A stretch of DNA of 64,000 bases, from the IMG/VR virus record IMGVR_UViG_3300025759_000072, positions 1 through 64,000 of that record; one strand, written 5' to 3'. The notes under the pieces were generated by a model. The model did not search any database and was not told the origin of the DNA. It saw only the letters and a list, made by a program, of their open reading frames with translations. The position numbers and the translations under genes were made by a program. Positions 1 through 64,000 of this stretch are shown here, piece by piece; the first letter of the stretch is position 1, and each line of letters opens with the position of its first letter. This DNA is from a virus.

Positions 1-802
1 CAGGATCATTACTGCTAAAGTATGCGTTATTTGCGACCAGTGATCCAGAAGCAGTAACAATAAACTCTTGCATCAATGAACCACCTTCTTCTGTCAATAG
101 TTTCGTATCATCTTCAAGTAGCATCTCATATGCAAGAATATCGGTTGTGTTATTATCTTCAATAACATCGATGTTTGCATTACCTGTATTAATCTGCTCG
201 TTGCTATATGTAAACAACTCACAACGAAGATCGTATGTTTGTAGTCTACCTGTTTGATAGAATACTTGTTCATGCTCAACAAACATAATCTCAAACAGTT
301 TATCAACCATTGGAAAGTATATTAGATCGCCTTCTTGTGGTCGATTTGCAGTGATAGAATATCCATCACCAGTACCTTCTTCAAGAACAATCGAGTCGCC
401 TTCATATGTTTGATCAAGAAACTGTCTTGATGGCGCGTTTGTATCAGCATCTTCTGTAACATAGTTATAACCAACTTCAGTTGTTAGTTTCTCAGAAGCA
501 GCCTGATTGAATCTTTTTCTTGCTACTGTAAAGGTAACTTGATCGTTGATCTGTAGATTGAACTTGGAAAGAAAATCGCCCTCGCCTTCAAACCCTTCAA
601 CATTTTTAATGTACATCTCAAGGTCAACAGCATCATCAAATTTACGAAGCGTATCTTCACCAAACAATGGATCTTCACGCACGAATACGCTCGGAATATA
701 CTTGACATTATATCCGTAAATCTTGATTGCTTCCAAACAAAGGTCTTCAACGAGGTCTTGTTCACGACCATAATTGAAGTTGTTGAAGTATGCGTTGAGC
801 AT
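1..802 (-). CDS. 14: Neck protein gp14, head closure (3' end outside window)
   Basis: T4 gp14-like neck/head-completion protein. It sits with gp13 at the head-tail junction and closes the filled head. The N terminus MLNAYFNNFNYGREQDL and the following region (YGYNVKYIPSVFVREDP) match the gp14 family as I know it. The frame stays open for about 267 codons and runs off the left edge, so it is nearly complete against the 256 residues of T4. The ATG (802-800) overlaps the stop of the upstream endonuclease gene as TAATG, so translation is probably coupled. A TATAAATA octamer lies at 875-882 inside that upstream gene. The order gp13-gp14 is as in T4. Confidence 0.9.
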   Translation of the reverse strand, partial: MLNAYFNNFNYGREQDLVEDLCLEAIKIYGYNVKYIPSVFVREDPLFGEDTLRKFDDAVDLEMYIKNVEGFEGEGDFLSKFNLQINDQVTFTVARKRFNQAASEKLTTEVGYNYVTEDADTNAPSRQFLDQTYEGDSIVLEEGTGDGYSITANRPQEGDLIYFPMVDKLFEIMFVEHEQVFYQTGRLQTYDLRCELFTYSNEQINTGNANIDVIEDNNTTDILAYEMLLEDDTKLLTEEGGSLMQEFIVTASGSLVANNAYFSSNDP

Positions 803-1527
803 TATAATACCTTATTTTTTCTATTTCTCTCGGCAAGATCAGGACGTTTTCGACCCTTATTCCCATGCTCTTTATATTTATAATTTTCCACATCATCAGT
901 ATATCGCCATTCTTTCCATTTGTATTTTTTATTATGAAGTCGATAACTTATAGTTCCAATTTTTATATTTAATTCTTCAGCCGCATCAGATTTTAATTCA
1001 TAATATTTTCCATTAATGAAAAACGGTCTATATGTTCCTCGTTTTTTTAATAAAACTATTCTTTCTTGTCGAGACATAACAACACCATATCTTGGATTGC
1101 CATTTCCTGAATATTGTTCAGACCTTTTCATTTTATCATCATTACACCACAATTTCCCAGTATTTGCGTCAGATATTTTTTTACTATGTTCGATTGATCT
1201 TGGAGGTAATGTGTATCCACCTTTATTCATAAAAGTTTTACCGCCATCATGACAATTAAAAAATCTATCATCATCAACCATACCACAACGACGAATTGCA
1301 GTATGTTCCCAAATTCTTGCTTTTTCTTTAGTTTGGAATGTTTTTCTTATTTGAATAATATCAGGTTCACCATATTCTTTTCGGAAATGGTCTACTCTTT
1401 TTGATGATGTGAAATATGAAACCCAAAAATCGTCTGGATGACAACCTTTACCATAGCGAACACCATAATAGTATTTCTGGTGTTTGGACCATCCAATAAG
1501 ATATGTATATGGGGTATAAATAGACAT
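802..1527 (-). CDS. Probable homing endonuclease (GIY-YIG-like, NUMOD-type C terminus) between gp13 and gp14
   Basis: 241 residues. The N terminus has Y9-L-I-G and Y19-Y-Y-G-V-R-Y, resembling the GIY...YIG core, followed by an R...GEP...WE pattern seen in phage-borne nucleases. A GNGNPRYG stretch near residue 140 resembles NUMOD3, and the C terminus looks like a NUMOD1-type helix-turn-helix that would bind DNA. It interrupts the gp13-gp14 pair that is contiguous in T4, as a free-standing homing gene does. AAGGAG lies 7 bases before the ATG. A hairpin and a late-promoter-like octamer precede the gene and resemble those of the HNH gene at 46593. Catalytic residues were inferred by eye only. Confidence 0.7.
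   Translation of the reverse strand: MSIYTPYTYLIGWSKHQKYYYGVRYGKGCHPDDFWVSYFTSSKRVDHFRKEYGEPDIIQIRKTFQTKEKARIWEHTAIRRCGMVDDDRFFNCHDGGKTFMNKGGYTLPPRSIEHSKKISDANTGKLWCNDDKMKRSEQYSGNGNPRYGVVMSRQERIVLLKKRGTYRPFFINGKYYELKSDAAEELNIKIGTISYRLHNKKYKWKEWRYTDDVENYKYKEHGNKGRKRPDLAERNRKNKVL
875..882 (-). promoter_or_regulatory. Late-promoter octamer TATAAATA inside the endonuclease gene
   Basis: Exact T4-like late promoter octamer on the minus strand, about 70 bases before the gp14 ATG. It would let gp14 be expressed independently of the inserted endonuclease gene. It also encodes Tyr-Lys-Tyr, so chance cannot be excluded. Confidence 0.4.
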
Positions 1528-1552
1528 GCTGATGCTCCTTGAAAGCGTTAGA

Positions 1553-1583
1553 GTGGTTGGGGACTGGTACTCCCGTGAACCAC
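1553..1583 (-). promoter_or_regulatory. Hairpin in the endonuclease 5' leader
   Basis: Minus-strand RNA folds as a 6-bp stem (GTGGTT/AACCAC), an asymmetric 3/1 internal loop, a 4-bp stem (GGGA/TCCC) and a 7-base loop. It is followed by TCTAA and then AAGGAG before the ATG at 1527. The layout is the same as at 46536-46565 in front of the second endonuclease gene. Confidence 0.6.
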
Positions 1584-1587
1584 ATTT

Positions 1588-1595
1588 TATCTATA
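1588..1595 (-). promoter_or_regulatory. Late-promoter-like octamer TATAGATA for the endonuclease gene
   Basis: One mismatch to TATAAATA, placed four bases before the leader hairpin. Transcription from it would start inside the hairpin and so would leave the stem incomplete. Confidence 0.35.
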
Positions 1596-1607
1596 AAAAT
1601 GGTACTT

Positions 1608-2351
1608 TTAACCTGTCATGTCATTGACGGGCAGACTGTAACTCACTATCATTTCTTCTTCGAGTTTTTGAATCTCTGCTTCAGCATCGTCATAAATCTT
1701 TGCACCATTGAACGTCAAACCACCAGGGAGTTGTACACCTTCAAATTTAGTAAGATTGCTTCCCCACTGACGTTTAATCAATGCTGTTGCATATCTTGCT
1801 AACCAACGATCACCCCATACATCAGAATATGTATTAGGATCTGTAATCGAATAACAGTCAACAACAATATACTCACCAACAAGAACATCAGTTCCCCATG
1901 ACATATCGATATGAAGTTTATTAACATGACGATTATAACGTAGTGGCTTCTTACCAACAAATAGTTCTTCTAAGAAAGAAACATGCTGCATTGCCATTAC
2001 GTATGTTACATATGAACTTGATGATAGATCAAATAGATCATTGAGATGAATCTGATATCGAACGCTAAAGAAGTTCGATGAGTTCATTGATTGACCAATA
2101 GGAACAACGGTATTCACACCAATAATATTCTGTGGTAATGTGATATATCCGTTATCAATATCGGTTTGTGTTACAACGTGTTTATACAGAATTCTTTCAC
2201 AACCATCGAAGTGATAATCCTGATAGTAGATGAGTGCTTCGTCAATACGGTCTTCTACCTGTTCATCATCGACGTTAATATCGATTACAGGATCGCCGAG
2301 TCTACGAAGGCAATATGCTTTGAACTCTGCACGAGTAGATGGGACTGCCAT
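1608..2351 (-). CDS. 13: Neck protein gp13
   Basis: T4 gp13-like neck protein (247 residues; T4 gp13 has 309). The N terminus MAVPSTRAEFKAYCLRRLG and the segment DDEQVEDRIDEALIYYQDYH are the usual family signature, and the middle contains the MQHVSFLEELF region. It forms the neck ring with gp14 after DNA packaging. GGAG lies 7 bases before the ATG and a late promoter octamer is at 2376-2383. It is the last large structural gene before the endonuclease and gp14. Confidence 0.92.
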   Translation of the reverse strand: MAVPSTRAEFKAYCLRRLGDPVIDINVDDEQVEDRIDEALIYYQDYHFDGCERILYKHVVTQTDIDNGYITLPQNIIGVNTVVPIGQSMNSSNFFSVRYQIHLNDLFDLSSSSYVTYVMAMQHVSFLEELFVGKKPLRYNRHVNKLHIDMSWGTDVLVGEYIVVDCYSITDPNTYSDVWGDRWLARYATALIKRQWGSNLTKFEGVQLPGGLTFNGAKIYDDAEAEIQKLEEEMIVSYSLPVNDMTG

Positions 2352-2375
2352 GTGTATACTCCAGTCATTTTTTAT

Positions 2376-2383
2376 TATTTATA
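2376..2383 (-). promoter_or_regulatory. Late promoter TATAAATA for gp13
   Basis: Exact octamer in the 44-base gap between the fibre gene and gp13, 25 bases before the gp13 ATG. T4 late promoters of this form are read by the gp55 sigma factor with gp33 and the sliding clamp; a gp33 gene lies at 40634. Confidence 0.8.
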
Positions 2384-2395
2384 ATGACTAGAGTT

Positions 2396-3949
2396 TTATC
2401 TTGCTCTCGCGTATTTGAAGGGAGCTTCAGCAATGTGAATCGTCACGTAAGAGCCACCACTTGCGTTACCATTACCCTGTATGCTCCGTTCTTTACGTCC
2501 ATTTGAAAGTATATCAAAGTCACCATAGAAACTTTCCGCTGCATTGGACGTTAAACTAAGAAGTTCAGGGTTGGGTTTGTTGTAGGGAGTAGACGCGGCG
2601 TTCCACCAATTCCAGTCATACCCGGAAGCAGCGTCAATACGATGGTTGATACTAAGCGCTGGGCGGAAATCCAAAGGATCAAATGGACCATCGGTCGACC
2701 CGTTTCCAACGTATAATCCTAACTCAACAAATCCCGCAGTTTCTGGGATAACCAAATAATCCCGCGTTCCTGTTGCTTCCCCTGTGTCTATGTCAAAGGT
2801 GTTGGTCGTCACATTTTTAATTGCGACATCTACGGTTTCACCAACACTATTGTTAAACACGGTCAGTTTCCCCGCCGTGTATTCTGGATGGTACGAAATA
2901 ATGTCGCCGCCATTAGTACGGTCAAACAACAGAATAAACACTCGCGCATTACCCGCATTGTGCGTTACAGTCGTATCGGCACCATTTGTATGCGCCACAC
3001 TTCCCGTTTTAAAATACGTGTCGCAGTTAAATTCCGCTCCCATAAAAGCGTCACCACCAGATAGTGTCGGAAACGCGACACTGGTGCTTGAACTAAGCGC
3101 CACGCTATAGGCGTTGCTGTTATCGTGGCTGAATTGCCAATACCAGTTTTCTATACTATCTCGGTTCTTATAGACGCGAACATAATTTGTTGCGTTCGTC
3201 TCTGCGGCAAGTGTCGCGACAATGTTTGTCTCTGTATCGGTTACGACCGCAAACTGGGCGCTCGGATCAATGATCGCCAAGGCTGGTAGGTGCGCGGTGC
3301 AGAGGGGTTTGAAGCCGGTCGTTGGCGTCCCCGCGAACGCACTCGCACCAAAGTTCCAAGTCGCTGTTCCGAAGTGTCGCGACTGGAACGCGAAAAAGAT
3401 ATTACGGCTATCAAAGGTGTTTGTGAACGTCCCCTGACTTACCCCATTCTTGAAAAATTCGATAGACGTGGGAACAGCCGTGCAATCCACTTCAATGCGG
3501 ATCACATCCCCGGTCGTGTACGATGCACCATAGGCGGATGATGATCCGTCTATGTCCTTATTTCCACCTGAATTATAAACGGCATAATCCGCGCTGGAGT
3601 CCGTTTCAATAACCAACCCCTCGCCACAAAGTCCGGGGTTAAGAGACGCAGATGCTACGTCATTGTCCCATGTAATTTCGGCAACCCATTTACCGCCACC
3701 AAGTGTGTCTATCGGGATAGTGCCAGGAAGCCACCAATATGCTGCACCCGGATCACTTGCCGAAACAATTTTGGTATTCGCTTCTGATATTGTCCATGTG
3801 CTTGCTACACGCTCAACAAGAGTATTCAACACACAGTAATTCCCAATATTACGCACCACATGGTTCGTCGGGGAGTCGAGCAGTTGGTCTGTCGTATTTA
3901 AACTTACAGCGCCGAAATCGTTTGGTGTATTAATATGTGGTCGTGCCAT
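2396..3949 (-). CDS. Tail fibre/appendage protein with SPRY-like domain
   Basis: 517 residues. After a short linker that repeats the TTDQLLDSPTN motif of the upstream fibre, residues of roughly 55-215 form a SPRY-like beta sandwich (GKWVAEITWDND, then GDVIRIEVDC and IEFFKNGVSQGTF). The rest is a beta-rich region ending in AEAPFKYARAR, a C-terminal motif shared with the two big fibre genes here. Likely a virion surface or receptor-binding protein. The ATG overlaps the stop of the upstream fibre as TAATG, so it may be a split-off tail of a larger fibre. GC content is visibly higher than in the baseplate genes, suggesting exchange. Confidence 0.75.
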   Translation of the reverse strand: MARPHINTPNDFGAVSLNTTDQLLDSPTNHVVRNIGNYCVLNTLVERVASTWTISEANTKIVSASDPGAAYWWLPGTIPIDTLGGGKWVAEITWDNDVASASLNPGLCGEGLVIETDSSADYAVYNSGGNKDIDGSSSAYGASYTTGDVIRIEVDCTAVPTSIEFFKNGVSQGTFTNTFDSRNIFFAFQSRHFGTATWNFGASAFAGTPTTGFKPLCTAHLPALAIIDPSAQFAVVTDTETNIVATLAAETNATNYVRVYKNRDSIENWYWQFSHDNSNAYSVALSSSTSVAFPTLSGGDAFMGAEFNCDTYFKTGSVAHTNGADTTVTHNAGNARVFILLFDRTNGGDIISYHPEYTAGKLTVFNNSVGETVDVAIKNVTTNTFDIDTGEATGTRDYLVIPETAGFVELGLYVGNGSTDGPFDPLDFRPALSINHRIDAASGYDWNWWNAASTPYNKPNPELLSLTSNAAESFYGDFDILSNGRKERSIQGNGNASGGSYVTIHIAEAPFKYARAR

Positions 3950-6900
3950 TATCGTGCTCTCGACTCTTTAAATGGATAGTCAGCCCAGGCAATACCGATG
4001 TAGGTAGCACTAGAACCGTTTGTGGACGTGCCCGTGGTTACAGGCTTGAACCCATTCGAGAAAAATTGAATAGAGTGAGTTGTAGATTCTGCGGAAGCGG
4101 TACTAGGTTGCAAGCGTGAGGGTAATGTGCCAGAGGGAGTAATATTGTAGGGCATTCGACCAGAGTCGTGCATTTCCCAATCTTGCCCCGCAGCACTTGA
4201 TTGCTTCAATATCACAGCATTTGGACGGAAATCGAGCGGGATGAATGTACCATCAGCATCACCGTTGCCAAAGTAGGAAAAGACTTTACAGTAGCCGGGG
4301 ACGGAGTGAAAACAGTAAGCAATATACGCTTGGTTCAACGTATTAACATCGGCTCCCGTACCTACAGAAAAGAGTGATGTCGTGGGAGCCGTGCTTTGCC
4401 AATAGAGCGCATTAACAGCAAAGGCGTTATTCAAATTAAGCTGACCGCCGCCTCCCCAACCATAAGCCTCATGACCTACTGCCCAGTTATCTGTACCAGT
4501 GTCAGTATTCTTGACGATAATGAATTCCGGCGCTTGACTCAAGCCGTGTCCAATTGTCGCGTTTGCACCTGTCCCTGTATAAGAAACGATTGAAAACCCC
4601 GCCGTTTGATTGGCGCTCACTGTCGACGTAATGCTGCCGTCCATGTTACTGGAACCAGCGCCGCCAGCCTTGAAGCACCATGCGACATAACTTTCTGCTG
4701 CTGTATTTACTTCATCAGTTGTACCCAATGTAAATCCACCAGAAACAAATGATTTTAAGTTTTCCGTTTGTGTATTAGCAGCTACTGTTGTATTTGTGTG
4801 TAATGCGTTATTAGGTCCACGTAACACATCATATAACTGATGTTTATCAGCAGCATCTCTATTCTTAATCCAAACCAGATCAGGCGTCCAGGCAGTTCCT
4901 GTACTATCATAACATTCACGAACTGATGTTTGCCCAGCATTTCCTTCATATAAAGAAGTAACGAAATACTTTGTTGGATCGGCGATTGTTGGTGCTGGAA
5001 GGTTCGCGGTGGAGATTGCTTTGAAGCCGGCCGGCGCGGTGTAATTCCAATTCGCTTCATCAATAATTTCTAAGAAGTCGTTAGGAAAGGTATTGTTAGC
5101 GTTCCGGTGGGCAATCAGAGTAACCTCGCCAAGCGCTGAAAGTAGATCGGTAAATGCCGCGTTTGTAGTCGTTCCGGCTTCTATTTCGCTCCGCGTTGCG
5201 CTGTTTTGTATCGTGTCGTCCACACCGAACCAGATAGCCCCGTTGTCCATATCTAAGAAAATCTGTACTCGGACTGTAGACGGTGAACCTGTAAAGGCGC
5301 TGCCGTACGCAGTGTTAACACTTGAAACCTTAGTGCCATCAAAACTTGAATATCCACGAACGTAAGTATCAGTAGTGCTCCCACCAGTTAAGTAAGTTGA
5401 AGCAATAAGGTTAGGGTTGCATACACCAATGATTTGCCCCGATCCGCCCGTCGAGGCTTGGGTGTATTCTAACTCTATGTAATATTTTCCACTCGTAACA
5501 AGGAAGTTTCCGAGCGTCCCACTATCTGCGTCGTATTCTGCTTTTTTATTGCCAAGCGTGTAACCAACAAAGTTCGGACCTTCGAAAACATTAGGGTTCC
5601 AGCGCTCAAGGTTGCCGTACCCGTTTGCCGCTGAGTTGGTCGGGCTGTCTAACAGTTGGTCGGTGGTAGTTAATCCGGAAGCGGCCCATGAAACCCCATC
5701 GTAGGCTTGTGTCGGGACAGTGAAATTACTGGTCCATATGGCTGTGCCCTTGACGAAAAGGATTTCATCCATCCAGCCAGCCCAAGTGCCAAGGTGGCCG
5801 TCCGTTCCTGCAATTTGCAGGACAGCCGTTCCATCATAATAGGTCGCGGAAGCAGATACCGCCGTCCCTAACTCCACCCCGTCAACGAAGAGATAATGGT
5901 TCGTGCCCGAACGGACAACGGCGACATGATACCAAGTGTCAGCGACGGGTGCCCAGGGTTCCGCACGGACCCAGTTCCGAGTCCCGGTGGTCCCGTCCGT
6001 TGAGTAGACAAAAACTAATGCCGCCTGACCAGCGCCCGATTGTGACCCGTCGTGTTCGTAGCCAAACTCGTAAGACCTATTATTGCCGATTATGTCCCAT
6101 TTAGCGATGAACGAAGCGTTGCCAACCGTACCGTTCCATCGAACCCAAGCTGCCAGTGTGAAGGCACCGGAACCGAGTTCAAAGTCTGCGTGATCGGCTA
6201 AAGTGAGGTAGTCTCCTGTGCCGTCAAAGTAGATCGCCGTAGTTCCAAATTTTGCTTGGTCGGTGTCGTGCTGGACATCCCCATTCGCCGTGATCGTCTT
6301 TCCCTTCGCGCTATCCGTGAACGTCGTCGAGGCGTCTGTTGTATTGGAATGGATGAGCAGCGTCGTATTCGGGTCAGCCGCCAGGGTCCAGCGAGCATCC
6401 TTGCCGAAATCCGCACTGTCCGCGAAGTCGAACCAGAAGCCGTTGGTGCCGAAGGTAAGACCGCTCGGGTCTATCGGATTCCAGTTCCCGTTCGCGTCAA
6501 ATCTCCCAAAAGAACTAGGTGTCCGCGCAATCCCATCGAAAATAAGTAATTCGGCAACGCCTCCATCGAAATAGCCATATGTCTGAATATACCCGATTTC
6601 AACGAGTTGGGTTGTCCCAAAATCCTGCGTTTCATTAAGCGCAGGCCATGTCGCAGAGTTCGTCGATGTGATTTGTTGGCCGTTAAGCCAGAGTTTTACG
6701 CGATCAGTATTAGTTGCTTCTGTCGTGTCTATCGTGACGGCAATATGTATCCATGCACCCGGATCACGTAGCTTTGGCGACCATGTAACATCCCAGGTCG
6801 TCGCGCCGCCTTCGACGAGGCTTGCGCGAGGATTTCCATCATAAATCTCGACGCGAGTGTAATTGTTGCCGTCTGTACCCCATGTCACTAGACCGCGATC

Positions 6901-7746
6901 CGTCGCTGCGGTCAGGTCGCCTAGCTTAACCCATGCCCCAATGCTACATATTTTATCACTATCCCCCGTCGTCCCTGGCGTCCTGTATAGTCTTGAGGCA
7001 CCATCAAACAGCAGCGATTGTCCAATCTTATAAGTATTTACTGGTGCTGTATATTCTGTTTTTGATTTGTAATCATCGCCAAATGTTGTCGAATTGGTAA
7101 ATGGTAGATAAAAACCGTTGGTGCCAAACGTCAGACCAGAAACATCTATCGGATTCCAGTTCCCGTTCGCGTTAAATTCCCCAAAAGAACTAGGCGTTAG
7201 TACCTGTCCATCAATGAAGATCGCTTCCGCGATAAGCCCATCCCAATACTGTGATGGTCCATTTTGCGATCCTATCCACATTGGAACCGATGCTTGATTA
7301 AGTTTGCTGTCTGTACTCGCTGGTGGATGCGTTTCTGTGGAAAACGCAGTTATCTGTACGCCATTCAAATACAGGGCCATCGCCCCGGTATTCCCATCCC
7401 AAGACCCGACAATATGATACCACGCGCCAGGATCACGAATTAGTTGCGTTGTTGTCAGTCGATAAACACCGCCGTCGCCAATAAAATCCAAAGCGTCGTT
7501 TTCTATTCTTATGCTATCTTCGTCTGTAGAGCCGCCGCCCGAAAACAGATTCGCATCCGTAAGCCCGAGATTTCCGCGCTTAAACCAGCAAGAGAACGTC
7601 CATAGACGCCGACTGCCCGCGCCGCTTGGGGTCCATGTCAGATATGCACTATCATCGTCATTAAACAGCAGCGATTGTTCAATTAAATACTGTTGATCAC
7701 CAGAAGCACCAGCCATAACTCCTTGAGCAAAATTATAAAGAGACAT
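3949..7746 (-). CDS. Large tail fibre with three LamG-type lectin domains
   Basis: 1265 residues. Three concanavalin A/LamG-like units each begin with a (L)LFDG or YFDGTGDYL strand (about residues 25-215, 240-430 and 450-690). Next come a SPRY-like segment (about 740-900) and a C-terminal region with WCFKAGG, YIAYCFH and VFSYFGNG motifs, ending in ADYPFKESRAR. The repeated linker FDANGNWNPIDPSGLTFG joins the lectin units. Probable receptor-binding fibre. AAGGAG precedes the ATG. Base composition changes along the gene: the stretches near 4690-4980 and 7020-7110 are AT-rich while 5640-6520 is GC-rich, pointing to assembly from several sources. Confidence 0.8.
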   Translation of the reverse strand: MSLYNFAQGVMAGASGDQQYLIEQSLLFNDDDSAYLTWTPSGAGSRRLWTFSCWFKRGNLGLTDANLFSGGGSTDEDSIRIENDALDFIGDGGVYRLTTTQLIRDPGAWYHIVGSWDGNTGAMALYLNGVQITAFSTETHPPASTDSKLNQASVPMWIGSQNGPSQYWDGLIAEAIFIDGQVLTPSSFGEFNANGNWNPIDVSGLTFGTNGFYLPFTNSTTFGDDYKSKTEYTAPVNTYKIGQSLLFDGASRLYRTPGTTGDSDKICSIGAWVKLGDLTAATDRGLVTWGTDGNNYTRVEIYDGNPRASLVEGGATTWDVTWSPKLRDPGAWIHIAVTIDTTEATNTDRVKLWLNGQQITSTNSATWPALNETQDFGTTQLVEIGYIQTYGYFDGGVAELLIFDGIARTPSSFGRFDANGNWNPIDPSGLTFGTNGFWFDFADSADFGKDARWTLAADPNTTLLIHSNTTDASTTFTDSAKGKTITANGDVQHDTDQAKFGTTAIYFDGTGDYLTLADHADFELGSGAFTLAAWVRWNGTVGNASFIAKWDIIGNNRSYEFGYEHDGSQSGAGQAALVFVYSTDGTTGTRNWVRAEPWAPVADTWYHVAVVRSGTNHYLFVDGVELGTAVSASATYYDGTAVLQIAGTDGHLGTWAGWMDEILFVKGTAIWTSNFTVPTQAYDGVSWAASGLTTTDQLLDSPTNSAANGYGNLERWNPNVFEGPNFVGYTLGNKKAEYDADSGTLGNFLVTSGKYYIELEYTQASTGGSGQIIGVCNPNLIASTYLTGGSTTDTYVRGYSSFDGTKVSSVNTAYGSAFTGSPSTVRVQIFLDMDNGAIWFGVDDTIQNSATRSEIEAGTTTNAAFTDLLSALGEVTLIAHRNANNTFPNDFLEIIDEANWNYTAPAGFKAISTANLPAPTIADPTKYFVTSLYEGNAGQTSVRECYDSTGTAWTPDLVWIKNRDAADKHQLYDVLRGPNNALHTNTTVAANTQTENLKSFVSGGFTLGTTDEVNTAAESYVAWCFKAGGAGSSNMDGSITSTVSANQTAGFSIVSYTGTGANATIGHGLSQAPEFIIVKNTDTGTDNWAVGHEAYGWGGGGQLNLNNAFAVNALYWQSTAPTTSLFSVGTGADVNTLNQAYIAYCFHSVPGYCKVFSYFGNGDADGTFIPLDFRPNAVILKQSSAAGQDWEMHDSGRMPYNITPSGTLPSRLQPSTASAESTTHSIQFFSNGFKPVTTGTSTNGSSATYIGIAWADYPFKESRAR
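6476..6523 (-). repeat. 48-base dispersed repeat in LamG linkers, copy 1
   Basis: Identical to 11521-11568 in the other LamG fibre and a near match (about five differences) to 7151-7198. It encodes the linker between a LamG domain and the next unit (FGRFDANGNWNPI), so it may serve as a recombination site for swapping lectin modules. Confidence 0.85.
7151..7198 (-). repeat. 48-base dispersed repeat in LamG linkers, diverged copy
   Basis: Same linker position after the first LamG unit of the 1265-residue fibre, with about five substitutions relative to 6476-6523. Confidence 0.75.
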
Positions 7747-7760
7747 TCAAGAAAAACTCC

Positions 7761-8237
7761 TTATGAAGTACCAAGCAGATCAATCGTGGCTACCGCATGA
7801 ATTGTGTTTGATGTTTGAACTACGTAGTCTACTCTATCAACCTTACCAGCAACTGTTGACATTGTTGGTACAGTTGCACCAGCAAATCGCCAGTAAGATC
7901 CCCATGATGTCGTATACACACCATTTGCATTAACAAATAATGATCCTGCTTGACCAACACTAATACTTGTTGGATTCGCAATAGTAAGATTCGAGTTAGC
8001 AACCAATGTATAGTAGTTACTTGTATTTAATGCAATCGTTACTGTATTACCAGCAGTGCCCCATCGAACACCGAGGTCGTATACACTACCACTTTGAGCA
8101 GTAGTGTATACGTTATTACGATCTGTATGAGCAGTATTGGCACTTAATTTATCATAATCAACAGCTCCATCTTTAATAGCTGGACCCAAAACACTCGAAG
8201 TGCCGAATGCTGTATTTCCTAGTTTTGTAAGTGCCAT
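7761..8237 (-). CDS. Small fibre-associated structural protein
   Basis: 158 residues. The C-terminal 100 residues (GNTVTI...TSWGSYWRF...VDYVVQTSNTIHAVATIDLLGTS) are clearly paralogous to the C terminus of the 269-residue protein at 12158. The N terminus MALTKLGNTAF is typical of short phage fibre-tip or adaptor proteins. Likely a virion component attached to the fibre block. I cannot name a T4 counterpart. Confidence 0.65.
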   Translation of the reverse strand: MALTKLGNTAFGTSSVLGPAIKDGAVDYDKLSANTAHTDRNNVYTTAQSGSVYDLGVRWGTAGNTVTIALNTSNYYTLVANSNLTIANPTSISVGQAGSLFVNANGVYTTSWGSYWRFAGATVPTMSTVAGKVDRVDYVVQTSNTIHAVATIDLLGTS

Positions 8238-8250
8238 TTACTTATTATCC

Positions 8251-8934
8251 TCAAGCAGTATTAGCTGTTGGTTCTGGTGTTGGTTCTGGTTCTGGCTCAG
8301 GAGCTGGTTCTGGCTCAGGAGCTGGTTCTGGCTCAGGAGCTGGTTCTGGCTCAGGAGCTGGTTCTGGCTCAGGAGCTGGTTCTGGCTCAGGAGCTGGTTC
8401 AGGAGCAGCAGCAGGATCAACATAATCCTCTAATGTTGGCCAAGCACTAACACCATCCATATGTGCCTTTAGAGCAGCAACATCAGCAGCAGCATTAATA
8501 CCTGCTTCTACGTCGTTTGAATGAGTGCGAACAGCAGCACGATGCCATGCGACATCAGCAGGAACTGCAGTGCCACCTTCAGCAGCACGGATTACCATCC
8601 AATCAGTTGATGATAGTGTACCACCAGCTTGTTGTTTTGTCTGTGCTACTAACTGTTCTTTAACAGCGTCTAAATCTTTTTCTTTATGTTCCCACGTCTT
8701 TGTGACGGTACCAGCAGCATCGTCAACAACCATAGAATAAGCACCAAGAGTGTAGTATTTTGAATCTACGTTTTTATTGACTTCATTGTAGTCATAAATG
8801 CCATGTGCTTTCTTTGTTGCTTTATTCCACACGGTGAAAATATTTGCAGGATGCTGAATACCATCAAGCGTAATCGCTTTTGGACGATTATACATTGTGG
8901 TAACATTCCCGTCTTTTACGAGTGCCCAAGCCAT
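8251..8934 (-). CDS. Fibre-region protein with Pro-Glu repeat tail
   Basis: 227 residues. The N-terminal part ([33 protein letters not shown], in two blocks) resembles small phage tail-fibre or tail-assembly accessory proteins. The last ~45 residues are an extended PEPAPE repeat made by an 18-base tandem repeat. Such Pro/Glu tails are stiff spacers. A late promoter octamer is at 8988-8995 and AAGGAG precedes the ATG. Function unknown. Confidence 0.6.
8290..8397 (-). repeat. 18-base tandem repeat, 6 copies
   Basis: Perfect in-frame repeat of an 18-base unit (plus strand ttctggctcaggagctgg) encoding Pro/Glu/Ala hexapeptides at the C terminus of the gene at 8251. Copy number can change without breaking the frame, so this is a likely length-variable site. 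Confidence 0.95.
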
Positions 8935-8987
8935 TTTATATTGTCTCCTTATTGCTTGATTGCATAATATAGTAGTTCAATTTTATT

Positions 8988-8995
8988 TATTTATA
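8988..8995 (-). promoter_or_regulatory. Late promoter TATAAATA
   Basis: Exact octamer in the 62-base gap between two fibre-block genes, about 54 bases before the ATG at 8934. Confidence 0.75.
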
Positions 8996-8996
8996 A

Positions 8997-11900
8997 CTAT
9001 CTTGCTCGTGCTTGGCTAGTGCCAATGCCGCCGAACGGCGCATCCGCCCAGGCTATCCCGACGTAGGTGACGCCGCTACTGTTTTCTTGACTACTCGTTG
9101 TGCGGATTTTGATCCCGTTAGAGTTGATGTCTATCACGGTCCCAGCCTGCTCAGCGTTGTTGTTAGAGGGCTGTTGAGTAAGTGCGACCGGGTTATACGG
9201 GCTGACCTCTGTGTTGTACGAACCCCAGTTATTCTCCGTTGCGCTGGTATCTTTTATGATGGCGTACTTCGCCAAAAAGTCGAGCGGGATGAATGGCCCA
9301 TCCGCACTGCCGTTTCCGGTATAGGAGAATACTTTGCTGAAACCAGCGACACTATGGAAACAATAGGCGATCACTCGATTGCCGTAAGACGCCATATTAT
9401 TGTCAGTTGTTGAAAAAACTGTAGCCGTTGGAGTCGTGTTGCCATAAGCCTCACTGGGGGTGCTGGCAGCAGTCAGGTTAAGTCTCACGATACTTAACGC
9501 ACCCAAACTCGCATGATAAACCACCCAATCATTGGCCCCGTTATCCAAATCTCTTGCGATAATCAATTCTGGCGTTTCGTCTAGCCCGTGACCGATTGTT
9601 GATGTTCCTGCACCGCCATGCATCGTGAAACTTACGATGGAAAAACCCGCCGCAGTATTGGTCGAAACTGTCGATGTAATCGAACCGTCCGTATTGCTCG
9701 CGCCGGTCGAGCCGTCACCTTTCCAGCCATAGGTTACGAAATCTTCACCGCTGTCATTGTAACCGTCAGCACCGGTTCCGAGTCCGAACCCGTCCGAAAC
9801 GCTCAAGTCGTCAATACCGTTCGCGTCCGTGCTTTCAGCGTTGCTGCTGTCGGTGTTGATCTCTTTAGTCGCACCGCGAATACGATCAACAACCTTCCAT
9901 TCGTCCACCGTGTCCCGGTTCTTACGCCACAAAAGATCAGCCGTCAGCGTCGAGTTGCCGCCAAAGGTCACATCCTTGGCAACACCTGTTCCGGCGTCGC
10001 CGACGACGCCGAAGTGCGCGGACGGGTCCTTGATCGTCGGGGCGGGAAGGTGCGCGGTGCAGAGGGCGGTATAGTCGGATGTCACAGCGTCCGTGAAGCC
10101 ACTCTGGCCGAAATTTAAGACCGCCGTGAAGCCGCGATTGGCGTTTGACGCATTACCGATTGCTATGATGTAGGGCTCGTCAAGAAGGGCTTGAGAGGTA
10201 TTCGTCGTCTCTAAGCTGCCGTCTTTCCACACCTTGAAATTGGCGGCGGTCATGGTCGTGAAGTCGAATTCTACCGTCCAACGCCCCGTGCCCTGCGATA
10301 GCCCTGTGCTAACATTGGAACCTGCCAGAATAGTTCGTGAATTGTTCACGGCCCCCGTCTTGAAAATATTAACGAGATACACCCCGGAACTATAAAATAT
10401 ATCCCCTCGTGACAACCATGTCGAAAGTGGAATAAACATGATTTCAACCGACGTATCCGCGTCGGAGCCAAAGCTGCTCAACGTGACCTCCAAGTGGTAC
10501 TTGCCGGACTGGAGGGGCGGAACGGTCGTCGCAGCCGCCGCGTCCCCGGCTCCAGACGCGGAACTCCGCACAAGTTGGAGGTTGCCTTCCGAGAAAGTGA
10601 AATAAGTCGGGATCGCGACTGAACTTGTTATTGCCATGTTTAAGGGGTTAAAGGTCGGGTAGTTCCCAACATCATTCGCCGCGTCGTCGGTCGGGCTGTC
10701 GGAGAGTTGATCGGCGGCAGTGAAGCCGATTGATGCAAAAGAGAAGCCATCGTATGCAGCGGTGGGTGGGGTAAAGTTAGACAGCCAGGGTTGGTTAAAA
10801 GTAACCGCCGTAGGATTAGAAAGTCGTATTTCGTCCATCCATCCGTTTAAATCACCGCCCCCGCTGCCGTCAGCGCGACTCCCGCCGAATACAAGTTCTG
10901 AGGCGTTATTGTGTAAATTATCATTGAAATCCCCCGTAGCCCCGACTTGGGTTCCGTCTACAAACACATACCAAACGTTACCGTTCCTTACCAGCGCGAT
11001 ATGGTACCAAGTATTTAGAGAAGGTGTCCAAGTGTTGTTAATAGGTTGGGACTCTGAGGAACCATCAGTCGAAACGTCTACAACTAGGCTCGTAGTCGAA
11101 TGTGAATAGAAAAACCTAAAGGACTTCGTTGACACGCCACCCCACTTACTTGCAAAGTAATGGTTCCCGGAAATGGCGGCAAAGCGTACCCGAAATTCAA
11201 GTAGAAAGTTGTTTCCCGCCAATTCAAAATGGGCGTCATCAGCTAGGTAAATACGATCCCCTGCACCGTCGAATAAAATGGAGGACGCCCCGAAGACCGC
11301 TTGAGCTGTATCGTGTTGCGCCTGATTTGTTACCGAAATAGTTTTCCCGCCCCAACTATCTACAAACGTGGTCGAGCCATCCGTCGTATCAGAGTGAATT
11401 AGTAAACGGGTAAACCCATCGGCAGACTGTGTCGCCCTAACGTCTTTTCCGTAGTCACTACTATCAGCGAAGTCGAGCCAGAAGCCGTTGGCGCCGAAGT
11501 TGAGGGCGCTTGGGTCGATTGGATTCCAGTTCCCGTTCGCGTCAAATCTCCCAAAAGAACTAGGTGTCAGCGCCTGTCCGTCAATGAATATAAATTCGGC
11601 AAGCAGCCCATGGAAAAACTGTACTGGTTGCGCATCATATATACCCGCGCCGATGCGGTGTACAACCGCATCCATCATATTACCGACCGCGTTCAGTGCT
11701 GGATCAAGGCTGCTACTGAATGATGTAACCTCGACGCCATTCACGTAAAGTTTGATACGGTCCCCCGCCGTCCCGTCGGTCGTGTCCTTTGCGTAGACCA
11801 CATGATACCAGGAGCCTACATCGCGATAAATAGCCGACGTGGTGCGAAACCCGTTTCCCGTACCATCAACGCCGTTGACATAAAGCGGCGTGTCCACCGA

Positions 11901-12146
11901 ACCTGTAAAACGCACACCCTCTCCATTCGCCAGCGCATTCCCCGCTTCGATGAGATACCCGTTCGTCGTATTATTATTTGTCAACTTAGCCCAAACGGAT
12001 ACCGTGTATGTCGTCTTGGTCCCCGCGCTTCCGAAAGTTTTTTCGAGATGAGAAGCACCATCAAACAGCAGCGATTGTTCAATTAAATACTCATTAGCAC
12101 CGCCGAATCCAGCAAATAGAGTAGAAGTATCACCTATCAATGGCAT
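8997..12146 (-). CDS. Large tail fibre with two LamG-type lectin domains
   Basis: 1049 residues, sharing the architecture of the 1265-residue fibre. It has a LamG unit at about residues 25-215, a second at about 245-455 (ILFDGAGDRIYLADD...), then a TAADQLSDSPTDDAANDVGN linker. A SPRY-like segment follows (about 510-690), then the C-terminal WKGDGSTG, YCFHSVAG and FSYTGNGSADGPFIPLDF region, ending near ADAPFGGIGTSQARAR. Probable receptor-binding fibre. The gene is GC-rich compared with its neighbours. GGAG precedes the ATG. Confidence 0.8.
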   Translation of the reverse strand: MPLIGDTSTLFAGFGGANEYLIEQSLLFDGASHLEKTFGSAGTKTTYTVSVWAKLTNNNTTNGYLIEAGNALANGEGVRFTGSVDTPLYVNGVDGTGNGFRTTSAIYRDVGSWYHVVYAKDTTDGTAGDRIKLYVNGVEVTSFSSSLDPALNAVGNMMDAVVHRIGAGIYDAQPVQFFHGLLAEFIFIDGQALTPSSFGRFDANGNWNPIDPSALNFGANGFWLDFADSSDYGKDVRATQSADGFTRLLIHSDTTDGSTTFVDSWGGKTISVTNQAQHDTAQAVFGASSILFDGAGDRIYLADDAHFELAGNNFLLEFRVRFAAISGNHYFASKWGGVSTKSFRFFYSHSTTSLVVDVSTDGSSESQPINNTWTPSLNTWYHIALVRNGNVWYVFVDGTQVGATGDFNDNLHNNASELVFGGSRADGSGGGDLNGWMDEIRLSNPTAVTFNQPWLSNFTPPTAAYDGFSFASIGFTAADQLSDSPTDDAANDVGNYPTFNPLNMAITSSVAIPTYFTFSEGNLQLVRSSASGAGDAAAATTVPPLQSGKYHLEVTLSSFGSDADTSVEIMFIPLSTWLSRGDIFYSSGVYLVNIFKTGAVNNSRTILAGSNVSTGLSQGTGRWTVEFDFTTMTAANFKVWKDGSLETTNTSQALLDEPYIIAIGNASNANRGFTAVLNFGQSGFTDAVTSDYTALCTAHLPAPTIKDPSAHFGVVGDAGTGVAKDVTFGGNSTLTADLLWRKNRDTVDEWKVVDRIRGATKEINTDSSNAESTDANGIDDLSVSDGFGLGTGADGYNDSGEDFVTYGWKGDGSTGASNTDGSITSTVSTNTAAGFSIVSFTMHGGAGTSTIGHGLDETPELIIARDLDNGANDWVVYHASLGALSIVRLNLTAASTPSEAYGNTTPTATVFSTTDNNMASYGNRVIAYCFHSVAGFSKVFSYTGNGSADGPFIPLDFLAKYAIIKDTSATENNWGSYNTEVSPYNPVALTQQPSNNNAEQAGTVIDINSNGIKIRTTSSQENSSGVTYVGIAWADAPFGGIGTSQARAR
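11521..11568 (-). repeat. 48-base dispersed repeat in LamG linkers, copy 2
   Basis: Exact match to 6476-6523 in the neighbouring fibre gene, despite the flanking lectin domains being clearly diverged. Confidence 0.85.
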
Positions 12147-12157
12147 AATTTTTACTC

Positions 12158-12967
12158 CTAAGCTGTACCGAGCATGTCAATCGTAGCAGCTGCGTGAATT
12201 GTGTTAGAAGAAACAACTTGGTAATCAATACGATCCTGTTTACCAGCAACCGTACTCATTGTAGGAGCAACACCAGTTTTAAATCTCCAGAAAGATCCCC
12301 ATGATGTTGTATATGAACCATTTGCCGTAACAATAATACTACCACCTTGACCAACAACACCAGATAGTGTTGGATTTGCCATTGTGATATTAGCGTTTGC
12401 GGTAAGACTAAAGTGATTGGAATCAGTTAGTGTTAGTGTTACTGTATTACCAGCAGCACCATTACGAACACCAAGATTATCAATCTCACCTCTTTGTGAT
12501 TTTGTAAATGCATTATTGTTATGTGTAAATACGCCATTCGATGTGGTAACAGAAGCAATATCCAGTTTTGCACCAGTGATATTAGCATCAGCAATCTTAA
12601 CTGTCGTTACATTTGAATCTGCAATCTTAACTGTTGTTACAGCATTGTCTTGTAACTTAGCAGTTGTTACTGTATTGTCAGAAGGAGTACCAATATTTAA
12701 CGTATCACCAAGAGCAACACCAAAAAATGATGCATTAGTTGCAGGCGCTGAAGTAAATGTAATATTTTGATCTGTTACTGTATAAGCAACTTCAGGTTCT
12801 TGTAAAACACCATCAATTGAAATAAGTAATTGAGTTGCAGAACTGGCAATGAAATTCTGCGCTGCAACTTGCAAAGTAAACTGAGTATCACTGCTATTAA
12901 AGAATGCAGAGATATCGTCTAGTTTGCTATAATTACCAATTTGTGGCGATCTTCCAATGTATGGCAT
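12158..12967 (-). CDS. Fibre-type structural protein
   Basis: 269 residues. It begins MPYIGRSPQIGNYSKLDDIS, like the 439-residue gene at 14400 (MPYIGVSPV), a start common to short fibre proteins of marine T4-like phages. The middle carries TVKIADSNVT/TVKIADANIT decapeptide repeats typical of trimeric fibre shafts. The C terminus is paralogous to the protein at 7761 (TSWGSFWRF...SSNTIHAAATIDMLGTA). Probably a distal or adaptor part of the fibre complex. Confidence 0.7.
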   Translation of the reverse strand: MPYIGRSPQIGNYSKLDDISAFFNSSDTQFTLQVAAQNFIASSATQLLISIDGVLQEPEVAYTVTDQNITFTSAPATNASFFGVALGDTLNIGTPSDNTVTTAKLQDNAVTTVKIADSNVTTVKIADANITGAKLDIASVTTSNGVFTHNNNAFTKSQRGEIDNLGVRNGAAGNTVTLTLTDSNHFSLTANANITMANPTLSGVVGQGGSIIVTANGSYTTSWGSFWRFKTGVAPTMSTVAGKQDRIDYQVVSSNTIHAAATIDMLGTA

Positions 12968-13000
12968 CTGTTATTAACCTTTAATCGAAATTCATTTTGT

Positions 13001-13078
13001 TTATTTATTAATCTTTATTTGATCATTGATCTCACCTAAGACACCGGCAATAAGGTTCTTTGAGATTGTAGTTGCCAT
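13001..13078 (-). CDS. 25-residue micro-ORF in the fibre block
   Basis: Reads MATTISKNLIAGVLGEINDQIKINK. GGAG lies 8 bases before the ATG and overlaps the stop region of the upstream fibre gene. Its first residues MATT and VLG echo the start of that upstream protein (MATTKITSGVLG), so it may be either a true small gene or the relic of a fibre 5' end left by recombination. Confidence 0.45.
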   Translation of the reverse strand: MATTISKNLIAGVLGEINDQIKINK

Positions 13079-13082
13079 AGCC

Positions 13083-14054
13083 TTAACTCCAATTCACGCC
13101 GAATAAGGCGAACACGCCATCAAGATTGCCTGACGTTGTAGTGACGCGAATTCCGTTGTGAGTTTCGTTTGTGTTGTACGCGCCTTTGGCATCTATCCAG
13201 TTCATTAGTGATCCCTGGTCTTCGCCAATAGACTTCACGAAGCACGTAGTCTTCGCCGCGCTATCATCAAACTGGCGAATTACAGCTTCACCTGTGCCTG
13301 TGTTCTTACCTCCACCGTAGTCGTCCCAAAGGAACGGGAAGCCCGTCGTGACCGACCCCGCTTGGTTAATGCCGTTATAGGCAGTGCCGGATGTTTGATC
13401 GCCCTGGTGTCCTGAGTAGACGTAACCCGAGGTGCGCCATGTTGACACGTTACGGAATTGAATAACACCAAAAGCACCTGTCGTTTTAAGTTCTGCAATG
13501 CGCCACTTGAGAAGTAACTCATCGAACCCGCTGACATTGGTTGTGAAATCAAGATTAGCTGACGCGGTGGCTGTTTGTGTTTCGAGTAGAACAGGAACAC
13601 CAACAGGACGCGGAGTGTAGAAACCCGTTGCATCATGCGCTCGATATTCTCGGCTCTCTTTCGGTTGCAACGGAACTGGATCACGGGCGTCTGTTGTGCC
13701 TTCGTTGATAGCGTCGCCCGACGCAGGCCAAACCCACGCAGCAGCAGCACCGGAGTTGGTGATACAAACATTTCGACCGGCTACGGCAGATGGAAGCGTT
13801 ACACTGTCACCCGCTGTCGCACAAGTAGAGATCAATACGTGATCGGTCGTGAGGGCAGTACCACCAACCTGGGTTTGCGTAGCAGATGCGGACACCGTGC
13901 CAACATCCATGATTAAATTATCGGTGACAGTCAGATTGCCAGGGACAACAAGGTTGCCGCTCAATTTGTCAGACGTAATTGAACTGGCACTCAATTTGTC
14001 AGACGTAATTGAACTGGATCCTAAAACACCGCTTGTAATCTTTGTTGTTGCCAT
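13083..14054 (-). CDS. Fibre-type structural protein, paralogue of 14400-15719
   Basis: 323 residues. The N terminus has two SITSDKLS repeats, followed by a domain (GTVSASATQTQVGGTALTT through HDATGFYTPRP, about residues 50-155) almost identical in protein to the upstream gene at 14400. The C-terminal domain is unrelated to that gene's. It looks like a fibre whose tip has been exchanged. The gene is GC-rich outside the N terminus. Confidence 0.7.
   Translation of the reverse strand: MATTKITSGVLGSSSITSDKLSASSITSDKLSGNLVVPGNLTVTDNLIMDVGTVSASATQTQVGGTALTTDHVLISTCATAGDSVTLPSAVAGRNVCITNSGAAAAWVWPASGDAINEGTTDARDPVPLQPKESREYRAHDATGFYTPRPVGVPVLLETQTATASANLDFTTNVSGFDELLLKWRIAELKTTGAFGVIQFRNVSTWRTSGYVYSGHQGDQTSGTAYNGINQAGSVTTGFPFLWDDYGGGKNTGTGEAVIRQFDDSAAKTTCFVKSIGEDQGSLMNWIDAKGAYNTNETHNGIRVTTTSGNLDGVFALFGVNWS
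13960..14017 (-). repeat. 30-base direct repeat, two copies, in fibre shaft
   Basis: Two 28-base identical blocks 30 bases apart (13960-13987 and 13990-14017) encoding the SITSDKLS decapeptide shaft repeat. Confidence 0.85.
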
Positions 14055-14087
14055 CGATAGTACCTTTGTTAAATCTTTTACTATTAC

Positions 14088-14390
14088 TTAGGATGGTTCA
14101 ATTGGCCAAGTAATCTCGCCTTGAACAGTTGTATCATCGTAGTTTGCTGGTAAATCTCTTAGTGCTTGTCTATATGCGCTCCATTCCGCAGAAAGAGTTA
14201 GGTCGTTTGATGCACGCCAATCAGTAGTAGCAATCTTACGATCTCTTTCATCACGAAGACTTTTCCATGCTCTATCTGCAGCACCAGCATTCCATGCTTC
14301 TTCGCGAGCAACATGCTCGTCAATTTCAGTTTCTGTCAATGGGACTTTTTTTCCGTTAACTAATTTATGTGTATAATCTTCGCGAGGCAT
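14088..14390 (-). CDS. Probable tail fibre assembly chaperone
   Basis: 100 residues. The middle and C terminus (LRDERDRKIATTDWRASNDL, then WSAYRQALRDLPANY and WPIEPS) are the pattern of the phage tail-assembly chaperone family (Phage_tail_APC type), usually encoded beside fibre genes and helping them fold or trimerise. It lies between the two paralogous fibre genes, which fits that role. Confidence 0.7.
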   Translation of the reverse strand: MPREDYTHKLVNGKKVPLTETEIDEHVAREEAWNAGAADRAWKSLRDERDRKIATTDWRASNDLTLSAEWSAYRQALRDLPANYDDTTVQGEITWPIEPS

Positions 14391-14399
14391 AACTTTCTC

Positions 14400-15719
14400 C
14401 TATTTGTTGATGCCGTAGACAGCGATGGTGCCGCTAGCCATGTTGCCGCCGAACTTAAATTGCAGACCGTTGTAGGCAGCAGCGACTAAAAAATTACCTC
14501 CAGAGTTGAAAGTGCGGTAGCCGGGGACATCTTGCACGTATGTGCCGCGACAATGGTAGCTGAAAAAGGTTGACGCGTTTGCCATTTGACAGTGCATGTC
14601 AAATGATACGCCAGACTCCCCCGCTGCATTCCCCGCTCCCCCCGCCATCAATACGAAACTCACTTGAGAAGCGTTATAGTTTCCGATAAGCGCGCCAGCT
14701 TGGTTGCTATCGTAGCCTGAATAATTGTAACTCGCCGCCGTTTCGTAAGTAACGCCAAGATCGTCGGAGACTAACATTTCCAACCCTTGACCGTCCACGG
14801 ACGGGATAATGTTCGTGCCGATAACTTCGATGACATCAAACGTGCCATCACCCATAGAGGCGTCTGCGAAGTCTAACGAAGCGGATGTGCTTGCAGTCTG
14901 CGTGTCCAAAAGAACACGACTTCCTGATGGACGCGGCGTATAGAACCCAGTCGCATCATGCGCTCGATATTCTCGGCTCTCATTTGGCCAAAGAGGGGCA
15001 GGATCGCGGGCGTCGGTCGTACCCTCGTTAATCGCATCACCACTCGCGGGCCAGACCCATGCTGCAGCAGCGCCGCTATTCGTAATCCAGACACTGCGCC
15101 CAGCTACAGCAGATGGGAGCGTTACACTATCTCCAGCCGTGGCACAGGTAGAGATCAACACATTATCGGTTGTGATTGCAGTACCGCCCACTTGTGTTTG
15201 CGTAGCGGATGCTGACACTGTTCCGACATCCATGATGAAGTTATCAGTAACGGTTAGATCACCAGGAGCAACGAGATCGCCGCTCAATTTGGCAGACGTA
15301 ATTGAATTGTCACTCAATTTGGCAGTAGTTATATTTAAATCAGCAATCTTAGCAGTAGTTATATTTAAATCAGCAATCTTTGATGTAATAACTACGTTAT
15401 CATCTAACATTGCGCTGCTATTAATCGCACCAGATGAAATCGTATTCAGAGTTGTCTTAATGTAATACTGAACTTCAATATTAGAAACACCAGTCGGAAT
15501 CGCTTCACTAAAGGTTAGGGTAGTACTTGATAGTGAAAACGTATTGTGATGCTGAGTTACACCATCCATTGAAACAAGGATAGCATTTTCTGTTGCTGGT
15601 GAACTTGATAACGTTAATTGTGTAGAACTACCTGCAGTAAAATCAGCACCTGCCGCAAAGTTATCGATTATAAAATCGTCACCACCGCGAGTAACTGGAG
15701 ATACACCAATATAAGGCAT
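14400..15719 (-). CDS. Fibre-type structural protein
   Basis: 439 residues. The N-terminal MPYIGVSPV region of about 100 residues resembles the start of the protein at 12158. A shaft of NITTAKIADL decapeptide repeats follows, then the GTVSASATQTQ domain shared with 13083, and a distinct C-terminal domain ending FGGNMASGTIAVYGINK. The DNA is AT-rich for the N-terminal ~470 bases and GC-rich after it, so a foreign tip seems joined to a resident base. GGAG precedes the ATG. Confidence 0.7.
   Translation of the reverse strand: MPYIGVSPVTRGGDDFIIDNFAAGADFTAGSSTQLTLSSSPATENAILVSMDGVTQHHNTFSLSSTTLTFSEAIPTGVSNIEVQYYIKTTLNTISSGAINSSAMLDDNVVITSKIADLNITTAKIADLNITTAKLSDNSITSAKLSGDLVAPGDLTVTDNFIMDVGTVSASATQTQVGGTAITTDNVLISTCATAGDSVTLPSAVAGRSVWITNSGAAAAWVWPASGDAINEGTTDARDPAPLWPNESREYRAHDATGFYTPRPSGSRVLLDTQTASTSASLDFADASMGDGTFDVIEVIGTNIIPSVDGQGLEMLVSDDLGVTYETAASYNYSGYDSNQAGALIGNYNASQVSFVLMAGGAGNAAGESGVSFDMHCQMANASTFFSYHCRGTYVQDVPGYRTFNSGGNFLVAAAYNGLQFKFGGNMASGTIAVYGINK
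15322..15380 (-). repeat. 30-base tandem repeat in fibre shaft
   Basis: Two nearly complete copies of a 30-base unit encoding the NITTAKIADL decapeptide. Confidence 0.85.
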
Positions 15720-15732
15720 TCGTTAACTCCTA

Positions 15733-16068
15733 TCAGGTTTGTTCAAGCAATGACATTACAGCATCAATTGAAGCAGAAGCGTTGTCTGATGCTACCTTAA
15801 TTGAATGCCCTGTTTCAAGAACGATTTTCTGATCGCCGCCGATTGGAACAATAGAACTACCTGCTGGTAGTGGAGCATCTTTTAGAATATGTGTATCATT
15901 TGCTCCATCATTATGTGTAACAGTTACATTAACTGCTGTGCCAAGAATGTTCGAAACTGTTAGACCAATTACTGTCTCAGTCGTTGAAGCACCAGTGGTG
16001 TGTGAACCAACCGCAGTCAACGAATTCGTTACGTTTCTTGAAGTATATGTTTTGAAAGCGTTTGCCAT
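15733..16068 (-). CDS. Small virion-type protein
   Basis: 111 residues, MANAFKTYTSRNVT start. It is beta-rich, with an AGSSIVPIGGDQKIVLETGHSIKV segment (in two parts AGSSIVPIGGDQ and KIVLETGHSIKV) that is common in small phage structural or decoration proteins. No T4 counterpart recognised. Confidence 0.55.
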   Translation of the reverse strand: MANAFKTYTSRNVTNSLTAVGSHTTGASTTETVIGLTVSNILGTAVNVTVTHNDGANDTHILKDAPLPAGSSIVPIGGDQKIVLETGHSIKVASDNASASIDAVMSLLEQT

Positions 16069-16078
16069 ATTTTTTTAC

Positions 16079-16450
16079 CTAGCCTAGTGCAATTGCGAAT
16101 GCTAAAGCGTTGTCATCTGTTCCTGGTGGAACACCATTGATTAGAACATTTGTTGCATTGATGTTTGTGTTTGCAGTAATCAATAATCTATTACCGAAAA
16201 TATTTGTGTTTGCTGAACTAAATGTAGTATTTGCAGCAACTGAAACAGTAACGCCACTTAATGTTACAGGACCAGAAAGAGTAGATGTTCCAGTCGCATT
16301 AAGTGTATTTGTCGTTACAGAGTTAGCAGCATTAACCGTATTTGCATTAACAAAAAACTGATTGACACGATCTGTTAATAGATTCGTATTAATCCGCCAC
16401 TCATCAAAAGTAGTATTCGCTAATGCTGTGTTTGAAAGCAAGTCAGCCAT
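16079..16450 (-). CDS. Small Asn/Thr-rich structural protein
   Basis: 123 residues, MADLLSNTALANTTFDEWRINTN start. The rest is a low-complexity run of short beta-type repeats rich in Asn, Thr and Val, resembling a fibre shaft. The N terminus resembles the adaptor region of other phage fibre proteins (FDEWRINTNLL). Probably a fibre component. Confidence 0.55.
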   Translation of the reverse strand: MADLLSNTALANTTFDEWRINTNLLTDRVNQFFVNANTVNAANSVTTNTLNATGTSTLSGPVTLSGVTVSVAANTTFSSANTNIFGNRLLITANTNINATNVLINGVPPGTDDNALAFAIALG

Positions 16451-16453
16451 TTA

Positions 16454-16663
16454 TTAATTACCTTGTTTCGATACGATCAACCGAAGCATATCTCGTATTT
16501 CTTTTAGTTCATCTTTGATATTATTTATATCAGATATCAATTCGTTCTGATGTTGTTTTTTCTTTTTATATGCAGTAAGAGCAGTATTATCAATTGATAA
16601 AATAGCTCCAGTATCTATATCTTTTCGAAATCCTTCTACATCTTTAATCGGTTGAAGTTTCAT
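16454..16663 (-). CDS. Small coiled-coil protein
   Basis: 69 residues. It starts MKLQPIKDVEGFRKDIDTGAI and ends in a charged helix (DINNIKDELKEIRDMLRLIV) likely to form a coiled coil. The same type of small gene is found beside baseplate genes of marine T4-like phages, function unknown. A TATAAATA octamer at 16522-16529 lies within the gene. Confidence 0.6.
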   Translation of the reverse strand: MKLQPIKDVEGFRKDIDTGAILSIDNTALTAYKKKKQHQNELISDINNIKDELKEIRDMLRLIVSKQGN

Positions 16664-16671
16664 ATCTTCCT

Positions 16672-19600
16672 CTAAATCTGTAATGCAATTGCTCTAAAGT
16701 CTCTTACTCTTGGCACATTAGATGTTGTGCTTGAGAGTAGAACGATCTTGATTGCAAAGTATTTAAATCCAGTATATGTTACACTTTCACTATTTACATA
16801 TTGAACTTCACCGCCAGTACCTGTTAGATTTGCAGTTGGAATATTGTACTCATATTCCTTTAGATCATTACGATTTTCAGAGTCAGAAACAGTAACAGCA
16901 CTTGTTGTCTGTGTCATCTGAGTCCATGATTGATCATCAAGTGTATCACTATCCTCAGCATTGAGAATCTTATAGTATAGTTGAATATCAGAAGTGCCTG
17001 GTTTATATGCTGTTAAGAAAATCTTTAAGTCTTCAGCATCTTGTCCATCTGCAAGTGTCACTGTTCTTGTGATATACTTAGCAGTAGCATTACCACCAAA
17101 CGTTGAGTTCTCATTAGTTGAGTCATTATTTACAAGGTTCTCAACAGTGAACAGAGCCGCCCGTTCGTTATCAATAGCAGGAGAATGACGTTTGTTTGTG
17201 CTATTTGATAAAGCAACTTTTAGATCAACTGTTTTAGAACCAGAATGATTTGTTGTTTCATTACTTTTACTTGCAACATATCTTGGTGTGTCATATTCTG
17301 TATCACCATTATCATTTACATTGCGATAAACAGAATCAAGAGTAGTAGTACCTGTTGCAAGTTTACCAGTGATTGATGACTCAGTTCCTTGAAGATCAAG
17401 TTTACTCATATGAGTGTGGAAAATATCAATTTGAAGATCATCAATAGAAACGATGTTAGCATCTAGACCACCTGTCTGTGTACGTAGTTGAGTACCAGCA
17501 ACAAATGTACCAGATGGTTCTGAAAGATGTAGATAGTTATTAGCAGACGTTACACCATCATAGAAGTAAACTTTACCTGTTGGTGTTGCTTGACTGCTTA
17601 GAGTACTCGTCGTTCCAGTAGCAGCACCTGATTGATACAGTGTAATCGTTTCAGTATTAGTGAACTTATCTGCTGTTGTGACTTCTTTGACACGATAGTT
17701 TGTGCCACTAATATCACTGATTGTACCGTTAGCAGAAGATGTCGCGCCAACCAATGTATCACCAACAATAGCGCCAGCCAGTGTTCCAGCAAGAGTCAAT
17801 GTAGTTTCGCCATGTACACTTTCACCAACTACATTAAACATCGTTGTTGAGTCAAGCGTGTTGACTGTGAGATATTCTTTATCGGTGTTCTTAAATACTG
17901 CCGTACCAGATTGAGATGTACCAAAGTTACCAAAGTACATTTTAAACTTGAGGTCTTCTTCTTGAATAGGTGTCCATGTACGATCATTTGCAGATGCGAA
18001 TAGAGTACCGGAATATGGTTGACTTACAATCCTATTACCTGTTGTAAGATCATCTTCGCCAAGTCTTGCAGTAAATACTGTGTAGTTTGGATTATTACCA
18101 CCTGGTTTGATAACGATTGCATATTCTGCATCATTCAATAAGAATACTGGTGTATCAAAAACGATTGGTGTTGGTTTTGAAGCGTCTGTACTTGTATTTA
18201 CATCAGCAGAAGCAACAGATTGTTTGCCGAAAGGAACAACCTTTTTAGTGATAAGTGATGTGCTTGGATCAACTTCACGAATCTCAATATCGACTGGTAG
18301 ATTTGCGTCTTTTGATGAGAAGTATAAATCAAGTTTTGTTAAATAAACACCAGATGAAATGCCAGATCCAAAGTTATCAGATGTGTCAACTATAAATGTT
18401 TGCGCTATAGGATCGTCGCCGCCGCCGTCGTCCACGAACCGCCGCTCAAATCTAGTTGAAGAAGATGTGGTTGTTCTTGTTTCTGTTACTGTGTTAAATT
18501 CAAGACTCACATTACGAGTACCAATTACGGTATCTTGTACTACTTGACTGAGACCAGAAGCAGAATAGTTTGCTGAAGCCCATGTTGTTGTAGCACTTTG
18601 ATCTTCGCTTCCTGTAACACTATCAACGAGTTTAAATAATAGAGTACCAACTCTAAACCTTAGAGTATCATTATTTGGAATACGGAAGTTACCGTGTAGA
18701 ACACCGTTTGCATCAGTTACAAGATTTGATCCTTCTGACGCTGTTGGAACGAAAGATGAATCAGTTGGTGTTACATATGCGTTCACATCTTCACTATCAA
18801 AGAAAGCATATACTCTTGTTGATGGTTTCATACCAGTAACAGTAAAGTTGATTACTCTTGACCGCATGAATGGAATCAGATTTACATCACGAACAGACTC
18901 GCCAATACTTTGTGTTTGTGTTTGTGGTACACCAATCTCAGCACGAAGACCTTGTCTCTGTTGACCAACCGTGGTCGTTGAAGTGATTTGTTGTGCTTGA
19001 TTGTCGCGAACAAGTTGTCGAGTTTCTGTTGTGCCGCCTGTCCAAATCGTGTTCCAATCACCAAACTGTGTGCCCCAAGCATTTGCTAGATTTTGCCATG
19101 CTTGTGTATTAAAGTCAAAATCAATCTGAACCTCTGGACGAACTGTTGTATCAACCCAGTAATCAGTTTCTGGTGTAAGTTCTAGATTACCATGATAGTT
19201 ATAGAAAGTACCAGCAGTATTTCTTGTTGTAGAAGCAAGTGACTGATTAATAACTAAATCATGATTATAAGGTAGTGTAATCAGTTTACTATTATCTGGT
19301 AATGTTACATTTGAGATAGATGATGAAGCACCTGAGTCACCACCAACAGCAGTTCCAGAAAGAGTACCTGAGACTTGTTCAAGATATAGTTTAGCATCAA
19401 CTTGATAGACAAGTTTACCAGTTCCAGCGCCACAAGTTACTGTCTCGCCAACTGTATATGTCTGAGTTGAATCAGCAATCGTTACTGTTGCATCTTTAGA
19501 CTTAACTGATACACCAGAGGATGATGCTGAGTTAAATTCAACTTGAACATCATCAAGTTTAAATGGTGGGCGTAGTTCGTTTTTCTGTGGATCAACAGCA

Positions 19601-22600
19601 ATATTATAGTCTGGATTAAATACGTTACCAACACTGTGACCTGTAAACGCGTCTACAAGAATGCCATTTTTGAATCTATCATTACCGGAACCATCGGCTA
19701 AGAATGTTGACTTTGTATCTGCTTCGAGTAGAGATAATGAAGTGTAGTATTCAAGATTTTCGATACGATTTTTAAGTACACCAATATCACGCATTGTATG
19801 TCTAACTTGTCGAACTGGTGTGATTGTATTAGCAAGGTCCGTACGACCATTTGGTGCAGTAGCAGTACTTACACGTTTTGCGTTTTCAAATGGTAGTGAT
19901 GGATAAGGAGCAACATCAATGATTGCTAGAGTAAGTCCATCAGAAGCAGGTTTTGGTGTTTGTGGATTAAGAGAAGGAACACCACGAACAACACGAATCT
20001 GACCCTTTGAAGTAATGACGACACGATCTTTTCTTGGTAGATAATACTCAAAGTCAGTAATGAAGTCTTCGTTTGGAGCCATATAACGTAGACCACCAGA
20101 AGGTTCAACTACTGTATTAGCCGTAGCTGGATTCGTTGTAATACCAGTAAGTGTTGTTGTATCAGTTGCTGTATCGGTGATACGTGGACGAATATCAACA
20201 TAGTTACGAAGATCATAACGAGCACCAGTAACTGGTGATGTATAAACTGGAATCTCTTCTGTGCGAATCTGACTTGATGTTGGTGATGTGTCATTCACAG
20301 GATAAGAATCAACTGAGAAGTAACCAACACCAGCAGATGTATCATGAGAGAAATAATCAAACTTGGCAAGATAAACATTACCGTTTGCAACTACATGGGA
20401 AGCAGATGTTTTGAGTTTCAGTTTACCATGATTGTATAGGTTATCACGCATACCAGTATCGATTTCAAACTGATTTGTAACATCAGTACCTTCGCCTGTT
20501 GTAACGAATGACGTGTTGCCAGTTTTGACACGAACTTCTTTCAATTCATGAATATCAGCAAAACCTAAGTTCCATGGACCAGCAAGACCCGGAGAACCAA
20601 GATTTGTATTTGCAAAAGCAGCAGAAACATTCAACTCAACATAACGATCAGGATTTAGATTCTTATCAATCTCTTGCCCATCTGTTTTACTTAACTCAAC
20701 AAATACTGAAGCATTGACAGTACCACCTAATGTTTCTTGGATATCAATCGTTGCGCTTGTTGAAGAGTTAATATTGACTGAACGTTCAGCACTATCACCA
20801 CCAACACCGTTCAATGAAATCACTTGACCGGGCTGGAATGATTTTGTTACATCACCAGAACCTGTACCAAACGTATCGTTTACTGTGAGTGTAGTAGTAC
20901 CAACCGTTGTAACAACAAGCGTATTTGCTATACCAGCAATAGAGATTGCATCACCTACATTGTATTTCGTTGTGCCTGATGTAATACCTGAGATTGTATC
21001 TGAACCAGCGGTTTTTGATGTTCCAGTATCAACAGGCGCTGCACTTGTAGCAGCTGCTTGAAGAACAACATGGAAGTTATCGCGTTCTTGTGTATTGTTC
21101 AGTAATCCAGGTGAGAATGGATATACTTCTGAAGAAGCACCTGTAGGAATCGTAACAGTACCATCGGCAGCGATTGTAACATCAAACTCTCTTAGGAATC
21201 TAAACGTATTATCGATTGTTCCTGTGCTATCTCTAAGACGTTTAATATTGCTTGCAGGAATAGCAAACAATGAACGGTTGAATGAAGTTTCTTTTAGTAC
21301 AGCATTACCACCTTCAAGAACAATGTCTGCAAACGCATCATAAGCACCATTGTCATAATAAACAGAACGAACTGATGAAAAATCAGAAGTCCACATATTG
21401 ATATCATAGAGATATAGATTATACTGACCTGCAGGAGCTCCTTTTGTGCCACTGGCATATTCCATTGCTCTTACACGAGCTTCACCAATCTTTGAACCAG
21501 ATGGCGCAGTTGATGAAAAGTGTGTATTAGAGATAGCAAAATGTAATGTATCATATAATGAAACACGATCATGCCCATTTAGATCCCATGAACCAACTGC
21601 TTCATTGACGATAACGTAGTTGCCGTAGTTTGCAGGAATAGAAAGATCACCAACATCTTCTGTATCAACACCTTTATCGATTTTGATATGATCTGTTCTG
21701 TATAGTTCGTTCTCATAACCCTTTACATATGCTTTACCAGGACCGATGCCAACAGAAAGACTATTAGCAGTACCACCTTTTGCGAGAGTTAAATAACCTT
21801 GGTTTGAACCATCATTAAGATGTTCACGAAGCCGAACATTCAGACCACTTACGATATAATCACCAGACTCATCGGATGTTCTACGAGCAATATAGTCATT
21901 GATTACTGAGTATAATGGTTTATCAAACTTGTACTGTGGTGTTCCATTCTGAATGCGAATACGTTCAACAAAGTTATCAGTAGAAGTATCTGTGATTTCT
22001 TTTTTAGCAATAGTAGCAGTAAGTTTAAGACGATCTGCGCCAGGAGCAGCATAGTTGTAAGCGCCCTGAGCTGGATCAAGAAGTGTCGTATCTGCGGCGC
22101 TGTTAACAATAGTCTCAACAATATCAAAACCAACTTTTACACTTGTATTAGCAGAGTAACGACCAACAATAGTCGATTGAGTGTCTACACGAATGAAGTG
22201 ATCTTTTGCGTATAGAATACCATCACCAAATGTTATTCTTGAACCTTTACCGATAACGTTAGTTGATTGAACACCTTCAGTGATAACGTTAGCAGATAAT
22301 GCACCGGTAGTAAACTTCTCACCACTAAGTAAAGTCTTTGTTGTATTGTTAGCGCCAGAGTTTGTATACTTTACATAAAGAACTTTAGTATTTGTATCGG
22401 TTTCAGAACCAGTAAGTGAATCGATAACTTCAGCAGTAACGCTTGATGTAGCACCAGTAATAGTAGTTCCTTTAAAAAGAGAAACATCTACAGGATTAGT
22501 ATTTTCATCATCATCTCGAATCTTGATATAATCAATACTCGAATCATAATTCATTTCTAATCCGCGAACAGTACTTCCTTCTTTGAAGATATGTTCGGCA

Positions 22601-22773
22601 AATCGATCAATCTGATTCTGTTGAATCGTCTGCATCTGAGTAAGTTCACGAGCCTGAACAGCGAGTCCGGGGCGGAATAATACTCTATGGAAATTCTTAG
22701 TTTCGTCAAAGTCATCATAATATGGATCGACATTAAAGTTAGTCGATAAAGATGCAGTATTTGCGAGTGCCAT
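16672..22773 (-). CDS. Giant baseplate/tail-fibre structural protein (DUF4815-type N terminus)
   Basis: 2033 residues, the largest gene in the window. Residues of about 28-75 read FHRVLFRPGLAVQARELTQM and NQIDRFAEHIFKEGS, the hallmark of the DUF4815 family of myovirus baseplate-proximal proteins. The remainder is beta-rich with repeated small domains. It lies immediately after gp8 in transcription order, where T4 has gp9/gp10, so it probably forms the baseplate-to-fibre connection or a long fibre base. Identity with gp9 or gp10 is not shown. GGAA precedes the ATG. Confidence 0.7.
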   Translation of the reverse strand: MALANTASLSTNFNVDPYYDDFDETKNFHRVLFRPGLAVQARELTQMQTIQQNQIDRFAEHIFKEGSTVRGLEMNYDSSIDYIKIRDDDENTNPVDVSLFKGTTITGATSSVTAEVIDSLTGSETDTNTKVLYVKYTNSGANNTTKTLLSGEKFTTGALSANVITEGVQSTNVIGKGSRITFGDGILYAKDHFIRVDTQSTIVGRYSANTSVKVGFDIVETIVNSAADTTLLDPAQGAYNYAAPGADRLKLTATIAKKEITDTSTDNFVERIRIQNGTPQYKFDKPLYSVINDYIARRTSDESGDYIVSGLNVRLREHLNDGSNQGYLTLAKGGTANSLSVGIGPGKAYVKGYENELYRTDHIKIDKGVDTEDVGDLSIPANYGNYVIVNEAVGSWDLNGHDRVSLYDTLHFAISNTHFSSTAPSGSKIGEARVRAMEYASGTKGAPAGQYNLYLYDINMWTSDFSSVRSVYYDNGAYDAFADIVLEGGNAVLKETSFNRSLFAIPASNIKRLRDSTGTIDNTFRFLREFDVTIAADGTVTIPTGASSEVYPFSPGLLNNTQERDNFHVVLQAAATSAAPVDTGTSKTAGSDTISGITSGTTKYNVGDAISIAGIANTLVVTTVGTTTLTVNDTFGTGSGDVTKSFQPGQVISLNGVGGDSAERSVNINSSTSATIDIQETLGGTVNASVFVELSKTDGQEIDKNLNPDRYVELNVSAAFANTNLGSPGLAGPWNLGFADIHELKEVRVKTGNTSFVTTGEGTDVTNQFEIDTGMRDNLYNHGKLKLKTSASHVVANGNVYLAKFDYFSHDTSAGVGYFSVDSYPVNDTSPTSSQIRTEEIPVYTSPVTGARYDLRNYVDIRPRITDTATDTTTLTGITTNPATANTVVEPSGGLRYMAPNEDFITDFEYYLPRKDRVVITSKGQIRVVRGVPSLNPQTPKPASDGLTLAIIDVAPYPSLPFENAKRVSTATAPNGRTDLANTITPVRQVRHTMRDIGVLKNRIENLEYYTSLSLLEADTKSTFLADGSGNDRFKNGILVDAFTGHSVGNVFNPDYNIAVDPQKNELRPPFKLDDVQVEFNSASSSGVSVKSKDATVTIADSTQTYTVGETVTCGAGTGKLVYQVDAKLYLEQVSGTLSGTAVGGDSGASSSISNVTLPDNSKLITLPYNHDLVINQSLASTTRNTAGTFYNYHGNLELTPETDYWVDTTVRPEVQIDFDFNTQAWQNLANAWGTQFGDWNTIWTGGTTETRQLVRDNQAQQITSTTTVGQQRQGLRAEIGVPQTQTQSIGESVRDVNLIPFMRSRVINFTVTGMKPSTRVYAFFDSEDVNAYVTPTDSSFVPTASEGSNLVTDANGVLHGNFRIPNNDTLRFRVGTLLFKLVDSVTGSEDQSATTTWASANYSASGLSQVVQDTVIGTRNVSLEFNTVTETRTTTSSSTRFERRFVDDGGGDDPIAQTFIVDTSDNFGSGISSGVYLTKLDLYFSSKDANLPVDIEIREVDPSTSLITKKVVPFGKQSVASADVNTSTDASKPTPIVFDTPVFLLNDAEYAIVIKPGGNNPNYTVFTARLGEDDLTTGNRIVSQPYSGTLFASANDRTWTPIQEEDLKFKMYFGNFGTSQSGTAVFKNTDKEYLTVNTLDSTTMFNVVGESVHGETTLTLAGTLAGAIVGDTLVGATSSANGTISDISGTNYRVKEVTTADKFTNTETITLYQSGAATGTTSTLSSQATPTGKVYFYDGVTSANNYLHLSEPSGTFVAGTQLRTQTGGLDANIVSIDDLQIDIFHTHMSKLDLQGTESSITGKLATGTTTLDSVYRNVNDNGDTEYDTPRYVASKSNETTNHSGSKTVDLKVALSNSTNKRHSPAIDNERAALFTVENLVNNDSTNENSTFGGNATAKYITRTVTLADGQDAEDLKIFLTAYKPGTSDIQLYYKILNAEDSDTLDDQSWTQMTQTTSAVTVSDSENRNDLKEYEYNIPTANLTGTGGEVQYVNSESVTYTGFKYFAIKIVLLSSTTSNVPRVRDFRAIALQI

Positions 22774-22785
22774 TCAATTTATTCC

Positions 22786-24348
22786 TTAGAACTTCACGAT
22801 AAGTTTGATATCTTCGATCTGATCTTCTGCTCTTGAAATAGGACCACGGTTTTCAGTGTATACAACATCACCCGTGTTTTCTTTGAGTTCACCATATGTT
22901 GTACTGTCAAGTGTTGCTGTAATACCACTCGAAAGACCAGTAACTGTTTCAGCAGACTGGAACGTTCCATTTGCGCTTGTATATAGTGTGTGTACAGCAC
23001 CAGATGTGTTTGCAAGGTTTGTGTTTGCAAATCGAACAACAATGCCTGTAGCACCTGAAGTATTACCACGAACAACTTCATCAAGAGTATAGTTACCAGA
23101 TGATGTAACACTTGAAACATTGAGTTTCGTTGTTTGTGTATATGTTGAATCTGTAGCAACAACACCAGCACGAGTAAGTGGATCACGCATTAGACCAAGT
23201 GTGCGGAACTCGTTAGTGGCTGGGAAATCACCTGATTCAGAACCAGTTAACTGGACGTTTAGAATGACGTTATGACCACCAAGTTCATCAACAGGATCAG
23301 CACCATGCCCAAGTGGTGGCGCAACATATGCTTGTGCAGTTGCAGCAGAACCATGAGATGAGTTTGCAGTAATAGCAACATCAGCAAATGAATATTTTGA
23401 ACCAACGTTGACCATGTTGATGTAGTTGACAGCGCCAGAAGCAACATTAGCATAAGCCTCTGCGCCAGAACCATCGCCTGTGATAGTAATTGTTGGACCA
23501 ACGACATATGTTGATAAAGTTGTTGGTGTGACTGTGAATGCTGGAGATACTGTTACACGTTTGTTTGCGCCAACATAATCTACAATCTTACGAACCTGAC
23601 CAGCACCTGTACCGGAAGCGATATACAATGAAGAGTCGTTGTAAATGTTATCAGTAGCAGATGCACCAGCCGCTAGATCCATAATCGTTGATGATGTTAC
23701 ATCAGTAAAAGTACCAACGTTTGTTAGATAACTTGAACCACCAGCACGAACATCGATGATATTAATCGCACCGTTTGCAGCCGCCGCTTGAACATCCCAC
23801 TGAGCAGAACCATCATCGGCTGTTAGCGTTTTGACAGGAATCCATGAGTCTGTTAAAAACTTGAGTGCAGAACCTGCATCAACTGAATACATGAACTTCC
23901 ATTGATAACCATCACCAGTAACAAGAGTTGATGTTGATGTTCCAGTTGGTTCAACGGTTGAAGCGCCACCTTTATTATTGAAAAGACATTTGTATACGTT
24001 ATAAGAACTATTGATTACATAAAACGTATTTGAACTAGCAGGAGCATCGAAAAGAGTTGTTGACTGATCATCGTATTCGCGGTATACTTTACTAGTCGTC
24101 CAGTTGTATCTTGGAACAGCGTATGTAACATCACCAGCCTGAACACGTTTAGCAGCAATCATTCTGCGCCATGCATCATATTCTGTATTCTGAATTGAAT
24201 CTGTTGGTGTTGGTGGACTGTTATCATCATCCCATGGTGTTACACGAGAGATGAAGACATACATATTAGTTGAAGCAGTTTCACTGAACGCTTCATGGAA
24301 CTGCTCTGCATTATGAATACGAAAGCGTCTTGTTACGATTCCTGGCAT
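22786..24348 (-). CDS. 8: Baseplate wedge protein gp8
   Basis: T4 gp8-like wedge subunit. Motifs include the MPGIVTRRFRIHNAEQFHEA start, VFISRVTPWDDD, NTEYDAWRRMIAAKRV, YNVYKCLFNN and YQWKFMYSV, all typical of the family. It is 520 residues against 334 in T4; extra beta domains follow the conserved first 190 residues. I take ATG 24348 rather than the TTG at 24357, because the AGAGG motif is too close to the TTG. A late promoter lies at 24381-24388. Confidence 0.85.
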   Translation of the reverse strand: MPGIVTRRFRIHNAEQFHEAFSETASTNMYVFISRVTPWDDDNSPPTPTDSIQNTEYDAWRRMIAAKRVQAGDVTYAVPRYNWTTSKVYREYDDQSTTLFDAPASSNTFYVINSSYNVYKCLFNNKGGASTVEPTGTSTSTLVTGDGYQWKFMYSVDAGSALKFLTDSWIPVKTLTADDGSAQWDVQAAAANGAINIIDVRAGGSSYLTNVGTFTDVTSSTIMDLAAGASATDNIYNDSSLYIASGTGAGQVRKIVDYVGANKRVTVSPAFTVTPTTLSTYVVGPTITITGDGSGAEAYANVASGAVNYINMVNVGSKYSFADVAITANSSHGSAATAQAYVAPPLGHGADPVDELGGHNVILNVQLTGSESGDFPATNEFRTLGLMRDPLTRAGVVATDSTYTQTTKLNVSSVTSSGNYTLDEVVRGNTSGATGIVVRFANTNLANTSGAVHTLYTSANGTFQSAETVTGLSSGITATLDSTTYGELKENTGDVVYTENRGPISRAEDQIEDIKLIVKF

Positions 24349-24380
24349 TCTTTTCAATCCTCTTGCCGAATGATTTTATT

Positions 24381-24388
24381 TATTTATA
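24381..24388 (-). promoter_or_regulatory. Late promoter TATAAATA for gp8
   Basis: Exact octamer in the 49-base gap upstream of gp8, 33 bases before its ATG. Confidence 0.8.
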
Positions 24389-24397
24389 ATCGAAATC

Positions 24398-26476
24398 TTA
24401 CGGACTTGTGTTTGCTAAGTAATAGAACGAACCATTTGCCAATGTAGTACCAGCATATGGAGTTGTAAGTGTAAGTGAAGTATTTGAGTAAACTGTATTT
24501 GTGAAGTACAATCCATTTGCCGTTGGTCCATATGTATCTATAATGAATAGACCCGACCCTGGATTTGGTACTTCTACCGAGAATACTGTATTGTTGCCGA
24601 CCAAGTGATATGGTGAACCCATTGCGCTGATTGGTGTATTTGCCCAAAGAGCAATAGTGTTACTTGAGTATGTGGATAGTAATGCACTATCAAGAACGAA
24701 TAGTTCGCCTGTTCCAGCAGAATACAACCATACATTTGACTCAACAGTAACTGTTGTCGTCTCAACTTCTGTATCAAGAATAACATCTGGATACGATTCA
24801 ATTGCACCATCATCAGCAACATAATCAGATTCGCCACCAGAAACAACTTCTGGAACACTCATTTCAATATCAGATTGTATTACAAATCTACCGAGTGATG
24901 TTGAGTCAACAGTAACAACAGTTGTTTCTGCTTCTGCAAACAACCGAATCCGACCAAACATTTTTGTACCGGCTGGATGCAGAATAGTATTGACAAGTTC
25001 ACGATATGTGTTAGTAAACTGATCTGAACGAATCTCGTATGAGAACTCTTGATAATAATAGTTATCTTGTAATCTGTTATTCCAAGACAACCAACCCTTT
25101 GTATCCCTATAAGAACCTGGAAGTGTTACAACACCAGAAACAAAAGGTATACCTAAACCAGAAGCAGTTCCACCACGAGTTAGGTTATTGATAGAAACTT
25201 GTTCGTATCTGTTATAATCTTGACCAAAGTTATTTACACGAACTGAAGTGATTGAACCTGGAGCATTCGTTGCTGTGATATCAGCGTTATCGCCTTTATA
25301 CCCACCACTTCCATCTGGAATATAAAGATCACGGATTTGTTCTTCAACCACTGTTGCGGTTGGAAGTATGAGATACCCTTGACCATAGTTCGTTACATTT
25401 ACACCAGTAATCGTGCCAACAGTAACAGTATCAAAATCAAATGCTGCGCTAAGTGTTGTGTTTATATTTGCTGCAGCAAGATTTGTACCGATAACAGCAG
25501 TATTTGCGCCAGCAGAAACAAATGTTGGGCTTGTATTGAGAACAACATCTTTCATAGGTTCGATTGTATTATTATTCACAGAAATGATTTCTGTTGAACC
25601 AATCGAACTTACTACAAAGTCTGCTCCTGTTCCGGAACCACCAGTAACTGTTACGGTTGCTCCGACTGTGTAACCGGAACCACCATCATTGATATTCCAC
25701 TGAACAGCACTGGTATCTGTTGTACCAGTAACAACACCATTTGCATTTACACCAGAAGTCGATGTGAATGAAACCACATCATCTGCACGATGGAAAGCAC
25801 CACCATATGTTACTTCTACATCTTGAAGTGGACCAATCGTGTTGATAATAGTAGCACTAACCGTTGGATCGTTGAGTAACTGAATTGTTTCATTGTCTTG
25901 GAATATTCCATTGATATCGAGAAGAACCAGTTCATTAACAACAGTACCGATAGCAAATGTTGTTGTGATTCTTTCTACACGAGCAGTTGCACCACTATCT
26001 AAACCTTCAATCGTATTACCAATCAGTAGATTTAAATCACCTACAATCGGACTACCAACACGAATGATTGTATCTTGAACCCAACGACCATCCGAAGCAC
26101 GAAGAATATCTTCGCCTGGATAATAAAACTCAATCTCTTCATTAAAAAGAATGCGGAATAAAAGTCGATATGATTGTTCTGAACCACGAGAACGATATAG
26201 GTCTTTAATGTGTTTTGCAAGAAGTGGTTTGTTCGCAATCATATCTCGTGGAATCGAGTTCATGATTTCACGATGAAAATATTCAAAATACTTATCAGGT
26301 GATGTATCGATATCTTGATAGGAAAGCAAACTCTTTGTCGTATCAATTACATTATTTGCTTGTTCCGTCCACTCGTAGTATGCTTTTATGAACGCAACAA
26401 GATTTGGACCCTCATCTCTTACGAACTGAGGAAACTGTTGCTCTACGAGATTGGATATCTTTTTATCTGTAGACAT
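24398..26476 (-). CDS. Baseplate wedge-type protein in the gp7 position
   Basis: 692 residues. The N-terminal ~140 residues (ISNLVEQQFPQFVRDEGPNL, AFIKAYYEWTEQ, DLYRSRGSEQSYRLLFRILF) are a conserved helical domain of structural proteins in marine T4-like phages. The rest is made of beta-rich repeats. It sits between gp6 and gp8 exactly where T4 encodes gp7 (1032 residues), and its ATG abuts gp6. I assign it to the wedge by position; direct similarity to T4 gp7 is not evident to me. Confidence 0.65.
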   Translation of the reverse strand: MSTDKKISNLVEQQFPQFVRDEGPNLVAFIKAYYEWTEQANNVIDTTKSLLSYQDIDTSPDKYFEYFHREIMNSIPRDMIANKPLLAKHIKDLYRSRGSEQSYRLLFRILFNEEIEFYYPGEDILRASDGRWVQDTIIRVGSPIVGDLNLLIGNTIEGLDSGATARVERITTTFAIGTVVNELVLLDINGIFQDNETIQLLNDPTVSATIINTIGPLQDVEVTYGGAFHRADDVVSFTSTSGVNANGVVTGTTDTSAVQWNINDGGSGYTVGATVTVTGGSGTGADFVVSSIGSTEIISVNNNTIEPMKDVVLNTSPTFVSAGANTAVIGTNLAAANINTTLSAAFDFDTVTVGTITGVNVTNYGQGYLILPTATVVEEQIRDLYIPDGSGGYKGDNADITATNAPGSITSVRVNNFGQDYNRYEQVSINNLTRGGTASGLGIPFVSGVVTLPGSYRDTKGWLSWNNRLQDNYYYQEFSYEIRSDQFTNTYRELVNTILHPAGTKMFGRIRLFAEAETTVVTVDSTSLGRFVIQSDIEMSVPEVVSGGESDYVADDGAIESYPDVILDTEVETTTVTVESNVWLYSAGTGELFVLDSALLSTYSSNTIALWANTPISAMGSPYHLVGNNTVFSVEVPNPGSGLFIIDTYGPTANGLYFTNTVYSNTSLTLTTPYAGTTLANGSFYYLANTSP

Positions 26477-28323
26477 TAATAAACGACCGGATATAGACCT
26501 GAATCAATTACGTTAGTTGTCACACCAGAAGTAGTTGCTGTGACTGTTTGTGCTGTCACTACCGTCGTTGCATCATCAACAACAGTAACTCTTGCGTTTG
26601 CAATTAAAAGAATCTGATTTCGAATTGCTTTAATGTTATTATCTGCTGGATCAGCAAAAATACTTAGATAACTACCAGAATAAGCCGTAGGAGCAAATGA
26701 GTTAAGAGTTACAAGACCAGTTTGATAGTTTACAGTTCCTGCTGTCTCATCTAGATATACTGTTGTATTTGGTAACTGAATATAATAGATTCGAATATTA
26801 CCATTACCATCATCATCTAGATAACATGTCTTTCCTTGATATGTAAACGTACTTGAACTAATCGCAAACCGATGCCCTGTGTGTGGATTATTAATTGCGT
26901 TATTAAAGGAAATGTTATATGTCGATGCTGCTGTGACAGAAGGATTGAATCTCTTTTCCATAACTATCGTGGTATTGTTACTCTTAATAGAGTTATCAGC
27001 ATTATCAATCGCTGATGAAAACTTAGAATATCTAAATGTTGGATTCTCAAACACACCAAGATTATCATCTTCAAACTTTTCGATTGCATTAACAACCTTT
27101 GTCTGAACCGCAGTTGCAGATAGAGTTGTCAGAGAAGAATCCATATTGACTGTGGTTGTTGGTCTGATGTAAAGATAAGTAGCATTAACAAATTCTGGAT
27201 CGATTGATAAGACGTTATATTTTTTCAGTTGTGTCTTAATAGCATCTTTTCTATCAGAAGAAATAATCGTGCCACCAATCGGTTTAATCGATATAAACAC
27301 CTTACCATAAATGGCTGGTGTGTTTTGTTCTCCACCCCATACTGATACAGACTCAATATCACCATTGTTGTTTAGAATGATCTGTTTATAGTCACCAGCA
27401 AGAACAGCACGATTCTGTGTCTCGAAGTTCTTTGGAGCATTGAACTGAATCGATGTAACTGATTCAATACTTGATCCACCAGATGTTGCTGAGTTTACAA
27501 GAACAGAGAATGTTGACTCACCACCAATCGTTGATGGGTTTGTAAATGTAGAAATATCGTTACCATCTTCACCATTACATACACGATAACTAATGATAAC
27601 AATATTACCGTTTGTTGGTGTTTTACCTAATACATTATCCCCGAAATAGATTTCAAACTGCGAGTCTTCTGTTTCTTGTAAAAAGTAAACTGGTGATGTT
27701 GCAGTAACTTCAGTGATATCATTGGCAAGAGTATACGTTGTTGATGAAGTATCAACAGCAGATTCTTGAATAGTAACTGTAATAGATGTTGTATCAACGT
27801 TTTCATTGGGAAGAACATAACGAACAGGATTACTTGTGTCAACTGTCCAACGATTTGTAAGTGGTCGACCTTCTACGATTGAAATCGTACCAGTGTAGTT
27901 AGCAGCAGAGGAAAAAGTATACTCTTGTGGTGTTACAAACTTATAGATGATACCATCGACTGTAGCAGACCATTCTGTGTTTTTCGCAATCGTAATAGAG
28001 GCTGGTGAACCCACAGGTGTTACTGAAATATCAAGTGTTGTAGATGCTCCACGAGCAGAACGTGGCGTGTATCCAATCGCCTTTGCTCTTGAAACAACAC
28101 TGTCCCGTAACTGAGCGGAGTCAAGAAACATTTCGTTACCGACCATGCTTGTATAGTAAGCATTCTGGTAAGTGTTATACGCTAAGATATCCAATAACAG
28201 ACTGACGGTTGAACCTTCAAAGTTATAATCAAGAAACTCTGGCTTTCCGCTGATATAACCTTTCAACGATGTTTTAATATCATCGAAATCTAATTCTGTT
28301 ACACTGATAGTCGATTCGGGCAT
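26476..28323 (-). CDS. 6: Baseplate wedge protein gp6
   Basis: 615 residues (T4 gp6: 660). The N terminus has ISVTELDFDDIKTSLKGYI, then FEGSTVSLLLDILAYNTYQ and AYYTSMVGNEMFLDSAQLR, the signature of gp6/J-type wedge proteins. It forms the inner baseplate ring with gp7 and gp25. The ATG is immediately downstream of gp25, and the stop overlaps the next gene by one base. Confidence 0.92.
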   Translation of the reverse strand: MPESTISVTELDFDDIKTSLKGYISGKPEFLDYNFEGSTVSLLLDILAYNTYQNAYYTSMVGNEMFLDSAQLRDSVVSRAKAIGYTPRSARGASTTLDISVTPVGSPASITIAKNTEWSATVDGIIYKFVTPQEYTFSSAANYTGTISIVEGRPLTNRWTVDTSNPVRYVLPNENVDTTSITVTIQESAVDTSSTTYTLANDITEVTATSPVYFLQETEDSQFEIYFGDNVLGKTPTNGNIVIISYRVCNGEDGNDISTFTNPSTIGGESTFSVLVNSATSGGSSIESVTSIQFNAPKNFETQNRAVLAGDYKQIILNNNGDIESVSVWGGEQNTPAIYGKVFISIKPIGGTIISSDRKDAIKTQLKKYNVLSIDPEFVNATYLYIRPTTTVNMDSSLTTLSATAVQTKVVNAIEKFEDDNLGVFENPTFRYSKFSSAIDNADNSIKSNNTTIVMEKRFNPSVTAASTYNISFNNAINNPHTGHRFAISSSTFTYQGKTCYLDDDGNGNIRIYYIQLPNTTVYLDETAGTVNYQTGLVTLNSFAPTAYSGSYLSIFADPADNNIKAIRNQILLIANARVTVVDDATTVVTAQTVTATTSGVTTNVIDSGLYPVVY

Positions 28324-28719
28324 TTATCGAACCCTTTCTAATAGAACATTGACTACAATTGGTTCTGGATCATTAGCGACTCTAAACCGTATTGTGACGT
28401 TTAAGGCATTTGAGTCTTGATTTGCAGATGTCTTAATATCGTCAATGATTGCTCTTGGTTCATAGTTATCTAATACTTGACGAATGTTCTTTGATATGTT
28501 ATACTCTGTAAGAGGATCCATATTTTCAAACAATTGAGAAAGAACATCGCCGCCTAGAATAGGATTGTATGGTCTCTCATAAAAGTTCGTCAGAACTAGA
28601 TTCTTTACACTCTGTTTTACAGACTCACGATTTGTTAATACTTTTACATTACCTGTCACTGGATGAGCAGTAAACTTTAAAGGTATATCTTTAAATACTG
28701 GTTCTTTAAGTTCAGGCAT
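28324..28719 (-). CDS. 25: Baseplate wedge protein gp25
   Basis: 131 residues, the same length as T4 gp25 (132). gpW/gp25 fold signatures are visible: NVKVLTNRESVKQSVKNLVL, then the NFYERPYNPILGG loop with the Arg-Pro core and SKNIRQVLDNYEPRA. It is part of the wedge and interacts with the sheath during assembly. A late promoter octamer lies at 28742-28749, about 23 bases before the ATG. Confidence 0.93.
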   Translation of the reverse strand: MPELKEPVFKDIPLKFTAHPVTGNVKVLTNRESVKQSVKNLVLTNFYERPYNPILGGDVLSQLFENMDPLTEYNISKNIRQVLDNYEPRAIIDDIKTSANQDSNALNVTIRFRVANDPEPIVVNVLLERVR

Positions 28720-28741
28720 ATTACATCTCTTTTGTTTTTAT

Positions 28742-28749
28742 TATTTATA
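28742..28749 (-). promoter_or_regulatory. Late promoter TATAAATA for gp25-gp6
   Basis: Exact octamer in the short gap between the coiled-coil gene and gp25. Confidence 0.78.
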
Positions 28750-28753
28750 TTGA

Positions 28754-30082
28754 TTATCTACCAAGACCACCTAGAATAAATGAAGTGTGATGACCGGCTG
28801 AACCCCAAGCATTATCTGGTTTTGGTGCTGTTTTTATTTCTTCTAATTTTTTAATATCTTCATTTAATTCTTTCTGACTTTGTTTCATTTGTTCTGATAA
28901 ATTACCCATAAAACTTGAAACACCTGAGTTAATGTTTTCTGTAGATACCAATCCACCAAGGTCTTTAAATAAACCATTAAATCCTTGCGAAGCTATCATA
29001 GCATCTTTTTGCACATCCCCTGTAGATTCTGATGGTAAGTTTCTCCAATCAGATCCTGTTGTAACTTCTTCCGTTTTTGGTACAGATTTTATTCTATCAT
29101 TAATCTCTTGTAGTTGATTTCTTTTCACTTGAAGTAGTTTATCCCTTTTTGCAAAGAATGATGCTTCATATTCCTCATTAGTTGTAAATCCTTCAGCTAC
29201 TAAATCACCAAGACCAGATGTTGTTTTTTCTATAACACCAGAATTTAATAATGACTGACCAGCTTCGGATAATCTATCAGTAATTTCCATAAATTTCACT
29301 TGCATACCACCCATTACTTCTGGAACAGGTACTGATTCTGTCTTTAAGTTTTTAGGCATAGTTGACAATTGAGGTGGAGCAAATGAACCAAATATTTTTT
29401 TGATTTCACCAGTTTTTGCAGTAATTGTTGGTTTTGCCTTGTTTACAACATCTTCGGCTTTCAATGCTACTTCTTCAAGACCCTTTTTCAACTTCTCTGT
29501 TGGCAACTTAATGGCATCTGTCGTTGGTACGTCTGGAACATATGCTTTTGTTGTGTACTCATATCCATTAATATTACCATCTTCATCATATGTTGGTGTT
29601 GCATCAATATTTGGAACTGCTTTGCAGATATCAAACGATGATAATGCGTTTTGAATTTCAGCAAACTTCGCTGTCAAATCTCCGGTAAATCCTGCAAGAC
29701 TTCCCTGCAACTCACTCAGACCGCCTGTAATTTCTTTTAAGATATCTTCAAGACCACTTGTTGCTTCGCCAAATACTTCGCGAATCTCAGCAAGTTTACT
29801 ATCAATCTGTGATGCATTTAATGGATTACCAAGCAGACCAACAAGTTCATTTAATTCTTTCTGAAGGTTTGGAAGTTCTGCTTTAATCTCTGGTATTAGA
29901 CCATTGAGTTCGCCAAGAGCATCATCAAGTGCACCACCTAACTCGCTCTGTAGACTAGCAATAGAATCAGCAATACCACCCGCTCCTGATGTTAAATTTG
30001 CAAGAGCATCCTCAATCGCTTTTTGTGCGTCATCTAATGCTTGTAAATCTAAACTTATTCCACATAAACCTAAATCAGCCAT
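28754..30082 (-). CDS. Coiled-coil structural protein of the baseplate cluster
   Basis: 442 residues. Residues of about 15-145 are strongly helical heptad-like sequence rich in Leu, Asp and Glu, broken by Gly (LTSGAGGIADSIASLQSEL). A Pro-rich middle (about 165-250) and a second charged coiled-coil with Lys/Glu (about 310-425) follow. It is encoded between gp5 and gp25 with the start overlapping the gp5 stop, so a hub or needle-associated virion role is likely. No T4 homologue recognised. Confidence 0.55.
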   Translation of the reverse strand: MADLGLCGISLDLQALDDAQKAIEDALANLTSGAGGIADSIASLQSELGGALDDALGELNGLIPEIKAELPNLQKELNELVGLLGNPLNASQIDSKLAEIREVFGEATSGLEDILKEITGGLSELQGSLAGFTGDLTAKFAEIQNALSSFDICKAVPNIDATPTYDEDGNINGYEYTTKAYVPDVPTTDAIKLPTEKLKKGLEEVALKAEDVVNKAKPTITAKTGEIKKIFGSFAPPQLSTMPKNLKTESVPVPEVMGGMQVKFMEITDRLSEAGQSLLNSGVIEKTTSGLGDLVAEGFTTNEEYEASFFAKRDKLLQVKRNQLQEINDRIKSVPKTEEVTTGSDWRNLPSESTGDVQKDAMIASQGFNGLFKDLGGLVSTENINSGVSSFMGNLSEQMKQSQKELNEDIKKLEEIKTAPKPDNAWGSAGHHTSFILGGLGR

Positions 30083-31611
30083 TATAGATTATCCACTGTT
30101 GAGTTGGTAGTATCATTGATACCAGTTCTACCAATTGGTCCTGTTGCATTAGTATGATCATCAAAGTTATCTGCAATCCATGTATAAGTATCACCACCAA
30201 CATGTTTATAGTATGCTTGGTCATAGCGAATATGAGCGTCACCATTGTAATCAATAGAAGACTTCGCATTGTATTTTCTTGTAGCAGCACCAGTAAATGT
30301 CATTGAAGATGTTGACTGAAACTCTTCGTTAGCAGCGCCAGTTGATGTATGTTTAAATGTACCACCATTTGCAATACTCATGTTACCAGCCGCAGCAAAG
30401 TCAATGTTTTTAATTGAAACAATTTGTGTATTGCCAGTAACGGTAAGTTTACTGTTAACTTGAACTGTTTTTGCTTCACTATATTTAATCGTTGTTTTCT
30501 TATTTTTACCTACTATTTCAGTATAATTTCCATCAATAGTTGACCTACGATCACCAGTGACTCTTTCTGCTTTATTACCATTGATTTGTGTGGACTCGTT
30601 TGTCAATACTTCTTTTAGATCATTACCTTGAATCTTTGTAACACGATCACCACGAACTGTGACGTACTGATTGCCATCAACTTCTGTGTAATGATCTCCT
30701 TGAATATATAACTTGGCATTGCCTTTCACAGTAATGTTCTGTGTACCTTGAATGTATATGTTCTCATCACTAACTACAACTTCATAGTTCTTACCAACGA
30801 CTTTGGTAACACGAGTACCATCTGATTGAATTTCTTCAAATGTGCCAGCATTATGATACTGATGGATTCTACCAATACCTGGAGTATCATCAATTTCAAA
30901 CACATGACCTGACTCAGAACGATATACATGATTATATGGATAACTTGATGCTGAACCCTCTTCTCTTTGTGGACCTTCTCCACCATAACGAGCATTAGGT
31001 TCATGCCAATAAGGAGTTGTATCTTTACCTTCACTGTCTTCAGCATAGTCAGCATCAGCGCCAACTGTAGGACCAACAGCACCTTTTTGATAAGTGTCGC
31101 TCGTTCCATATCTTGATCTAAGAGAAGCAAGATCAGGAGCCGTTGCCGTTGGAACATCTCTTAATCGATTATTTCTTTTTGCGATTAATGAAGCATCTGA
31201 TTCAGCGACTATTCCGTTACGAGCGAGTCTTGGTGTATCTGGTTGAAACAAACTGTCAAGTGTTGGATAGTTACCTTTGGGATCTGAAAATCCATTTGTA
31301 GTCATTTCAGTTGGAATACCAGCCAACGAACCCATAATGACAGGTCTTTGTGCTTCTTTACCATCAGCAAAGAAACCAACAACCCAAGTTCCTTCTAACA
31401 ATCCAGTAGCAGACCTACCAATACCACTATTAGCAGCTGATGTGATTGGTTGTATTGGTTGTGCCCAAGGTAAATCTTTTGTTGGCAACTCTTTTAGATC
31501 ATCGGTATGCCAACCATAACAACGAACTCGCACACGACCAAGTTCAAGAGGATCAGCACGATCCTCTACAACTCCATACCACCATACAAATTCTTCACCT
31601 AAGTTTTTCAT
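30082..31611 (-). CDS. 5: Baseplate hub/spike protein gp5 (no lysozyme domain seen)
   Basis: 509 residues (T4: 575). Residues 5-130 are the OB-fold of gp5/VgrG-type proteins (WWYGVVEDRADPLELGRVRV, DLPWAQPI, and GTWVVGFFADGKEAQRPVIMG in two parts). The C terminus has beta-helix spike repeats (INVKGN-like octads: TVKGNAKLYIQGDHYTEVDG, TKIQGNDLKEV, QINGNKAERVTG). The lysozyme domain that T4 has between these parts is absent; instead there is a ~90-residue Asp/Pro-rich linker. Its ATG overlaps the hub gene at 31608. Confidence 0.85.
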   Translation of the reverse strand: MKNLGEEFVWWYGVVEDRADPLELGRVRVRCYGWHTDDLKELPTKDLPWAQPIQPITSAANSGIGRSATGLLEGTWVVGFFADGKEAQRPVIMGSLAGIPTEMTTNGFSDPKGNYPTLDSLFQPDTPRLARNGIVAESDASLIAKRNNRLRDVPTATAPDLASLRSRYGTSDTYQKGAVGPTVGADADYAEDSEGKDTTPYWHEPNARYGGEGPQREEGSASSYPYNHVYRSESGHVFEIDDTPGIGRIHQYHNAGTFEEIQSDGTRVTKVVGKNYEVVVSDENIYIQGTQNITVKGNAKLYIQGDHYTEVDGNQYVTVRGDRVTKIQGNDLKEVLTNESTQINGNKAERVTGDRRSTIDGNYTEIVGKNKKTTIKYSEAKTVQVNSKLTVTGNTQIVSIKNIDFAAAGNMSIANGGTFKHTSTGAANEEFQSTSSMTFTGAATRKYNAKSSIDYNGDAHIRYDQAYYKHVGGDTYTWIADNFDDHTNATGPIGRTGINDTTNSTVDNL

Positions 31612-33053
31612 TCTTCTGGTTCCATATTATCTGTAGTCAATTTTACTTCTTCACCAATTATATCTTTTGCGTACACGTCTTTGACACATTCTAATACAGT
31701 AAAAAAATTATCGTCTGCGCTGTTAATATTGTGACGAATTGCTGTTACGAAAAAACGATTTCCAAACAATAGATTTTCTTTATTTAAATATAATTCATTC
31801 TCTGTATTTTGGGGTATGTGTAAGTTGATGATATTTCCAATTTCAATATCAGTGTTGCCAGGAATAGTAACTTCAAGAACAATATTATTTAATTGTAATC
31901 TAGATGCATGATTGTATTTGAACCACTCATGAAGTTTTTTTGGATTTCGAATTTGCGAATCTGTTCCTTTTGCTTTTACAAGAAAATCTTGATTTGAATA
32001 ATCTTCGCCTATGTTACTAATCATATACAAAGAAGCTGATGTATCAATGTCTTCCGAATATATTGATTTTTTTGAAAACAAAGATTTATTTTTCTCGGTA
32101 TGACTAATATATTTTGCATCTTTACTATACGTGAATGTATCCGTTTTGAACCTTTTTGTAATAGGATCAATCGATTCAATTTTATGAAAGAACATACCAG
32201 TGTTTAATCTTTCAAGATTATCAAACTGACGAATCTTTTTAATCTCCATAATGATTTGATGAGATTTAATTTTTGATTTGATTTTATCTTGACCATCTAA
32301 AGAAGCATCCATTAGAAAAAAGTCTTCGACTTTTTCTTTATTTAATAAGTAATCAAGAGTATGTAGATACCATCCATCATAACTCTCATAAAATATGAAA
32401 TTAGAAGCAAGACTCGTTTCTTCGAATTCTATTTCTTCTTGTGGTTTTGAATATTTTTCATAAGCGTATTTTTTAATTGTGCCTCGACTTTTTGACTGTG
32501 TTTCTATAGAAACTTGATTAATAGCTTTTAAAGGAGAAACACCAGGAAAAACAAAAGACTTATTTTCAACCGTTTCTTGTAAATATAGATTTTTCTTTCT
32601 TACAATACCAAACTCTTCTTTTGGTTCTAGATAAGAAGCATATATTGCTTTAATAATATTATCGCCTGTCATATCTATATAAGATTTATTGACCGATTTT
32701 CTTCCATTATTAATTAGTTCTTGTGAACAAGCACACAACACAAACGCTTCAGACCTTCCACTTATTTCTCTTCTATTTTCGATTTTATATACACGAAAAA
32801 CATATTGAAGAAGTTTTTCAGTATTCGGTGTTTTAAAACGAACAACAAGCAATTCATCACCGACAATCGGTGCCATCTCAATAATGCCTTTGGAATCTAA
32901 TATAGCGACTTCACAATACACACCCTGTTGGTACATGTCATGAAAAATTACAAACTCTTGCGCGATAAAGCGAAGAGGTATTATTGTTCCATTATATGTA
33001 ATCAGTTCGATGCTGCGAATATCAACAGCATTCGGTGCACCTGGTTTTGCCAT
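31608..33053 (-). CDS. Baseplate hub protein, gp27-like
   Basis: 481 residues. The N-terminal half (IRSIELITYNGTIIPLR, VGDELLVVRF, QYVFRVYKIENRREI) and the later IEIGNIINLHIP and RFFVTAIRHNI segments follow the pattern of gp27/gpD-type hub proteins, with two tube-like barrels. In T4, gp27 forms the base of the gp5 spike. Here the gene directly precedes gp5, with the gp5 ATG inside its 3' end. Assignment rests on pattern and position. Confidence 0.68.
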   Translation of the reverse strand: MAKPGAPNAVDIRSIELITYNGTIIPLRFIAQEFVIFHDMYQQGVYCEVAILDSKGIIEMAPIVGDELLVVRFKTPNTEKLLQYVFRVYKIENRREISGRSEAFVLCACSQELINNGRKSVNKSYIDMTGDNIIKAIYASYLEPKEEFGIVRKKNLYLQETVENKSFVFPGVSPLKAINQVSIETQSKSRGTIKKYAYEKYSKPQEEIEFEETSLASNFIFYESYDGWYLHTLDYLLNKEKVEDFFLMDASLDGQDKIKSKIKSHQIIMEIKKIRQFDNLERLNTGMFFHKIESIDPITKRFKTDTFTYSKDAKYISHTEKNKSLFSKKSIYSEDIDTSASLYMISNIGEDYSNQDFLVKAKGTDSQIRNPKKLHEWFKYNHASRLQLNNIVLEVTIPGNTDIEIGNIINLHIPQNTENELYLNKENLLFGNRFFVTAIRHNINSADDNFFTVLECVKDVYAKDIIGEEVKLTTDNMEPEE

Positions 33054-33619
33054 TATTCAAAAATACTTTCAGCTTCAGACAAAAATTGACCAAGATAATT
33101 TTTTTGTAAAATCTTTAATGTTCTTTTCTTTTCGTTTTCTTCAACTTCATATGTATAACTATCTACTTCACGTTTCTCATCAACTGGCAATCCAGCATAT
33201 GTGGTTGCATCAACATTCAATCGTTTTTCTGGTACAATGGTACCATCAAAAAGTTTTTGAAATGGTTGATAGATCCATTCATAATGGTGTGTTTGTTGCT
33301 GGGCTGTTTCAATAGAACCATACTTTCCTCTAACATAGTTTACAAAATCTTGATAACCAAGAGGTAAGTCATATTGTGGATCGATAATATCATTTGTAAT
33401 CATTATAACCCAATCAAGAGAAACATCACCATAATATCTATTAGCAACATATTGCAATGTTTGCCCTTCCTGTAAATCATATGTATAGTATAATGCAGTT
33501 CTATTTTTAAGAACATTAACAAGTTTAAATCTAACAAGAGGATTTTGAATGACTCTGTTAGTACCATCCTTTAACAAATCATATTGAATTGTTGGATGAT
33601 TTCGAAAATAAAAAGCCAT
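33053..33619 (-). CDS. 53: Baseplate wedge protein gp53
   Basis: 188 residues (T4: 196). LQYVANRYYGDVSLDWVIMI is the LysM-like core of gp53 with its usual YYGD...W..M...N pattern. IDPQYDLPLGYQDFVNYVRGKYGS and HHYEWIYQP are also typical. gp53 completes the wedge and allows wedges to join round the hub. The stop abuts the next gene by one base. Confidence 0.92.
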   Translation of the reverse strand: MAFYFRNHPTIQYDLLKDGTNRVIQNPLVRFKLVNVLKNRTALYYTYDLQEGQTLQYVANRYYGDVSLDWVIMITNDIIDPQYDLPLGYQDFVNYVRGKYGSIETAQQQTHHYEWIYQPFQKLFDGTIVPEKRLNVDATTYAGLPVDEKREVDSYTYEVEENEKKRTLKILQKNYLGQFLSEAESIFE

Positions 33620-33621
33620 TT

Positions 33622-34653
33622 TTACCTCTTATAATTATCGATTGATTCTTTTGTCAATGTCGTGACTTCTTGGAAAGACAAACCAATTTGAATTGATACT
33701 GGAACCTTTACAGTTTCTGAGGCTTGTTGTTCTTCTTCGCCGAGTTCATCTACAACAACTTCCTTTGTAAAGTATAATGGTTGACCTTCTGCATGGTAAT
33801 TAACCGAAACATTTTTTAATACAGATGGGCCAATATTAAACAAAAATTCATGGTGATGGAAATCAATTTCAAATTGTTCTGGATAATCATAGAAAAATTG
33901 AAGGAAACTACCAGCTCCTGCCGCTTGACTTGGAGCAGAATAGTATTTTAATAATTTAATAATATTCAAAATTGCTACAGATTCTTCAAAGTTTTTGGCA
34001 ACGACTTTCCATGAAAATTCGTGAACACGAAATTCTGGTTGAGAATATAATAACGCCATATATGGATTTCTTGCTAATCCAGCGCCGCCTAATGCTCCTT
34101 GACCATAAGGAGTTGCACCAGCAGCACCAGCTAATGTGTATACTCCATATGCTCCGGCTGTTTTCGCTGCTGAAGCAGGATCAGTTTTATCCCAAACTTC
34201 TTTTAATTTTTTACCTATAGTAGAAGCAGCGCCACCTGCAGCATCCAAACCTTTTGATAAATCTAAATTAAAAACAGCGTCAACAAGTTTATCAGCGTTA
34301 TTTCCTAAACTATTTATCGTACTTCTAAGTTTAGCGCCAGCAAGAGCGTTACCAATAGGACCGATACCCTCAGCGTTATATGTTTGATTATATGCAGTTG
34401 CTAAGTTTAATGGTAAAGGTAAAAATATTCTGGCCAAATCTGCATTTAGTAGATAATCTTGTTCTCGCCGCAAACTGCTTGATGATCTTTTTATGATACG
34501 AATAGCCATCCAATGATCTATTTCTTGTATATTTTCTGGAAAATAAAAACTTTCAGCAGAATTTGTTCCACCAAGAGCGGCAGCAAGTTCATCGTGTGCT
34601 GGTTTTTCATACGAAGCATTGTCTCCTAAAATTTCAGATGGTTTTTTGGACAT
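33622..34653 (-). CDS. 48: Baseplate tail-tube cap gp48
   Basis: 343 residues from MSKKPSEILG (T4: 364). Typical motifs include RREQDYLLNADLARIFLPLP near the start, then SQPEFRVHEFSWKVVAKNFEES, FLQFFYDYPEQFEI, NVSVNYHAEGQP and a final QIGLSFQEVTTLTK. It caps the baseplate hub and starts the tail tube with gp54. ATG 34653 is chosen over an upstream in-frame codon because AGGA lies 8 bases before it and the longer form would run into the opposite-strand gene. Late promoter at 34683-34690. Confidence 0.88.
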   Translation of the reverse strand: MSKKPSEILGDNASYEKPAHDELAAALGGTNSAESFYFPENIQEIDHWMAIRIIKRSSSSLRREQDYLLNADLARIFLPLPLNLATAYNQTYNAEGIGPIGNALAGAKLRSTINSLGNNADKLVDAVFNLDLSKGLDAAGGAASTIGKKLKEVWDKTDPASAAKTAGAYGVYTLAGAAGATPYGQGALGGAGLARNPYMALLYSQPEFRVHEFSWKVVAKNFEESVAILNIIKLLKYYSAPSQAAGAGSFLQFFYDYPEQFEIDFHHHEFLFNIGPSVLKNVSVNYHAEGQPLYFTKEVVVDELGEEEQQASETVKVPVSIQIGLSFQEVTTLTKESIDNYKR

Positions 34654-34660
34654 ATAAATA
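34653..34660 (+). promoter_or_regulatory. Late promoter TATAAATA, rightward
   Basis: Exact octamer on the plus strand, 30 bases before the ATG of the gp4 gene. It overlaps the first base of the gp48 start codon on the other strand. Confidence 0.75.
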
Positions 34661-34682
34661 ATCCTTGTAAACGGGGTTTGAT

Positions 34683-34690
34683 TATTTATA
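34683..34690 (-). promoter_or_regulatory. Late promoter TATAAATA, leftward
   Basis: Exact octamer on the minus strand, directly abutting the plus-strand gp4 ATG and 29 bases before the gp48 ATG. It forms a compact bidirectional late-promoter block with 34653-34660. Confidence 0.78.
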
Positions 34691-35128
34691 ATGACTTCAC
34701 TCAAAGGCAGATATCGACCAACTCATCCACAGAAGTACAAAGGCGATCCGACGAACATTATCTATCGTAGTTCGTGGGAGTTAAAGTATATGAAGTGGTG
34801 TGATCATAATCAGGCTGTGATCCAGTGGCAGTCCGAAGAGTTTTCTATACCGTATCGTCATCCGATAGATGGTAAGGTGCATAGATATTTCCCTGACTTT
34901 CTTGTTAAAATAAAAACATCACATGATATCGTTGAGACATGGGTGATAGAAATCAAACCTATGTATCAAGTCAAAGAACCAAAGCCACAGAATCGTAAAA
35001 CAAAGAAGTATCTAACAGAAGTCAAGACGTATGCAATCAATCGTTACAAATGGGACTATGCTATTGAGTGGTGTAAAGATCGTGGATACAAGTTCATCAT
35101 ACTCACTGAGAAAGAGTTGAATGTTTAA
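34691..35128 (+). CDS. 4: Head completion nuclease gp4
   Basis: 145 residues (T4 gp4: 150). Motifs typical of the family are KYKGDPTNIIYRSSWELKYM, WQSEEFSIPYRHPIDGKVHR, YFPDFLV and VIEIKP, i.e. a PD-(D/E)XK-type core (PDF...EIK). gp4 acts on the filled head before tail joining. Neighbouring gp53 and the next gene match the T4 order 2-4-53, though on the opposite strand from gp53 here. Confidence 0.9.
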   Translation: MTSLKGRYRPTHPQKYKGDPTNIIYRSSWELKYMKWCDHNQAVIQWQSEEFSIPYRHPIDGKVHRYFPDFLVKIKTSHDIVETWVIEIKPMYQVKEPKPQNRKTKKYLTEVKTYAINRYKWDYAIEWCKDRGYKFIILTEKELNV

Positions 35129-35136
35129 TATAAATA
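35129..35136 (+). promoter_or_regulatory. Late promoter TATAAATA, rightward
   Basis: Exact octamer starting one base after the gp4 stop and 19 bases before the next start codon. Confidence 0.75.
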
Positions 35137-35154
35137 ATCAAAAGGAGTACTGCT

Positions 35155-35742
35155 TTGGTAGCATACATATTCGATAAGATGTTAGTACAGGGTGTTCGTT
35201 CTGGTCAAATCCCCGCTCGAACACAACAGTCTCGTGATTGGTTTCGTGATAAGGCTAAGAATGCAAGTGTGACTCCAACAAAGTTAATGAAAGAAGACGT
35301 TTCTCGGTTTGTGAATCGAGCAACAGTTGGTAAGATGTATCACTTTTACTATGATCCAAAACATAAGAAGACACTACCTTACTATGATACATTTCCATTG
35401 ATTTTTAAAGTGAAGAATGTTCCTAATGGATTTCTTGGTCTCAATCTTCACTATCTTCCATTAAGACAACGAGCAGTGTTGATGGATGCATTATATGATT
35501 TGACAACAAATACAAAGTATGATGAAACAACGAAGTTAAGAATCAGTTATGATATTTTGAATGGAGCGGCGAAGTATAAGTGGTTTAAACCAACATTGAA
35601 GATGTATCTAAACAAACATGTGCGATCAAGGTTTTTAGAGATTAGTTCTGTCGAATGGGATATGGCATTATTCCTTCCAACAGAAAGATTTGAGAAATCA
35701 AGTAAACGATCTGTCTGGAAAGACAGCAGACAAATGGTATAA
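35155..35742 (+). CDS. Conserved T4-like protein, possible gp2-type head/DNA-end protein
   Basis: 195 residues with a TTG start; AAGGAG is 7 bases upstream and no better ATG precedes the conserved region. Motifs GKMYHFYYDPKHKKTLPYYD, FPLIFKV, GFLGLNLHYLPLRQR and HVRSRFLEISSVEWDMA recur in a protein of marine T4-like phages encoded near gp4. In T4, gene 2 (DNA end protector) is beside gene 4, so that is the obvious candidate, but the sequence match to T4 gp2 is not something I can confirm. Confidence 0.55.
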   Translation: MVAYIFDKMLVQGVRSGQIPARTQQSRDWFRDKAKNASVTPTKLMKEDVSRFVNRATVGKMYHFYYDPKHKKTLPYYDTFPLIFKVKNVPNGFLGLNLHYLPLRQRAVLMDALYDLTTNTKYDETTKLRISYDILNGAAKYKWFKPTLKMYLNKHVRSRFLEISSVEWDMALFLPTERFEKSSKRSVWKDSRQMV

Positions 35743-35745
35743 CAA

Positions 35746-36522
35746 ATGGCATTTAACGTCAATCAATTTCAAGCAGAGATGACAAGAAACGGAATCGCTA
35801 AGACAAGTGATTTCGAAGTTGAGATTACAGGAGCACCAGTATCTGGTAATGTTCTTGAATCAAGTCAGTTATCTCTTGGTTCGATTCTTTCAAATCCAGT
35901 TGGTACTGTTACTGATGCTGTTGGTGATTTTCTTGGTGGTATTTTTGGTACAGGAACTGGTGGTGCAAGATCAATGTCGTTTAGAATTGATTCTGTAACT
36001 TTTCCACAACGGTCTCTTGGACGTATCGATTACAAAGATTATGGCGCACCATATAATATCGGCAGTCTTGCAAACTATGTTAATATCGATTTCTCTGTTA
36101 TTCTCAGCCCAGATTTAAGAGAACGTGAGTTCTTCATGCAATGGCAAGATCGTGTTACAGGTAATCATAGAACAGGTGGTTCGAACTTTGATATTGGTTA
36201 CTATGATCAGTATGTACTCAAACAAGGATTTACGATTTATCAGTTGAATCCAAACGGGCAAAGAACATATGCTATTCGTCTTGTTGATTGTTATCCAGAA
36301 CAGATTGCATCATTATCTGGAAACTGGAGTGCGACCGACGTACAAAAACAAAATGTCACAATGGCATATAGATACTTCACTGAAGAAAGACTTAAAACAT
36401 CATTCACCTTTGATCTTGACAATGTTGCTTCTGCTTTCAATGCTGTGAAGAATCTACCAAACCAAATAAAAGGAAGATCAAAAGACGCTCTGAACAGAGC
36501 AGGATTCCCATTGAATTTATAA
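35746..36522 (+). CDS. 54: Baseplate tail-tube initiator gp54
   Basis: 258 residues (T4: 320). Tube-fold signatures are MSFRIDSVTFPQRSLGRIDY, YGAPYNIGSLANYVNIDFSV (in two parts), FMQWQDRVTG and QIASLSGNWSATDVQKQNVT, all shared by gp54/gp19-type proteins. With gp48 it makes the platform on which the gp19 tube polymerises. The gene starts 4 bases after the previous stop. Confidence 0.82.
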   Translation: MAFNVNQFQAEMTRNGIAKTSDFEVEITGAPVSGNVLESSQLSLGSILSNPVGTVTDAVGDFLGGIFGTGTGGARSMSFRIDSVTFPQRSLGRIDYKDYGAPYNIGSLANYVNIDFSVILSPDLREREFFMQWQDRVTGNHRTGGSNFDIGYYDQYVLKQGFTIYQLNPNGQRTYAIRLVDCYPEQIASLSGNWSATDVQKQNVTMAYRYFTEERLKTSFTFDLDNVASAFNAVKNLPNQIKGRSKDALNRAGFPLNL

Positions 36523-36541
36523 TATTGACCTGGAGTAAAAT

Positions 36542-37255
36542 ATGGCTTTACCTAAATTAGTAACACCTGAGTTTGAGACTGTTATTCCTTCGACAAAAGA
36601 ACCGATTAAGTTTCGCCCGTTCTTAGTGAAAGAAGAAAAAATTTTGTATATGGCTCTTGAGGGCGGCGAAGAAAAAATTATACAAGAAGCAGTTTGTAAC
36701 ATTCTAGATTCTTGTATTCTAACATCAAATGTTGATGCTAAAAAACTTGCATCGTATGATATTGAATATTTGTTTTTACAATTAAGAAGTAAATCGGTTG
36801 GCGAGTCTGTTGAGTTAAATCTTCGTCATGGTGCGGATATTGAATGCAAACATATTACGGAAATGACTATACCTTATGGAAATATTGGTGTTACTTTTAA
36901 TGAAAAACATCAAAACAATATTAAGATAGATGACAAATATGGGATTAAATTGAGAGATCCATCTTACTTCGATATTACTAACACTATTAATGAAAATCAA
37001 GATGAGTTACAAAACATCTTTAATATCATTGTAAATTGTGTGGAATGTGTGTACGACGAAGAAAATGTATATGATGAGTTTACAAAAGAAGAGATGAATG
37101 ATTTTCTTTCAAACCTAACACAATCTCAATTTGAAAATATTAAAAATTTTTTTGATACATTACCAAAATTAGAACATGAAATTAGTTGGACATGTGAAGA
37201 ATGTGGTAAAGAAGAAAAATTAAAATTGGAAGGGTTGCAAAGTTTTTTTATGTAG
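36542..37255 (+). CDS. 26: Baseplate hub assembly protein gp26 (tail assembly chaperone, 0-frame form)
   Basis: 237 residues; matches the T4 gp26-type baseplate family by MALPKLVTPEFETVIPSTKE, IKFRPFLVKEEKILYMALE and the C-terminal CEECGKEEKLKLEGLQSFF. Cys218-x-x-Cys221 near the end could bind a metal. The 0-frame stops (TAG 37253-37255) two codons after a run of seven T. A -1 slip there gives a 297-residue product continuing into the gp51-like frame. It lies directly upstream of the tape-measure-like gene, the position of chaperones such as lambda G/GT. Confidence 0.82.
   Translation: MALPKLVTPEFETVIPSTKEPIKFRPFLVKEEKILYMALEGGEEKIIQEAVCNILDSCILTSNVDAKKLASYDIEYLFLQLRSKSVGESVELNLRHGADIECKHITEMTIPYGNIGVTFNEKHQNNIKIDDKYGIKLRDPSYFDITNTINENQDELQNIFNIIVNCVECVYDEENVYDEFTKEEMNDFLSNLTQSQFENIKNFFDTLPKLEHEISWTCEECGKEEKLKLEGLQSFFM
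37243..37249 (+). promoter_or_regulatory. Probable -1 ribosomal frameshift site T TTT TTT
   Basis: The seven T are in the X XXY YYZ phase relative to the gp26 frame (codons TTT TTT, then ATG TAG). After a -1 slip the frame reads TAT GTA GGG and stays open for 61 codons to 37434. A weak 6-bp hairpin (37265-37270 with 37279-37284) lies about 15 bases downstream. The conserved-looking sequence YVGLSHDS starts exactly at the junction, before any ATG of the second frame. Confidence 0.72.
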
Positions 37256-37302
37256 GGCTCAGTCATGATTCGTTGATTAATCATTATTATACGAATTTTG
37301 CT

Positions 37303-37434
37303 ATGATGCAACATCACAAATATTCATTGACTGAGTTAGATAACATGATTCCTTTTGAAAGAAAAATATATGTTGATTTATTATTGCAACATCTAAAAGA
37401 AGAAAAAGAAAGATTAGAGAACCAAAATGTCTAG
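37303..37434 (+). CDS. gp51-like frame, fused to gp26 by frameshift (extension begins at 37249)
   Basis: From its first ATG this frame encodes 43 residues (MMQHHKYSLTELDNMIPFER then KIYVDLLLQHLKEEKERL); read from the slip site it adds 61 residues to gp26. The pattern ...YSLTELDNMIPFER.IYV.LL..H is the one I know from short gp51-like and tail-chaperone T proteins of marine T4-like phages. No Shine-Dalgarno is visible before either ATG (37303, 37306), which favours frameshift over independent initiation. T4 gp51 is 249 residues, so identity with it is uncertain. The stop overlaps the next gene's start. Confidence 0.6.
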   Translation: MMQHHKYSLTELDNMIPFERKIYVDLLLQHLKEEKERLENQNV

Positions 37435-38980
37435 TTTCGAAGCAGTAATTGATAGGATGAAACAAGAGGGTGATTTGACTCGCAACAGCGGGACAAATTC
37501 TCTCAAACAAATTAATAGAACTCTAGAATCTATCTTAGAGACTCTTAGTAAAAATTTTAAAACTCTTCAAAATATCAAAACCGCTACTCCATCTAGAACA
37601 ACACCTAGAGATGATACCCCCATACCAGAAAGAATTAGCCCTGAGTTTAAGACTCAGAGGAGTGGTGGTGTCATTTCAGCAATGAGTTCTGCAATATCTG
37701 GGCAAACGATTGGTAGATTAGGTATTGGTAGTTCAGGTAAAGCGCAACAAAAAAGAAAAGAGATTGCCGACGCCTCTGGTTTAACAAAACTCAGAGAAAT
37801 GAGAGAAGGCGCTATTGAAAAACTATATTCGTTTTCTGATTCAAAAACAAAAAACAAAAAAGAAGATGAATCGTTAAAAGAAGAGAAAGAACAAACTTCT
37901 TTATTAAGAGAACTTGTTGGTACTTTTAAAAAACGATTTTTCAAAGAAAAACAAGAAAACTTAAAAAGAGCAGATGTAGAATCTCAACAAAGAGAATTTG
38001 ATTTTGGTGGGGAACCTACCGCAGAACCAAAAGAAAAAAGTAAAGGTATTTTTGGTACTCTTTTTAGTTTATTAGGTTCTGGTCTAAGTACAATTTTTGG
38101 ACCTATTATTGCATTATTAACAAATCCTACCGTGTTGGCTTTACTTGTTGGGATTGGTGCTTTTCTTGTCGCAGTAAAAACTTATGAAAAAGATATACTT
38201 GCCGCCAGAGATGCTTTGGTTGAATGGTCAAAACCGTTTACAGATTGGTTACAAAAGACTGGAGGAAAATTAAGAAATACTTTAGGGATTGCAATTGATA
38301 CTGTAACAGGATTAACTAAATCACAAGAAAAAATGATGCAAGAAAGTCCAGGGACTGAATCCGATTTTCAAAGTAACGCTTGGAAGGGTAAAAGTCCCTA
38401 CATGACAAAAGAAGAAAGAGAACAATATAACAAACAATTAGAAACTGGTCAAGCAAAAATAACTTCTAAAAGAACAGAAGAAATAAAACAAGGATTATCT
38501 AGAAGCGAAGTTGAGTCTGCTTTAAAAACTGAAGAAGGAAAAAGAAGTGGTTTTTGGAATTCAATTGTTGGTCCCGGTGACAGGATAGTTAGTGGACCTC
38601 TTGCTGGATTAACAATGGATCAAGCTAGAGCATTACTTGAATCGACAGAATTGAAAGATACTGCTCCTAAAAAACAAATGCGTAACAGCGCCGCTGTCGT
38701 TATGCGAGGCCCCCCGCCGGCAGCATATAAGGAGGGAGCTGCTGATCCTGATGATATTTCGGGGAGAGTTGTTCCACGTGGAATTCCAGAATCTTCGCAA
38801 CAACTCGGTCAAGGATCTGGTCAACGACCAATCATCGTTAATAATGTTTCAGCACCTACAACAGTAGATGCATCAACAAACGCTCCAACCACAGTCAATG
38901 GTGGTGGTAATGGTTACAGTGCTCCTGCAGCAAGAAGACAAATGACATTATATCCATCGATGGATGCTACAGGCGCATAA
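37427..38980 (+). CDS. Tape measure-like tail protein (gp29 position)
   Basis: 517 residues. The N-terminal ~190 residues are helical and Lys/Glu-rich, with coiled-coil character. Residues of about 205-250 are hydrophobic (GIFGTLFSLLGSGLSTIF, GPIIALLTNPTVLALLVGIG), as in the membrane-active part of tape measures. The C terminus is Ala/Pro/Thr-rich with APTTVDAS repeats. It follows the gp26/gp51 chaperone pair, as tape measures usually do, and T4 gp29 is 590 residues. Function inferred from size, features and position. Confidence 0.65.
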   Translation: MSSFEAVIDRMKQEGDLTRNSGTNSLKQINRTLESILETLSKNFKTLQNIKTATPSRTTPRDDTPIPERISPEFKTQRSGGVISAMSSAISGQTIGRLGIGSSGKAQQKRKEIADASGLTKLREMREGAIEKLYSFSDSKTKNKKEDESLKEEKEQTSLLRELVGTFKKRFFKEKQENLKRADVESQQREFDFGGEPTAEPKEKSKGIFGTLFSLLGSGLSTIFGPIIALLTNPTVLALLVGIGAFLVAVKTYEKDILAARDALVEWSKPFTDWLQKTGGKLRNTLGIAIDTVTGLTKSQEKMMQESPGTESDFQSNAWKGKSPYMTKEEREQYNKQLETGQAKITSKRTEEIKQGLSRSEVESALKTEEGKRSGFWNSIVGPGDRIVSGPLAGLTMDQARALLESTELKDTAPKKQMRNSAAVVMRGPPPAAYKEGAADPDDISGRVVPRGIPESSQQLGQGSGQRPIIVNNVSAPTTVDASTNAPTTVNGGGNGYSAPAARRQMTLYPSMDATGA

Positions 38981-39008
38981 AAAAGAGGGGACCCAGCGGA
39001 TCCCCTCT
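38978..39008 (-). terminator. Rho-independent terminator of the gp32 transcript
   Basis: 8-bp stem AGAGGGGA/TCCCCTCT (38984-38991 with 39001-39008), a 9-base loop, followed on the minus strand by six T. On the plus strand no T-run follows, so it mainly stops leftward transcription before the convergent tape-measure gene. Confidence 0.88.
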
Positions 39009-39033
39009 CCAAAACGCATTGCGCTATTTTGTA

Positions 39034-39933
39034 TTAGTCTTCTTCTGCTAGCTGTTTGAAGAAGTCTAAGCTATCATCAGATGACTCTTCGCTCAAAGGT
39101 TGATCCTCTTCTTGAACCTTCGCGGATTGAACTTGACGAGGCTCCTCAAAAACTTCCTCGTCAACTTCGTCAGCAGTTGAGGATACTGCTGTGGCTCCAA
39201 GAACCCGATTTAGTCTTGCCTGTAGTTCGGCATAGGTCTTGAAGTTTTTACGATCTAGAAACTCTTGTAGGGAGTATTGTGAGTTCCAGACCTTTTCCAG
39301 CTCATCATCTTCTTCTGATAGAGCTGAAACTTTATCAAACTCTGACTTGTCGTAATTACGATAACCTTCGACATTACGAATCTTCAGTTTGAGATTAGCG
39401 CCTTCCCAAAGATCAAAAGGATTGGTTGGATCTTCATCTTCGAACTCAGGGTTCATTTGGTCGTTGATCTTATCCCAAATCTTCTTACCATACTTGTAAA
39501 GGAATACCTTACCCTCGTTTTCAGGATGAGCAGGATCTTTTACAATATAGATGTTTGAGATATAAGACAGACGACGCTTCTGCTTGCGAGCCTGTTCTTT
39601 ACCAGCTTCGTCACCACGATTCCAAAGAGTGGAGTTATACTCGCCAAGAGGATCTTTCTCATTGAGAGTCGTAAGCGAGTTCTCAATGTACCAGCCACCT
39701 GGACCTTGGAAACCATGAGAGAACAAACGCACCCAAGGAAGGTCTTCGCCTTTTGGTGCAGGAAGGAAACGAATCACAGCATAACCATTACCTGCCTTAT
39801 CGACTTCTGGTTGCCAGAAACGAGTATCAGCACCGCCTTGTTGAGAACTACTTTGAAGTTTGTTTGTCTCTGAAATGATCTTGTCGTAAACAGATTTGCG
39901 TGAACGCTTGAGGTCTTTAAAAGATGTAGTCAT
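39034..39933 (-). CDS. 32: Single-stranded DNA-binding protein gp32
   Basis: 299 residues (T4: 301). The basic LAST-like N terminus (FKDLKRSRKSVYDKI) for cooperative binding, the core RFWQPEVDKAGNGYAVIRFL, then PWVRLFSHGFQGPGGWYIEN, and the acidic tail (DDSLDFFKQLAEED) match gp32. The T4 zinc-binding cysteines are missing: the position after WYIEN has no Cys cluster, so this protein seems to lack the zinc. It coats replication and recombination intermediates and works with gp59, encoded next. Overlapping early and late promoter elements lie at 40003-40033. Confidence 0.93.
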   Translation of the reverse strand: MTTSFKDLKRSRKSVYDKIISETNKLQSSSQQGGADTRFWQPEVDKAGNGYAVIRFLPAPKGEDLPWVRLFSHGFQGPGGWYIENSLTTLNEKDPLGEYNSTLWNRGDEAGKEQARKQKRRLSYISNIYIVKDPAHPENEGKVFLYKYGKKIWDKINDQMNPEFEDEDPTNPFDLWEGANLKLKIRNVEGYRNYDKSEFDKVSALSEEDDELEKVWNSQYSLQEFLDRKNFKTYAELQARLNRVLGATAVSSTADEVDEEVFEEPRQVQSAKVQEEDQPLSEESSDDSLDFFKQLAEED

Positions 39934-40002
39934 ATGTATTTCTCCGTATTTCGATGTATGTTTGTATATTTACTTGTCCACAATATTCATCATATAATAT
40001 TC

Positions 40003-40033
40003 TATTTATACTATATTTTCTCACCATTGTCAA
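40003..40033 (-). promoter_or_regulatory. Combined early and late promoter for gp32
   Basis: TTGACA (40028-40033) and TATAAA (40005-40010) are separated by 17 bases, a strong sigma70-type promoter. The -10 hexamer is also the start of the late octamer TATAAATA (40003-40010). The element sits at the 3' end of the gp59 gene, 70-100 bases before the gp32 ATG. This fits a protein needed throughout infection. Confidence 0.75.
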
Positions 40034-40637
40034 TAACTTTTTTCAAGATTTTTCGATATTCAAATTTATCATAGTGTAAAAACTGTCGGTATTTCTGTAT
40101 CTGTTTCTTCTTTTCCTCCCATACTATATCATCAAGTTTCGCATTCCAGTATCGAGTGAAGTGAAGGATATCGTCGAGGATAATCATCGTTTCAATACAT
40201 ATTTTCTTTTGAAGAAAAAGTTTTAACAATTGTGGATGATTATTGTCCTCGACGATTAATAGATCATTTAATGATTTATCATGAAGACGACTAAAGTCGA
40301 CCAAACAATCAACATCACTCCTAAACATATACGAAAGACTCTCTTGTCTTTTTTTGTAGGATACATAATTGTCCTCGCTTTCTTTTGAAATAAGATTGCC
40401 AATCCAATTATCACTCACTAAAAAGTTACTTACGAAAAATTCTACAAGTTCATTCTTATCATATTTCTTTTGTAACTTGCGAAAGAAAAACTTATCATTC
40501 CTCTTGAGAAAAGATTCGACATTCGCACGAATCTTTCCATTATATTTAAAGTAATCATAATCACTGGTAAAATGCTGCTTCAACGCAAGATACGTTTTGT
40601 AAGCATCAAAACCTTCATTCAAATCATATGCCATCAT
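40011..40637 (-). CDS. 59: gp59-like loader of the replicative helicase
   Basis: 208 residues (T4: 217). The start DAYKTYLALKQHFTSDYDYF then KYNGKIRAN, FLKRNDKFFFRKLQKKYDK, ELVEFFVSNFLVSDNWIGNL and the later FLQKKICIETMIILDDIL align in order with T4 gp59. gp59 loads the gp41 helicase on gp32-coated forks; its gene is next to gp32 as in T4. The ATG overlaps the gp33 stop (ATGATGG). The promoter for gp32 lies in its last codons. Confidence 0.85.
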   Translation of the reverse strand: MMAYDLNEGFDAYKTYLALKQHFTSDYDYFKYNGKIRANVESFLKRNDKFFFRKLQKKYDKNELVEFFVSNFLVSDNWIGNLISKESEDNYVSYKKRQESLSYMFRSDVDCLVDFSRLHDKSLNDLLIVEDNNHPQLLKLFLQKKICIETMIILDDILHFTRYWNAKLDDIVWEEKKKQIQKYRQFLHYDKFEYRKILKKVIDNGEKI

Positions 40638-40849
40638 ACTGGTAACTTATTAATCTTTTCTTTCATTAAATTTAGATCACTTGCTTCTGAAGCAATCGTT
40701 TCTTTTATTTTTTGATTTAAAAGTTTAGCAGCAGTTTCGATTTCCATACCTGTCTTATCACAGTAATGAACGATTGCGTCCATATATGGAATATCCAACT
40801 GATAAACCATTTCTTCAATTTCCATTGAAAAATTTTGTCTACTTAACAT
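40634..40849 (-). CDS. 33: Late transcription coactivator gp33
   Basis: 71 residues from ATG 40849. SMEIEEMVYQLDIPYMDAIV then HYCDKTGMEIETAAKLLNQ, EASDLNLMKEK matches the short gp33 of marine T4-like phages (T4: 112). gp33 binds the RNA polymerase flap and links it to the sliding clamp at TATAAATA promoters, many of which are present here. The ATG overlaps the stop of the upstream hydrolase as TAATG and has GGAG behind it; an earlier in-frame ATG (40861) is less likely. Confidence 0.82.
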   Translation of the reverse strand: MLSRQNFSMEIEEMVYQLDIPYMDAIVHYCDKTGMEIETAAKLLNQKIKETIASEASDLNLMKEKINKLPV

Positions 40850-41346
40850 TATTTCTCCCATCTGTAAAATATATGATCTTCAATTTTTGCTGTGCGTGTT
40901 TTAGTTTTAGCCCATGCTGGTGTTACATAGTAAGCATGATAGTGAGTAGCACCATTTGTGATATCAATCGACCACTCCGCAATCAGAACAATAGCAAGTC
41001 TGTATATCTCTCTATAGGTTTCGATATCTCTTATAGTATCTGACTTACCATCACAGTACCAAGAAAACTGACAAAGGTTTCTAACCGGAATCATCTTCGT
41101 TTTGTCTTTCCAAGATTTCTTATGTGGACCCTGCATAACAACTTCACAGATGTTATTTGGAAATCTTGAATCATTAACACGATTCAATGTAACTTGCCCG
41201 ACAGCGACTTGACCCACCACTGGCTGATTTCGAGCCTCATGATAGATATTCAATGCCAGACAAGTTACATTGTCATTATCATCGTATGCTGCAGCGGTTT
41301 GAGAAAAACACAAAGCAACAAATATAGTTACTATCAACCTTTTCAT
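40849..41346 (-). CDS. SleB-type cell wall hydrolase (lysis)
   Basis: 165 residues from ATG 41346: a signal peptide (MKRLIVTIFVALCFSQTAAA) and then a Hydrolase_2/SleB domain with CLALNIYHEARNQPVVGQVA, Glu37 being the likely catalytic residue, plus the RFPNNICEVV, FSWYCDGKSD and GATHYHA motifs. It cleaves peptidoglycan from the periplasm, so it is the probable endolysin or a tail-release enzyme. The promoter at 41353-41381 would start transcription about at the ATG, so early transcripts may be leaderless. The adjacent one-TM gene may aid lysis. Confidence 0.85.
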   Translation of the reverse strand: MKRLIVTIFVALCFSQTAAAYDDNDNVTCLALNIYHEARNQPVVGQVAVGQVTLNRVNDSRFPNNICEVVMQGPHKKSWKDKTKMIPVRNLCQFSWYCDGKSDTIRDIETYREIYRLAIVLIAEWSIDITNGATHYHAYYVTPAWAKTKTRTAKIEDHIFYRWEK

Positions 41347-41352
41347 AAGTTG

Positions 41353-41381
41353 ATTATAAACTGAATAATACAAAATGTCAA
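41353..41381 (-). promoter_or_regulatory. Perfect sigma70-type promoter TTGACA-17-TATAAT
   Basis: TTGACA (41376-41381) and TATAAT (41353-41358), exact consensus with 17-base spacing. The -35 begins at the stop codon of the upstream small gene. The predicted +1 is near 41346, the A of the hydrolase ATG. Confidence 0.78.
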
Positions 41382-41531
41382 CTATTTTTTATTAACTATT
41401 TCGAAAAGGGTTTTCACCTTTTCTTGAAGCACTTCAATTGATGTATGCATTTTTGCTAAAACAATGACTAATGTTACAAATCCCACGGCAATCGGCCATA
41501 ACGAAGAGATTACTGTTACAATCTCTTCCAT
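41382..41531 (-). CDS. One-TM protein beside the hydrolase (holin-like or accessory)
   Basis: 49 residues: acidic start MEEIV, a hydrophobic helix (SSLWPIAVGFVTLVIVLAKM, residues about 9-28) and a charged amphipathic tail (EVLQEKVKTLFEIVNKK). Similar tiny proteins occur in marine phages. Position in front of the wall hydrolase suggests a lysis role, but no holin family is clearly matched. The ATG is at 41531; longer in-frame readings overlap the divergent FecR gene and are unlikely. Confidence 0.6.
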   Translation of the reverse strand: MEEIVTVISSLWPIAVGFVTLVIVLAKMHTSIEVLQEKVKTLFEIVNKK

Positions 41532-41537
41532 TGTTTT

Positions 41538-41577
41538 ATTATACCTCTTATTGTGAATAGAAGTCAATATATTTATA
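41538..41577 (-). promoter_or_regulatory. Leftward late (TATAAATA) and early-type promoter for the lysis genes
   Basis: TATAAATA at 41570-41577 and, nested with it, TTGACT (41562-41567) with TATAAT (41538-41543) at 18 bases. Late transcripts would carry the AAGAGG motif upstream of the 49-residue gene. Confidence 0.6.
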
Positions 41578-41579
41578 AT
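41551..41579 (+). promoter_or_regulatory. Possible rightward promoter for the FecR-domain gene
   Basis: TTGTGA (41551-41556), 17 bases, TATAAT (41574-41579) on the plus strand, overlapping the leftward promoters. AAAGGA precedes the ATG at 41602. The -35 is only a partial match. Confidence 0.4.
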
Positions 41580-41601
41580 AAATATACAGAAAGGATAAAA
41601 A

Positions 41602-43797
41602 ATGGCTATTGGCACGATAACGACTCTTGAAGGATCCGCAAAGGTTGAGAAACCAAATGGCGATATTGTCGAGTTATCCGAAGGCGACACAGTTGATTCG
41701 AATGATATAATCATTACAGATGAAAATTCCGGAACAACAATCGAGTTTGTAGATAAATCTACTCTTGTTGTAACTGAAAATGGTAAAATCACATTAGACG
41801 AAATGGTATATGATCCTTCCACTCAGGAAGGAAATTTTGCCATTGATTTAGTGTCTGGTATTTTTGTATACATCAGTGGCGATATTGCTAAAACTGATCC
41901 AAACGCCATGACACTGAATACACCTGTTGCGACGATTGGTATTCGTGGAACGCAACTTGGTGTAAAAATCTTCGAAGGTGAAACAACATTTACACTAATG
42001 GCAGAAGCAGATGGAACAGTTGGTGAACTTATCATTACAGATTTGTTTGGTAATGTGATTGTATTGAATCAAGAAGGTCAAACGGTAAAAGCAACTGCTG
42101 AGGGCGGTCTTGGAGAAATTACAACATTATCTTTTGAAGAGATTGGTGAAATTTTTGATTTACCGTTAGAACATCTTGCAAGATCAGGTTCTTATAATGG
42201 TAATCCGTATGACAATTCATCAGAAAGTAAACAAGATGATGGTAGCGACTTAGCAGATTTTAACACTGAAGCTGGTGGTGATTCTGTTGAAGGTGGAGAT
42301 GTTTTCAGTGAAAACTTTACACAAATTGGATTAGACTCAAATCCAACCGTTGGGATTATTCCACCAACACCATTTTATCAAAACGAAGTTCCAACTTATG
42401 ATAGTAGAACACAGACTGTATCAGTGGATAGAGACAATCGAAGAGATGATCAATCTGTTGTTAATATTGAAACGCCTATTGAGGTTGTAATTCAAACGCC
42501 AGTAAAATTTGAGAAAACAATTGTCTCAACAACAACAACATTTGAGACAACAACCAATACATCACGTGGTGAAGAAACTCTGTTATCAACAATTTATGAA
42601 GATGATGTATCAAGAGAAAATGATTTAGAGAACAATCGTGAAGTAATTACTACTGACCGTCAATACACAGATACGTATAACACATTAGTAACTACAACGA
42701 CATCAATCACACCTGTTTATCTGATTACATACTCAGATGGCACAACTGAAATTGAAGATGGTGAAACCACAATCAATAAACAAGAAACAACTGAAACAAG
42801 AACTGATACAAGAACCGAGCAGATAGTACAATACGAATCGGTTCAAGTTACAACTAACTATGAAACACAGATAACAACCAGTATCATTTCAACAAATACA
42901 AACACGAGTTATATCGACGATACACAAAAAGAAAATGATTTAGAGAATAACATTACGAATGTAGAGGTTACTCGAAACTACACAGATACGATGATAGAAA
43001 CCGTTTCTGAAAAAACTATCACAACACCAGTTTACACCATTTCATATTCAGATGGTACAACTGAAATCGAGTATGGCGAACCTACGATTGAAGAAAATAT
43101 CTACGATAAAGAGCCAGAAGAAACCACACGTTCAGAGATTATCTATACAGGGACAGAAGAACCTAACATCATTACCACATATAATACAGTCACGGAAACA
43201 AATATACTAGACCCTGTGCTTGTTGATAGCGAAGTTAGTTCAGAATTTGATACGAAAAAAGATGGTAGGAATAAACAAGATATAACAACAGAAACGATTA
43301 CGACAGTAGAAACATATAATACAGAAACAGTAACAACCACTACAGAGACACCAGTCTATACGATTGTATATTTCGATGGTACCACAGAAACAGAATTCGG
43401 TGAATCAAATAGTACATCTTCATCGGAGTTTGAAACGAATACTGAAACAACATATTCTACTGGCAGTGTTACATACGAAGATTGGACCATTGGTACTGGT
43501 GCTAATAACGGTTTTGGTAATGGTGACCAAGATGCTCCTGGAAACAGCGGCGACAATAACAATGCAGAGAACAGTACAATGAGTTTATCTGGATTTGGAA
43601 TAGAAGAAGATGAAAGTATCGATCTTTCAAATATCTTAGGTCCAGAACCAGATCCTGTAATCGAAGAGACAAAATCAAATAAAGGTAAGGGTAAAGGTAA
43701 AGTAGAAGAAAATGTAGGAGAAAGTTTAATTTTCTCCGGAGAAAGTTATACCACAACCATATCCGATGATGTTATAACATCATTAGAATACACATAA
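41602..43797 (+). CDS. FecR-domain, Thr-rich repeat protein (adhesin-like)
   Basis: 731 residues, no signal peptide. The first ~190 residues follow the FecR pattern seen at the N terminus of large secreted adhesins: GTITTLEGSAKVEKPNGDIV, LSEGDTVDSNDIIIT, GIFVYISGDIAKTDP, NTPVATIGIRGTQLGV. Three ~107-residue Thr/Glu-rich repeats follow, each ending in Y(S/F)DGTTE(I/T)E (near residues 376, 482 and 590), and an acidic tail. It is the only long plus-strand gene in this part, between lysis and tmRNA genes, with AAAGGA before the ATG. It may be a virion surface or host-interaction protein; no RTX calcium repeats are seen. Confidence 0.7.
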   Translation: MAIGTITTLEGSAKVEKPNGDIVELSEGDTVDSNDIIITDENSGTTIEFVDKSTLVVTENGKITLDEMVYDPSTQEGNFAIDLVSGIFVYISGDIAKTDPNAMTLNTPVATIGIRGTQLGVKIFEGETTFTLMAEADGTVGELIITDLFGNVIVLNQEGQTVKATAEGGLGEITTLSFEEIGEIFDLPLEHLARSGSYNGNPYDNSSESKQDDGSDLADFNTEAGGDSVEGGDVFSENFTQIGLDSNPTVGIIPPTPFYQNEVPTYDSRTQTVSVDRDNRRDDQSVVNIETPIEVVIQTPVKFEKTIVSTTTTFETTTNTSRGEETLLSTIYEDDVSRENDLENNREVITTDRQYTDTYNTLVTTTTSITPVYLITYSDGTTEIEDGETTINKQETTETRTDTRTEQIVQYESVQVTTNYETQITTSIISTNTNTSYIDDTQKENDLENNITNVEVTRNYTDTMIETVSEKTITTPVYTISYSDGTTEIEYGEPTIEENIYDKEPEETTRSEIIYTGTEEPNIITTYNTVTETNILDPVLVDSEVSSEFDTKKDGRNKQDITTETITTVETYNTETVTTTTETPVYTIVYFDGTTETEFGESNSTSSSEFETNTETTYSTGSVTYEDWTIGTGANNGFGNGDQDAPGNSGDNNNAENSTMSLSGFGIEEDESIDLSNILGPEPDPVIEETKSNKGKGKGKVEENVGESLIFSGESYTTTISDDVITSLEYT

Positions 43798-43824
43798 AAA
43801 ATGAGGGGCTAACCGTGACCCCTC
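43795..43824 (-). terminator. Terminator between convergent genes
   Basis: Stem GAGGGG/CCCCTC (43803-43808 with 43819-43824), 10-base loop. On the minus strand ATTTTTT follows, so it stops leftward transcription from the small genes. It lies right after the FecR gene stop and may also slow rightward transcription. Confidence 0.8.
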
Positions 43825-43857
43825 GCGCACTTATTAAGTAGTGACCCTTAGTATTTA

Positions 43858-44091
43858 TTAGTCTTTCTTATTAATGAACTTCTGAAGACGTTCAGCCTGA
43901 TCGATAATCTCTTCAGGTGAAAACATCTTAGGAACGTACTTGTCAACTTCTTTATAAAGTGACTCGTTCGTTTCCATTGCTTTGGTCATAGTTTCCCATG
44001 CCATTGCTGCTGATTGCTCATATTGACGATCAAGCATATCTTTAGCCATTTTCAATAGGTCAAAACGAATTTCGTATGGGTTCTTAGTCAT
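43858..44091 (-). CDS. Conserved small T4-like phage protein
   Basis: 77 residues, helical: MTKNPYEIRFDLLKMAKDML, then DRQYEQSAAMAWETM and PKMFSPEEIIDQAERLQKFI. The KNPYEIR start is familiar from small proteins of marine T4-like phages. Role unknown. GGAG precedes the ATG, and the terminator at 43795 ends the transcript. Confidence 0.7.
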   Translation of the reverse strand: MTKNPYEIRFDLLKMAKDMLDRQYEQSAAMAWETMTKAMETNESLYKEVDKYVPKMFSPEEIIDQAERLQKFINKKD

Positions 44092-44120
44092 AGTCTTTAC
44101 TCCTTTGTGTGTTGTGTGTG

Positions 44121-44252
44121 TTAATATTTCAATAAACGTTGACGCATTAGTCTTTGGGCATCAGTATGCATACCCTCACGTGCTAAGGCTTCTGCAGCTT
44201 TAGCAGTTCCAATAAGTTCAAAATATTTGATTAGACTTTCGAAAAAGTGCAT
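44121..44252 (-). CDS. 43-residue small protein
   Basis: Reads MHFFESLIKYFELIGTAKAA then EALAREGMHTDAQRLMRQRLLKY: a single amphipathic helical protein with a basic C terminus. AGGAG lies 7 bases before the ATG, good evidence for translation. A late promoter octamer is at 44299-44306. Function unknown. Confidence 0.62.
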   Translation of the reverse strand: MHFFESLIKYFELIGTAKAAEALAREGMHTDAQRLMRQRLLKY

Positions 44253-44298
44253 GGCGGGTCTCCTGTGTGTTGTGTGTAAAGCAATTATTGCTTCGATT

Positions 44299-44306
44299 TA
44301 TTTATA
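44299..44306 (-). promoter_or_regulatory. Late promoter TATAAATA
   Basis: Exact octamer just downstream of the tmRNA hairpin and about 47 bases before the 43-residue gene. Confidence 0.7.
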
Positions 44307-44308
44307 AT

Positions 44309-44338
44309 GGCAGTTTTTCTGTTTCTAGGAAAACTGCC
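44309..44338 (-). terminator. Hairpin ending the tmRNA transcript
   Basis: 9-bp perfect stem GGCAGTTTT/AAAACTGCC (44309-44317 with 44330-44338), 12-base loop. No U-run follows directly, so it could be either a terminator or a processing/stability structure for the coding piece. Confidence 0.6.
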
Positions 44339-44339
44339 A

Positions 44340-44612
44340 AACCCAAGAAAGATTAAGCCGCTAGGCGGTAATCCTCAATGTAATTATCGTTTGCTGCGAC
44401 AATTATAGTGTTTGACCTATTACGCGGTCAGCCGTGTTACTCCAATTCGCTATACACCATCAGTCGATCCTAGCACACCCCCAAAAGCACACCGAGATTC
44501 TTTATACCCAGCCTAGGAAAGGAACCTTTCGGTGCCCGATGTGCTTTTGGTGGAGGTGCGGGGATTTGCACCCCGGTCCTGTCTAGCTTTCGCTCCTCTT
44601 CAACGTAACATA
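44340..44612 (-). ncRNA. ssrA: Two-piece (circularly permuted) tmRNA
   Basis: Transfer-messenger RNA: rescues stalled ribosomes and tags the protein for degradation. In transcription order, the acceptor piece comes first (to 44548), with T arm CGGGG-TGCAAAT-CCCCG, then CACCTCC, A and an encoded CCA. The intervening loop (44483-44547) pairs with itself (AAAAGCACA/TGTGCTTTT). The coding piece then starts GGGGGTG at 44482. GGGGGTG pairs with CACCTCC over 7 bp with a G3-U70 wobble, the alanine identity pair. GGATCGAC follows in the D region, as in other tmRNAs. The tag frame (44353-44397) starts GCA GCA AAC GAT AAT. Outer ends are approximate; pseudoknots were not modelled. Confidence 0.9.
44353..44397 (-). 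other. tmRNA tag reading frame (AANDNYIEDYRLAA)
   Basis: 14 codons plus TAA. The AANDN beginning and LAA end match alphaproteobacterial tmRNA tags, whose C-terminal residues are read by ClpXP. The charged middle differs from host tags I know. Confidence 0.88.
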
Positions 44613-44879
44613 TTATTTATTATAATTTACTTTTTTATCATTGTCAATAGATTTTTCAGTTTTATCCCATTCAAAGGTATCTCGCATTTCCAACAGACGT
44701 TTCTTATCCTTAGACCTATCGATAATGATGTAGTTGTCTTCCTTGCACTTAATCTCTTTACAGATTACAGGCGAGAGAACAGCACCAGCAAGAGTAGCAA
44801 TGATCGATACAGGCTCAATCGCTTTTGCTGGTTGACTCAGGAAGACCAGCGGCAGCACGAAGAGAAGTCTTTTCTTCAT
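44613..44879 (-). CDS. Small secreted protein with signal peptide
   Basis: 88 residues: signal peptide MKKRLLFVLPLVFLSQPAKA, then a short hydrophobic, Gly/Ala-containing stretch (EPVSIIATLAGAVLSPVI), Cys residues at ICKEIKC and a charged tail. AAAGGAGG precedes the ATG. Its 5' end overlaps the lipoprotein gene by 65 bases and its 3' end holds the tmRNA promoter. Function unknown. Confidence 0.65.
   Translation of the reverse strand: MKKRLLFVLPLVFLSQPAKAIEPVSIIATLAGAVLSPVICKEIKCKEDNYIIIDRSKDKKRLLEMRDTFEWDKTEKSIDNDKKVNYNK
44619..44647 (-). promoter_or_regulatory. tmRNA promoter TTGACA-17-TATAAT
   Basis: Exact consensus hexamers (44642-44647 and 44619-44624). Predicted +1 is about 44612, at the 5' end of the acceptor piece. 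The promoter is built into the last codons of the upstream gene (Ile-Asp-Asn...Tyr-Asn-Lys). Confidence 0.82.
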
Positions 44880-45462
44880 CCTTAACCTCCTTTGAAACCT
44901 TGTCTAGTTCTTTCCATGCTTTCTCAGACTGAAACTTAGACTGCATAGCACGAACGGTCATTAGACGATTACGAATGATCTTTGCTGCTTCCTTAGAGTC
45001 GAATGCAAGAAGAACATATGAACTATACTGAATGCCATTAGGAATGACTTCAATCTTACGCTGCTCGTATCCATTGACTTCAGCATCAGAAACAATGTTC
45101 TTCGTCGCCTTTTCTACTTCATTAAGTACAGCAACATCAAAATCATCACCGCCGATCTTAGCAGTGTATGTCTTTGTCTGACTCCGCAATTTAGAATAGA
45201 TACGATCTGCCAGTTGCTCCTTTGCATTCAATCGAGCGATATCGATTGATAACTGTAGATCAGGCATCGTTGCCGTACCAACAGAGAATACCACATCCTT
45301 ATCCTCATGGTTCTCAAGGAACCAACTTGGAATCGAAGATGTAGTTTCCTTGACTTGCTTCTGCTTATACTCAAACATCTCTTTGTTCGCTACCATCTCA
45401 GGTGTGGTAGATGAACACGCAGCCAGAGATAACGCTCCAGCAATCACACAAATATTCTTCAT
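44815..45462 (-). CDS. LPP20-like outer membrane lipoprotein
   Basis: 215 residues from MKNICVIAGALSLAAC, a lipoprotein signal with lipobox LAAC. PSWFLENHEDKDVVFSVGTA then SIDIARLNAKEQLADRI fits the LPP20 family pattern (P.W.......G.G.......A...A...LA). The domain is widespread in surface or motility-associated lipoproteins. GGAGG lies 8 bases before the chosen ATG; the upstream start would lose the lipoprotein signal. Its ATG overlaps the stop of the 44-residue gene (ATGA). Part of a secreted-protein cassette. Confidence 0.7.
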   Translation of the reverse strand: MKNICVIAGALSLAACSSTTPEMVANKEMFEYKQKQVKETTSSIPSWFLENHEDKDVVFSVGTATMPDLQLSIDIARLNAKEQLADRIYSKLRSQTKTYTAKIGGDDFDVAVLNEVEKATKNIVSDAEVNGYEQRKIEVIPNGIQYSSYVLLAFDSKEAAKIIRNRLMTVRAMQSKFQSEKAWKELDKVSKEVKDEEKTSLRAAAGLPESTSKSD

Positions 45463-45593
45463 TTTATAATCCTCCATTCTGTATTTTTAACTCCACAAAA
45501 CTTGTCATATACTTGATCAGTATATGGCATCCATTCAGGCATAGTATATACTAAACCAACACCAATAACAACACCAACAATAACCTTAATCAT
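45459..45593 (-). CDS. 44-residue membrane protein
   Basis: Starts MIKVIVGVVIGVGLVYTMPE, a single hydrophobic helix with a Gly pattern, followed by a short soluble tail with one Cys. AGGAAG precedes the ATG, which lies in the last codons of the upstream gene; the stop overlaps the lipoprotein ATG. Too short for confident family assignment. Confidence 0.6.
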   Translation of the reverse strand: MIKVIVGVVIGVGLVYTMPEWMPYTDQVYDKFCGVKNTEWRIIK

Positions 45594-46113
45594 TACAAAC
45601 TTCCTTGTAACCTTTCAGTCTATATCCTTCACCATATTGAACTGTTGCTTCTACTAACTTACATTTTTTATTCAAAACAACTTCCTGAACCTCACCATAC
45701 TTCGGCAATCGATGGGGTAATGGAATCTTGAGTTGATTATCAGTCTTTCCAATCTTTGTATTACACTTCATAGATGTTGTTGATGAAAACATCTCAGGCG
45801 ACACTCGGCGATAGATAGAATCTTTGGCTCTTGTAATAGCCCTATCACACGCCTCGTCTTCAGCCATGGATGTATCAAACACGAACGAAGAAATACCACG
45901 ATGCCATTCACCATCGACCTTGCTGCGAATAATAATAAGGCATTTCTTTGCACCATGAAAGTCAATTACCTTCCGCTTCTCAATATTCGTCTGTTCAATC
46001 TTCTTTACATGAACAGAAGAGACATCGCGGTCATAGTTACATTCACCATACGCTACTGTAGGAATGAGTAACAGAGGCGTAAACTTACTGTATCGAATGA
46101 GAGATTTTAACAT
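45586..46113 (-). CDS. Secreted protein of the surface cassette
   Basis: 175 residues with an N-terminal hydrophobic signal (FTPLLLIPTVAYGEC) and four Cys in the mature part (CNYDRDVSS, KKCLIII, KCNTKIG, KKCKLVEA) that could form disulphides. It has a domain with ITRAKDSIYRRVSPEMFSS. Overlaps its neighbours at both ends, so translated as one operon. Function unknown. Confidence 0.6.
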   Translation of the reverse strand: MLKSLIRYSKFTPLLLIPTVAYGECNYDRDVSSVHVKKIEQTNIEKRKVIDFHGAKKCLIIIRSKVDGEWHRGISSFVFDTSMAEDEACDRAITRAKDSIYRRVSPEMFSSTTSMKCNTKIGKTDNQLKIPLPHRLPKYGEVQEVVLNKKCKLVEATVQYGEGYRLKGYKEVCND

Positions 46114-46501
46114 CGATCTTATCGCTTTCCGGTTTCAACTTAGTTCTTGTTTGATACACTTTACCACCAAGTTCATATGTCACAAGGAATCCTTCAAGCA
46201 CCGTTTGGACTTCTGTGCGGTGTAGAGTCTTACACTCCTCAACATAGATCGTCGCTGTTGGAGCAGTGACTTTCTTGAACATCCTTTGAAAGATATCATC
46301 TGTGTTATAGATTTGGTTCGCACCCTTTGTGATCGGGATTACCTTTCTTATCATATCACATTTTTCATATGGTATCGATACTGTTGTGTTTCGAGTCAAG
46401 GGTTGTGTTTCAATGATCGTGCCAGATAATGTTTCAGCGTTTGCTTGGTCAATCATTAAGATTGATGTGAAAAACATAATGGATGCTAGTTTATTTTTCA
46501 T
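46085..46501 (-). CDS. Secreted protein resembling glycine-zipper envelope proteins without the zipper
   Basis: 138 residues from MKNKLASIMFFTSILMIDQA (signal peptide). The pattern LSGTIIETQPLTRNTTVSIP, YEKCDMI and later FLVTYELGGKVYQTRTKLKP is like the N- and C-terminal halves of bacterial glycine-zipper 2TM envelope proteins (VTY.Y.G....T....P), but the central Gly-rich membrane segment is missing. GGAG is 6 bases before the chosen ATG; the longer in-frame start is unlikely. First gene of the secreted cassette, divergent from the HNH gene. Confidence 0.55.
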   Translation of the reverse strand: MKNKLASIMFFTSILMIDQANAETLSGTIIETQPLTRNTTVSIPYEKCDMIRKVIPITKGANQIYNTDDIFQRMFKKVTAPTATIYVEECKTLHRTEVQTVLEGFLVTYELGGKVYQTRTKLKPESDKIDVKISHSIQ

Positions 46502-46525
46502 AACAAACTCCGAAATCTTGTTTAT

Positions 46526-46533
46526 TATAAATA
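46526..46533 (+). promoter_or_regulatory. Late promoter TATAAATA for the HNH gene
   Basis: Exact octamer, two bases before the leader hairpin, so late transcripts would start within the hairpin. Confidence 0.7.
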
Positions 46534-46535
46534 GT

Positions 46536-46565
46536 GTTAGTCGCGGAGAGGCAACTCCCACTAAC
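46536..46565 (+). promoter_or_regulatory. Hairpin in the HNH endonuclease 5' leader
   Basis: 6-bp stem GTTAGT/ACTAAC, 3/1 internal loop, 4-bp stem GGAG/CTCC, 6-base loop, then TCTAA and AAAGGAGG. The outer stem and loop layout equal those of the hairpin at 1553-1583, though bases differ. A GGAG lies inside the stem. Confidence 0.65.
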
Positions 46566-46592
46566 TCTAAACCTGTAAAGGAGGTCCAGCAT

Positions 46593-47120
46593 ATGACTAT
46601 ATATCACAATCACCACATCATTCCTAAACACATAGGTGGTACTGACGACCCATCAAATCTTGTTCGTTTGACTGTAGAAGAACATGCCGAAGCACATCAA
46701 AAACTCTATGAAGAACACGGTCGTTGGCAAGATTATTGCGCATGGAAATCACTCAGTGGTCAAATAACTGATTCTGAACGTAATATACTTCGTTCTAAGA
46801 ACAGAGATACCAGTTACATGCAATCCGAAGAGTATAGTAAGAAAGTATCGGAAGCATGTAAGGGAAGGTCTCCAACTAAAGGTTGTTTTCAAAAAGGACA
46901 CAAACGTTCCAAACAGTCTATTGAAAAACAGAAATCTAAAATAACTGGCAAAAAACGTGGACCTTACAAATACAATCATGAGAAATGTTCAAAAAAAGTT
47001 ACTGTTTATGGTAAAGAATACCCCAGTGTCGCCGCTGCTAAACGGGACACTGGGCACTCCTATTATACTATCATGCGGCTTCAGCCATCTCAATGGCAGT
47101 TTCAAGAGCCTTTGCTTTGA
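46593..47120 (+). CDS. HNH homing endonuclease with NUMOD motifs
   Basis: 175 residues. The HNH core is HNHHIIPKHIGGTDDPSNLV then RLTVEEHAEAHQKLYEEHG. It is followed by NUMOD3-like repeats (EACKGRSPTKGCF, KSKITGKKRGPYK) and a C-terminal NUMOD1-like DNA-binding segment (VYGKEYPSVAAAKRDTGHSY). AAAGGAGG precedes the ATG. It lies on the plus strand against its neighbours, and its 3' end overlaps the convergent DUF932 gene by 50 bases, the usual look of a mobile free-standing endonuclease. Confidence 0.88.
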   Translation: MTIYHNHHIIPKHIGGTDDPSNLVRLTVEEHAEAHQKLYEEHGRWQDYCAWKSLSGQITDSERNILRSKNRDTSYMQSEEYSKKVSEACKGRSPTKGCFQKGHKRSKQSIEKQKSKITGKKRGPYKYNHEKCSKKVTVYGKEYPSVAAAKRDTGHSYYTIMRLQPSQWQFQEPLL

Positions 47121-48018
47121 GTTTGGAGTTATAACCATACCAAGCAGAGGTTAGGCGAGTGTCGTCAGAACGACCCAGAGTGTGGTCGGTCATGTAGGTG
47201 ACGGTATTGAATGCCGCCCAAAAAGTACCAGCACCAAACTCTGCACCAGGCTGAGTGTGAAGAACTTCCATTGCCTCTTTAGAGTTACGAGAGACAGCAT
47301 TTTCCTTGCCCTTCGCATTGGAGGTAACAGGGAAGATACGATTGAAGTACTCAACGATGTTATCGTTAGTGAACCGCTTGGAACCAAGGAACTGAGCAGC
47401 CTCCTTGTAGGTATCCAACTTCTCCTTAGCAACACCGAGTTGTGCTTTCACCTCATCGGCGTCGAAGACACGACGGTGATTGACCTTCACAGCGTAGTTA
47501 GTCACACCCTGAAGAGCCATCGAAAGCGTATTCCAGCAAACGACACGAGTCGGCGTCATCTTCACGTCAATGGTCTGACCATACTTGTGAGGATTAGAGA
47601 ACAGAAGGTACTGTTCAACAACATCGTTCTTAAACACTTCGAAAGCATCATTGACCTTCGCAAGTGCCCATACACGGGAACCATCAGTCAACGCACCAGC
47701 GGTATGCATTTCCATATCGCCAGCAGCAACGAAGTCATTAAAGAAATCGAATGCTTCGGTATTCTGAAGCGGATTCCAGTCTTCGCCGATAACGTCAAAG
47801 AACTTGTCATCGGAAGAACGGTAGAGAGCTTTCTTGCCAGGAACGACGATTTGTTCGCCATCAGAACCAGTAACGGTCATGTCACGAACTTCGACTTCCC
47901 AGTCAAGACCAGCCTTTTCGAGCATCTGCTCTGGAGTCAGATCAGAACTGACCGGAACACCAAGACCGTGCCACGGAACTTCACCTGCGTATGCCATTGT
48001 TTCAACTGCTGCAACCAT
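47071..48018 (-). CDS. DUF932 / phage-plasmid-like protein (TIGR03299 type)
   Basis: 315 residues from MVAAVETMAYAGEVPWHGLG, the standard start of this family; also MTPTRVVCWNTLSMAL and FNTVTYMTDHTLGR. The family is common on phages and plasmids and its biochemical role is not established. AGGAG is 7 bases before the ATG, and a TTGACT-17-TATAGT promoter lies at 48061-48089. Its last 50 bases overlap the HNH gene on the other strand. Confidence 0.85.
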   Translation of the reverse strand: MVAAVETMAYAGEVPWHGLGVPVSSDLTPEQMLEKAGLDWEVEVRDMTVTGSDGEQIVVPGKKALYRSSDDKFFDVIGEDWNPLQNTEAFDFFNDFVAAGDMEMHTAGALTDGSRVWALAKVNDAFEVFKNDVVEQYLLFSNPHKYGQTIDVKMTPTRVVCWNTLSMALQGVTNYAVKVNHRRVFDADEVKAQLGVAKEKLDTYKEAAQFLGSKRFTNDNIVEYFNRIFPVTSNAKGKENAVSRNSKEAMEVLHTQPGAEFGAGTFWAAFNTVTYMTDHTLGRSDDTRLTSAWYGYNSKLKAKALETAIEMAEAA

Positions 48019-48060
48019 AATATATCTCCTGTTAGGTTGTTTCACTCAATCAATATAATA

Positions 48061-48089
48061 ACTATAACTTATTTTGATAAAAAAGTCAA
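48061..48089 (-). promoter_or_regulatory. Early-type promoter TTGACT-17-TATAGT
   Basis: Hexamers at 48084-48089 and 48061-48066, with a T-rich spacer; drives the DUF932 gene. Confidence 0.72.
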
Positions 48090-48108
48090 TAGTTATTTTT
48101 AAAAAAGA

Positions 48109-48447
48109 TTAAGCGCCAGTCCAACTGGCGCTATAAGTTTCGTCAAAGATGTTGCCACGAGCAAAGTTCCGAGCAGGAGTTTTCCAACTTGCGGCTTTCA
48201 GAATGTCGCCAAAAGCAAACTTTGGGTCATCGTGGGTGTTCACAATGAACGAGTGAACAGAACCTTTCTGAACAACCTTGACATATTTGCTACCCATCTT
48301 GAATGACAGACTTTCTGTAAAGTCGGCAATCATGCGTTCTTTCGTTTCAATCTTGCCAAACTTGCCACGATTCATCCATTCTGTGTAGTCAGTATAAATG
48401 TGGTCAAGATAACGACGAAGTGAGGTTTTGATTTCAGTGTTGCTCAT
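48109..48447 (-). CDS. Small early protein
   Basis: 112 residues from MSNTEIKTSLRRYLDHIYTD. The sequence includes FTESLSFKMGSKYVKVVQKG, SVHSFIVN and AASWKTPARNFARGNIFD, typical of a small phage protein of unknown role. GGAG precedes the ATG. It is the first gene after one of the repeated promoter modules, whose leader contains in-frame but probably untranslated ATGs. Confidence 0.68.
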   Translation of the reverse strand: MSNTEIKTSLRRYLDHIYTDYTEWMNRGKFGKIETKERMIADFTESLSFKMGSKYVKVVQKGSVHSFIVNTHDDPKFAFGDILKAASWKTPARNFARGNIFDETYSASWTGA

Positions 48448-48480
48448 TTGAGTCTCCGTTTGTTTTCTCATCATATATAC

Positions 48481-48509
48481 ATTATATCTTGTTTTTAAAA
48501 ATAAGTCAA
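48481..48509 (-). promoter_or_regulatory. Repeated early promoter module, TTGACT-17-TATAAT
   Basis: Hexamers at 48504-48509 and 48481-48486. The spacer TATTTTTAAAAACAAGA and the ATGATGAGAAAACA leader are shared with modules at 49614, 50194 and 50566. Confidence 0.82.
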
Positions 48510-48694
48510 CCCCTAAAATCACTTTTTTCAATAAAATGTATTTTATATGGAAAGTCTTCGCCGAACCGCCATTTAGCAAGTTCTCGTGCGATTCGTGTAT
48601 TTGGCGCACGGACCACCATCGTCTGATCTTTGCGGTTGGCAAAGTCATATCCAATCGTGTAGAGATCGTAGTCTTCGAACGTGTAGGTGCTCAT
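48506..48694 (-). CDS. Small early protein
   Basis: 62 residues, MSTYTFEDYDLYTIGYDFAN then RKDQTMVVRAPNTRIARELA. GGAGG lies 6 bases before the ATG. The stop overlaps the -35 of the next promoter. Role unknown. Confidence 0.62.
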   Translation of the reverse strand: MSTYTFEDYDLYTIGYDFANRKDQTMVVRAPNTRIARELAKWRFGEDFPYKIHFIEKSDFRG

Positions 48695-48697
48695 TAC

Positions 48698-48910
48698 TCA
48701 ACCTCCAGAAATCTTAACAGAACGTTCGAGAACACCATCAAGAGCATCAAGAGTCTTGACAAACGTCATCAACTGATCGTGTAAATCGTGTGATCCAGTG
48801 GTGGTTGTGTCTTGATCAAGAGCAGTAAGCACGTTCAGTTTCTGGCGAATCTGCTCAGAAAGACCAGACATGTTACCAAGAATTTCGAGTTTCATATGTT
48901 CGTTTTTCAT
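48698..48910 (-). CDS. Small helical early protein
   Basis: 70 residues, MKNEHMKLEILGNMSGLSEQ then IRQKLNVLTALDQDTTTTGS and a C-terminal helix. AGGAG precedes the ATG. A strong hairpin with T-run lies between it and the upstream gene, so it may be expressed by read-through. Role unknown. Confidence 0.62.
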   Translation of the reverse strand: MKNEHMKLEILGNMSGLSEQIRQKLNVLTALDQDTTTTGSHDLHDQLMTFVKTLDALDGVLERSVKISGG

Positions 48911-48933
48911 TATATATCTCCTATCAAAGGTCT

Positions 48934-48991
48934 AAAAAGAGAGATTAGCAGTGGCTCTTAACCCTAACCCGAAGGTGCCAGAAATCTCTCT
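48934..48991 (-). terminator. Terminator-like hairpin between small early genes
   Basis: 9-bp stem AGAGAGATT/AATCTCTCT (48938-48946 with 48983-48991) with an inner TGGC/GCCA pairing. On the minus strand TTTTT follows. It would end the transcript of the gene at 49001. Confidence 0.72.
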
Positions 48992-49000
48992 AATCGTTCG

Positions 49001-49237
49001 CTACTTTACAGCGCGAACGTAACGTTGGACATCGCTGTCTACAAACTTGCCCGTGGAAGCCCACGAACGGAATGCAGAACACTCTAGGAAACCAGCTTCA
49101 CACTTCTGAGCGTGTTCACAAGTCTCACAGGGCATAGCCATGTCGTCAATCATCGTTTCAGGTTGAAACGATTTCTTAGTGGCTTTCTCGAACTGAAACT
49201 CAGAATCGTAGCCGATAGAAAAGTAATCACGAGACAT
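49001..49237 (-). CDS. Small Cys-rich, possibly zinc-binding protein
   Basis: 78 residues from the second of two adjacent ATGs (better spaced from AAGGAG). PCETCEHAQKCEAGFLECSA has a C-x2-C-x5-C-x6-C pattern fit for one metal ion, followed by FRSWASTGKF. Similar short proteins occur in marine phages. Driven by the module at 49271-49299. Confidence 0.65.
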   Translation of the reverse strand: MSRDYFSIGYDSEFQFEKATKKSFQPETMIDDMAMPCETCEHAQKCEAGFLECSAFRSWASTGKFVDSDVQRYVRAVK

Positions 49238-49270
49238 CATATACTCCTTTTTTCATCTCATCATATACAC

Positions 49271-49299
49271 AGTATATCTTATTTTTAAAAATAAGTCAA
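49271..49299 (-). promoter_or_regulatory. Repeated early promoter module, TTGACT-17-TATACT
   Basis: Hexamers at 49294-49299 and 49271-49276, with the same spacer except one base; the leader is shorter than in other copies. Confidence 0.8.
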
Positions 49300-49338
49300 C
49301 CCCTAAAATGCATTATTTTTAAAAAAAATTATATCTTT

Positions 49339-49375
49339 GGATACTCGTCGGAAATCAAACGTTCGACGAGTATCC
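49339..49375 (-). terminator. 12-bp perfect hairpin, probable terminator
   Basis: GGATACTCGTCG (49339-49350) pairs with CGACGAGTATCC (49364-49375), 13-base loop. On the minus strand a run of eight T follows after ten bases. It closes the transcript of the gene at 49386 just before the next promoter. Confidence 0.72.
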
Positions 49376-49385
49376 ATTGATATTT

Positions 49386-49565
49386 TTATGCTCGGCCCGC
49401 ATAGTAACCCATAGAAGCAAGGTTTACTTGCTTACGGCCGCGATTGGTAACGCTGGAAGAATTACGGAAAGTCTTCACTTTCTTCTTTGAAGCGGGTAAT
49501 ACAGTAATCTTAATGCCCGTTTCAAGTTCTTTAGCGATCAGTTTACGGATTTCAGATTTGGTCAT
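49386..49565 (-). CDS. Small basic early protein
   Basis: 59 residues: MTKSEIRKLIAKELETGIKI then VLPASKKKVKTFRNSSSVTN and RGRKQVNLASMGYYAGRA. Strongly basic, so nucleic-acid binding is possible. Driven by the promoter at 49614-49642; a GAGAG motif precedes the ATG. Confidence 0.65.
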   Translation of the reverse strand: MTKSEIRKLIAKELETGIKITVLPASKKKVKTFRNSSSVTNRGRKQVNLASMGYYAGRA

Positions 49566-49613
49566 CTCAATTCTCTCTTTCGTGGTGTGTGTCTGTTTTC
49601 TCATCATATACAC

Positions 49614-49642
49614 AGTATATCTTGTTTTTAAAAATAAGTCAA
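49614..49642 (-). promoter_or_regulatory. Repeated early promoter module with upstream A/T tract, TTGACT-17-TATACT
   Basis: Hexamers at 49637-49642 and 49614-49619. An A/T-rich stretch (49643-49695), nearly the same as at 50595-50650 and 51203-51240, lies upstream and resembles a UP element. Confidence 0.82.
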
Positions 49643-49711
49643 CTGTTTTTTTCAATAAAAACAAAAAAAGTTTTGTTTAAAATCAATAGGTTAGAATTTT
49701 TTTGTATTTTT

Positions 49712-49993
49712 TCAACCTACCATCGAATCAACGAATTTCACCATATCTTCAGCGAAAACGTCTTCTTCACGTTTTAACACTTTGTATTCAAACTTGCGAA
49801 CCTTACCGAACTCAATATCGTATAGATCACGACCGTTCAGTTTGATGGTCACATAACCTTTATTCTTTACCATACCAGTGGTTTTAAACCGCAAACCATC
49901 TTCCATGGCAACCATATCTTTAGCGCCCCAAGCCCAAGTAGCCATCGGGTCAATCATCCTAATCTGTTCAAGGATCGTTTTTGCTATGCTCAT
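49712..49993 (-). CDS. Small early protein
   Basis: 93 residues from MSIAKTILEQIRMIDPMATW then AWGAKDMVAMEDGLRFKTTG and YVTIKLNGRDLYDIEFGKVR. This type is recurrent in phages; role unknown. The ATG at 49993 is preferred over the TTG at 50002. Second gene behind the promoter at 50194. Confidence 0.66.
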   Translation of the reverse strand: MSIAKTILEQIRMIDPMATWAWGAKDMVAMEDGLRFKTTGMVKNKGYVTIKLNGRDLYDIEFGKVRKFEYKVLKREEDVFAEDMVKFVDSMVG

Positions 49994-49998
49994 TTGAA

Positions 49999-50160
49999 TC
50001 AACCTTTCAATCCGTCAGTGAGACCCATCATTTCACATTCGCGGGGAAATTCAATCCACATTTGCTTGATTAGGTCTTCACGCTGTTTCTGAATCTCGGG
50101 AATTTCACAAATTTCCGAAAGTTCGAAGACCAGTTCAATCATGCTTTTAAACTTTTCCAT
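49999..50160 (-). CDS. Small early protein
   Basis: 53 residues from MEKFKSMIELVFELSEICEI, a short acidic helical protein. The start is taken as the ATG six bases after GAGAGAG rather than the ATGs in the promoter leader. Role unknown. Confidence 0.58.
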   Translation of the reverse strand: MEKFKSMIELVFELSEICEIPEIQKQREDLIKQMWIEFPRECEMMGLTDGLKG

Positions 50161-50193
50161 GTTCATCTCTCTCTGTTTTCTCATCATATACAC

Positions 50194-50222
50194 AGTATAT
50201 CTTGTTTTTAAAAATAAGTCAA
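50194..50222 (-). promoter_or_regulatory. Repeated early promoter module, TTGACT-17-TATACT
   Basis: Hexamers at 50217-50222 and 50194-50199, with the conserved spacer and leader. Confidence 0.82.
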
Positions 50223-50235
50223 CCCTTAAAATGCA

Positions 50236-50532
50236 TTATTTTGTTTTAATAATGTATGCAGGCTTAGACGAATCCATCTTGATATCGTCATTGATTACCT
50301 CTACATCTTCTTTAACGAAGACTCCAATAGGAGAACCGTTGATGGAGGTTTCACCTTCACGCTTGATTTCACCGAAAGGATAAGAGCAGGTGATCGTTTC
50401 AGCACCAGAGTACTCGTCTTCCTCTGCCCATTCTACGGTGTATCCGCTTTCAGTAACAGCGACAACAACACCTTCTGAGATAGGATACATCGCACCCCAG
50501 TTTCCGATAACTTCTGTTCCAACTTCAATCAT
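50236..50532 (-). CDS. Small early protein, SH3-like beta barrel suspected
   Basis: 98 residues from MIEVGTEVIGNWGAMYPISE then GVVVAVTESGYTVEWAEEDE, a beta pattern like small SH3/Tudor-type barrels (GTEV.G.WG...P..EG.VV.....G..V.W). GAGAG precedes the ATG by six bases. Function unknown. Confidence 0.62.
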   Translation of the reverse strand: MIEVGTEVIGNWGAMYPISEGVVVAVTESGYTVEWAEEDEYSGAETITCSYPFGEIKREGETSINGSPIGVFVKEDVEVINDDIKMDSSKPAYIIKTK

Positions 50533-50565
50533 GTTCATCTCTCTCTGTTTTCTCATCATATATAC

Positions 50566-50594
50566 ATTATATCTTGTTTTTAAAAATAAGTCAA
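50566..50594 (-). promoter_or_regulatory. Repeated early promoter module with upstream A/T tract, TTGACT-17-TATAAT
   Basis: Hexamers at 50589-50594 and 50566-50571. The A/T tract overlaps the 3' end of the 43-residue gene. Confidence 0.82.
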
Positions 50595-50634
50595 CTGTTT
50601 TTTTAATAAAAACTAAAAAAAGTTTTGTTTAAAA

Positions 50635-50766
50635 TCAATAGGTTAGAACTTTTTTGTATTTTTCTTTTCGAGTGTACTTCGTCCTATCCCGGACAACACG
50701 GGGCTTGAAGGCGCTATCCTTAGTGAACAGCATCTTGGCGAGGCGAATTTTCTTTTGTTTTCTCAT
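50635..50766 (-). CDS. 43-residue basic protein
   Basis: Reads MRKQKKIRLAKMLFTKDSAF then KPRVVRDRTKYTRKEKYKKV. The KPRVV.DRTKY.RKEK pattern is common in tiny proteins of T4-like phages. The ATG overlaps the upstream stop (ATGA). Its first bases ATGAGAAAACA match the leader that follows each early promoter module. Role unknown. Confidence 0.68.
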   Translation of the reverse strand: MRKQKKIRLAKMLFTKDSAFKPRVVRDRTKYTRKEKYKKVLTY

Positions 50767-51143
50767 AATCTCAACGCAATGTCGTCAGCAATCATCTGGT
50801 CCATACCAGCGGGAGTCATCGGATAACCACGCTGTTTGAGGATCTTAGCGACATGGGGAGATACGTAACCCTTAGTCTGAAGAGCCTGGAGAGGAGCCAA
50901 ACCACTTTCTAACAGCGCAAGGTATTCTTCAACCGTGAAGTTTTCACACAAGAACTTTTTGAAAGCAACCATGCCACCACGCTTGAATCGAGCAATGAAG
51001 GCTTCTTTCGGCATACCAATTCGACTAGGGTGGATCTTGTCTGCACCATAGACCTCATCGTATGTCTTCTGACCAGCAAAGGGTCCGACGTAGTTGAGGT
51101 ACATACCGTCAAATTGGAAATTCTTGTTCACAAACTTAGTCAT
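50763..51143 (-). CDS. Small early protein
   Basis: 126 residues from MTKFVNKNFQFDGMYLNYVG then GADKIHPSRIGMPKEAFIAR and the C-terminal KILKQRGYPMTPAGMDQMIA. GGAG is six bases before the chosen ATG. The same family is seen in other phages; role unknown. Confidence 0.66.
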   Translation of the reverse strand: MTKFVNKNFQFDGMYLNYVGPFAGQKTYDEVYGADKIHPSRIGMPKEAFIARFKRGGMVAFKKFLCENFTVEEYLALLESGLAPLQALQTKGYVSPHVAKILKQRGYPMTPAGMDQMIADDIALRL

Positions 51144-51173
51144 CTCAATCTCCTTATCAATCATCATAAGTGT

Positions 51174-51202
51174 ATAATAACTTATGCTGAGAAATAAGTC
51201 AA
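51174..51202 (-). promoter_or_regulatory. Early promoter TTGACT-17-TATTAT with A/T tract
   Basis: Hexamers at 51197-51202 and 51174-51179; the upstream A/T stretch is shared with the 49614 and 50566 modules but the spacer is different. Confidence 0.75.
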
Positions 51203-51246
51203 CTGTTTTTTTAATAAAAACTAAAAAAAGTTTTGTTTAAAATCAA

Positions 51247-51726
51247 CTACTTAGCGTTTTTAGGGAATATTTTTTGAACTGGGAAGTCATAAAAGACGAA
51301 AATTTGATCAGACGTTTCAAGACGCTGATTCTTTTTACCCTCTTTTTTCTTCAATTTACCGACCTGAGGAATACCAGCCGCTGCTCGTTTTTGAGCCTTT
51401 TTGAGAGATTTCTGTTTTTCTTCGGACCACTCGAATCGAATCAGTTTATCGTCGGTATCATCGATGATCCACATAGTGATATATTTCTGCCCGTTAACCT
51501 TCGTCACTGAATATGACTTAAAAATAAACTCATCTTTCGGCATCTCGTATTTGGCTCGACCAATGAACTGCTCGTTAACCTGAAATGATAAAAAGACAGA
51601 AAATAGAATGAATGGTACGGCAGCATACCTCAACCATGTCTTTTGTACAATAAAAGGAAGAAAGCAGATTGCGCCTGTCACGATCCATAAGATCATCAGG
51701 TTTGTGGTTGTGAACATCATAATCAT
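51247..51726 (-). CDS. Two-TM protein of the ExbB/ExbD-like cassette
   Basis: 159 residues. Two hydrophobic segments (MILWIVTGAICFLPFIV and AAVPFILFSVFLSFQV, residues about 11-27 and 35-50), then a ~100-residue soluble domain with a Lys-rich stretch (KKAQKRAAAGIPQVGKLKKK) and a FVFYDFPVQKIF end. The ATG overlaps the stop of the ExbD-like gene, so the two are co-translated. No family recognised. Confidence 0.62.
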   Translation of the reverse strand: MIMMFTTTNLMILWIVTGAICFLPFIVQKTWLRYAAVPFILFSVFLSFQVNEQFIGRAKYEMPKDEFIFKSYSVTKVNGQKYITMWIIDDTDDKLIRFEWSEEKQKSLKKAQKRAAAGIPQVGKLKKKEGKKNQRLETSDQIFVFYDFPVQKIFPKNAK

Positions 51727-52361
51727 GGCGCGCCGTACTTCATATACATTTGTTTTGATGTTGCAATTCTTGTCTCATTGTCTGTAAAAATAACGTTACC
51801 ATTTCGAACATCAAATGACGCTACAAACTTCTCGACGCCTTTCTCTTCAAGATCGAACTTTTTGACTTTAAGAATCTTATATGGATTCACTTGAATGATC
51901 TCTACAGTCACATCTTTCTCTATTCCATAACCGTCGTAGTAATGTGTGGTTACCGAAAACGATCTATCTGATTTTGAACGAATGCTAATCACTTCACGAT
52001 TAACGAAGATTTCTTCTTTACTCTCTTGTGGTTTATTGTCAACTGAAGTATTAAGTGTATCATTCTTTTGGCCTAAATCATCTCTATCGAGATTCATTAG
52101 AGCGATATCTTTACTACGGAAACTTACGATGTTATCTGCATCATCCTTTATCCACAAATCAATATCGTTACCGCTTTCATCATTCCATTTTAGAACAATC
52201 AAATATTCAGCCTTTGGTTCAAAGGTATCCTTCTTAGCAACTGGATTGATTAGAATGAAAGCAAGCAGAAACAGAAATACGAATCCAATCAGCAGATTGA
52301 ATAGTAAATCAACGAATCCAAGTGTGCTTTTATATCTACTCGTTTTGTTCACTGTTTTCAT
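51723..52361 (-). CDS. ExbD/TolR-like anchor with a periplasmic beta domain
   Basis: 212 residues from MKTVNKTSRYKSTLGFVDLL. One TM helix (about 15-38) carries Asp18 in the FVDLLFNLLIGFVFLF context, the place of the proton-carrying Asp in ExbD/TolR/MotB. The periplasmic part is not TolR-like. It begins AEYLIVLKWNDESGNDIDLW, a pattern of beta-sandwich domains such as DUF2135. Encoded directly after the ExbB-like gene, with an overlap of 26 bases. Confidence 0.68.
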   Translation of the reverse strand: MKTVNKTSRYKSTLGFVDLLFNLLIGFVFLFLLAFILINPVAKKDTFEPKAEYLIVLKWNDESGNDIDLWIKDDADNIVSFRSKDIALMNLDRDDLGQKNDTLNTSVDNKPQESKEEIFVNREVISIRSKSDRSFSVTTHYYDGYGIEKDVTVEIIQVNPYKILKVKKFDLEEKGVEKFVASFDVRNGNVIFTDNETRIATSKQMYMKYGAP

Positions 52362-52797
52362 ACACCACCAACTGAATCTGTGTGAGAGTTGAGCAAACAA
52401 GGCCAACTAACGTAGTTACCAGAGCGGTGCTCATACCAACTGCCATTGCCTGAATTGAATCTTGAACATTCTTAACATTTGATACATCAAGCGTCTCAAA
52501 CGCTGTACCAAGCATAAGAAGGAATCCAGCAACAGTACCAATCATACCAAGACGTGTCATTGCTTCTGCAGCAAATGAAACATAATCAACGATCTTATCA
52601 TTTGTCAGTTCCCATGTTGATCGAGAACTTAACCAACCAACAGAAAGTGTAGATAGAACGAAGATAAAAATAATCAGAAAACTGATCTTTGTAAGATCAG
52701 CATCATACATCATCTCCCACCAATCATAGTGATACATCAGACCAGTGGCAAATGCGGTCAACGAAAACTGAATCCACCACTTCAACATTGCGTTCAT
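52336..52797 (-). CDS. ExbB/TolQ/MotA-type proton channel protein
   Basis: 153 residues with hydrophobic segments at about 7-23, 38-56, 84-100 and 118-141. The segment AEAMTRLGMIGTVAGFLLML (77-96) and AMAVGMSTALVTTLVGLVCS (117-136) carry the family signature G-T-x-x-G and ALVTT..GL. These proteins form pentameric channels that use the proton gradient to move an ExbD/MotB-type rotor, which the next gene supplies. It is shorter than ExbB (244). Overlaps the genes on both sides. Confidence 0.8.
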   Translation of the reverse strand: MNAMLKWWIQFSLTAFATGLMYHYDWWEMMYDADLTKISFLIIFIFVLSTLSVGWLSSRSTWELTNDKIVDYVSFAAEAMTRLGMIGTVAGFLLMLGTAFETLDVSNVKNVQDSIQAMAVGMSTALVTTLVGLVCSTLTQIQLVVYENSEQNE

Positions 52798-53123
52798 AAT
52801 TTTGGTCCTTTATTTTTTTCAGGTTCACCATGACCCGTTGCTATGATACATGATACTTTTTCAATGTGCGTTTCGACTATCGAAAATGAACCTGTTTTAA
52901 TATTACGAAAAATACTCAACACTATTTTATCGTTTGGTTTATCATTAGGTCCAGAACTAAATCCAAAAAATTCAAAACTACTTTCACCAAACTGATTCAA
53001 TTTATTCATAACATCATCACTTGGACCACATATAATATTTTTCTTTGTTGGACCAATAGGTGGATGAGCATATACATTACAAGAAAACAATACCACAGTG
53101 ATTATGGTAATTATTGTTTTCAT
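52794..53123 (-). CDS. Secreted protein upstream of the ExbB-like gene
   Basis: 109 residues: signal peptide MKTIITIITVVLFSCNVYA, then a mature domain with two Cys (IICGPSDDV, KVSCIIATG) that may form a disulphide. It has GESSFEFFGFSSGPNDKPND and ETHIEKVSCII. The stop overlaps the next gene's ATG by four bases, tying it to the membrane cassette. Function unknown; a periplasmic partner is plausible. Confidence 0.6.
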   Translation of the reverse strand: MKTIITIITVVLFSCNVYAHPPIGPTKKNIICGPSDDVMNKLNQFGESSFEFFGFSSGPNDKPNDKIVLSIFRNIKTGSFSIVETHIEKVSCIIATGHGEPEKNKGPKL

Positions 53124-53126
53124 TTT

Positions 53127-53801
53127 TTATCCAATCAATCTGGATGTGAAAAATTCATGTTCTTTATATTTATATGGGTCCGACATAAAGATTTGTGGTG
53201 AATCCCCTTCAACAGCAATCAATATGATATTTTGTTCTACTCTCTCGCCATACATCTCTTCTATCATATATGAGTATGTTGCACACTGTAGAAAATAGTC
53301 TTCAATCCATTCTCGTTTTTTTGTTTTACGAGATGTTTTAAAATCAAGCACGGTTAGTTTATTATTGATTTGACAAACCATGTCTACTCTTCCAGCCAAT
53401 CGATACTCATGGCTGAATAGAGCGCACTCCTGCATGAACACTTTTTGTATTGATTGTAAAAGAATTGGTTGAATATTAAAAAACATTTGAACAGCATCTG
53501 GCATCTGCCCTTTGATGATGTCTTCTAAACTTACATTATCGATAAAGTCTTCGAGCATCTTATGAACAGCAGTACCACGAGATGCTGATTGATGACTGAT
53601 ACGATTGGCTTCTGCTTCACCAACCTTTCGGCGCCACTCCATCAATCCTTCTTTCTTTCCAGGAAGGTTGCCGAGCGCAGTCGTTACTGATTCGTATAAG
53701 ACTTCGGAAGGTCCATTTGGTACTCGATACCTGCGACCCTCCTCCGTCGTGATTGCTTCTATGTCGTACTTTTCAAATCTATCTTCATGTATAAATTGCA
53801 T
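53127..53801 (-). CDS. PD-(D/E)XK exonuclease (RecB/Cas4-like)
   Basis: 224 residues. The nuclease core is GRVDMV (Asp140) and VLDFKTS (Asp153, Lys155), preceded by Glu126 (QECALFSHE) and a His80 motif (RGTAVH), and followed by a QCATYSYMIEEMYG helix, the usual order in PDDEXK_1 phage exonucleases. Probably degrades or resects DNA during replication or recombination. Overlaps phoH by 17 bases. Confidence 0.85.
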   Translation of the reverse strand: MQFIHEDRFEKYDIEAITTEEGRRYRVPNGPSEVLYESVTTALGNLPGKKEGLMEWRRKVGEAEANRISHQSASRGTAVHKMLEDFIDNVSLEDIIKGQMPDAVQMFFNIQPILLQSIQKVFMQECALFSHEYRLAGRVDMVCQINNKLTVLDFKTSRKTKKREWIEDYFLQCATYSYMIEEMYGERVEQNIILIAVEGDSPQIFMSDPYKYKEHEFFTSRLIG

Positions 53802-54552
53802 GATCGATTTTAGCCATAATATAAGATTTCACAAGTTCGCTACGCACGATATCATCCTCATTAAAATAAATTGTTTTAAAGTACGGAATTGATGTTAATA
53901 CCTTCATGAATGATAATAATCCACTACCTTCTCTCATGTTCTGTAAATCACTTTGTCTAAAGTCACCGGAAAAAATAATACGACAGTTATCACCGATGCG
54001 AGTTATAATAGAGTCGAGTTCGTGGAATGTCATGTTCTGACATTCATCGACGATAACAATAGAATCATTAAGAGTAATTCCCCGTATGAAGGATGTAGAT
54101 ATAAACTCAACCATTCCTCGACTTTTAATCGTTTCATATGCGTCTCCGCGTCCAAATAATTCTGTAAAGATGTTATAGTATGGTTGCTCATACGCTTTCA
54201 TCTTTTCTTTTTGGTTTCCTGGTAGAAACCCCATGTCCCTTGTTGGGACTATTGATCGTACAATGACTAACTTTTGTTTAGTAGATGAATGTGTTAGGAT
54301 TTCTTTTAAAGCAAGATATATTGAGATAAACGTTTTACCAGTACCAGCCAATCCTTGAAGTAACAAGTGTTTATCTTTACGGTATTCATCGAACGTTCTT
54401 GATTGGTTTTTTGTTTTTGGTTCGATATTTTTTAAGTTCAATCCTGTGTTAACACCTTTCTTTTTTGCTTTACGTTTTTGTTTTCTTGATAGTTTTTCTT
54501 CAAAAAAGTTATAGTTATCTTCTACAAAAGCTAAGTTAGAGTGATTGTACAT
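53785..54552 (-). CDS. phoH: PhoH-like ATPase
   Basis: 255 residues. A basic N terminus (KQKRKAKKKG), then Walker A GLAGTGKT (67-74), VRSIVPTRDMGFLPGNQKEK, Walker B SIVIVDECQNM and a FSGDFRQSDL sensor motif define PhoH. Phage PhoH is very common in marine phages; its host homologue links to phosphate starvation and RNA metabolism, but the role in phage is unproven. Starts before the exonuclease gene in the same operon. Confidence 0.93.
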   Translation of the reverse strand: MYNHSNLAFVEDNYNFFEEKLSRKQKRKAKKKGVNTGLNLKNIEPKTKNQSRTFDEYRKDKHLLLQGLAGTGKTFISIYLALKEILTHSSTKQKLVIVRSIVPTRDMGFLPGNQKEKMKAYEQPYYNIFTELFGRGDAYETIKSRGMVEFISTSFIRGITLNDSIVIVDECQNMTFHELDSIITRIGDNCRIIFSGDFRQSDLQNMREGSGLLSFMKVLTSIPYFKTIYFNEDDIVRSELVKSYIMAKIDHAIYT

Positions 54553-54571
54553 GATACCTCCTAGGTAATCA

Positions 54572-54892
54572 TTACAAAGTATCTGCGGCTCTTTTCTTTC
54601 TCCATTTCTCTACTGCATCACGGGTCTTAACAGCCTTAACAGATTTTGCACCATATTGCTCGCCGAGTTTGCTATTTGGATTAGCCTCGGCGATTCTTGC
54701 AAGTTGTTCCCTCCAACCATCATCAGTACGCAGTGATTTATTCACTGATGTACCAGCAACGATATTCATCTGTGTTGAAGGGAGTTGACGGATGTGTGGA
54801 TTGTCAGAAAGGAATGCCTCACGTTCAGCCATAGACATGAATTCAGTAAACTCTTCTTTAGTTTTTTCATTAATAAAAGAATATGTAGGCAT
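54572..54892 (-). CDS. Conserved T4-like phage protein
   Basis: 106 residues, MPTYSFINEKTKEEFTEFMS, then IVAGTSVNKSLRTDDGWREQ, LARIAEANPNSKLGEQYG. Commonly found beside phoH in marine T4-like phages. The N terminus resembles FmdB-type zinc ribbons, but no Cys is present here, so zinc binding seems lost. GGAGG precedes the ATG. Confidence 0.72.
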   Translation of the reverse strand: MPTYSFINEKTKEEFTEFMSMAEREAFLSDNPHIRQLPSTQMNIVAGTSVNKSLRTDDGWREQLARIAEANPNSKLGEQYGAKSVKAVKTRDAVEKWRKKRAADTL

Positions 54893-54917
54893 TGCACCTC
54901 CTTATTTGTATTTATTA

Positions 54918-55481
54918 TTATGCTGTTTTACCCAAATACCAGTATGGAACTTGACGATTAGTCCATTTGGCAAACGATGCTTTTGCTACATTGTAGTAGT
55001 TACGATACGATTGAATAGGATCATCTGTTACGATACATTCTGGAAAGTTTTTCATAGCAATCGCAAATGGAGTTCGTGGACCTTCTGGAATATTACGAGG
55101 AGGCGCCATTAGATAACAACCAATACCTTTATTTGACCAAGCACCATGTGTTTTACCATACCGACGATTGTATTCTACAGCAAGAGCCATATAATGCTGT
55201 ACGTGCCATTTGTAGTTCTCTGTTGACTGCATGGTCCATACGGTACAAGGATGACCCATATGGACTGCTTTCATTAGAACGTCTTCTAGTGGACCATCGA
55301 GTTTCCAGTATTTGATCATTCGCTTACCAGATTTAGATGGTCGCATTTCCATAACACCATCGAGCATACGATGCGCTGTTGATAACATCTGTGCTGATTC
55401 GGTAACCATTTTCACTACGTGTTTGTCACACAGAGCACGAGCGGACTCTTGTGGGCAATCACTCACTGCAAAGATATTCAT
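54918..55481 (-). CDS. Conserved phage protein with CDKHV motif
   Basis: 187 residues. MNIFAVSDCPQESARALCDK, HVVKMVTESAQMLSTAHR, GHPCTVWTMQSTENYKW and SYRNYYNVAK form a family very common in phages, without known biochemistry. The repeated His and Cys (C-DKHVVKM, HPC) suggest a metal site. Overlaps the upstream gene by four bases. Confidence 0.75.
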   Translation of the reverse strand: MNIFAVSDCPQESARALCDKHVVKMVTESAQMLSTAHRMLDGVMEMRPSKSGKRMIKYWKLDGPLEDVLMKAVHMGHPCTVWTMQSTENYKWHVQHYMALAVEYNRRYGKTHGAWSNKGIGCYLMAPPRNIPEGPRTPFAIAMKNFPECIVTDDPIQSYRNYYNVAKASFAKWTNRQVPYWYLGKTA

Positions 55482-55756
55482 CGTTTCGTTTTCCTACTTT
55501 TGATATTTTTTTCCCAAGTATTTTTTCCCCAAGTATTTTTCTTATTATAAACTCCATTATCTTTCGGTTTTTTAGATATATAAGACCCACCGAACATCGA
55601 ACCGGTTTGTCCTTTATCAAATACTGGTCTATCCATCGGATAATCTTTATCTAATTGTTCCAGTCGTTCTTTAGTTTTCTTTTCTCGCCACCACTTATCT
55701 GCTGCTTTTTTTCCATCTTTCTTTAGAATTTTTCCGTATATATTATCCACAATCAA
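55478..55756 (-). CDS. Small basic protein
   Basis: 92 residues, Lys-rich (MIVDNIYGKILKKDGKKAAD, KWWREKKTKERLEQLDKDYP), with a Gly-rich middle GQTGSMFGGSYISKKP and a basic tail (KNTWGKNTWEKN repeat). Conserved type in T4-like phages; role unknown. Confidence 0.65.
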   Translation of the reverse strand: MIVDNIYGKILKKDGKKAADKWWREKKTKERLEQLDKDYPMDRPVFDKGQTGSMFGGSYISKKPKDNGVYNKKNTWGKNTWEKNIKSRKTKR

Positions 55757-55764
55757 TCCTCAAA

Positions 55765-56004
55765 CTAATAATTAAAACGAAAAGGAGACAACTTCTTCAT
55801 CTCATCTTCTGTAGGGCGCTTAGTACCAGCGTACACTACCAGATCGTCATCTTCGTTTTCATAACATTCAACAATATTATCCTTAGCAAGGATCGAAAGT
55901 GATACTTGGATCATATGATCGATATCATATGATTTACGACCAAGATAAAATGAAAGACCAACCAAAGATATTAGACCTGCAAGTATTAGAATATCATGAT
56001 ACAT
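55765..56004 (-). CDS. Small membrane-anchored protein
   Basis: 79 residues: an N-terminal TM helix (MYHDILILAGLISLVGLSFY) and a short soluble domain (HMIQVSLSILAKDNIVECYE, LVVYAGTKRPTEDEM). Seen in related phages. Driven by a consensus promoter at 56031-56059; GGAG precedes the ATG. Confidence 0.68.
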   Translation of the reverse strand: MYHDILILAGLISLVGLSFYLGRKSYDIDHMIQVSLSILAKDNIVECYENEDDDLVVYAGTKRPTEDEMKKLSPFRFNY

Positions 56005-56030
56005 TTTTTTCTCCTTTAGAATATATATTC

Positions 56031-56059
56031 ATTATACTTTAAAAACAAAAAAAAGTCAA
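56031..56059 (-). promoter_or_regulatory. Early-type promoter TTGACT-17-TATAAT
   Basis: Hexamers at 56054-56059 and 56031-56036, spacer mostly T. The -35 overlaps the stop of the upstream gene. Confidence 0.8.
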
Positions 56060-56682
56060 TGATTTTCCAATAATTTTTTTAACTCTTCTAAATTATTTCT
56101 GTATGAATTGCGAATCAATGGTTGATATGACTTATTTTTTTCTGGATAAACAAACACGAAATCAACATCTTCGTGTTTTTCAATCAACCATCCAATATAA
56201 TCTAGTCGATTACGAGTATCGACCAGCGAGGCTCTTGTATTCTCTTCATACGCATTCGTACCATCAAATAGATTTGATAATGCCACTTTATTATCAACAA
56301 TCATCGAATCAAATCCCAACATGAACAATTGCTTGTATCCCATCTTGATTGCCTCAAGCATCGCATTGACACCAGCATTGGAACGAGAAGTTAAACCAGG
56401 TTTACCATTTTTCTTCCAATGAATCTCGAAGGGTTCATACTGTTCATCTTTTGGAGGTACAATAAATCTTTTTGATGGAAAATCAGAAGATTCAATCTCC
56501 GTTATTATCTTATCATCAATCGCCACAAGGTAATCTGGCAAATCATAATTTGGTCTGAACTCTCGATAAAGAGCATTGCAACCAAATACTGTACCTTTGT
56601 CTTTTAGATCCATCAAGTCAAAATCTTTTCTTGATGATCCGTTACCGATTATAAATGCTCTCTTCGCCATAGGCTTCATCAT
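56056..56682 (-). CDS. Glycosyltransferase-like protein (DUF115/sialyltransferase-like fold suspected)
   Basis: 208 residues. It begins with a nucleotide-binding-like motif FIIGNGSSRKDFDLMDLKDK, then GTVFGCNALYREF, DYLVAIDDKI and SRSNAGVNAMLEAIKMGYKQ, LFMLGFD. The GNG(P/S)S...D....DVFGCN pattern occurs in phage and bacterial proteins that modify sugars on surface or DNA. Starts at 56682 or 56670 (MAKRAF); no good ribosome site decides. Confidence 0.55.
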   Translation of the reverse strand: MMKPMAKRAFIIGNGSSRKDFDLMDLKDKGTVFGCNALYREFRPNYDLPDYLVAIDDKIITEIESSDFPSKRFIVPPKDEQYEPFEIHWKKNGKPGLTSRSNAGVNAMLEAIKMGYKQLFMLGFDSMIVDNKVALSNLFDGTNAYEENTRASLVDTRNRLDYIGWLIEKHEDVDFVFVYPEKNKSYQPLIRNSYRNNLEELKKLLENH

Positions 56683-56797
56683 ATTTTTTCGCTTTTGGTT
56701 TACGATACTTCTTCACAATTTGTTTGCGTTTAGTGGGTTTCTTATCAAAAGAATATTCATTGTCCCATGACTTTTCACGCCGAAACGTCTTACCCAT
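56642..56797 (-). CDS. 51-residue basic protein
   Basis: Reads MGKTFRREKSWDNEYSFDKK then PTKRKQIVKKYRKPKAKKYD. Small MGKTFRR-type proteins recur in T4-like phages. Overlaps the start of the glycosyltransferase-like gene. AAAATGGG context with no strong ribosome site; conservation argues for it. Confidence 0.58.
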   Translation of the reverse strand: MGKTFRREKSWDNEYSFDKKPTKRKQIVKKYRKPKAKKYDEAYGEESIYNR

Positions 56798-56803
56798 TTT
56801 AGT

Positions 56804-57013
56804 TTATTTCTCTTTCTTTAACTTCCATAAAATATATGGATCGTTTTTTTCTACTTGTAGAGGAATTTGTTTTGCTTTTGGATCAATTGGTGTTGGACCA
56901 ACATAATGCCATGTTGCTCCGTTGTTTACATCTTTTTCAACGGCTTTAATAAATTCTTGGTTATCAACGACAAATAATCCAAAAAATAATGCTAATACTG
57001 AAATTACAATCAT
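56804..57013 (-). CDS. Small exported or membrane protein
   Basis: 69 residues with an N-terminal hydrophobic helix (MIVISVLALFFGLFVV), then FIKAVEKDVNNGATWHYVGP and IPLQVEKNDPYILWKLKKEK. Similar short proteins occur in marine T4-like phages next to the DUF6433-type gene. The ATG directly follows the upstream gene's stop. Confidence 0.65.
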   Translation of the reverse strand: MIVISVLALFFGLFVVDNQEFIKAVEKDVNNGATWHYVGPTPIDPKAKQIPLQVEKNDPYILWKLKKEK

Positions 57014-57463
57014 TTATTTATTTTCCTCTGTTTTCCATGTTGATGCTAATGTTGGCCATGCTTCTTCGAATAGTTTTTGTGTGATACCTTTATATGGCAT
57101 CTTCTTATCTTTAATTGCTAATACTAATTTTGCATCATCTGGATCCAATGATTCAAGAAACTGAACAAACTGAGATTCTCTTTGGATAGATTTCATATCC
57201 GGATATGGTCCATCTTTTAGAAAGATGCGAAACTTACGTACATTTGCATACAACGATGTTTGTAAATCCGATTCTTTTGGTTGCGCTTTATATGGTGGAT
57301 CTCCTTCTGGTAAAACAAACTGATGCTTTGGATTGAAACAAATGTCAACCACTGCTTCAAGTGTTGTATTATGATCCTTCCTTAACGTTTCAATTTGTTG
57401 TTTTCGAGATTTAATATCTGAAACCCTCTTTAAGATTTCAGCCACACTTTCTTTCATTGCCAT
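57014..57463 (-). CDS. Conserved T4-like phage protein (DUF6433-type)
   Basis: 149 residues. SVAEILKRVSDIKSRKQQIE, then LEAVVDICFNPKHQFVLPEG, DPPYK and DPDDAKLVLAIKDKKMPYKG, ITQKLFEEAWP are the family's usual landmarks. It is regularly encoded beside the RNase H gene in marine T4-like phages. The end of the pattern (KLVLAIKDKKMPYKGIT) resembles that of other DUF6433 members as I know them. Role unknown. Confidence 0.78.
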   Translation of the reverse strand: MAMKESVAEILKRVSDIKSRKQQIETLRKDHNTTLEAVVDICFNPKHQFVLPEGDPPYKAQPKESDLQTSLYANVRKFRIFLKDGPYPDMKSIQRESQFVQFLESLDPDDAKLVLAIKDKKMPYKGITQKLFEEAWPTLASTWKTEENK

Positions 57464-58330
57464 TTAGAACTCCTGAATCACGTCCATAAGATTTTTCAAT
57501 CTATTCTGAACAAAATAGTTAAATAATTTATCTCTACGATTACATTTATAATTTTCAAACTTTTCAAGTACCTGATCTTGAATCTCTTGAGGTACAAAAT
57601 CAAGATTTACAAGTTGCTCATTGCGTCGATAGTTGCGAAGCATTCTTTCATTACAAAAGTCTTCCGGTGAATGACCGTTCCAACCATCGATCTTTTTAGC
57701 AGACAAAGGTTTCTGTCTCTTATCAACAACGAACGTATCGTCATCTGACAAAAAGTTAGGAACACCATCACCTCTATCGCCACGAAGAATATGCTCATGC
57801 ATGTAACGAGCAGGATTGCTACACGTCACAAACTTCTTTTGCATTGGGCTGTACTGTTCAACGTTAGCATACTTCTGTAACTGAACAAAGTCTTTATCAG
57901 ATGAAAGAATCAGAATCGGTTCAGATGATCCATTCGTAACACCAAGATGCCCATACTCATGACAGATGGTAGCAATGATATCATCAGCCTCTGCTCTATC
58001 AATCTGTATTACCTTGTAAGGGAAAACTTCTTTGAGATCATCACGAATACCATTGAGCACTTCAAAGATCGTATGCCAGTCAAGACCTGACTCTTCACGA
58101 TCCTTCTTACGATGATGCTTATAGTATGGAAAAATATCTCGACGCCAGTAGTTCTTATCATCACAACAGATAACAAGTTCGCCATACTTCTCGCCAAACT
58201 TATTACGATATAGACGAAGAGAGTTGAGTACCATATGCCGAACCAAGTCAGGTTCGATAGGTACGTTTTTACCTCCAATCTGTTTCATAAGATTGGAAAT
58301 CATAACTTGATTTAAATCAACGAGTATCAT
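57464..58330 (-). CDS. rnh: RNase H / 5'-3' exonuclease (FEN-type)
   Basis: 288 residues (T4: 305). Acidic motifs of the FEN family are visible: MILVDLNQVM (Asp5), VICCDDKNYWRRDIFPYYK, HHRK basic bridge, DRAEADDIIATICHEYG and LSSDKDFVQLQKYA. T4 RNase H removes lagging-strand primers and some adjacent DNA. A TTGACT-17-TATAAT promoter lies at 58363-58391. Confidence 0.92.
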   Translation of the reverse strand: MILVDLNQVMISNLMKQIGGKNVPIEPDLVRHMVLNSLRLYRNKFGEKYGELVICCDDKNYWRRDIFPYYKHHRKKDREESGLDWHTIFEVLNGIRDDLKEVFPYKVIQIDRAEADDIIATICHEYGHLGVTNGSSEPILILSSDKDFVQLQKYANVEQYSPMQKKFVTCSNPARYMHEHILRGDRGDGVPNFLSDDDTFVVDKRQKPLSAKKIDGWNGHSPEDFCNERMLRNYRRNEQLVNLDFVPQEIQDQVLEKFENYKCNRRDKLFNYFVQNRLKNLMDVIQEF

Positions 58331-58362
58331 TTTTTATCTCAGTTTCAATTCAATATACTATT

Positions 58363-58391
58363 ATTATATATTATTATGATTTAGAAGTCAA
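58363..58391 (-). promoter_or_regulatory. Early-type promoter TTGACT-17-TATAAT for rnh
   Basis: Hexamers at 58386-58391 and 58363-58368; the -35 lies in the last codons of the upstream gene. Confidence 0.78.
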
Positions 58392-58746
58392 TATCTTCTT
58401 CGTCTGTTTCTGAAACAAAATTCATCCTATCAATCTCTTCATTCGTTAACACTTCATATACTTTATCGATGTGACTTTGCAATGGATGTGGCATATTTAA
58501 AGTACCATAAACCGTTGAACGAAGACACTCAATCGTAAACGAATAACGATCAATGAAACTATCTTCAAAGATAGGAAATCCATGTATACCGATTTTATTG
58601 ATCAACTGTGTAGCATAGTGATCTACTATCTCATCAATGAATGCTTTCTTATTCTCATCCATAAAATCTCCAAGCTGCTCCTTATCCATAACCTTTGGGT
58701 TTGGAGACAGCAAGGGGAATTTGATTACATTGTTTGCTTGTGTCAT
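58381..58746 (-). CDS. Conserved small phage protein
   Basis: 121 residues: MTQANNVIKFPLLSPNPKVM, DENKKAFIDEIVDHYATQLI, then DSFIDRYSFTIECLRSTVYG. The helical pattern resembles hypothetical proteins next to rnh in other marine T4-like phages. Acidic C terminus. Its 3' end holds the rnh promoter; its start overlaps the upstream stop by four bases. Confidence 0.68.
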   Translation of the reverse strand: MTQANNVIKFPLLSPNPKVMDKEQLGDFMDENKKAFIDEIVDHYATQLINKIGIHGFPIFEDSFIDRYSFTIECLRSTVYGTLNMPHPLQSHIDKVYEVLTNEEIDRMNFVSETDEEDIDF

Positions 58747-59879
58747 TTAATTACTTTGAGCAAGATAGTTTCCTTATTCAACCTTCCGTTCATAGATGCT
58801 TCTTTTGTATTTATTTCATCCATGACTTTGTTCATAACTCTTTTACCACCAGTCAGAACACGAGGTAGAATTTGGTCAGGTTTACGGAGTTTCTTACGAA
58901 CAGAGTTCTCTTCATCGTAACCCTGTAGTGTGGTTCCTTTGATAGAAAATCCTGCAGGACCCAACGCATCATATCGAGTGAGCAATCGGTACTTAGTGTT
59001 GAAAGTCCACAACTGATTCGCTCCGATAATATCAGCAGGATTGATACTGACTAACTTGAACTCAGCAGCATCCTTTTGATACTGCACTTTAGCAATCTGT
59101 TTTTGTAAAGACGCAGGTTTCTTTGCGCGAGTTTTACGAACCGTTTTCTGATTCTGTGATTGCTTACGAGCATCATCTACAATCATACGAACGAAATCGA
59201 TGAACCGAGTTACCCCACGAGGTTTCATATTAGAGTAACCTTCAGTGAGTTGTTCGTCAGATTTTGACTTAACCTCTTCCAGTTCAGACAGCAGAGGTTC
59301 ATAGTGATCAGCGATAGCATTTGCCTGTTGCGATTTAACCTCTTTGCTACGCAACCATGCATACATATCAAACTCAGATTTATATTTGTTTTCAGTAAAA
59401 ATATCAATCTCGTTTTCTAATTCTGCAATGTATTCACTGATCTGCTCACGAATACGATCTTGAATGGAAACGACGGGCGCTTTTCGTTTTTCCTGCTTCT
59501 TGATTTCAGACACAACTTTCTTAGCGAGTTTCAGATATCCTTCAATTTTATCATTGAAGAACTCCTGACTCTCGCTCGGCATTTTGCATCCGTTCGCGAC
59601 CATACGCGCCTGATAACAGACAGTAGGGCTGATCTTATCGCTTACCTTGCGAAGCTGTGCGACCTCTTTCTTGTTACGAGGATAATTATCGAACAGCAAT
59701 TTAAGAGCATCCTTCTGGTTGTAGAAATAGTTGTACCAGTTGTATGCTTTTAACATATCCATAGATGTAACTTCAACATCTGTCCACGTAGGTTCATCAC
59801 CAAGATACTTGGTGTCAAAAGATTTCGGTCCAGAACGAACCTTCTTCTTTCGTTTTACAGCAAGAGTACTTTTAGCCAT
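58743..59879 (-). CDS. Conserved T4-like phage protein with coiled coil
   Basis: 379 residues from MAKSTLAVKRKKKVRSGPKS. Includes AYNWYNYFYNQKDALKLLFD, ARMVANGCKMP, a charged coiled coil (about 110-215) and the C-terminal IIGANQLWTFNTKYRLLTRY, TTLQGYDEENSVRKKLRKP. The C-terminal pattern is familiar from hypothetical proteins of marine T4-like phages. GGAG is six bases before the chosen ATG. Driven by the promoter at 59911. Confidence 0.7.
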   Translation of the reverse strand: MAKSTLAVKRKKKVRSGPKSFDTKYLGDEPTWTDVEVTSMDMLKAYNWYNYFYNQKDALKLLFDNYPRNKKEVAQLRKVSDKISPTVCYQARMVANGCKMPSESQEFFNDKIEGYLKLAKKVVSEIKKQEKRKAPVVSIQDRIREQISEYIAELENEIDIFTENKYKSEFDMYAWLRSKEVKSQQANAIADHYEPLLSELEEVKSKSDEQLTEGYSNMKPRGVTRFIDFVRMIVDDARKQSQNQKTVRKTRAKKPASLQKQIAKVQYQKDAAEFKLVSINPADIIGANQLWTFNTKYRLLTRYDALGPAGFSIKGTTLQGYDEENSVRKKLRKPDQILPRVLTGGKRVMNKVMDEINTKEASMNGRLNKETILLKVIK

Positions 59880-59910
59880 TATGACTCCTTTCATCTCTCA
59901 TCATATATAC

Positions 59911-59939
59911 ATTTTAGATGGAAAAGAAAAATAAGTCAA
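59911..59939 (-). promoter_or_regulatory. Early-type promoter TTGACT-17-TAAAAT
   Basis: Hexamers at 59934-59939 and 59911-59916. The downstream leader TATATGATGAGAG is like that of the repeated module near 50 kb. Confidence 0.75.
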
Positions 59940-59969
59940 TAGTTTTTTTAAAAAAAAATTTGTTTGAAA

Positions 59970-60932
59970 TCAAAGGGTTGCAAGAAAGTTTGACCATTCC
60001 CTTGCTCGGTTATCCCAGTTGAAGAAGTTATTCGCATAAATCTTTTGGAACTGGAGTTTCTGTGTATGCTGATCATGCCAATATTCATTCAACACAGCAT
60101 CAAACAATTGAGCGAACCGATTTGCATGGGTATTAGTATCTTCGTGCCACTGATATGTATTTGCGAAACCAGCAGTCGTTTCAGGAAGAGCAGCATAGTT
60201 TGGGCAAATAATACACACACCAGCACTCATCGCTTCCATAGCAGCAATACAAGATGTCTCTTGCCAGATGTTTGGATAAGCAAAGATATGTGCTTTCTTC
60301 AATGCTTCACGAACCTCATCGTTTGATACAGTACCATGATATGAGATACCAGGATGTTCTTTACATTTAGTAAACAACTCACGATACTGTTCATCTCGTT
60401 GTGGCCAGCCATAGATATTGAATGATGAATAAACGTCAAGATGAATCTTATCTTTCCATCCATTATCCCACAGATACTCATATACAGGAACAAGAAGTTC
60501 TAAACCACGATGTGGTGTTGTATGATAGATTAGATTGATTACACCATCGTTTGGTTTCTCGTGTTCTTCAATTGGCACGATTGCATTCTTGAGAACAACA
60601 GATTTAGAATATGGAATCTGATGGGCAAGATGATATGTCTGCCATTGATAATCAGAAACGAAAACAAGTTTCTCAAATCGATCTAAAGATGATTGGTCGC
60701 GAATATGTTGTACTTCAGGATCAGACCAAGTATCGTGCAACCACAACACATTCTTCTTATCTTTTGGAACTTCACGAACACGAGATGAGATGATATTGAT
60801 ATTATCTGGAATGTTGACACGAGAGAATAGACCCTCTCGCATCATTTCAGTACCGCCTTTAGCACCAACCACATTGCCATTTGAATCAATAGAACCAGAT
60901 TCTTCGTCCAGCCCTGTAATTGTAAATTTCAT
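59970..60932 (-). CDS. Glycosyltransferase (GT4-like)
   Basis: 320 residues. VGAKGGTEMMREGL (sugar-acceptor loop), VLWLHDTWSDPEVQHI, then VINLIYHTTPHRGLELLVPV and HIFAYPNIWQETSCIAAMEA, MSAGVCIICPNYAALPE make a GT-B fold retaining transferase with the E-x7-E motif (here E.SCIAAME). Such enzymes in T4-like phages modify DNA or surface sugars. No link to a modified base is visible here. Confidence 0.85.
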   Translation of the reverse strand: MKFTITGLDEESGSIDSNGNVVGAKGGTEMMREGLFSRVNIPDNINIISSRVREVPKDKKNVLWLHDTWSDPEVQHIRDQSSLDRFEKLVFVSDYQWQTYHLAHQIPYSKSVVLKNAIVPIEEHEKPNDGVINLIYHTTPHRGLELLVPVYEYLWDNGWKDKIHLDVYSSFNIYGWPQRDEQYRELFTKCKEHPGISYHGTVSNDEVREALKKAHIFAYPNIWQETSCIAAMEAMSAGVCIICPNYAALPETTAGFANTYQWHEDTNTHANRFAQLFDAVLNEYWHDQHTQKLQFQKIYANNFFNWDNRAREWSNFLATL

Positions 60933-60941
60933 TTTTTTTCC

Positions 60942-61190
60942 TTATACCATAACTGTCTGTACCGATGATACAGAATCAACACGGAAAGAACGCCATGCAT
61001 TCTTATCAATATCCCACACTGGAAGAACCGACTCATTCACTGTTCTATTTCTTTCAGGTTTGTCAACAGGTGCTGGAACAAGATCAGATTTCAGAGTACA
61101 ACGCATTACTCGTTCACTACCATCGACTTTTGTGAAAGCAACATCAGCAACATGTTTTTGAAGAATTTCATAAATTTCATTTCGTGTCAT
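60942..61190 (-). CDS. WYL_2 (DUF2693)-like small protein
   Basis: 82 residues: VADVAFTKVDGSERVMRCTL, then ESVLPVWDIDKNAWRSFRVD, SVSSVQ. The pattern V.FTK.DG..R.M.CTL...W......RSFRVD marks this SH3-like phage family, possibly regulatory. The start overlaps the 39-residue gene by ATGA. Confidence 0.8.
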   Translation of the reverse strand: MTRNEIYEILQKHVADVAFTKVDGSERVMRCTLKSDLVPAPVDKPERNRTVNESVLPVWDIDKNAWRSFRVDSVSSVQTVMV

Positions 61191-61306
61191 AATATTTGTC
61201 CTATATCTATAATAACTTCAACTATGTGAATAACGATTTCAATAATCAATAACACAATTATAATGTTATATGGTGTAAATGTAAATAAATTTTTAAATCT
61301 ATTCAC
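61187..61306 (-). CDS. 39-residue one-TM protein, GTG start
   Basis: Reads MNRFKNLFTFTPYNIIIVLL then IIEIVIHIVEVIIDIGQIL: a basic start and a long hydrophobic helix. The GTG overlaps the upstream stop (GTGAATAG) and the TGA overlaps the next ATG, so translation could be coupled at both ends. No clear ribosome site. Fills the otherwise empty gap. Confidence 0.45.
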   Translation of the reverse strand: MNRFKNLFTFTPYNIIIVLLIIEIVIHIVEVIIDIGQIL

Positions 61307-61586
61307 CAGAACTTATTTTCATCCTATAAGAAGAATTCTTTGGATCACCCCATACTTCAGTAGCAGGAACACGAATGAACGGCATCTTCTTAGCATCACC
61401 GCCAGTATTTGGCACAGTAAGCATTACACGCTTACCTTTCCGCCATGCTTTCTGTTGATTGATGATACGAAGCAAAGAATTTGCCATATACTCCCGACGC
61501 ATCGCTTTTGTTAATGATTTACTAACATTAGGGCGTTCGCCTTTAGAAATATATCCATTTGACTTACCGCCTTTTTTCTTACCCAT
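61299..61586 (-). CDS. Small basic conserved phage protein
   Basis: 95 residues: MGKKKGGKSNGYISKGERPN, then VSKSLTKAMRREYMANSLLR, RKGKRVMLTVPN and PFIRVPATEVWGDPK. The pattern recurs in marine T4-like phages. Lys-rich N terminus suggests nucleic-acid contact. Role unknown. Confidence 0.7.
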   Translation of the reverse strand: MGKKKGGKSNGYISKGERPNVSKSLTKAMRREYMANSLLRIINQQKAWRKGKRVMLTVPNTGGDAKKMPFIRVPATEVWGDPKNSSYRMKISSGE

Positions 61587-61587
61587 T

Positions 61588-61860
61588 TTAGTATTCCTCT
61601 TCTAATGTTTGAATGTATTCGTTGAGTTTATGTTGTAGAGATTTTTCACAATACTGATTGCCGTCTAAAAACCTGTGAGTTCTACAATCTTCCTGCTTTA
61701 TTTCACTGATCACGTGGTCTGTGGTTGTTTTTTCATCATTTATAATTGCTCCAATATCCCAGGTAGTTTTTGCGGTGCTTACTACGTTAAGTAATGGCGG
61801 CATTACACACCCTGATATTATTATACAAGCAATTAGAAAAATCATCAACCTTTTTGCCAA
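61588..61860 (-). CDS. Small lipoprotein
   Basis: 90 residues: MAKRLMIFLIACIIISGC, a lipoprotein signal with lipobox ISGC, then a helical soluble part with two Cys (EDCRTHRFLDGNQYCEKSLQ) likely disulphide linked. Could be a superinfection-exclusion or lysis (o-spanin-like) lipoprotein, but no partner is next to it. Confidence 0.65.
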   Translation of the reverse strand: MAKRLMIFLIACIIISGCVMPPLLNVVSTAKTTWDIGAIINDEKTTTDHVISEIKQEDCRTHRFLDGNQYCEKSLQHKLNEYIQTLEEEY

Positions 61861-61893
61861 AACTCCACTCCAAATAATGCGCCTGCAACCACA

Positions 61894-62151
61894 CTATACT
61901 TCATCCGTGCCATTTTTTAATTTTTCAAATTTTTCTTTTTCCATATTATAACTTAGTACTTTTTCATATCCTTTTAGATGTTCTTCGATCTCAGCAATAT
62001 CTTCTTCTTTGTCTGATGAAAAAATACCATAAATTTCTGTATCATCAGTTCTATTTTGTAAATCTTTTCGCAAACTCTTATACTGATCTTTTAATAACTC
62101 TAGTACGATTTTATCTGCTGTTTCATAATCTATTTCAATATTAAACCCCAT
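61894..62151 (-). CDS. Small acidic phage protein
   Basis: 85 residues from MGFNIEIDYETADKIVLELL then KDQYKSLRKDLQNRTDDTEI, helical, similar in pattern to conserved T4-like small proteins (IDYETADKI....LK..Y). AGGA lies nine bases before the ATG. Role unknown. Confidence 0.65.
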   Translation of the reverse strand: MGFNIEIDYETADKIVLELLKDQYKSLRKDLQNRTDDTEIYGIFSSDKEEDIAEIEEHLKGYEKVLSYNMEKEKFEKLKNGTDEV

Positions 62152-62155
62152 TATA

Positions 62156-62473
62156 TCATACATCCTTTCCTGTATCAAGTTGTTTTCTAACCCATTCAAT
62201 CTTTTTGTCTTTAGTCCAGTCTTTAAGATAATCATTATCTTTGTCGAACAATTCCAACATCTCTTCTTCAGAGATAAGATTGTTATCTACAATATACTCG
62301 CCCATCCATTCCTGTGAGAACTCATCACACTCTTCCATATTTACTGTGTTATTTGCCCACTCAACCATATCTACTTCAGCATCAGGATTCATCTTCTGCA
62401 AATCATCCTTATGCATTACGTAACGCATACGATATGATGAAATACAGGTTACAACAACATAATCTTTACTCAT
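62156..62473 (-). CDS. Small acidic protein
   Basis: 105 residues: MSKDYVVVTCISSYRMRYVM, then AEVDMVEWANNTVNMEECDE, FSQEWMGEYIVDNNLISEEE. The family occurs in marine T4-like phages; role unknown. Its first ~35 bases are duplicated at 62657-62695 upstream. Confidence 0.68.
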   Translation of the reverse strand: MSKDYVVVTCISSYRMRYVMHKDDLQKMNPDAEVDMVEWANNTVNMEECDEFSQEWMGEYIVDNNLISEEEMLELFDKDNDYLKDWTKDKKIEWVRKQLDTGKDV

Positions 62474-62494
62474 CTTTCTTTTCCATCATTTCAC
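62441..62494 (-). repeat. 54-base direct repeat, copy 1
   Basis: Matches 62657-62710 with two differences. It spans the 3' end of the 56-residue gene and the 5' end of the gene at 62156. Confidence 0.9.
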
Positions 62495-62636
62495 GATTTT
62501 TACAGTCTATTATTTCAGAAATTATTGGCGGCAAATTGTCTAAATTTTCCTCACGACCATGGTTACATCTGGGTCCCAAGCCCAGTGCTATAAGATTTGC
62601 CAAATACTTACAATCCTTACAGTACTCAAGTTTCAC
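62466..62636 (-). CDS. 56-residue Cys-rich protein between direct repeats
   Basis: GTG start; KLEYCKDCKYLANLIALGLG then PRCNHGREENLDNLPPIIS and IIDCKNREMMEKKDE. C-x2-C...C...C with a CNHG could bind zinc. The last residues EMMEKKDE repeat those of the gene at 62682 (EMVEKKDE), because of the direct repeat. Weak ribosome site. Confidence 0.5.
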   Translation of the reverse strand: MKLEYCKDCKYLANLIALGLGPRCNHGREENLDNLPPIISEIIDCKNREMMEKKDE

Positions 62637-62656
62637 TACATATCTCTTTTCTGTAA

Positions 62657-62710
62657 AATACAGGTTACAACAACATAATCTTTACTCATCTTTCTTCTCC
62701 ACCATTTCAC
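62657..62710 (-). repeat. 54-base direct repeat, copy 2
   Basis: Holds the 3' end of the gene at 62682 plus a truncated copy of the MSKDYVVVTC start, which soon meets a stop. Confidence 0.9.
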
Positions 62711-63104
62711 CATCACGAACAACGTAGTGTTTAACTTCACACATACTTGACTTAATATAAGCACGACCTCCGTCAATCATATTGCCGTTCTCAAACCGTT
62801 TATAATCATGGCGATGTGCGCTGTACTGTAGATTGCCATCATCATCTTCTATTAGACCAAACTCTGCTTGTTCAATCTTGTCAGCATTGGTAATCATAAG
62901 ATTATCATTAAATGCGTCACGAAAAAGACCAAAGTACCGATTACCAAACTCAGGGTGTGGAGTTTCTCTGTAAAAGATATCCATTGCTCGTGCTTCGCCT
63001 CTTAACGCACTGGTACACACATAGGTAACAGGAACACCATCTTTCTTAGAATAGAGTTCGCAAACCTTGTCAGTATCAAAAAGTGGTTCGTGTTGGATGT
63101 TCAT
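62682..63104 (-). CDS. Conserved small phage protein
   Basis: 140 residues from MNIQHEPLFDTDKVCELYSK. Includes TYVCTSALRGEARAMDIFYR, NRYFGLFRDAFNDNLMITNA and SAHRHDYKRF. AAGGA is six bases before the ATG. Role unknown; related proteins appear in marine T4-like phages. Confidence 0.68.
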   Translation of the reverse strand: MNIQHEPLFDTDKVCELYSKKDGVPVTYVCTSALRGEARAMDIFYRETPHPEFGNRYFGLFRDAFNDNLMITNADKIEQAEFGLIEDDDGNLQYSAHRHDYKRFENGNMIDGGRAYIKSSMCEVKHYVVRDGEMVEKKDE

Positions 63105-63339
63105 TGGGGTTCCTTTTGCTTGTTTTATCGTTTTTACGAGAAAGACAACTGTCGCATACAAAAATATTTAAAGTGCTTCCATCTAATGGATCAAAAAATG
63201 TAGAGCCATAATGGCCATACGTTAAGAAATGTAAACCTCCCACCGGTTGTAGGTCATCAATTTTTTCTAAAGGTATATCACAAACAATACAATTATAAGT
63301 CAATTGTTCAATCCCATAGTGATTCGTAGTATTTGCCAA
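63076..63339 (-). CDS. Small zinc-ribbon-like protein
   Basis: 87 residues. NCIVCDIPLEKID and NIFVCDSCLSRK give a C-x2-C and C-x2-C pair about 45 residues apart, as in zinc ribbons. Overlaps both neighbours. Role unknown. Confidence 0.65.
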   Translation of the reverse strand: MANTTNHYGIEQLTYNCIVCDIPLEKIDDLQPVGGLHFLTYGHYGSTFFDPLDGSTLNIFVCDSCLSRKNDKTSKRNPNEHPTRTTF

Positions 63340-63931
63340 ACAGTCTAAAACCGTTGCTCATACGTTCTTGGTGTTTCTTTCTACCTTCGTCGTCTGTCCA
63401 TTCAAAATGTCCGCCTAAGATTCCGTCACCTTCACCTTCAATATATGGACCGTAATAATCTTCTTCCCAGTCCTCACGGCACTTTTGTTCAAAAGCCCAA
63501 ATCATTTCGTTCAAGACCCAATCCCAGCGTTCGAAATGTTTGTCATCTACCTCGCCCTGTTCTTTCTGCTTCTTGGTAAGTTTCTTACCGTGTAGTTCCT
63601 TGGGTACATCTTCCAAATCAACATGTGGAGCACCGTGCTTGGTTTCCTTTAATTGTACTAGCATAGGCAAAATAATAGGAGCAAGAGTATGATCCATACT
63701 CCATGTGTCCCATGGATCAATACGCACTTTTACTTTTTGTGTTCGTCGATCAAACCAAATCCAGTTAAACACATTATAAACATCTTGCATACGATCTTCC
63801 ACCCAGTCAAGTGTGTTTTCAAATCGTGAATGCTCATTGGGCCAACTCACATAACCATACTTCTTGCTCATATAGTTCTCATAAACACGAGATCGGAGTC
63901 TGTTTGGATAAGAGCTTATTTTAACTTTCAT
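63308..63931 (-). CDS. Conserved phage protein, acidic/aromatic
   Basis: 207 residues: VRIDPWDTWSMDHTLAPIIL, PMLVQLKETKHGAPHVD, then WDWVLNEMIWAFEQKCREDW and EWTDDEGRKKHQERMSNGFR, LFGKYY. The DHTLA.IILP.L.QLK..KHGAP motif marks a family common in T4-like phages without known role. A His and acidic clusters could bind metal. Confidence 0.76.
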   Translation of the reverse strand: MKVKISSYPNRLRSRVYENYMSKKYGYVSWPNEHSRFENTLDWVEDRMQDVYNVFNWIWFDRRTQKVKVRIDPWDTWSMDHTLAPIILPMLVQLKETKHGAPHVDLEDVPKELHGKKLTKKQKEQGEVDDKHFERWDWVLNEMIWAFEQKCREDWEEDYYGPYIEGEGDGILGGHFEWTDDEGRKKHQERMSNGFRLFGKYYESLWD

Positions 63932-63938
63932 AATCGCC

Positions 63939-64000
63939 TCAAATAATCCAATCTATGGCTAGCCAGTCTGTTTCTTCTGGCATCATTTCAACTTTGTCAC
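63939..64000 (-). CDS. 3' end of an unidentified gene (5' end outside window)
   Basis: About 19 C-terminal codons (DKVEMMPEETDWLAIDWII, then TGA at 63939-63941). An acidic C terminus; too short to identify. The stop is a few bases before the next ATG, the usual operon spacing. Confidence 0.6.
   Translation of the reverse strand, partial: DKVEMMPEETDWLAIDWII

Follow-up and report, generated by a model that had tools for sequence, protein, structure and literature searches.

A structured element on the antisense strand, bounded by two facing late-promoter-like boxes, precedes phage homing endonuclease genes of different catalytic classes

Introduction

Antisense control of a mobile nuclease is already known from IS10, whose transposase is regulated by the 69-nt RNA-OUT (PMC5006887). 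For phage homing endonucleases, a single antisense RNA has also been described, namely CfrI of the T4-like cyanophage S-PM2, which is expressed, is approximately 225 nt long and covers the endonuclease gene together with the adjoining gene (PMC2984593). A different mode of control is known for I-TevI, I-TevII, I-TevIII, segB and mobE, where the ribosome site is masked by an RNA structure of the sense transcript itself (PMC2988022). In Aeromonas phage 25, the segD-like endonuclease gene seg43(25) has a stable hairpin that immediately precedes the ribosome site without hiding it (PMC2988022). The put RNA of HK022, which is about 70 nt in length and contains two stem-loops, serves polymerase antitermination (PMC9378689).

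The leaders analyzed here resemble the IS10 arrangement at the sequence level, as a promoter-type box inside the coding start faces the gene's own promoter. The strand comparison and the predicted folds make the antisense strand the structured partner that covers the translation start. Shared with RNA-OUT are the predicted convergent promoters and a predicted antisense RNA, short and strongly structured, that would cover the region in which translation of a mobile-element nuclease begins. Unlike RNA-OUT, the element combines phage late-type promoters with two tandem hairpins, belongs to another gene family and is common to nucleases of different catalytic classes. CfrI serves as a precedent for an RNA antisense to a homing endonuclease gene in a T4-like phage. 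A search of the whole S-PM2 genome with our covariance model R1 gave a best score of 15.6 bits (E 3.5), which amounts to no recognizable relation to CfrI. As in the I-TevI, mobE and segB leaders, a late promoter and an RNA structure stand before a T4-like homing endonuclease, but here the pairing is conserved on the antisense strand. The seg43(25) hairpin is alike in position and the genome of phage 25 is without a model match. The put RNA is similar in length and in its two stem-loops and differs in its antitermination function. Neither Rfam 15 nor the open-access papers that were searched contained a conserved, portable family of antisense RNAs common to different nuclease classes.

Results and Discussion

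Two endonuclease genes share one leader

The window, i.e. the whole stretch of DNA that was analyzed, comprises 64,000 nucleotides of the virus record IMGVR_UViG_3300025759_000072. A sequence-only reading of the window had claimed that two endonuclease genes of unrelated type, encoded on opposite strands, share one leader architecture. Both leaders were re-read in the sequence and contain the octamer, hairpin, TCTAA and ribosome site, and the ORFs that follow are of the GIY-YIG type (minus strand) and the HNH type (plus strand), which upholds this claim. On the gene strand, the order in both leaders is octamer, 6-bp stem, 3/1 internal loop (CAC or CGC opposite C), 4-bp stem, 7- or 6-nt loop, TCTAA, ribosome site and ATG. 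Three features were absent from the sequence-only reading, namely another hairpin around the Shine-Dalgarno sequence, a further box of the TATAAATA type that lies inverted within the first codons, and the strand of the conserved pairing. All features are listed in Table 1, in which R denotes the strand opposite to the endonuclease strand (S). The perfect box is the inverted one in gene 1 and the gene's own box in gene 2.

Table 1. Positions of the two leaders, their predicted elements and the endonuclease genes in the window
Feature	Position	Strand	Basis
Complete antisense RNA element, gene 1	1513..1597	+ (= R strand)	Covariance model R1, 83.2 bits, E 1.6e-14
Late-promoter-like octamer TATAGATA of endonuclease gene 1	1588..1595	-	Sequence; predicted start near 1582, spacing from T4 late promoters (PMC2988020)
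Inverted late-promoter-like octamer TATAAATA, codons 2-5 of gene 1	1515..1522	+	Sequence, box kept in all frames; predicted antisense start G1528
Antisense hairpin H2, gene 1	1529..1551	+	8 bp, CCUU in loop complementary to Shine-Dalgarno; fold of 1528-1583 and covariation
Antisense hairpin H1, gene 1	1553..1583	+	6 bp, G / GUG internal loop, 4 bp; 1 nt after H2; fold and covariation
Homing endonuclease gene 1, GIY-YIG type, I-TevI-like DNA-binding motif, 241 aa	802..1527	-	PHROG, Pfam
Complete antisense RNA element, gene 2	46521..46607	- (= R strand)	Covariance model R1, 76.5 bits, E 3.7e-13
Late-promoter octamer TATAAATA of endonuclease gene 2	46526..46533	+	Sequence
Inverted box, variant ATATATA, codons 2-4 of gene 2	46598..46604	-	Sequence; 7 nt from GCUG
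Antisense hairpin H2, gene 2	46567..46589	-	Fold
Antisense hairpin H1, gene 2	46536..46565	-	Fold
Homing endonuclease gene 2, HNH type, 175 aa	46593..47120	+	Pfam, tblastn

The product of gene 1 matched a PHROG homing endonuclease (3.2e-16) and the Pfam I-TevI_DNA-bd family (3.8e-5, under the curated cut-off). The gene 2 product matched Pfam HNH slightly under the cut-off (4.9e-4), and its tblastn matches are annotated phage homing endonucleases. Judged from the sequence, the nuclease class of both genes appears clear enough. The bare hairpin geometry was found at 58 sites in the window compared with 37-58 sites in shuffled sequences; as it is this frequent by chance, geometry alone is no proof. 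The core CRCGGRRN{5,9}YYCCC occurs exactly twice in the 89,418-base contig, once in each of the two leaders, and the covariance model matched the contig at these two leaders only (scores in Table 1).

The element is widespread and accompanies endonuclease genes

Approximately 268 distinct leaders were analyzed, which were taken from the IMG/VR matches listed for a pattern of box plus core and for promoterless and hairpinless patterns. The box-plus-core pattern was found in at least 120 stretches, and nearly all of the matches listed carry the complete unit of box, hairpin, (T)CTA, ribosome site, CAGC, ATG and TATTTAT. Among the matches listed for the promoterless or hairpinless patterns, the same unit of box, hairpin, ribosome site, CAGC, ATG and TATTTAT was returned, even though one of its parts had been omitted from the pattern. 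Promoterless-pattern matches mostly contain NATAAATA or (A/G)CTAAATA, and one or the other is found in nearly all leaders listed, so that the late-promoter box does belong to the leader, as had been proposed. The hairpinless-pattern matches have different inner stems with the pairing still intact.

An ORF for a GIY-YIG or HNH homing endonuclease is located 3' of nearly all of the approximately 268 leaders, and 249 of the 257 downstream ORFs of at least 70 aa fall in one similarity component. A scan of 113 downstream ORFs detected NUMOD3 in 48, HNH-type families in many, and GIY-YIG and SegE in up to 12; the comparison of these ORFs with PHROG assigned the homing endonucleases phrog_314 to 66 and phrog_655 to 42. 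Further copies near endonuclease genes had been expected from a covariance search, and many were found beside such genes. In 552 kb of T4-like DNA that was picked irrespective of the leader, three matches were obtained, each of them preceding an endonuclease; one of the three (L457) is a near copy of the window. A few elements are without an intact ORF, and some of these resemble decayed copies. At L049:7706-7790 and L257:8800-8886, the R structure is intact and no intact endonuclease lies behind it, as in decayed or deleted copies.

The cultured T4-like phages that carry the element include Rhizobium phage RHph_I1_18 (49 bits), Variovorax phage V45v66 (56.4 bits) and Caulobacter phage Cr30 (39.9 bits), in which it is located ahead of an annotated homing endonuclease. 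A blastn search of isolates with one consensus leader yielded nothing convincing, while a pool of natural leaders led to Cr30 and V45v66. No significant model match was present in T4, Aeh1, Aeromonas phage 25, S-PM2 and ten other isolates, and both strands of both leaders were without a match in Rfam 15 at E<=5. A pattern scan of bacterial genome contigs returned mostly chance matches and just two MAG contigs that look real. These two contigs, labelled Bacteroidetes (L325) and Rhodobacteraceae (L385), are probably phage contigs that were binned into MAGs.

The conserved pairing lies on the antisense strand

Covariation of the stems had been proposed from the two copies in the window and extends far beyond them: the covariation score is 0.464 compared with 0.164 for shuffled alignments (93 sequences), and drops to 0.05-0.08 when the pairing partners are slid. 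The outer cells of H1 are 99.5% paired. The MAFFT alignment misplaces the 3' box in about one third of the rows, and its helix 1 counts were therefore left out.

Conserved RNA helices tolerate G·U as a non-canonical pair, and a mismatch of A·C on S equals G·U on R. The two kinds of non-canonical cells were counted on the S strand in 135 representative leaders, defined as sharing less than 40% of their 6-mers. The overall ratio of A·C to G·T is 133:4; 95 leaders have more A·C than G·T and only 2 show the reverse. In separate counts for the individual parts, the S-strand ratios of A·C/C·A to G·T/T·G are 28:2 in the outer H1 stem, 53:0 in the R:Y pair and 137:3 in the H2 helix. If no bulge is allowed, the H2 ratio is lower at 94:26, a value in which out-of-register arms are counted. 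On R, H2 is extended by CUG/UAG, including a G·U pair in 93 of 93 sequences that would be C·A on the gene strand. Since the mismatches on S are A·C, with G·T all but absent, it is the fold of R that is under selection, and the conserved structure almost certainly sits on the antisense strand. The folding energies point in the same direction (-17.9 kcal/mol for R versus -13.1 kcal/mol for S, and a difference of -4.8 observed versus -2.9 shuffled), although the higher content of G and T in R is itself stabilizing, so that the lower energy of R is only partly evidence.

These counts bear on the suggestion of the sequence-only reading that late transcripts start inside the hairpin, so that early read-through and late mRNA would fold differently as in I-TevI. 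As suggested, late transcripts would begin within the sense hairpin, in its 5' arm, yet the conserved fold is not this sense fold. The refolding of the sense mRNA is not supported, as the gene-strand cells are A·C and not G·U, and neither is control in the I-TevI manner, as the gene-strand hairpin does not sequester the ribosome site.

Two facing boxes enclose two tandem hairpins

The element reads on R as ATAAATA, 5 nt, G, H2, 1 nt, H1, A-Y-N and TATTTAT. H2 consists of 8 bp with a loop complementary to the Shine-Dalgarno sequence, and H1 of 6 bp, an internal loop of G opposite GYG, 4-5 bp and a loop of about 6 nt. Both copies in the window adopt the tandem H2-H1 fold on R when the minimal segments are folded. 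The conservation ends sharply outside the two boxes and nothing is conserved past the left box. The conserved region contains no clear terminator for an antisense RNA, which counts against such an RNA. As a separate observation, the H1 apical hexaloops of all leaders form reverse-complement sets (TTGGCG/CGCCAA, CGGCAA/TTGCCG, CTGCAA/TTGCAG and TGGCAG/CTGCCA).

The left box is of the TATAAATA type and corresponds in sequence to a T4-type late promoter, making it a predicted promoter. Its variants match those of late promoters of cyanophages and Aeh1 (PMC2984593, PMC2988020). The inverted box ATAAATA is located 5 nt from an invariant GCUG, within the first codons of the gene. In 198 leaders the corresponding TATTTA lies at +5 relative to the start codon; it is also found at +3, +4, +6, +7, +8 and +14, so that all frames are represented. 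In 13 leaders the start codon is located 5' of CAGC, and 12 of these keep the box 5-6 nt from CAGC. The spacing to CAGC is thus kept although the start codon moves, which indicates that it follows the R structure and not the start codon. A protein-level cause, the shared N-terminus M-x-I-Y, was rejected, since TATTTA is kept in three frames and when the start codon moves. The late box of T4 extends from -13 to -6 (PMC2988020); with the box ending at -6 and a 5-nt spacer, the predicted +1 position of the antisense transcript is the G of GCUG.

Variants of the inverted box among 256 leaders include GTAAATA (22), ATAAGTA (14) and ATATATA (11), none of which is tolerated in the left box. Gene 2 of the window has such a weak variant, which counts against the promoter model. 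Within the window, the ATAAATA type of 7-mer is associated with promoter positions: 18 of 26 are found in forward orientation within 120 nt upstream of ORFs, 3 are upstream in reverse orientation and 2 are antisense inside ORFs. The flanks of the boxes neither pair nor covary and box variants occur on one side only; the boxes are therefore read as two separate motifs, i.e. convergent promoters, and not as one helix. A third helix between ATAAATA and TATTTAT, which would form a three-way junction or a hairpin in read-through RNA, is not supported, given the lack of covariation outside the 7-mers and the one-sided variants. From its sequence and spacing, we infer that the inverted box would be an active late promoter.

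The leader is part of an inserted unit

Close relatives of the window (L466-L477) are without the gene 1 insertion, and the junctions were aligned by eye. In this empty-site comparison, one end of the insertion lies no more than a few bases from the left box, and the other follows the stop codon of the endonuclease. At window positions 800-1610, gene 1 lies between two adjacent structural genes, which are separated by approximately 7-8 nt in the same relatives. Both flanking genes are opposed to the endonuclease in 97 cases and co-oriented with it in 35, and the two groups do not differ in how well the structure and the two boxes are conserved. As the conservation is independent of the orientation of the host genes, the function belongs to the cassette. 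The leader is best explained as the promoter-and-control end of a mobile endonuclease cassette.

A candidate antisense regulator and alternative readings

The arrangement suggests two late promoters that would face each other at a distance of approximately 65 bp. The left box would drive the endonuclease mRNA, and the right box, located within codons 2-5, would drive an opposite-strand RNA that starts at the invariant GCUG directly ahead of the start codon. This antisense RNA is predicted to fold into two tandem hairpins with one nucleotide between them and would be the complement of the entire mRNA leader, Shine-Dalgarno sequence included, the anti-Shine-Dalgarno being presented in the loop of the first hairpin. 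Pairing with the mRNA would then most likely limit translation of the endonuclease, comparable to the action of RNA-OUT on the IS10 transposase. The ends of the transcript and its repressive effect are predictions. We see about an even chance that convergent late promoters and a stable cis-antisense RNA regulate the endonuclease in this way.

A 5' leader, insulator or processing signal of the host genes is a rather unlikely explanation. The inverted promoter would restore late transcription of the neighbors, and the hairpins would protect or separate their mRNA. With 97 opposed and 35 co-oriented insertions, R is in most cases the strand of the host mRNA; the distance from the box to the next host ORF has a median of 46 nt, and T4 endonucleases are known to bring promoters for their neighbors (PMC2988022). 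The structure and the inverted box are equally kept, however, in co-oriented insertions such as gene 1 of the window, in which no host gene follows on R. This independence from orientation does not favor a host-gene leader.

The structure could alternatively act as single-stranded DNA of R, as a signal for replication, recombination or homing. The position of the element at the end of the inserted unit would fit such a role, and G·T is tolerated in DNA hairpins, which counts in the same direction. Against it stand the promoter-like box at a fixed start-site spacing, the anti-Shine-Dalgarno in the loop and the lack of a known protein partner, and we regard this possibility as improbable. We give a similarly small chance to an antisense RNA that is a working partner of the cassette and not only a repressor, either by acting like put on the polymerase that enters the neighboring genome or by extending past the left box into flanking DNA and thereby linking the cassette to its insertion site. 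If this were true, one portable RNA module would serve nucleases of different catalytic classes.

An antiterminator of the HK022 put kind, in which binding of the nascent antisense RNA would render RNA polymerase resistant to termination, appears very improbable. Similar to put (features in PMC9378689), the element would yield about 60-70 nt with two stem-loops 1 nt apart and an internal loop in the second stem, directly after the predicted promoter; yet put requires contacts with the beta' zinc-binding domain, the likeness here is one of build, and the usefulness to a homing gene is not evident. Control of the I-TevI/mobE type would rest on a sense hairpin that occludes the ribosome site of early read-through RNA and on a late transcript without the 5' arm. 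This mechanism is known from several homing endonucleases (PMC2988022) and would fit the late-promoter box immediately upstream of the hairpin, but is highly improbable here in view of the pairing kept on the other strand, the position of H1 upstream of the ribosome site and the invariant A·C mismatch in a sense-strand H2.

An antisense regulator would have a plausible role, as free-standing homing endonucleases need to spare their phage, and an opposite-strand RNA would provide a portable switch for self-restraint that travels with the gene. The element defines an RNA family with a clear model that is absent from Rfam 15, and would extend the single known phage homing-endonuclease antisense RNA, CfrI, towards a widespread rule. 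Moreover, the asymmetry between G·U and A·C can reveal that a structure conserved in a 5' UTR belongs to the opposite strand.

Genomic surroundings of the second leader

Upstream of gene 2, a permuted tmRNA gene was identified at window positions 44353-44610 (minus strand; Rfam RF04321, 89.8 bits), which was missed by ARAGORN. A DUF932 gene at window positions 47071-48045 (minus strand) is related to a gene of Methylophilales phage Melnitz and phage C48C1 (64-67% DNA identity). This likeness suggests that the source of the sequence is a T4-like phage near the Kyanoviridae.
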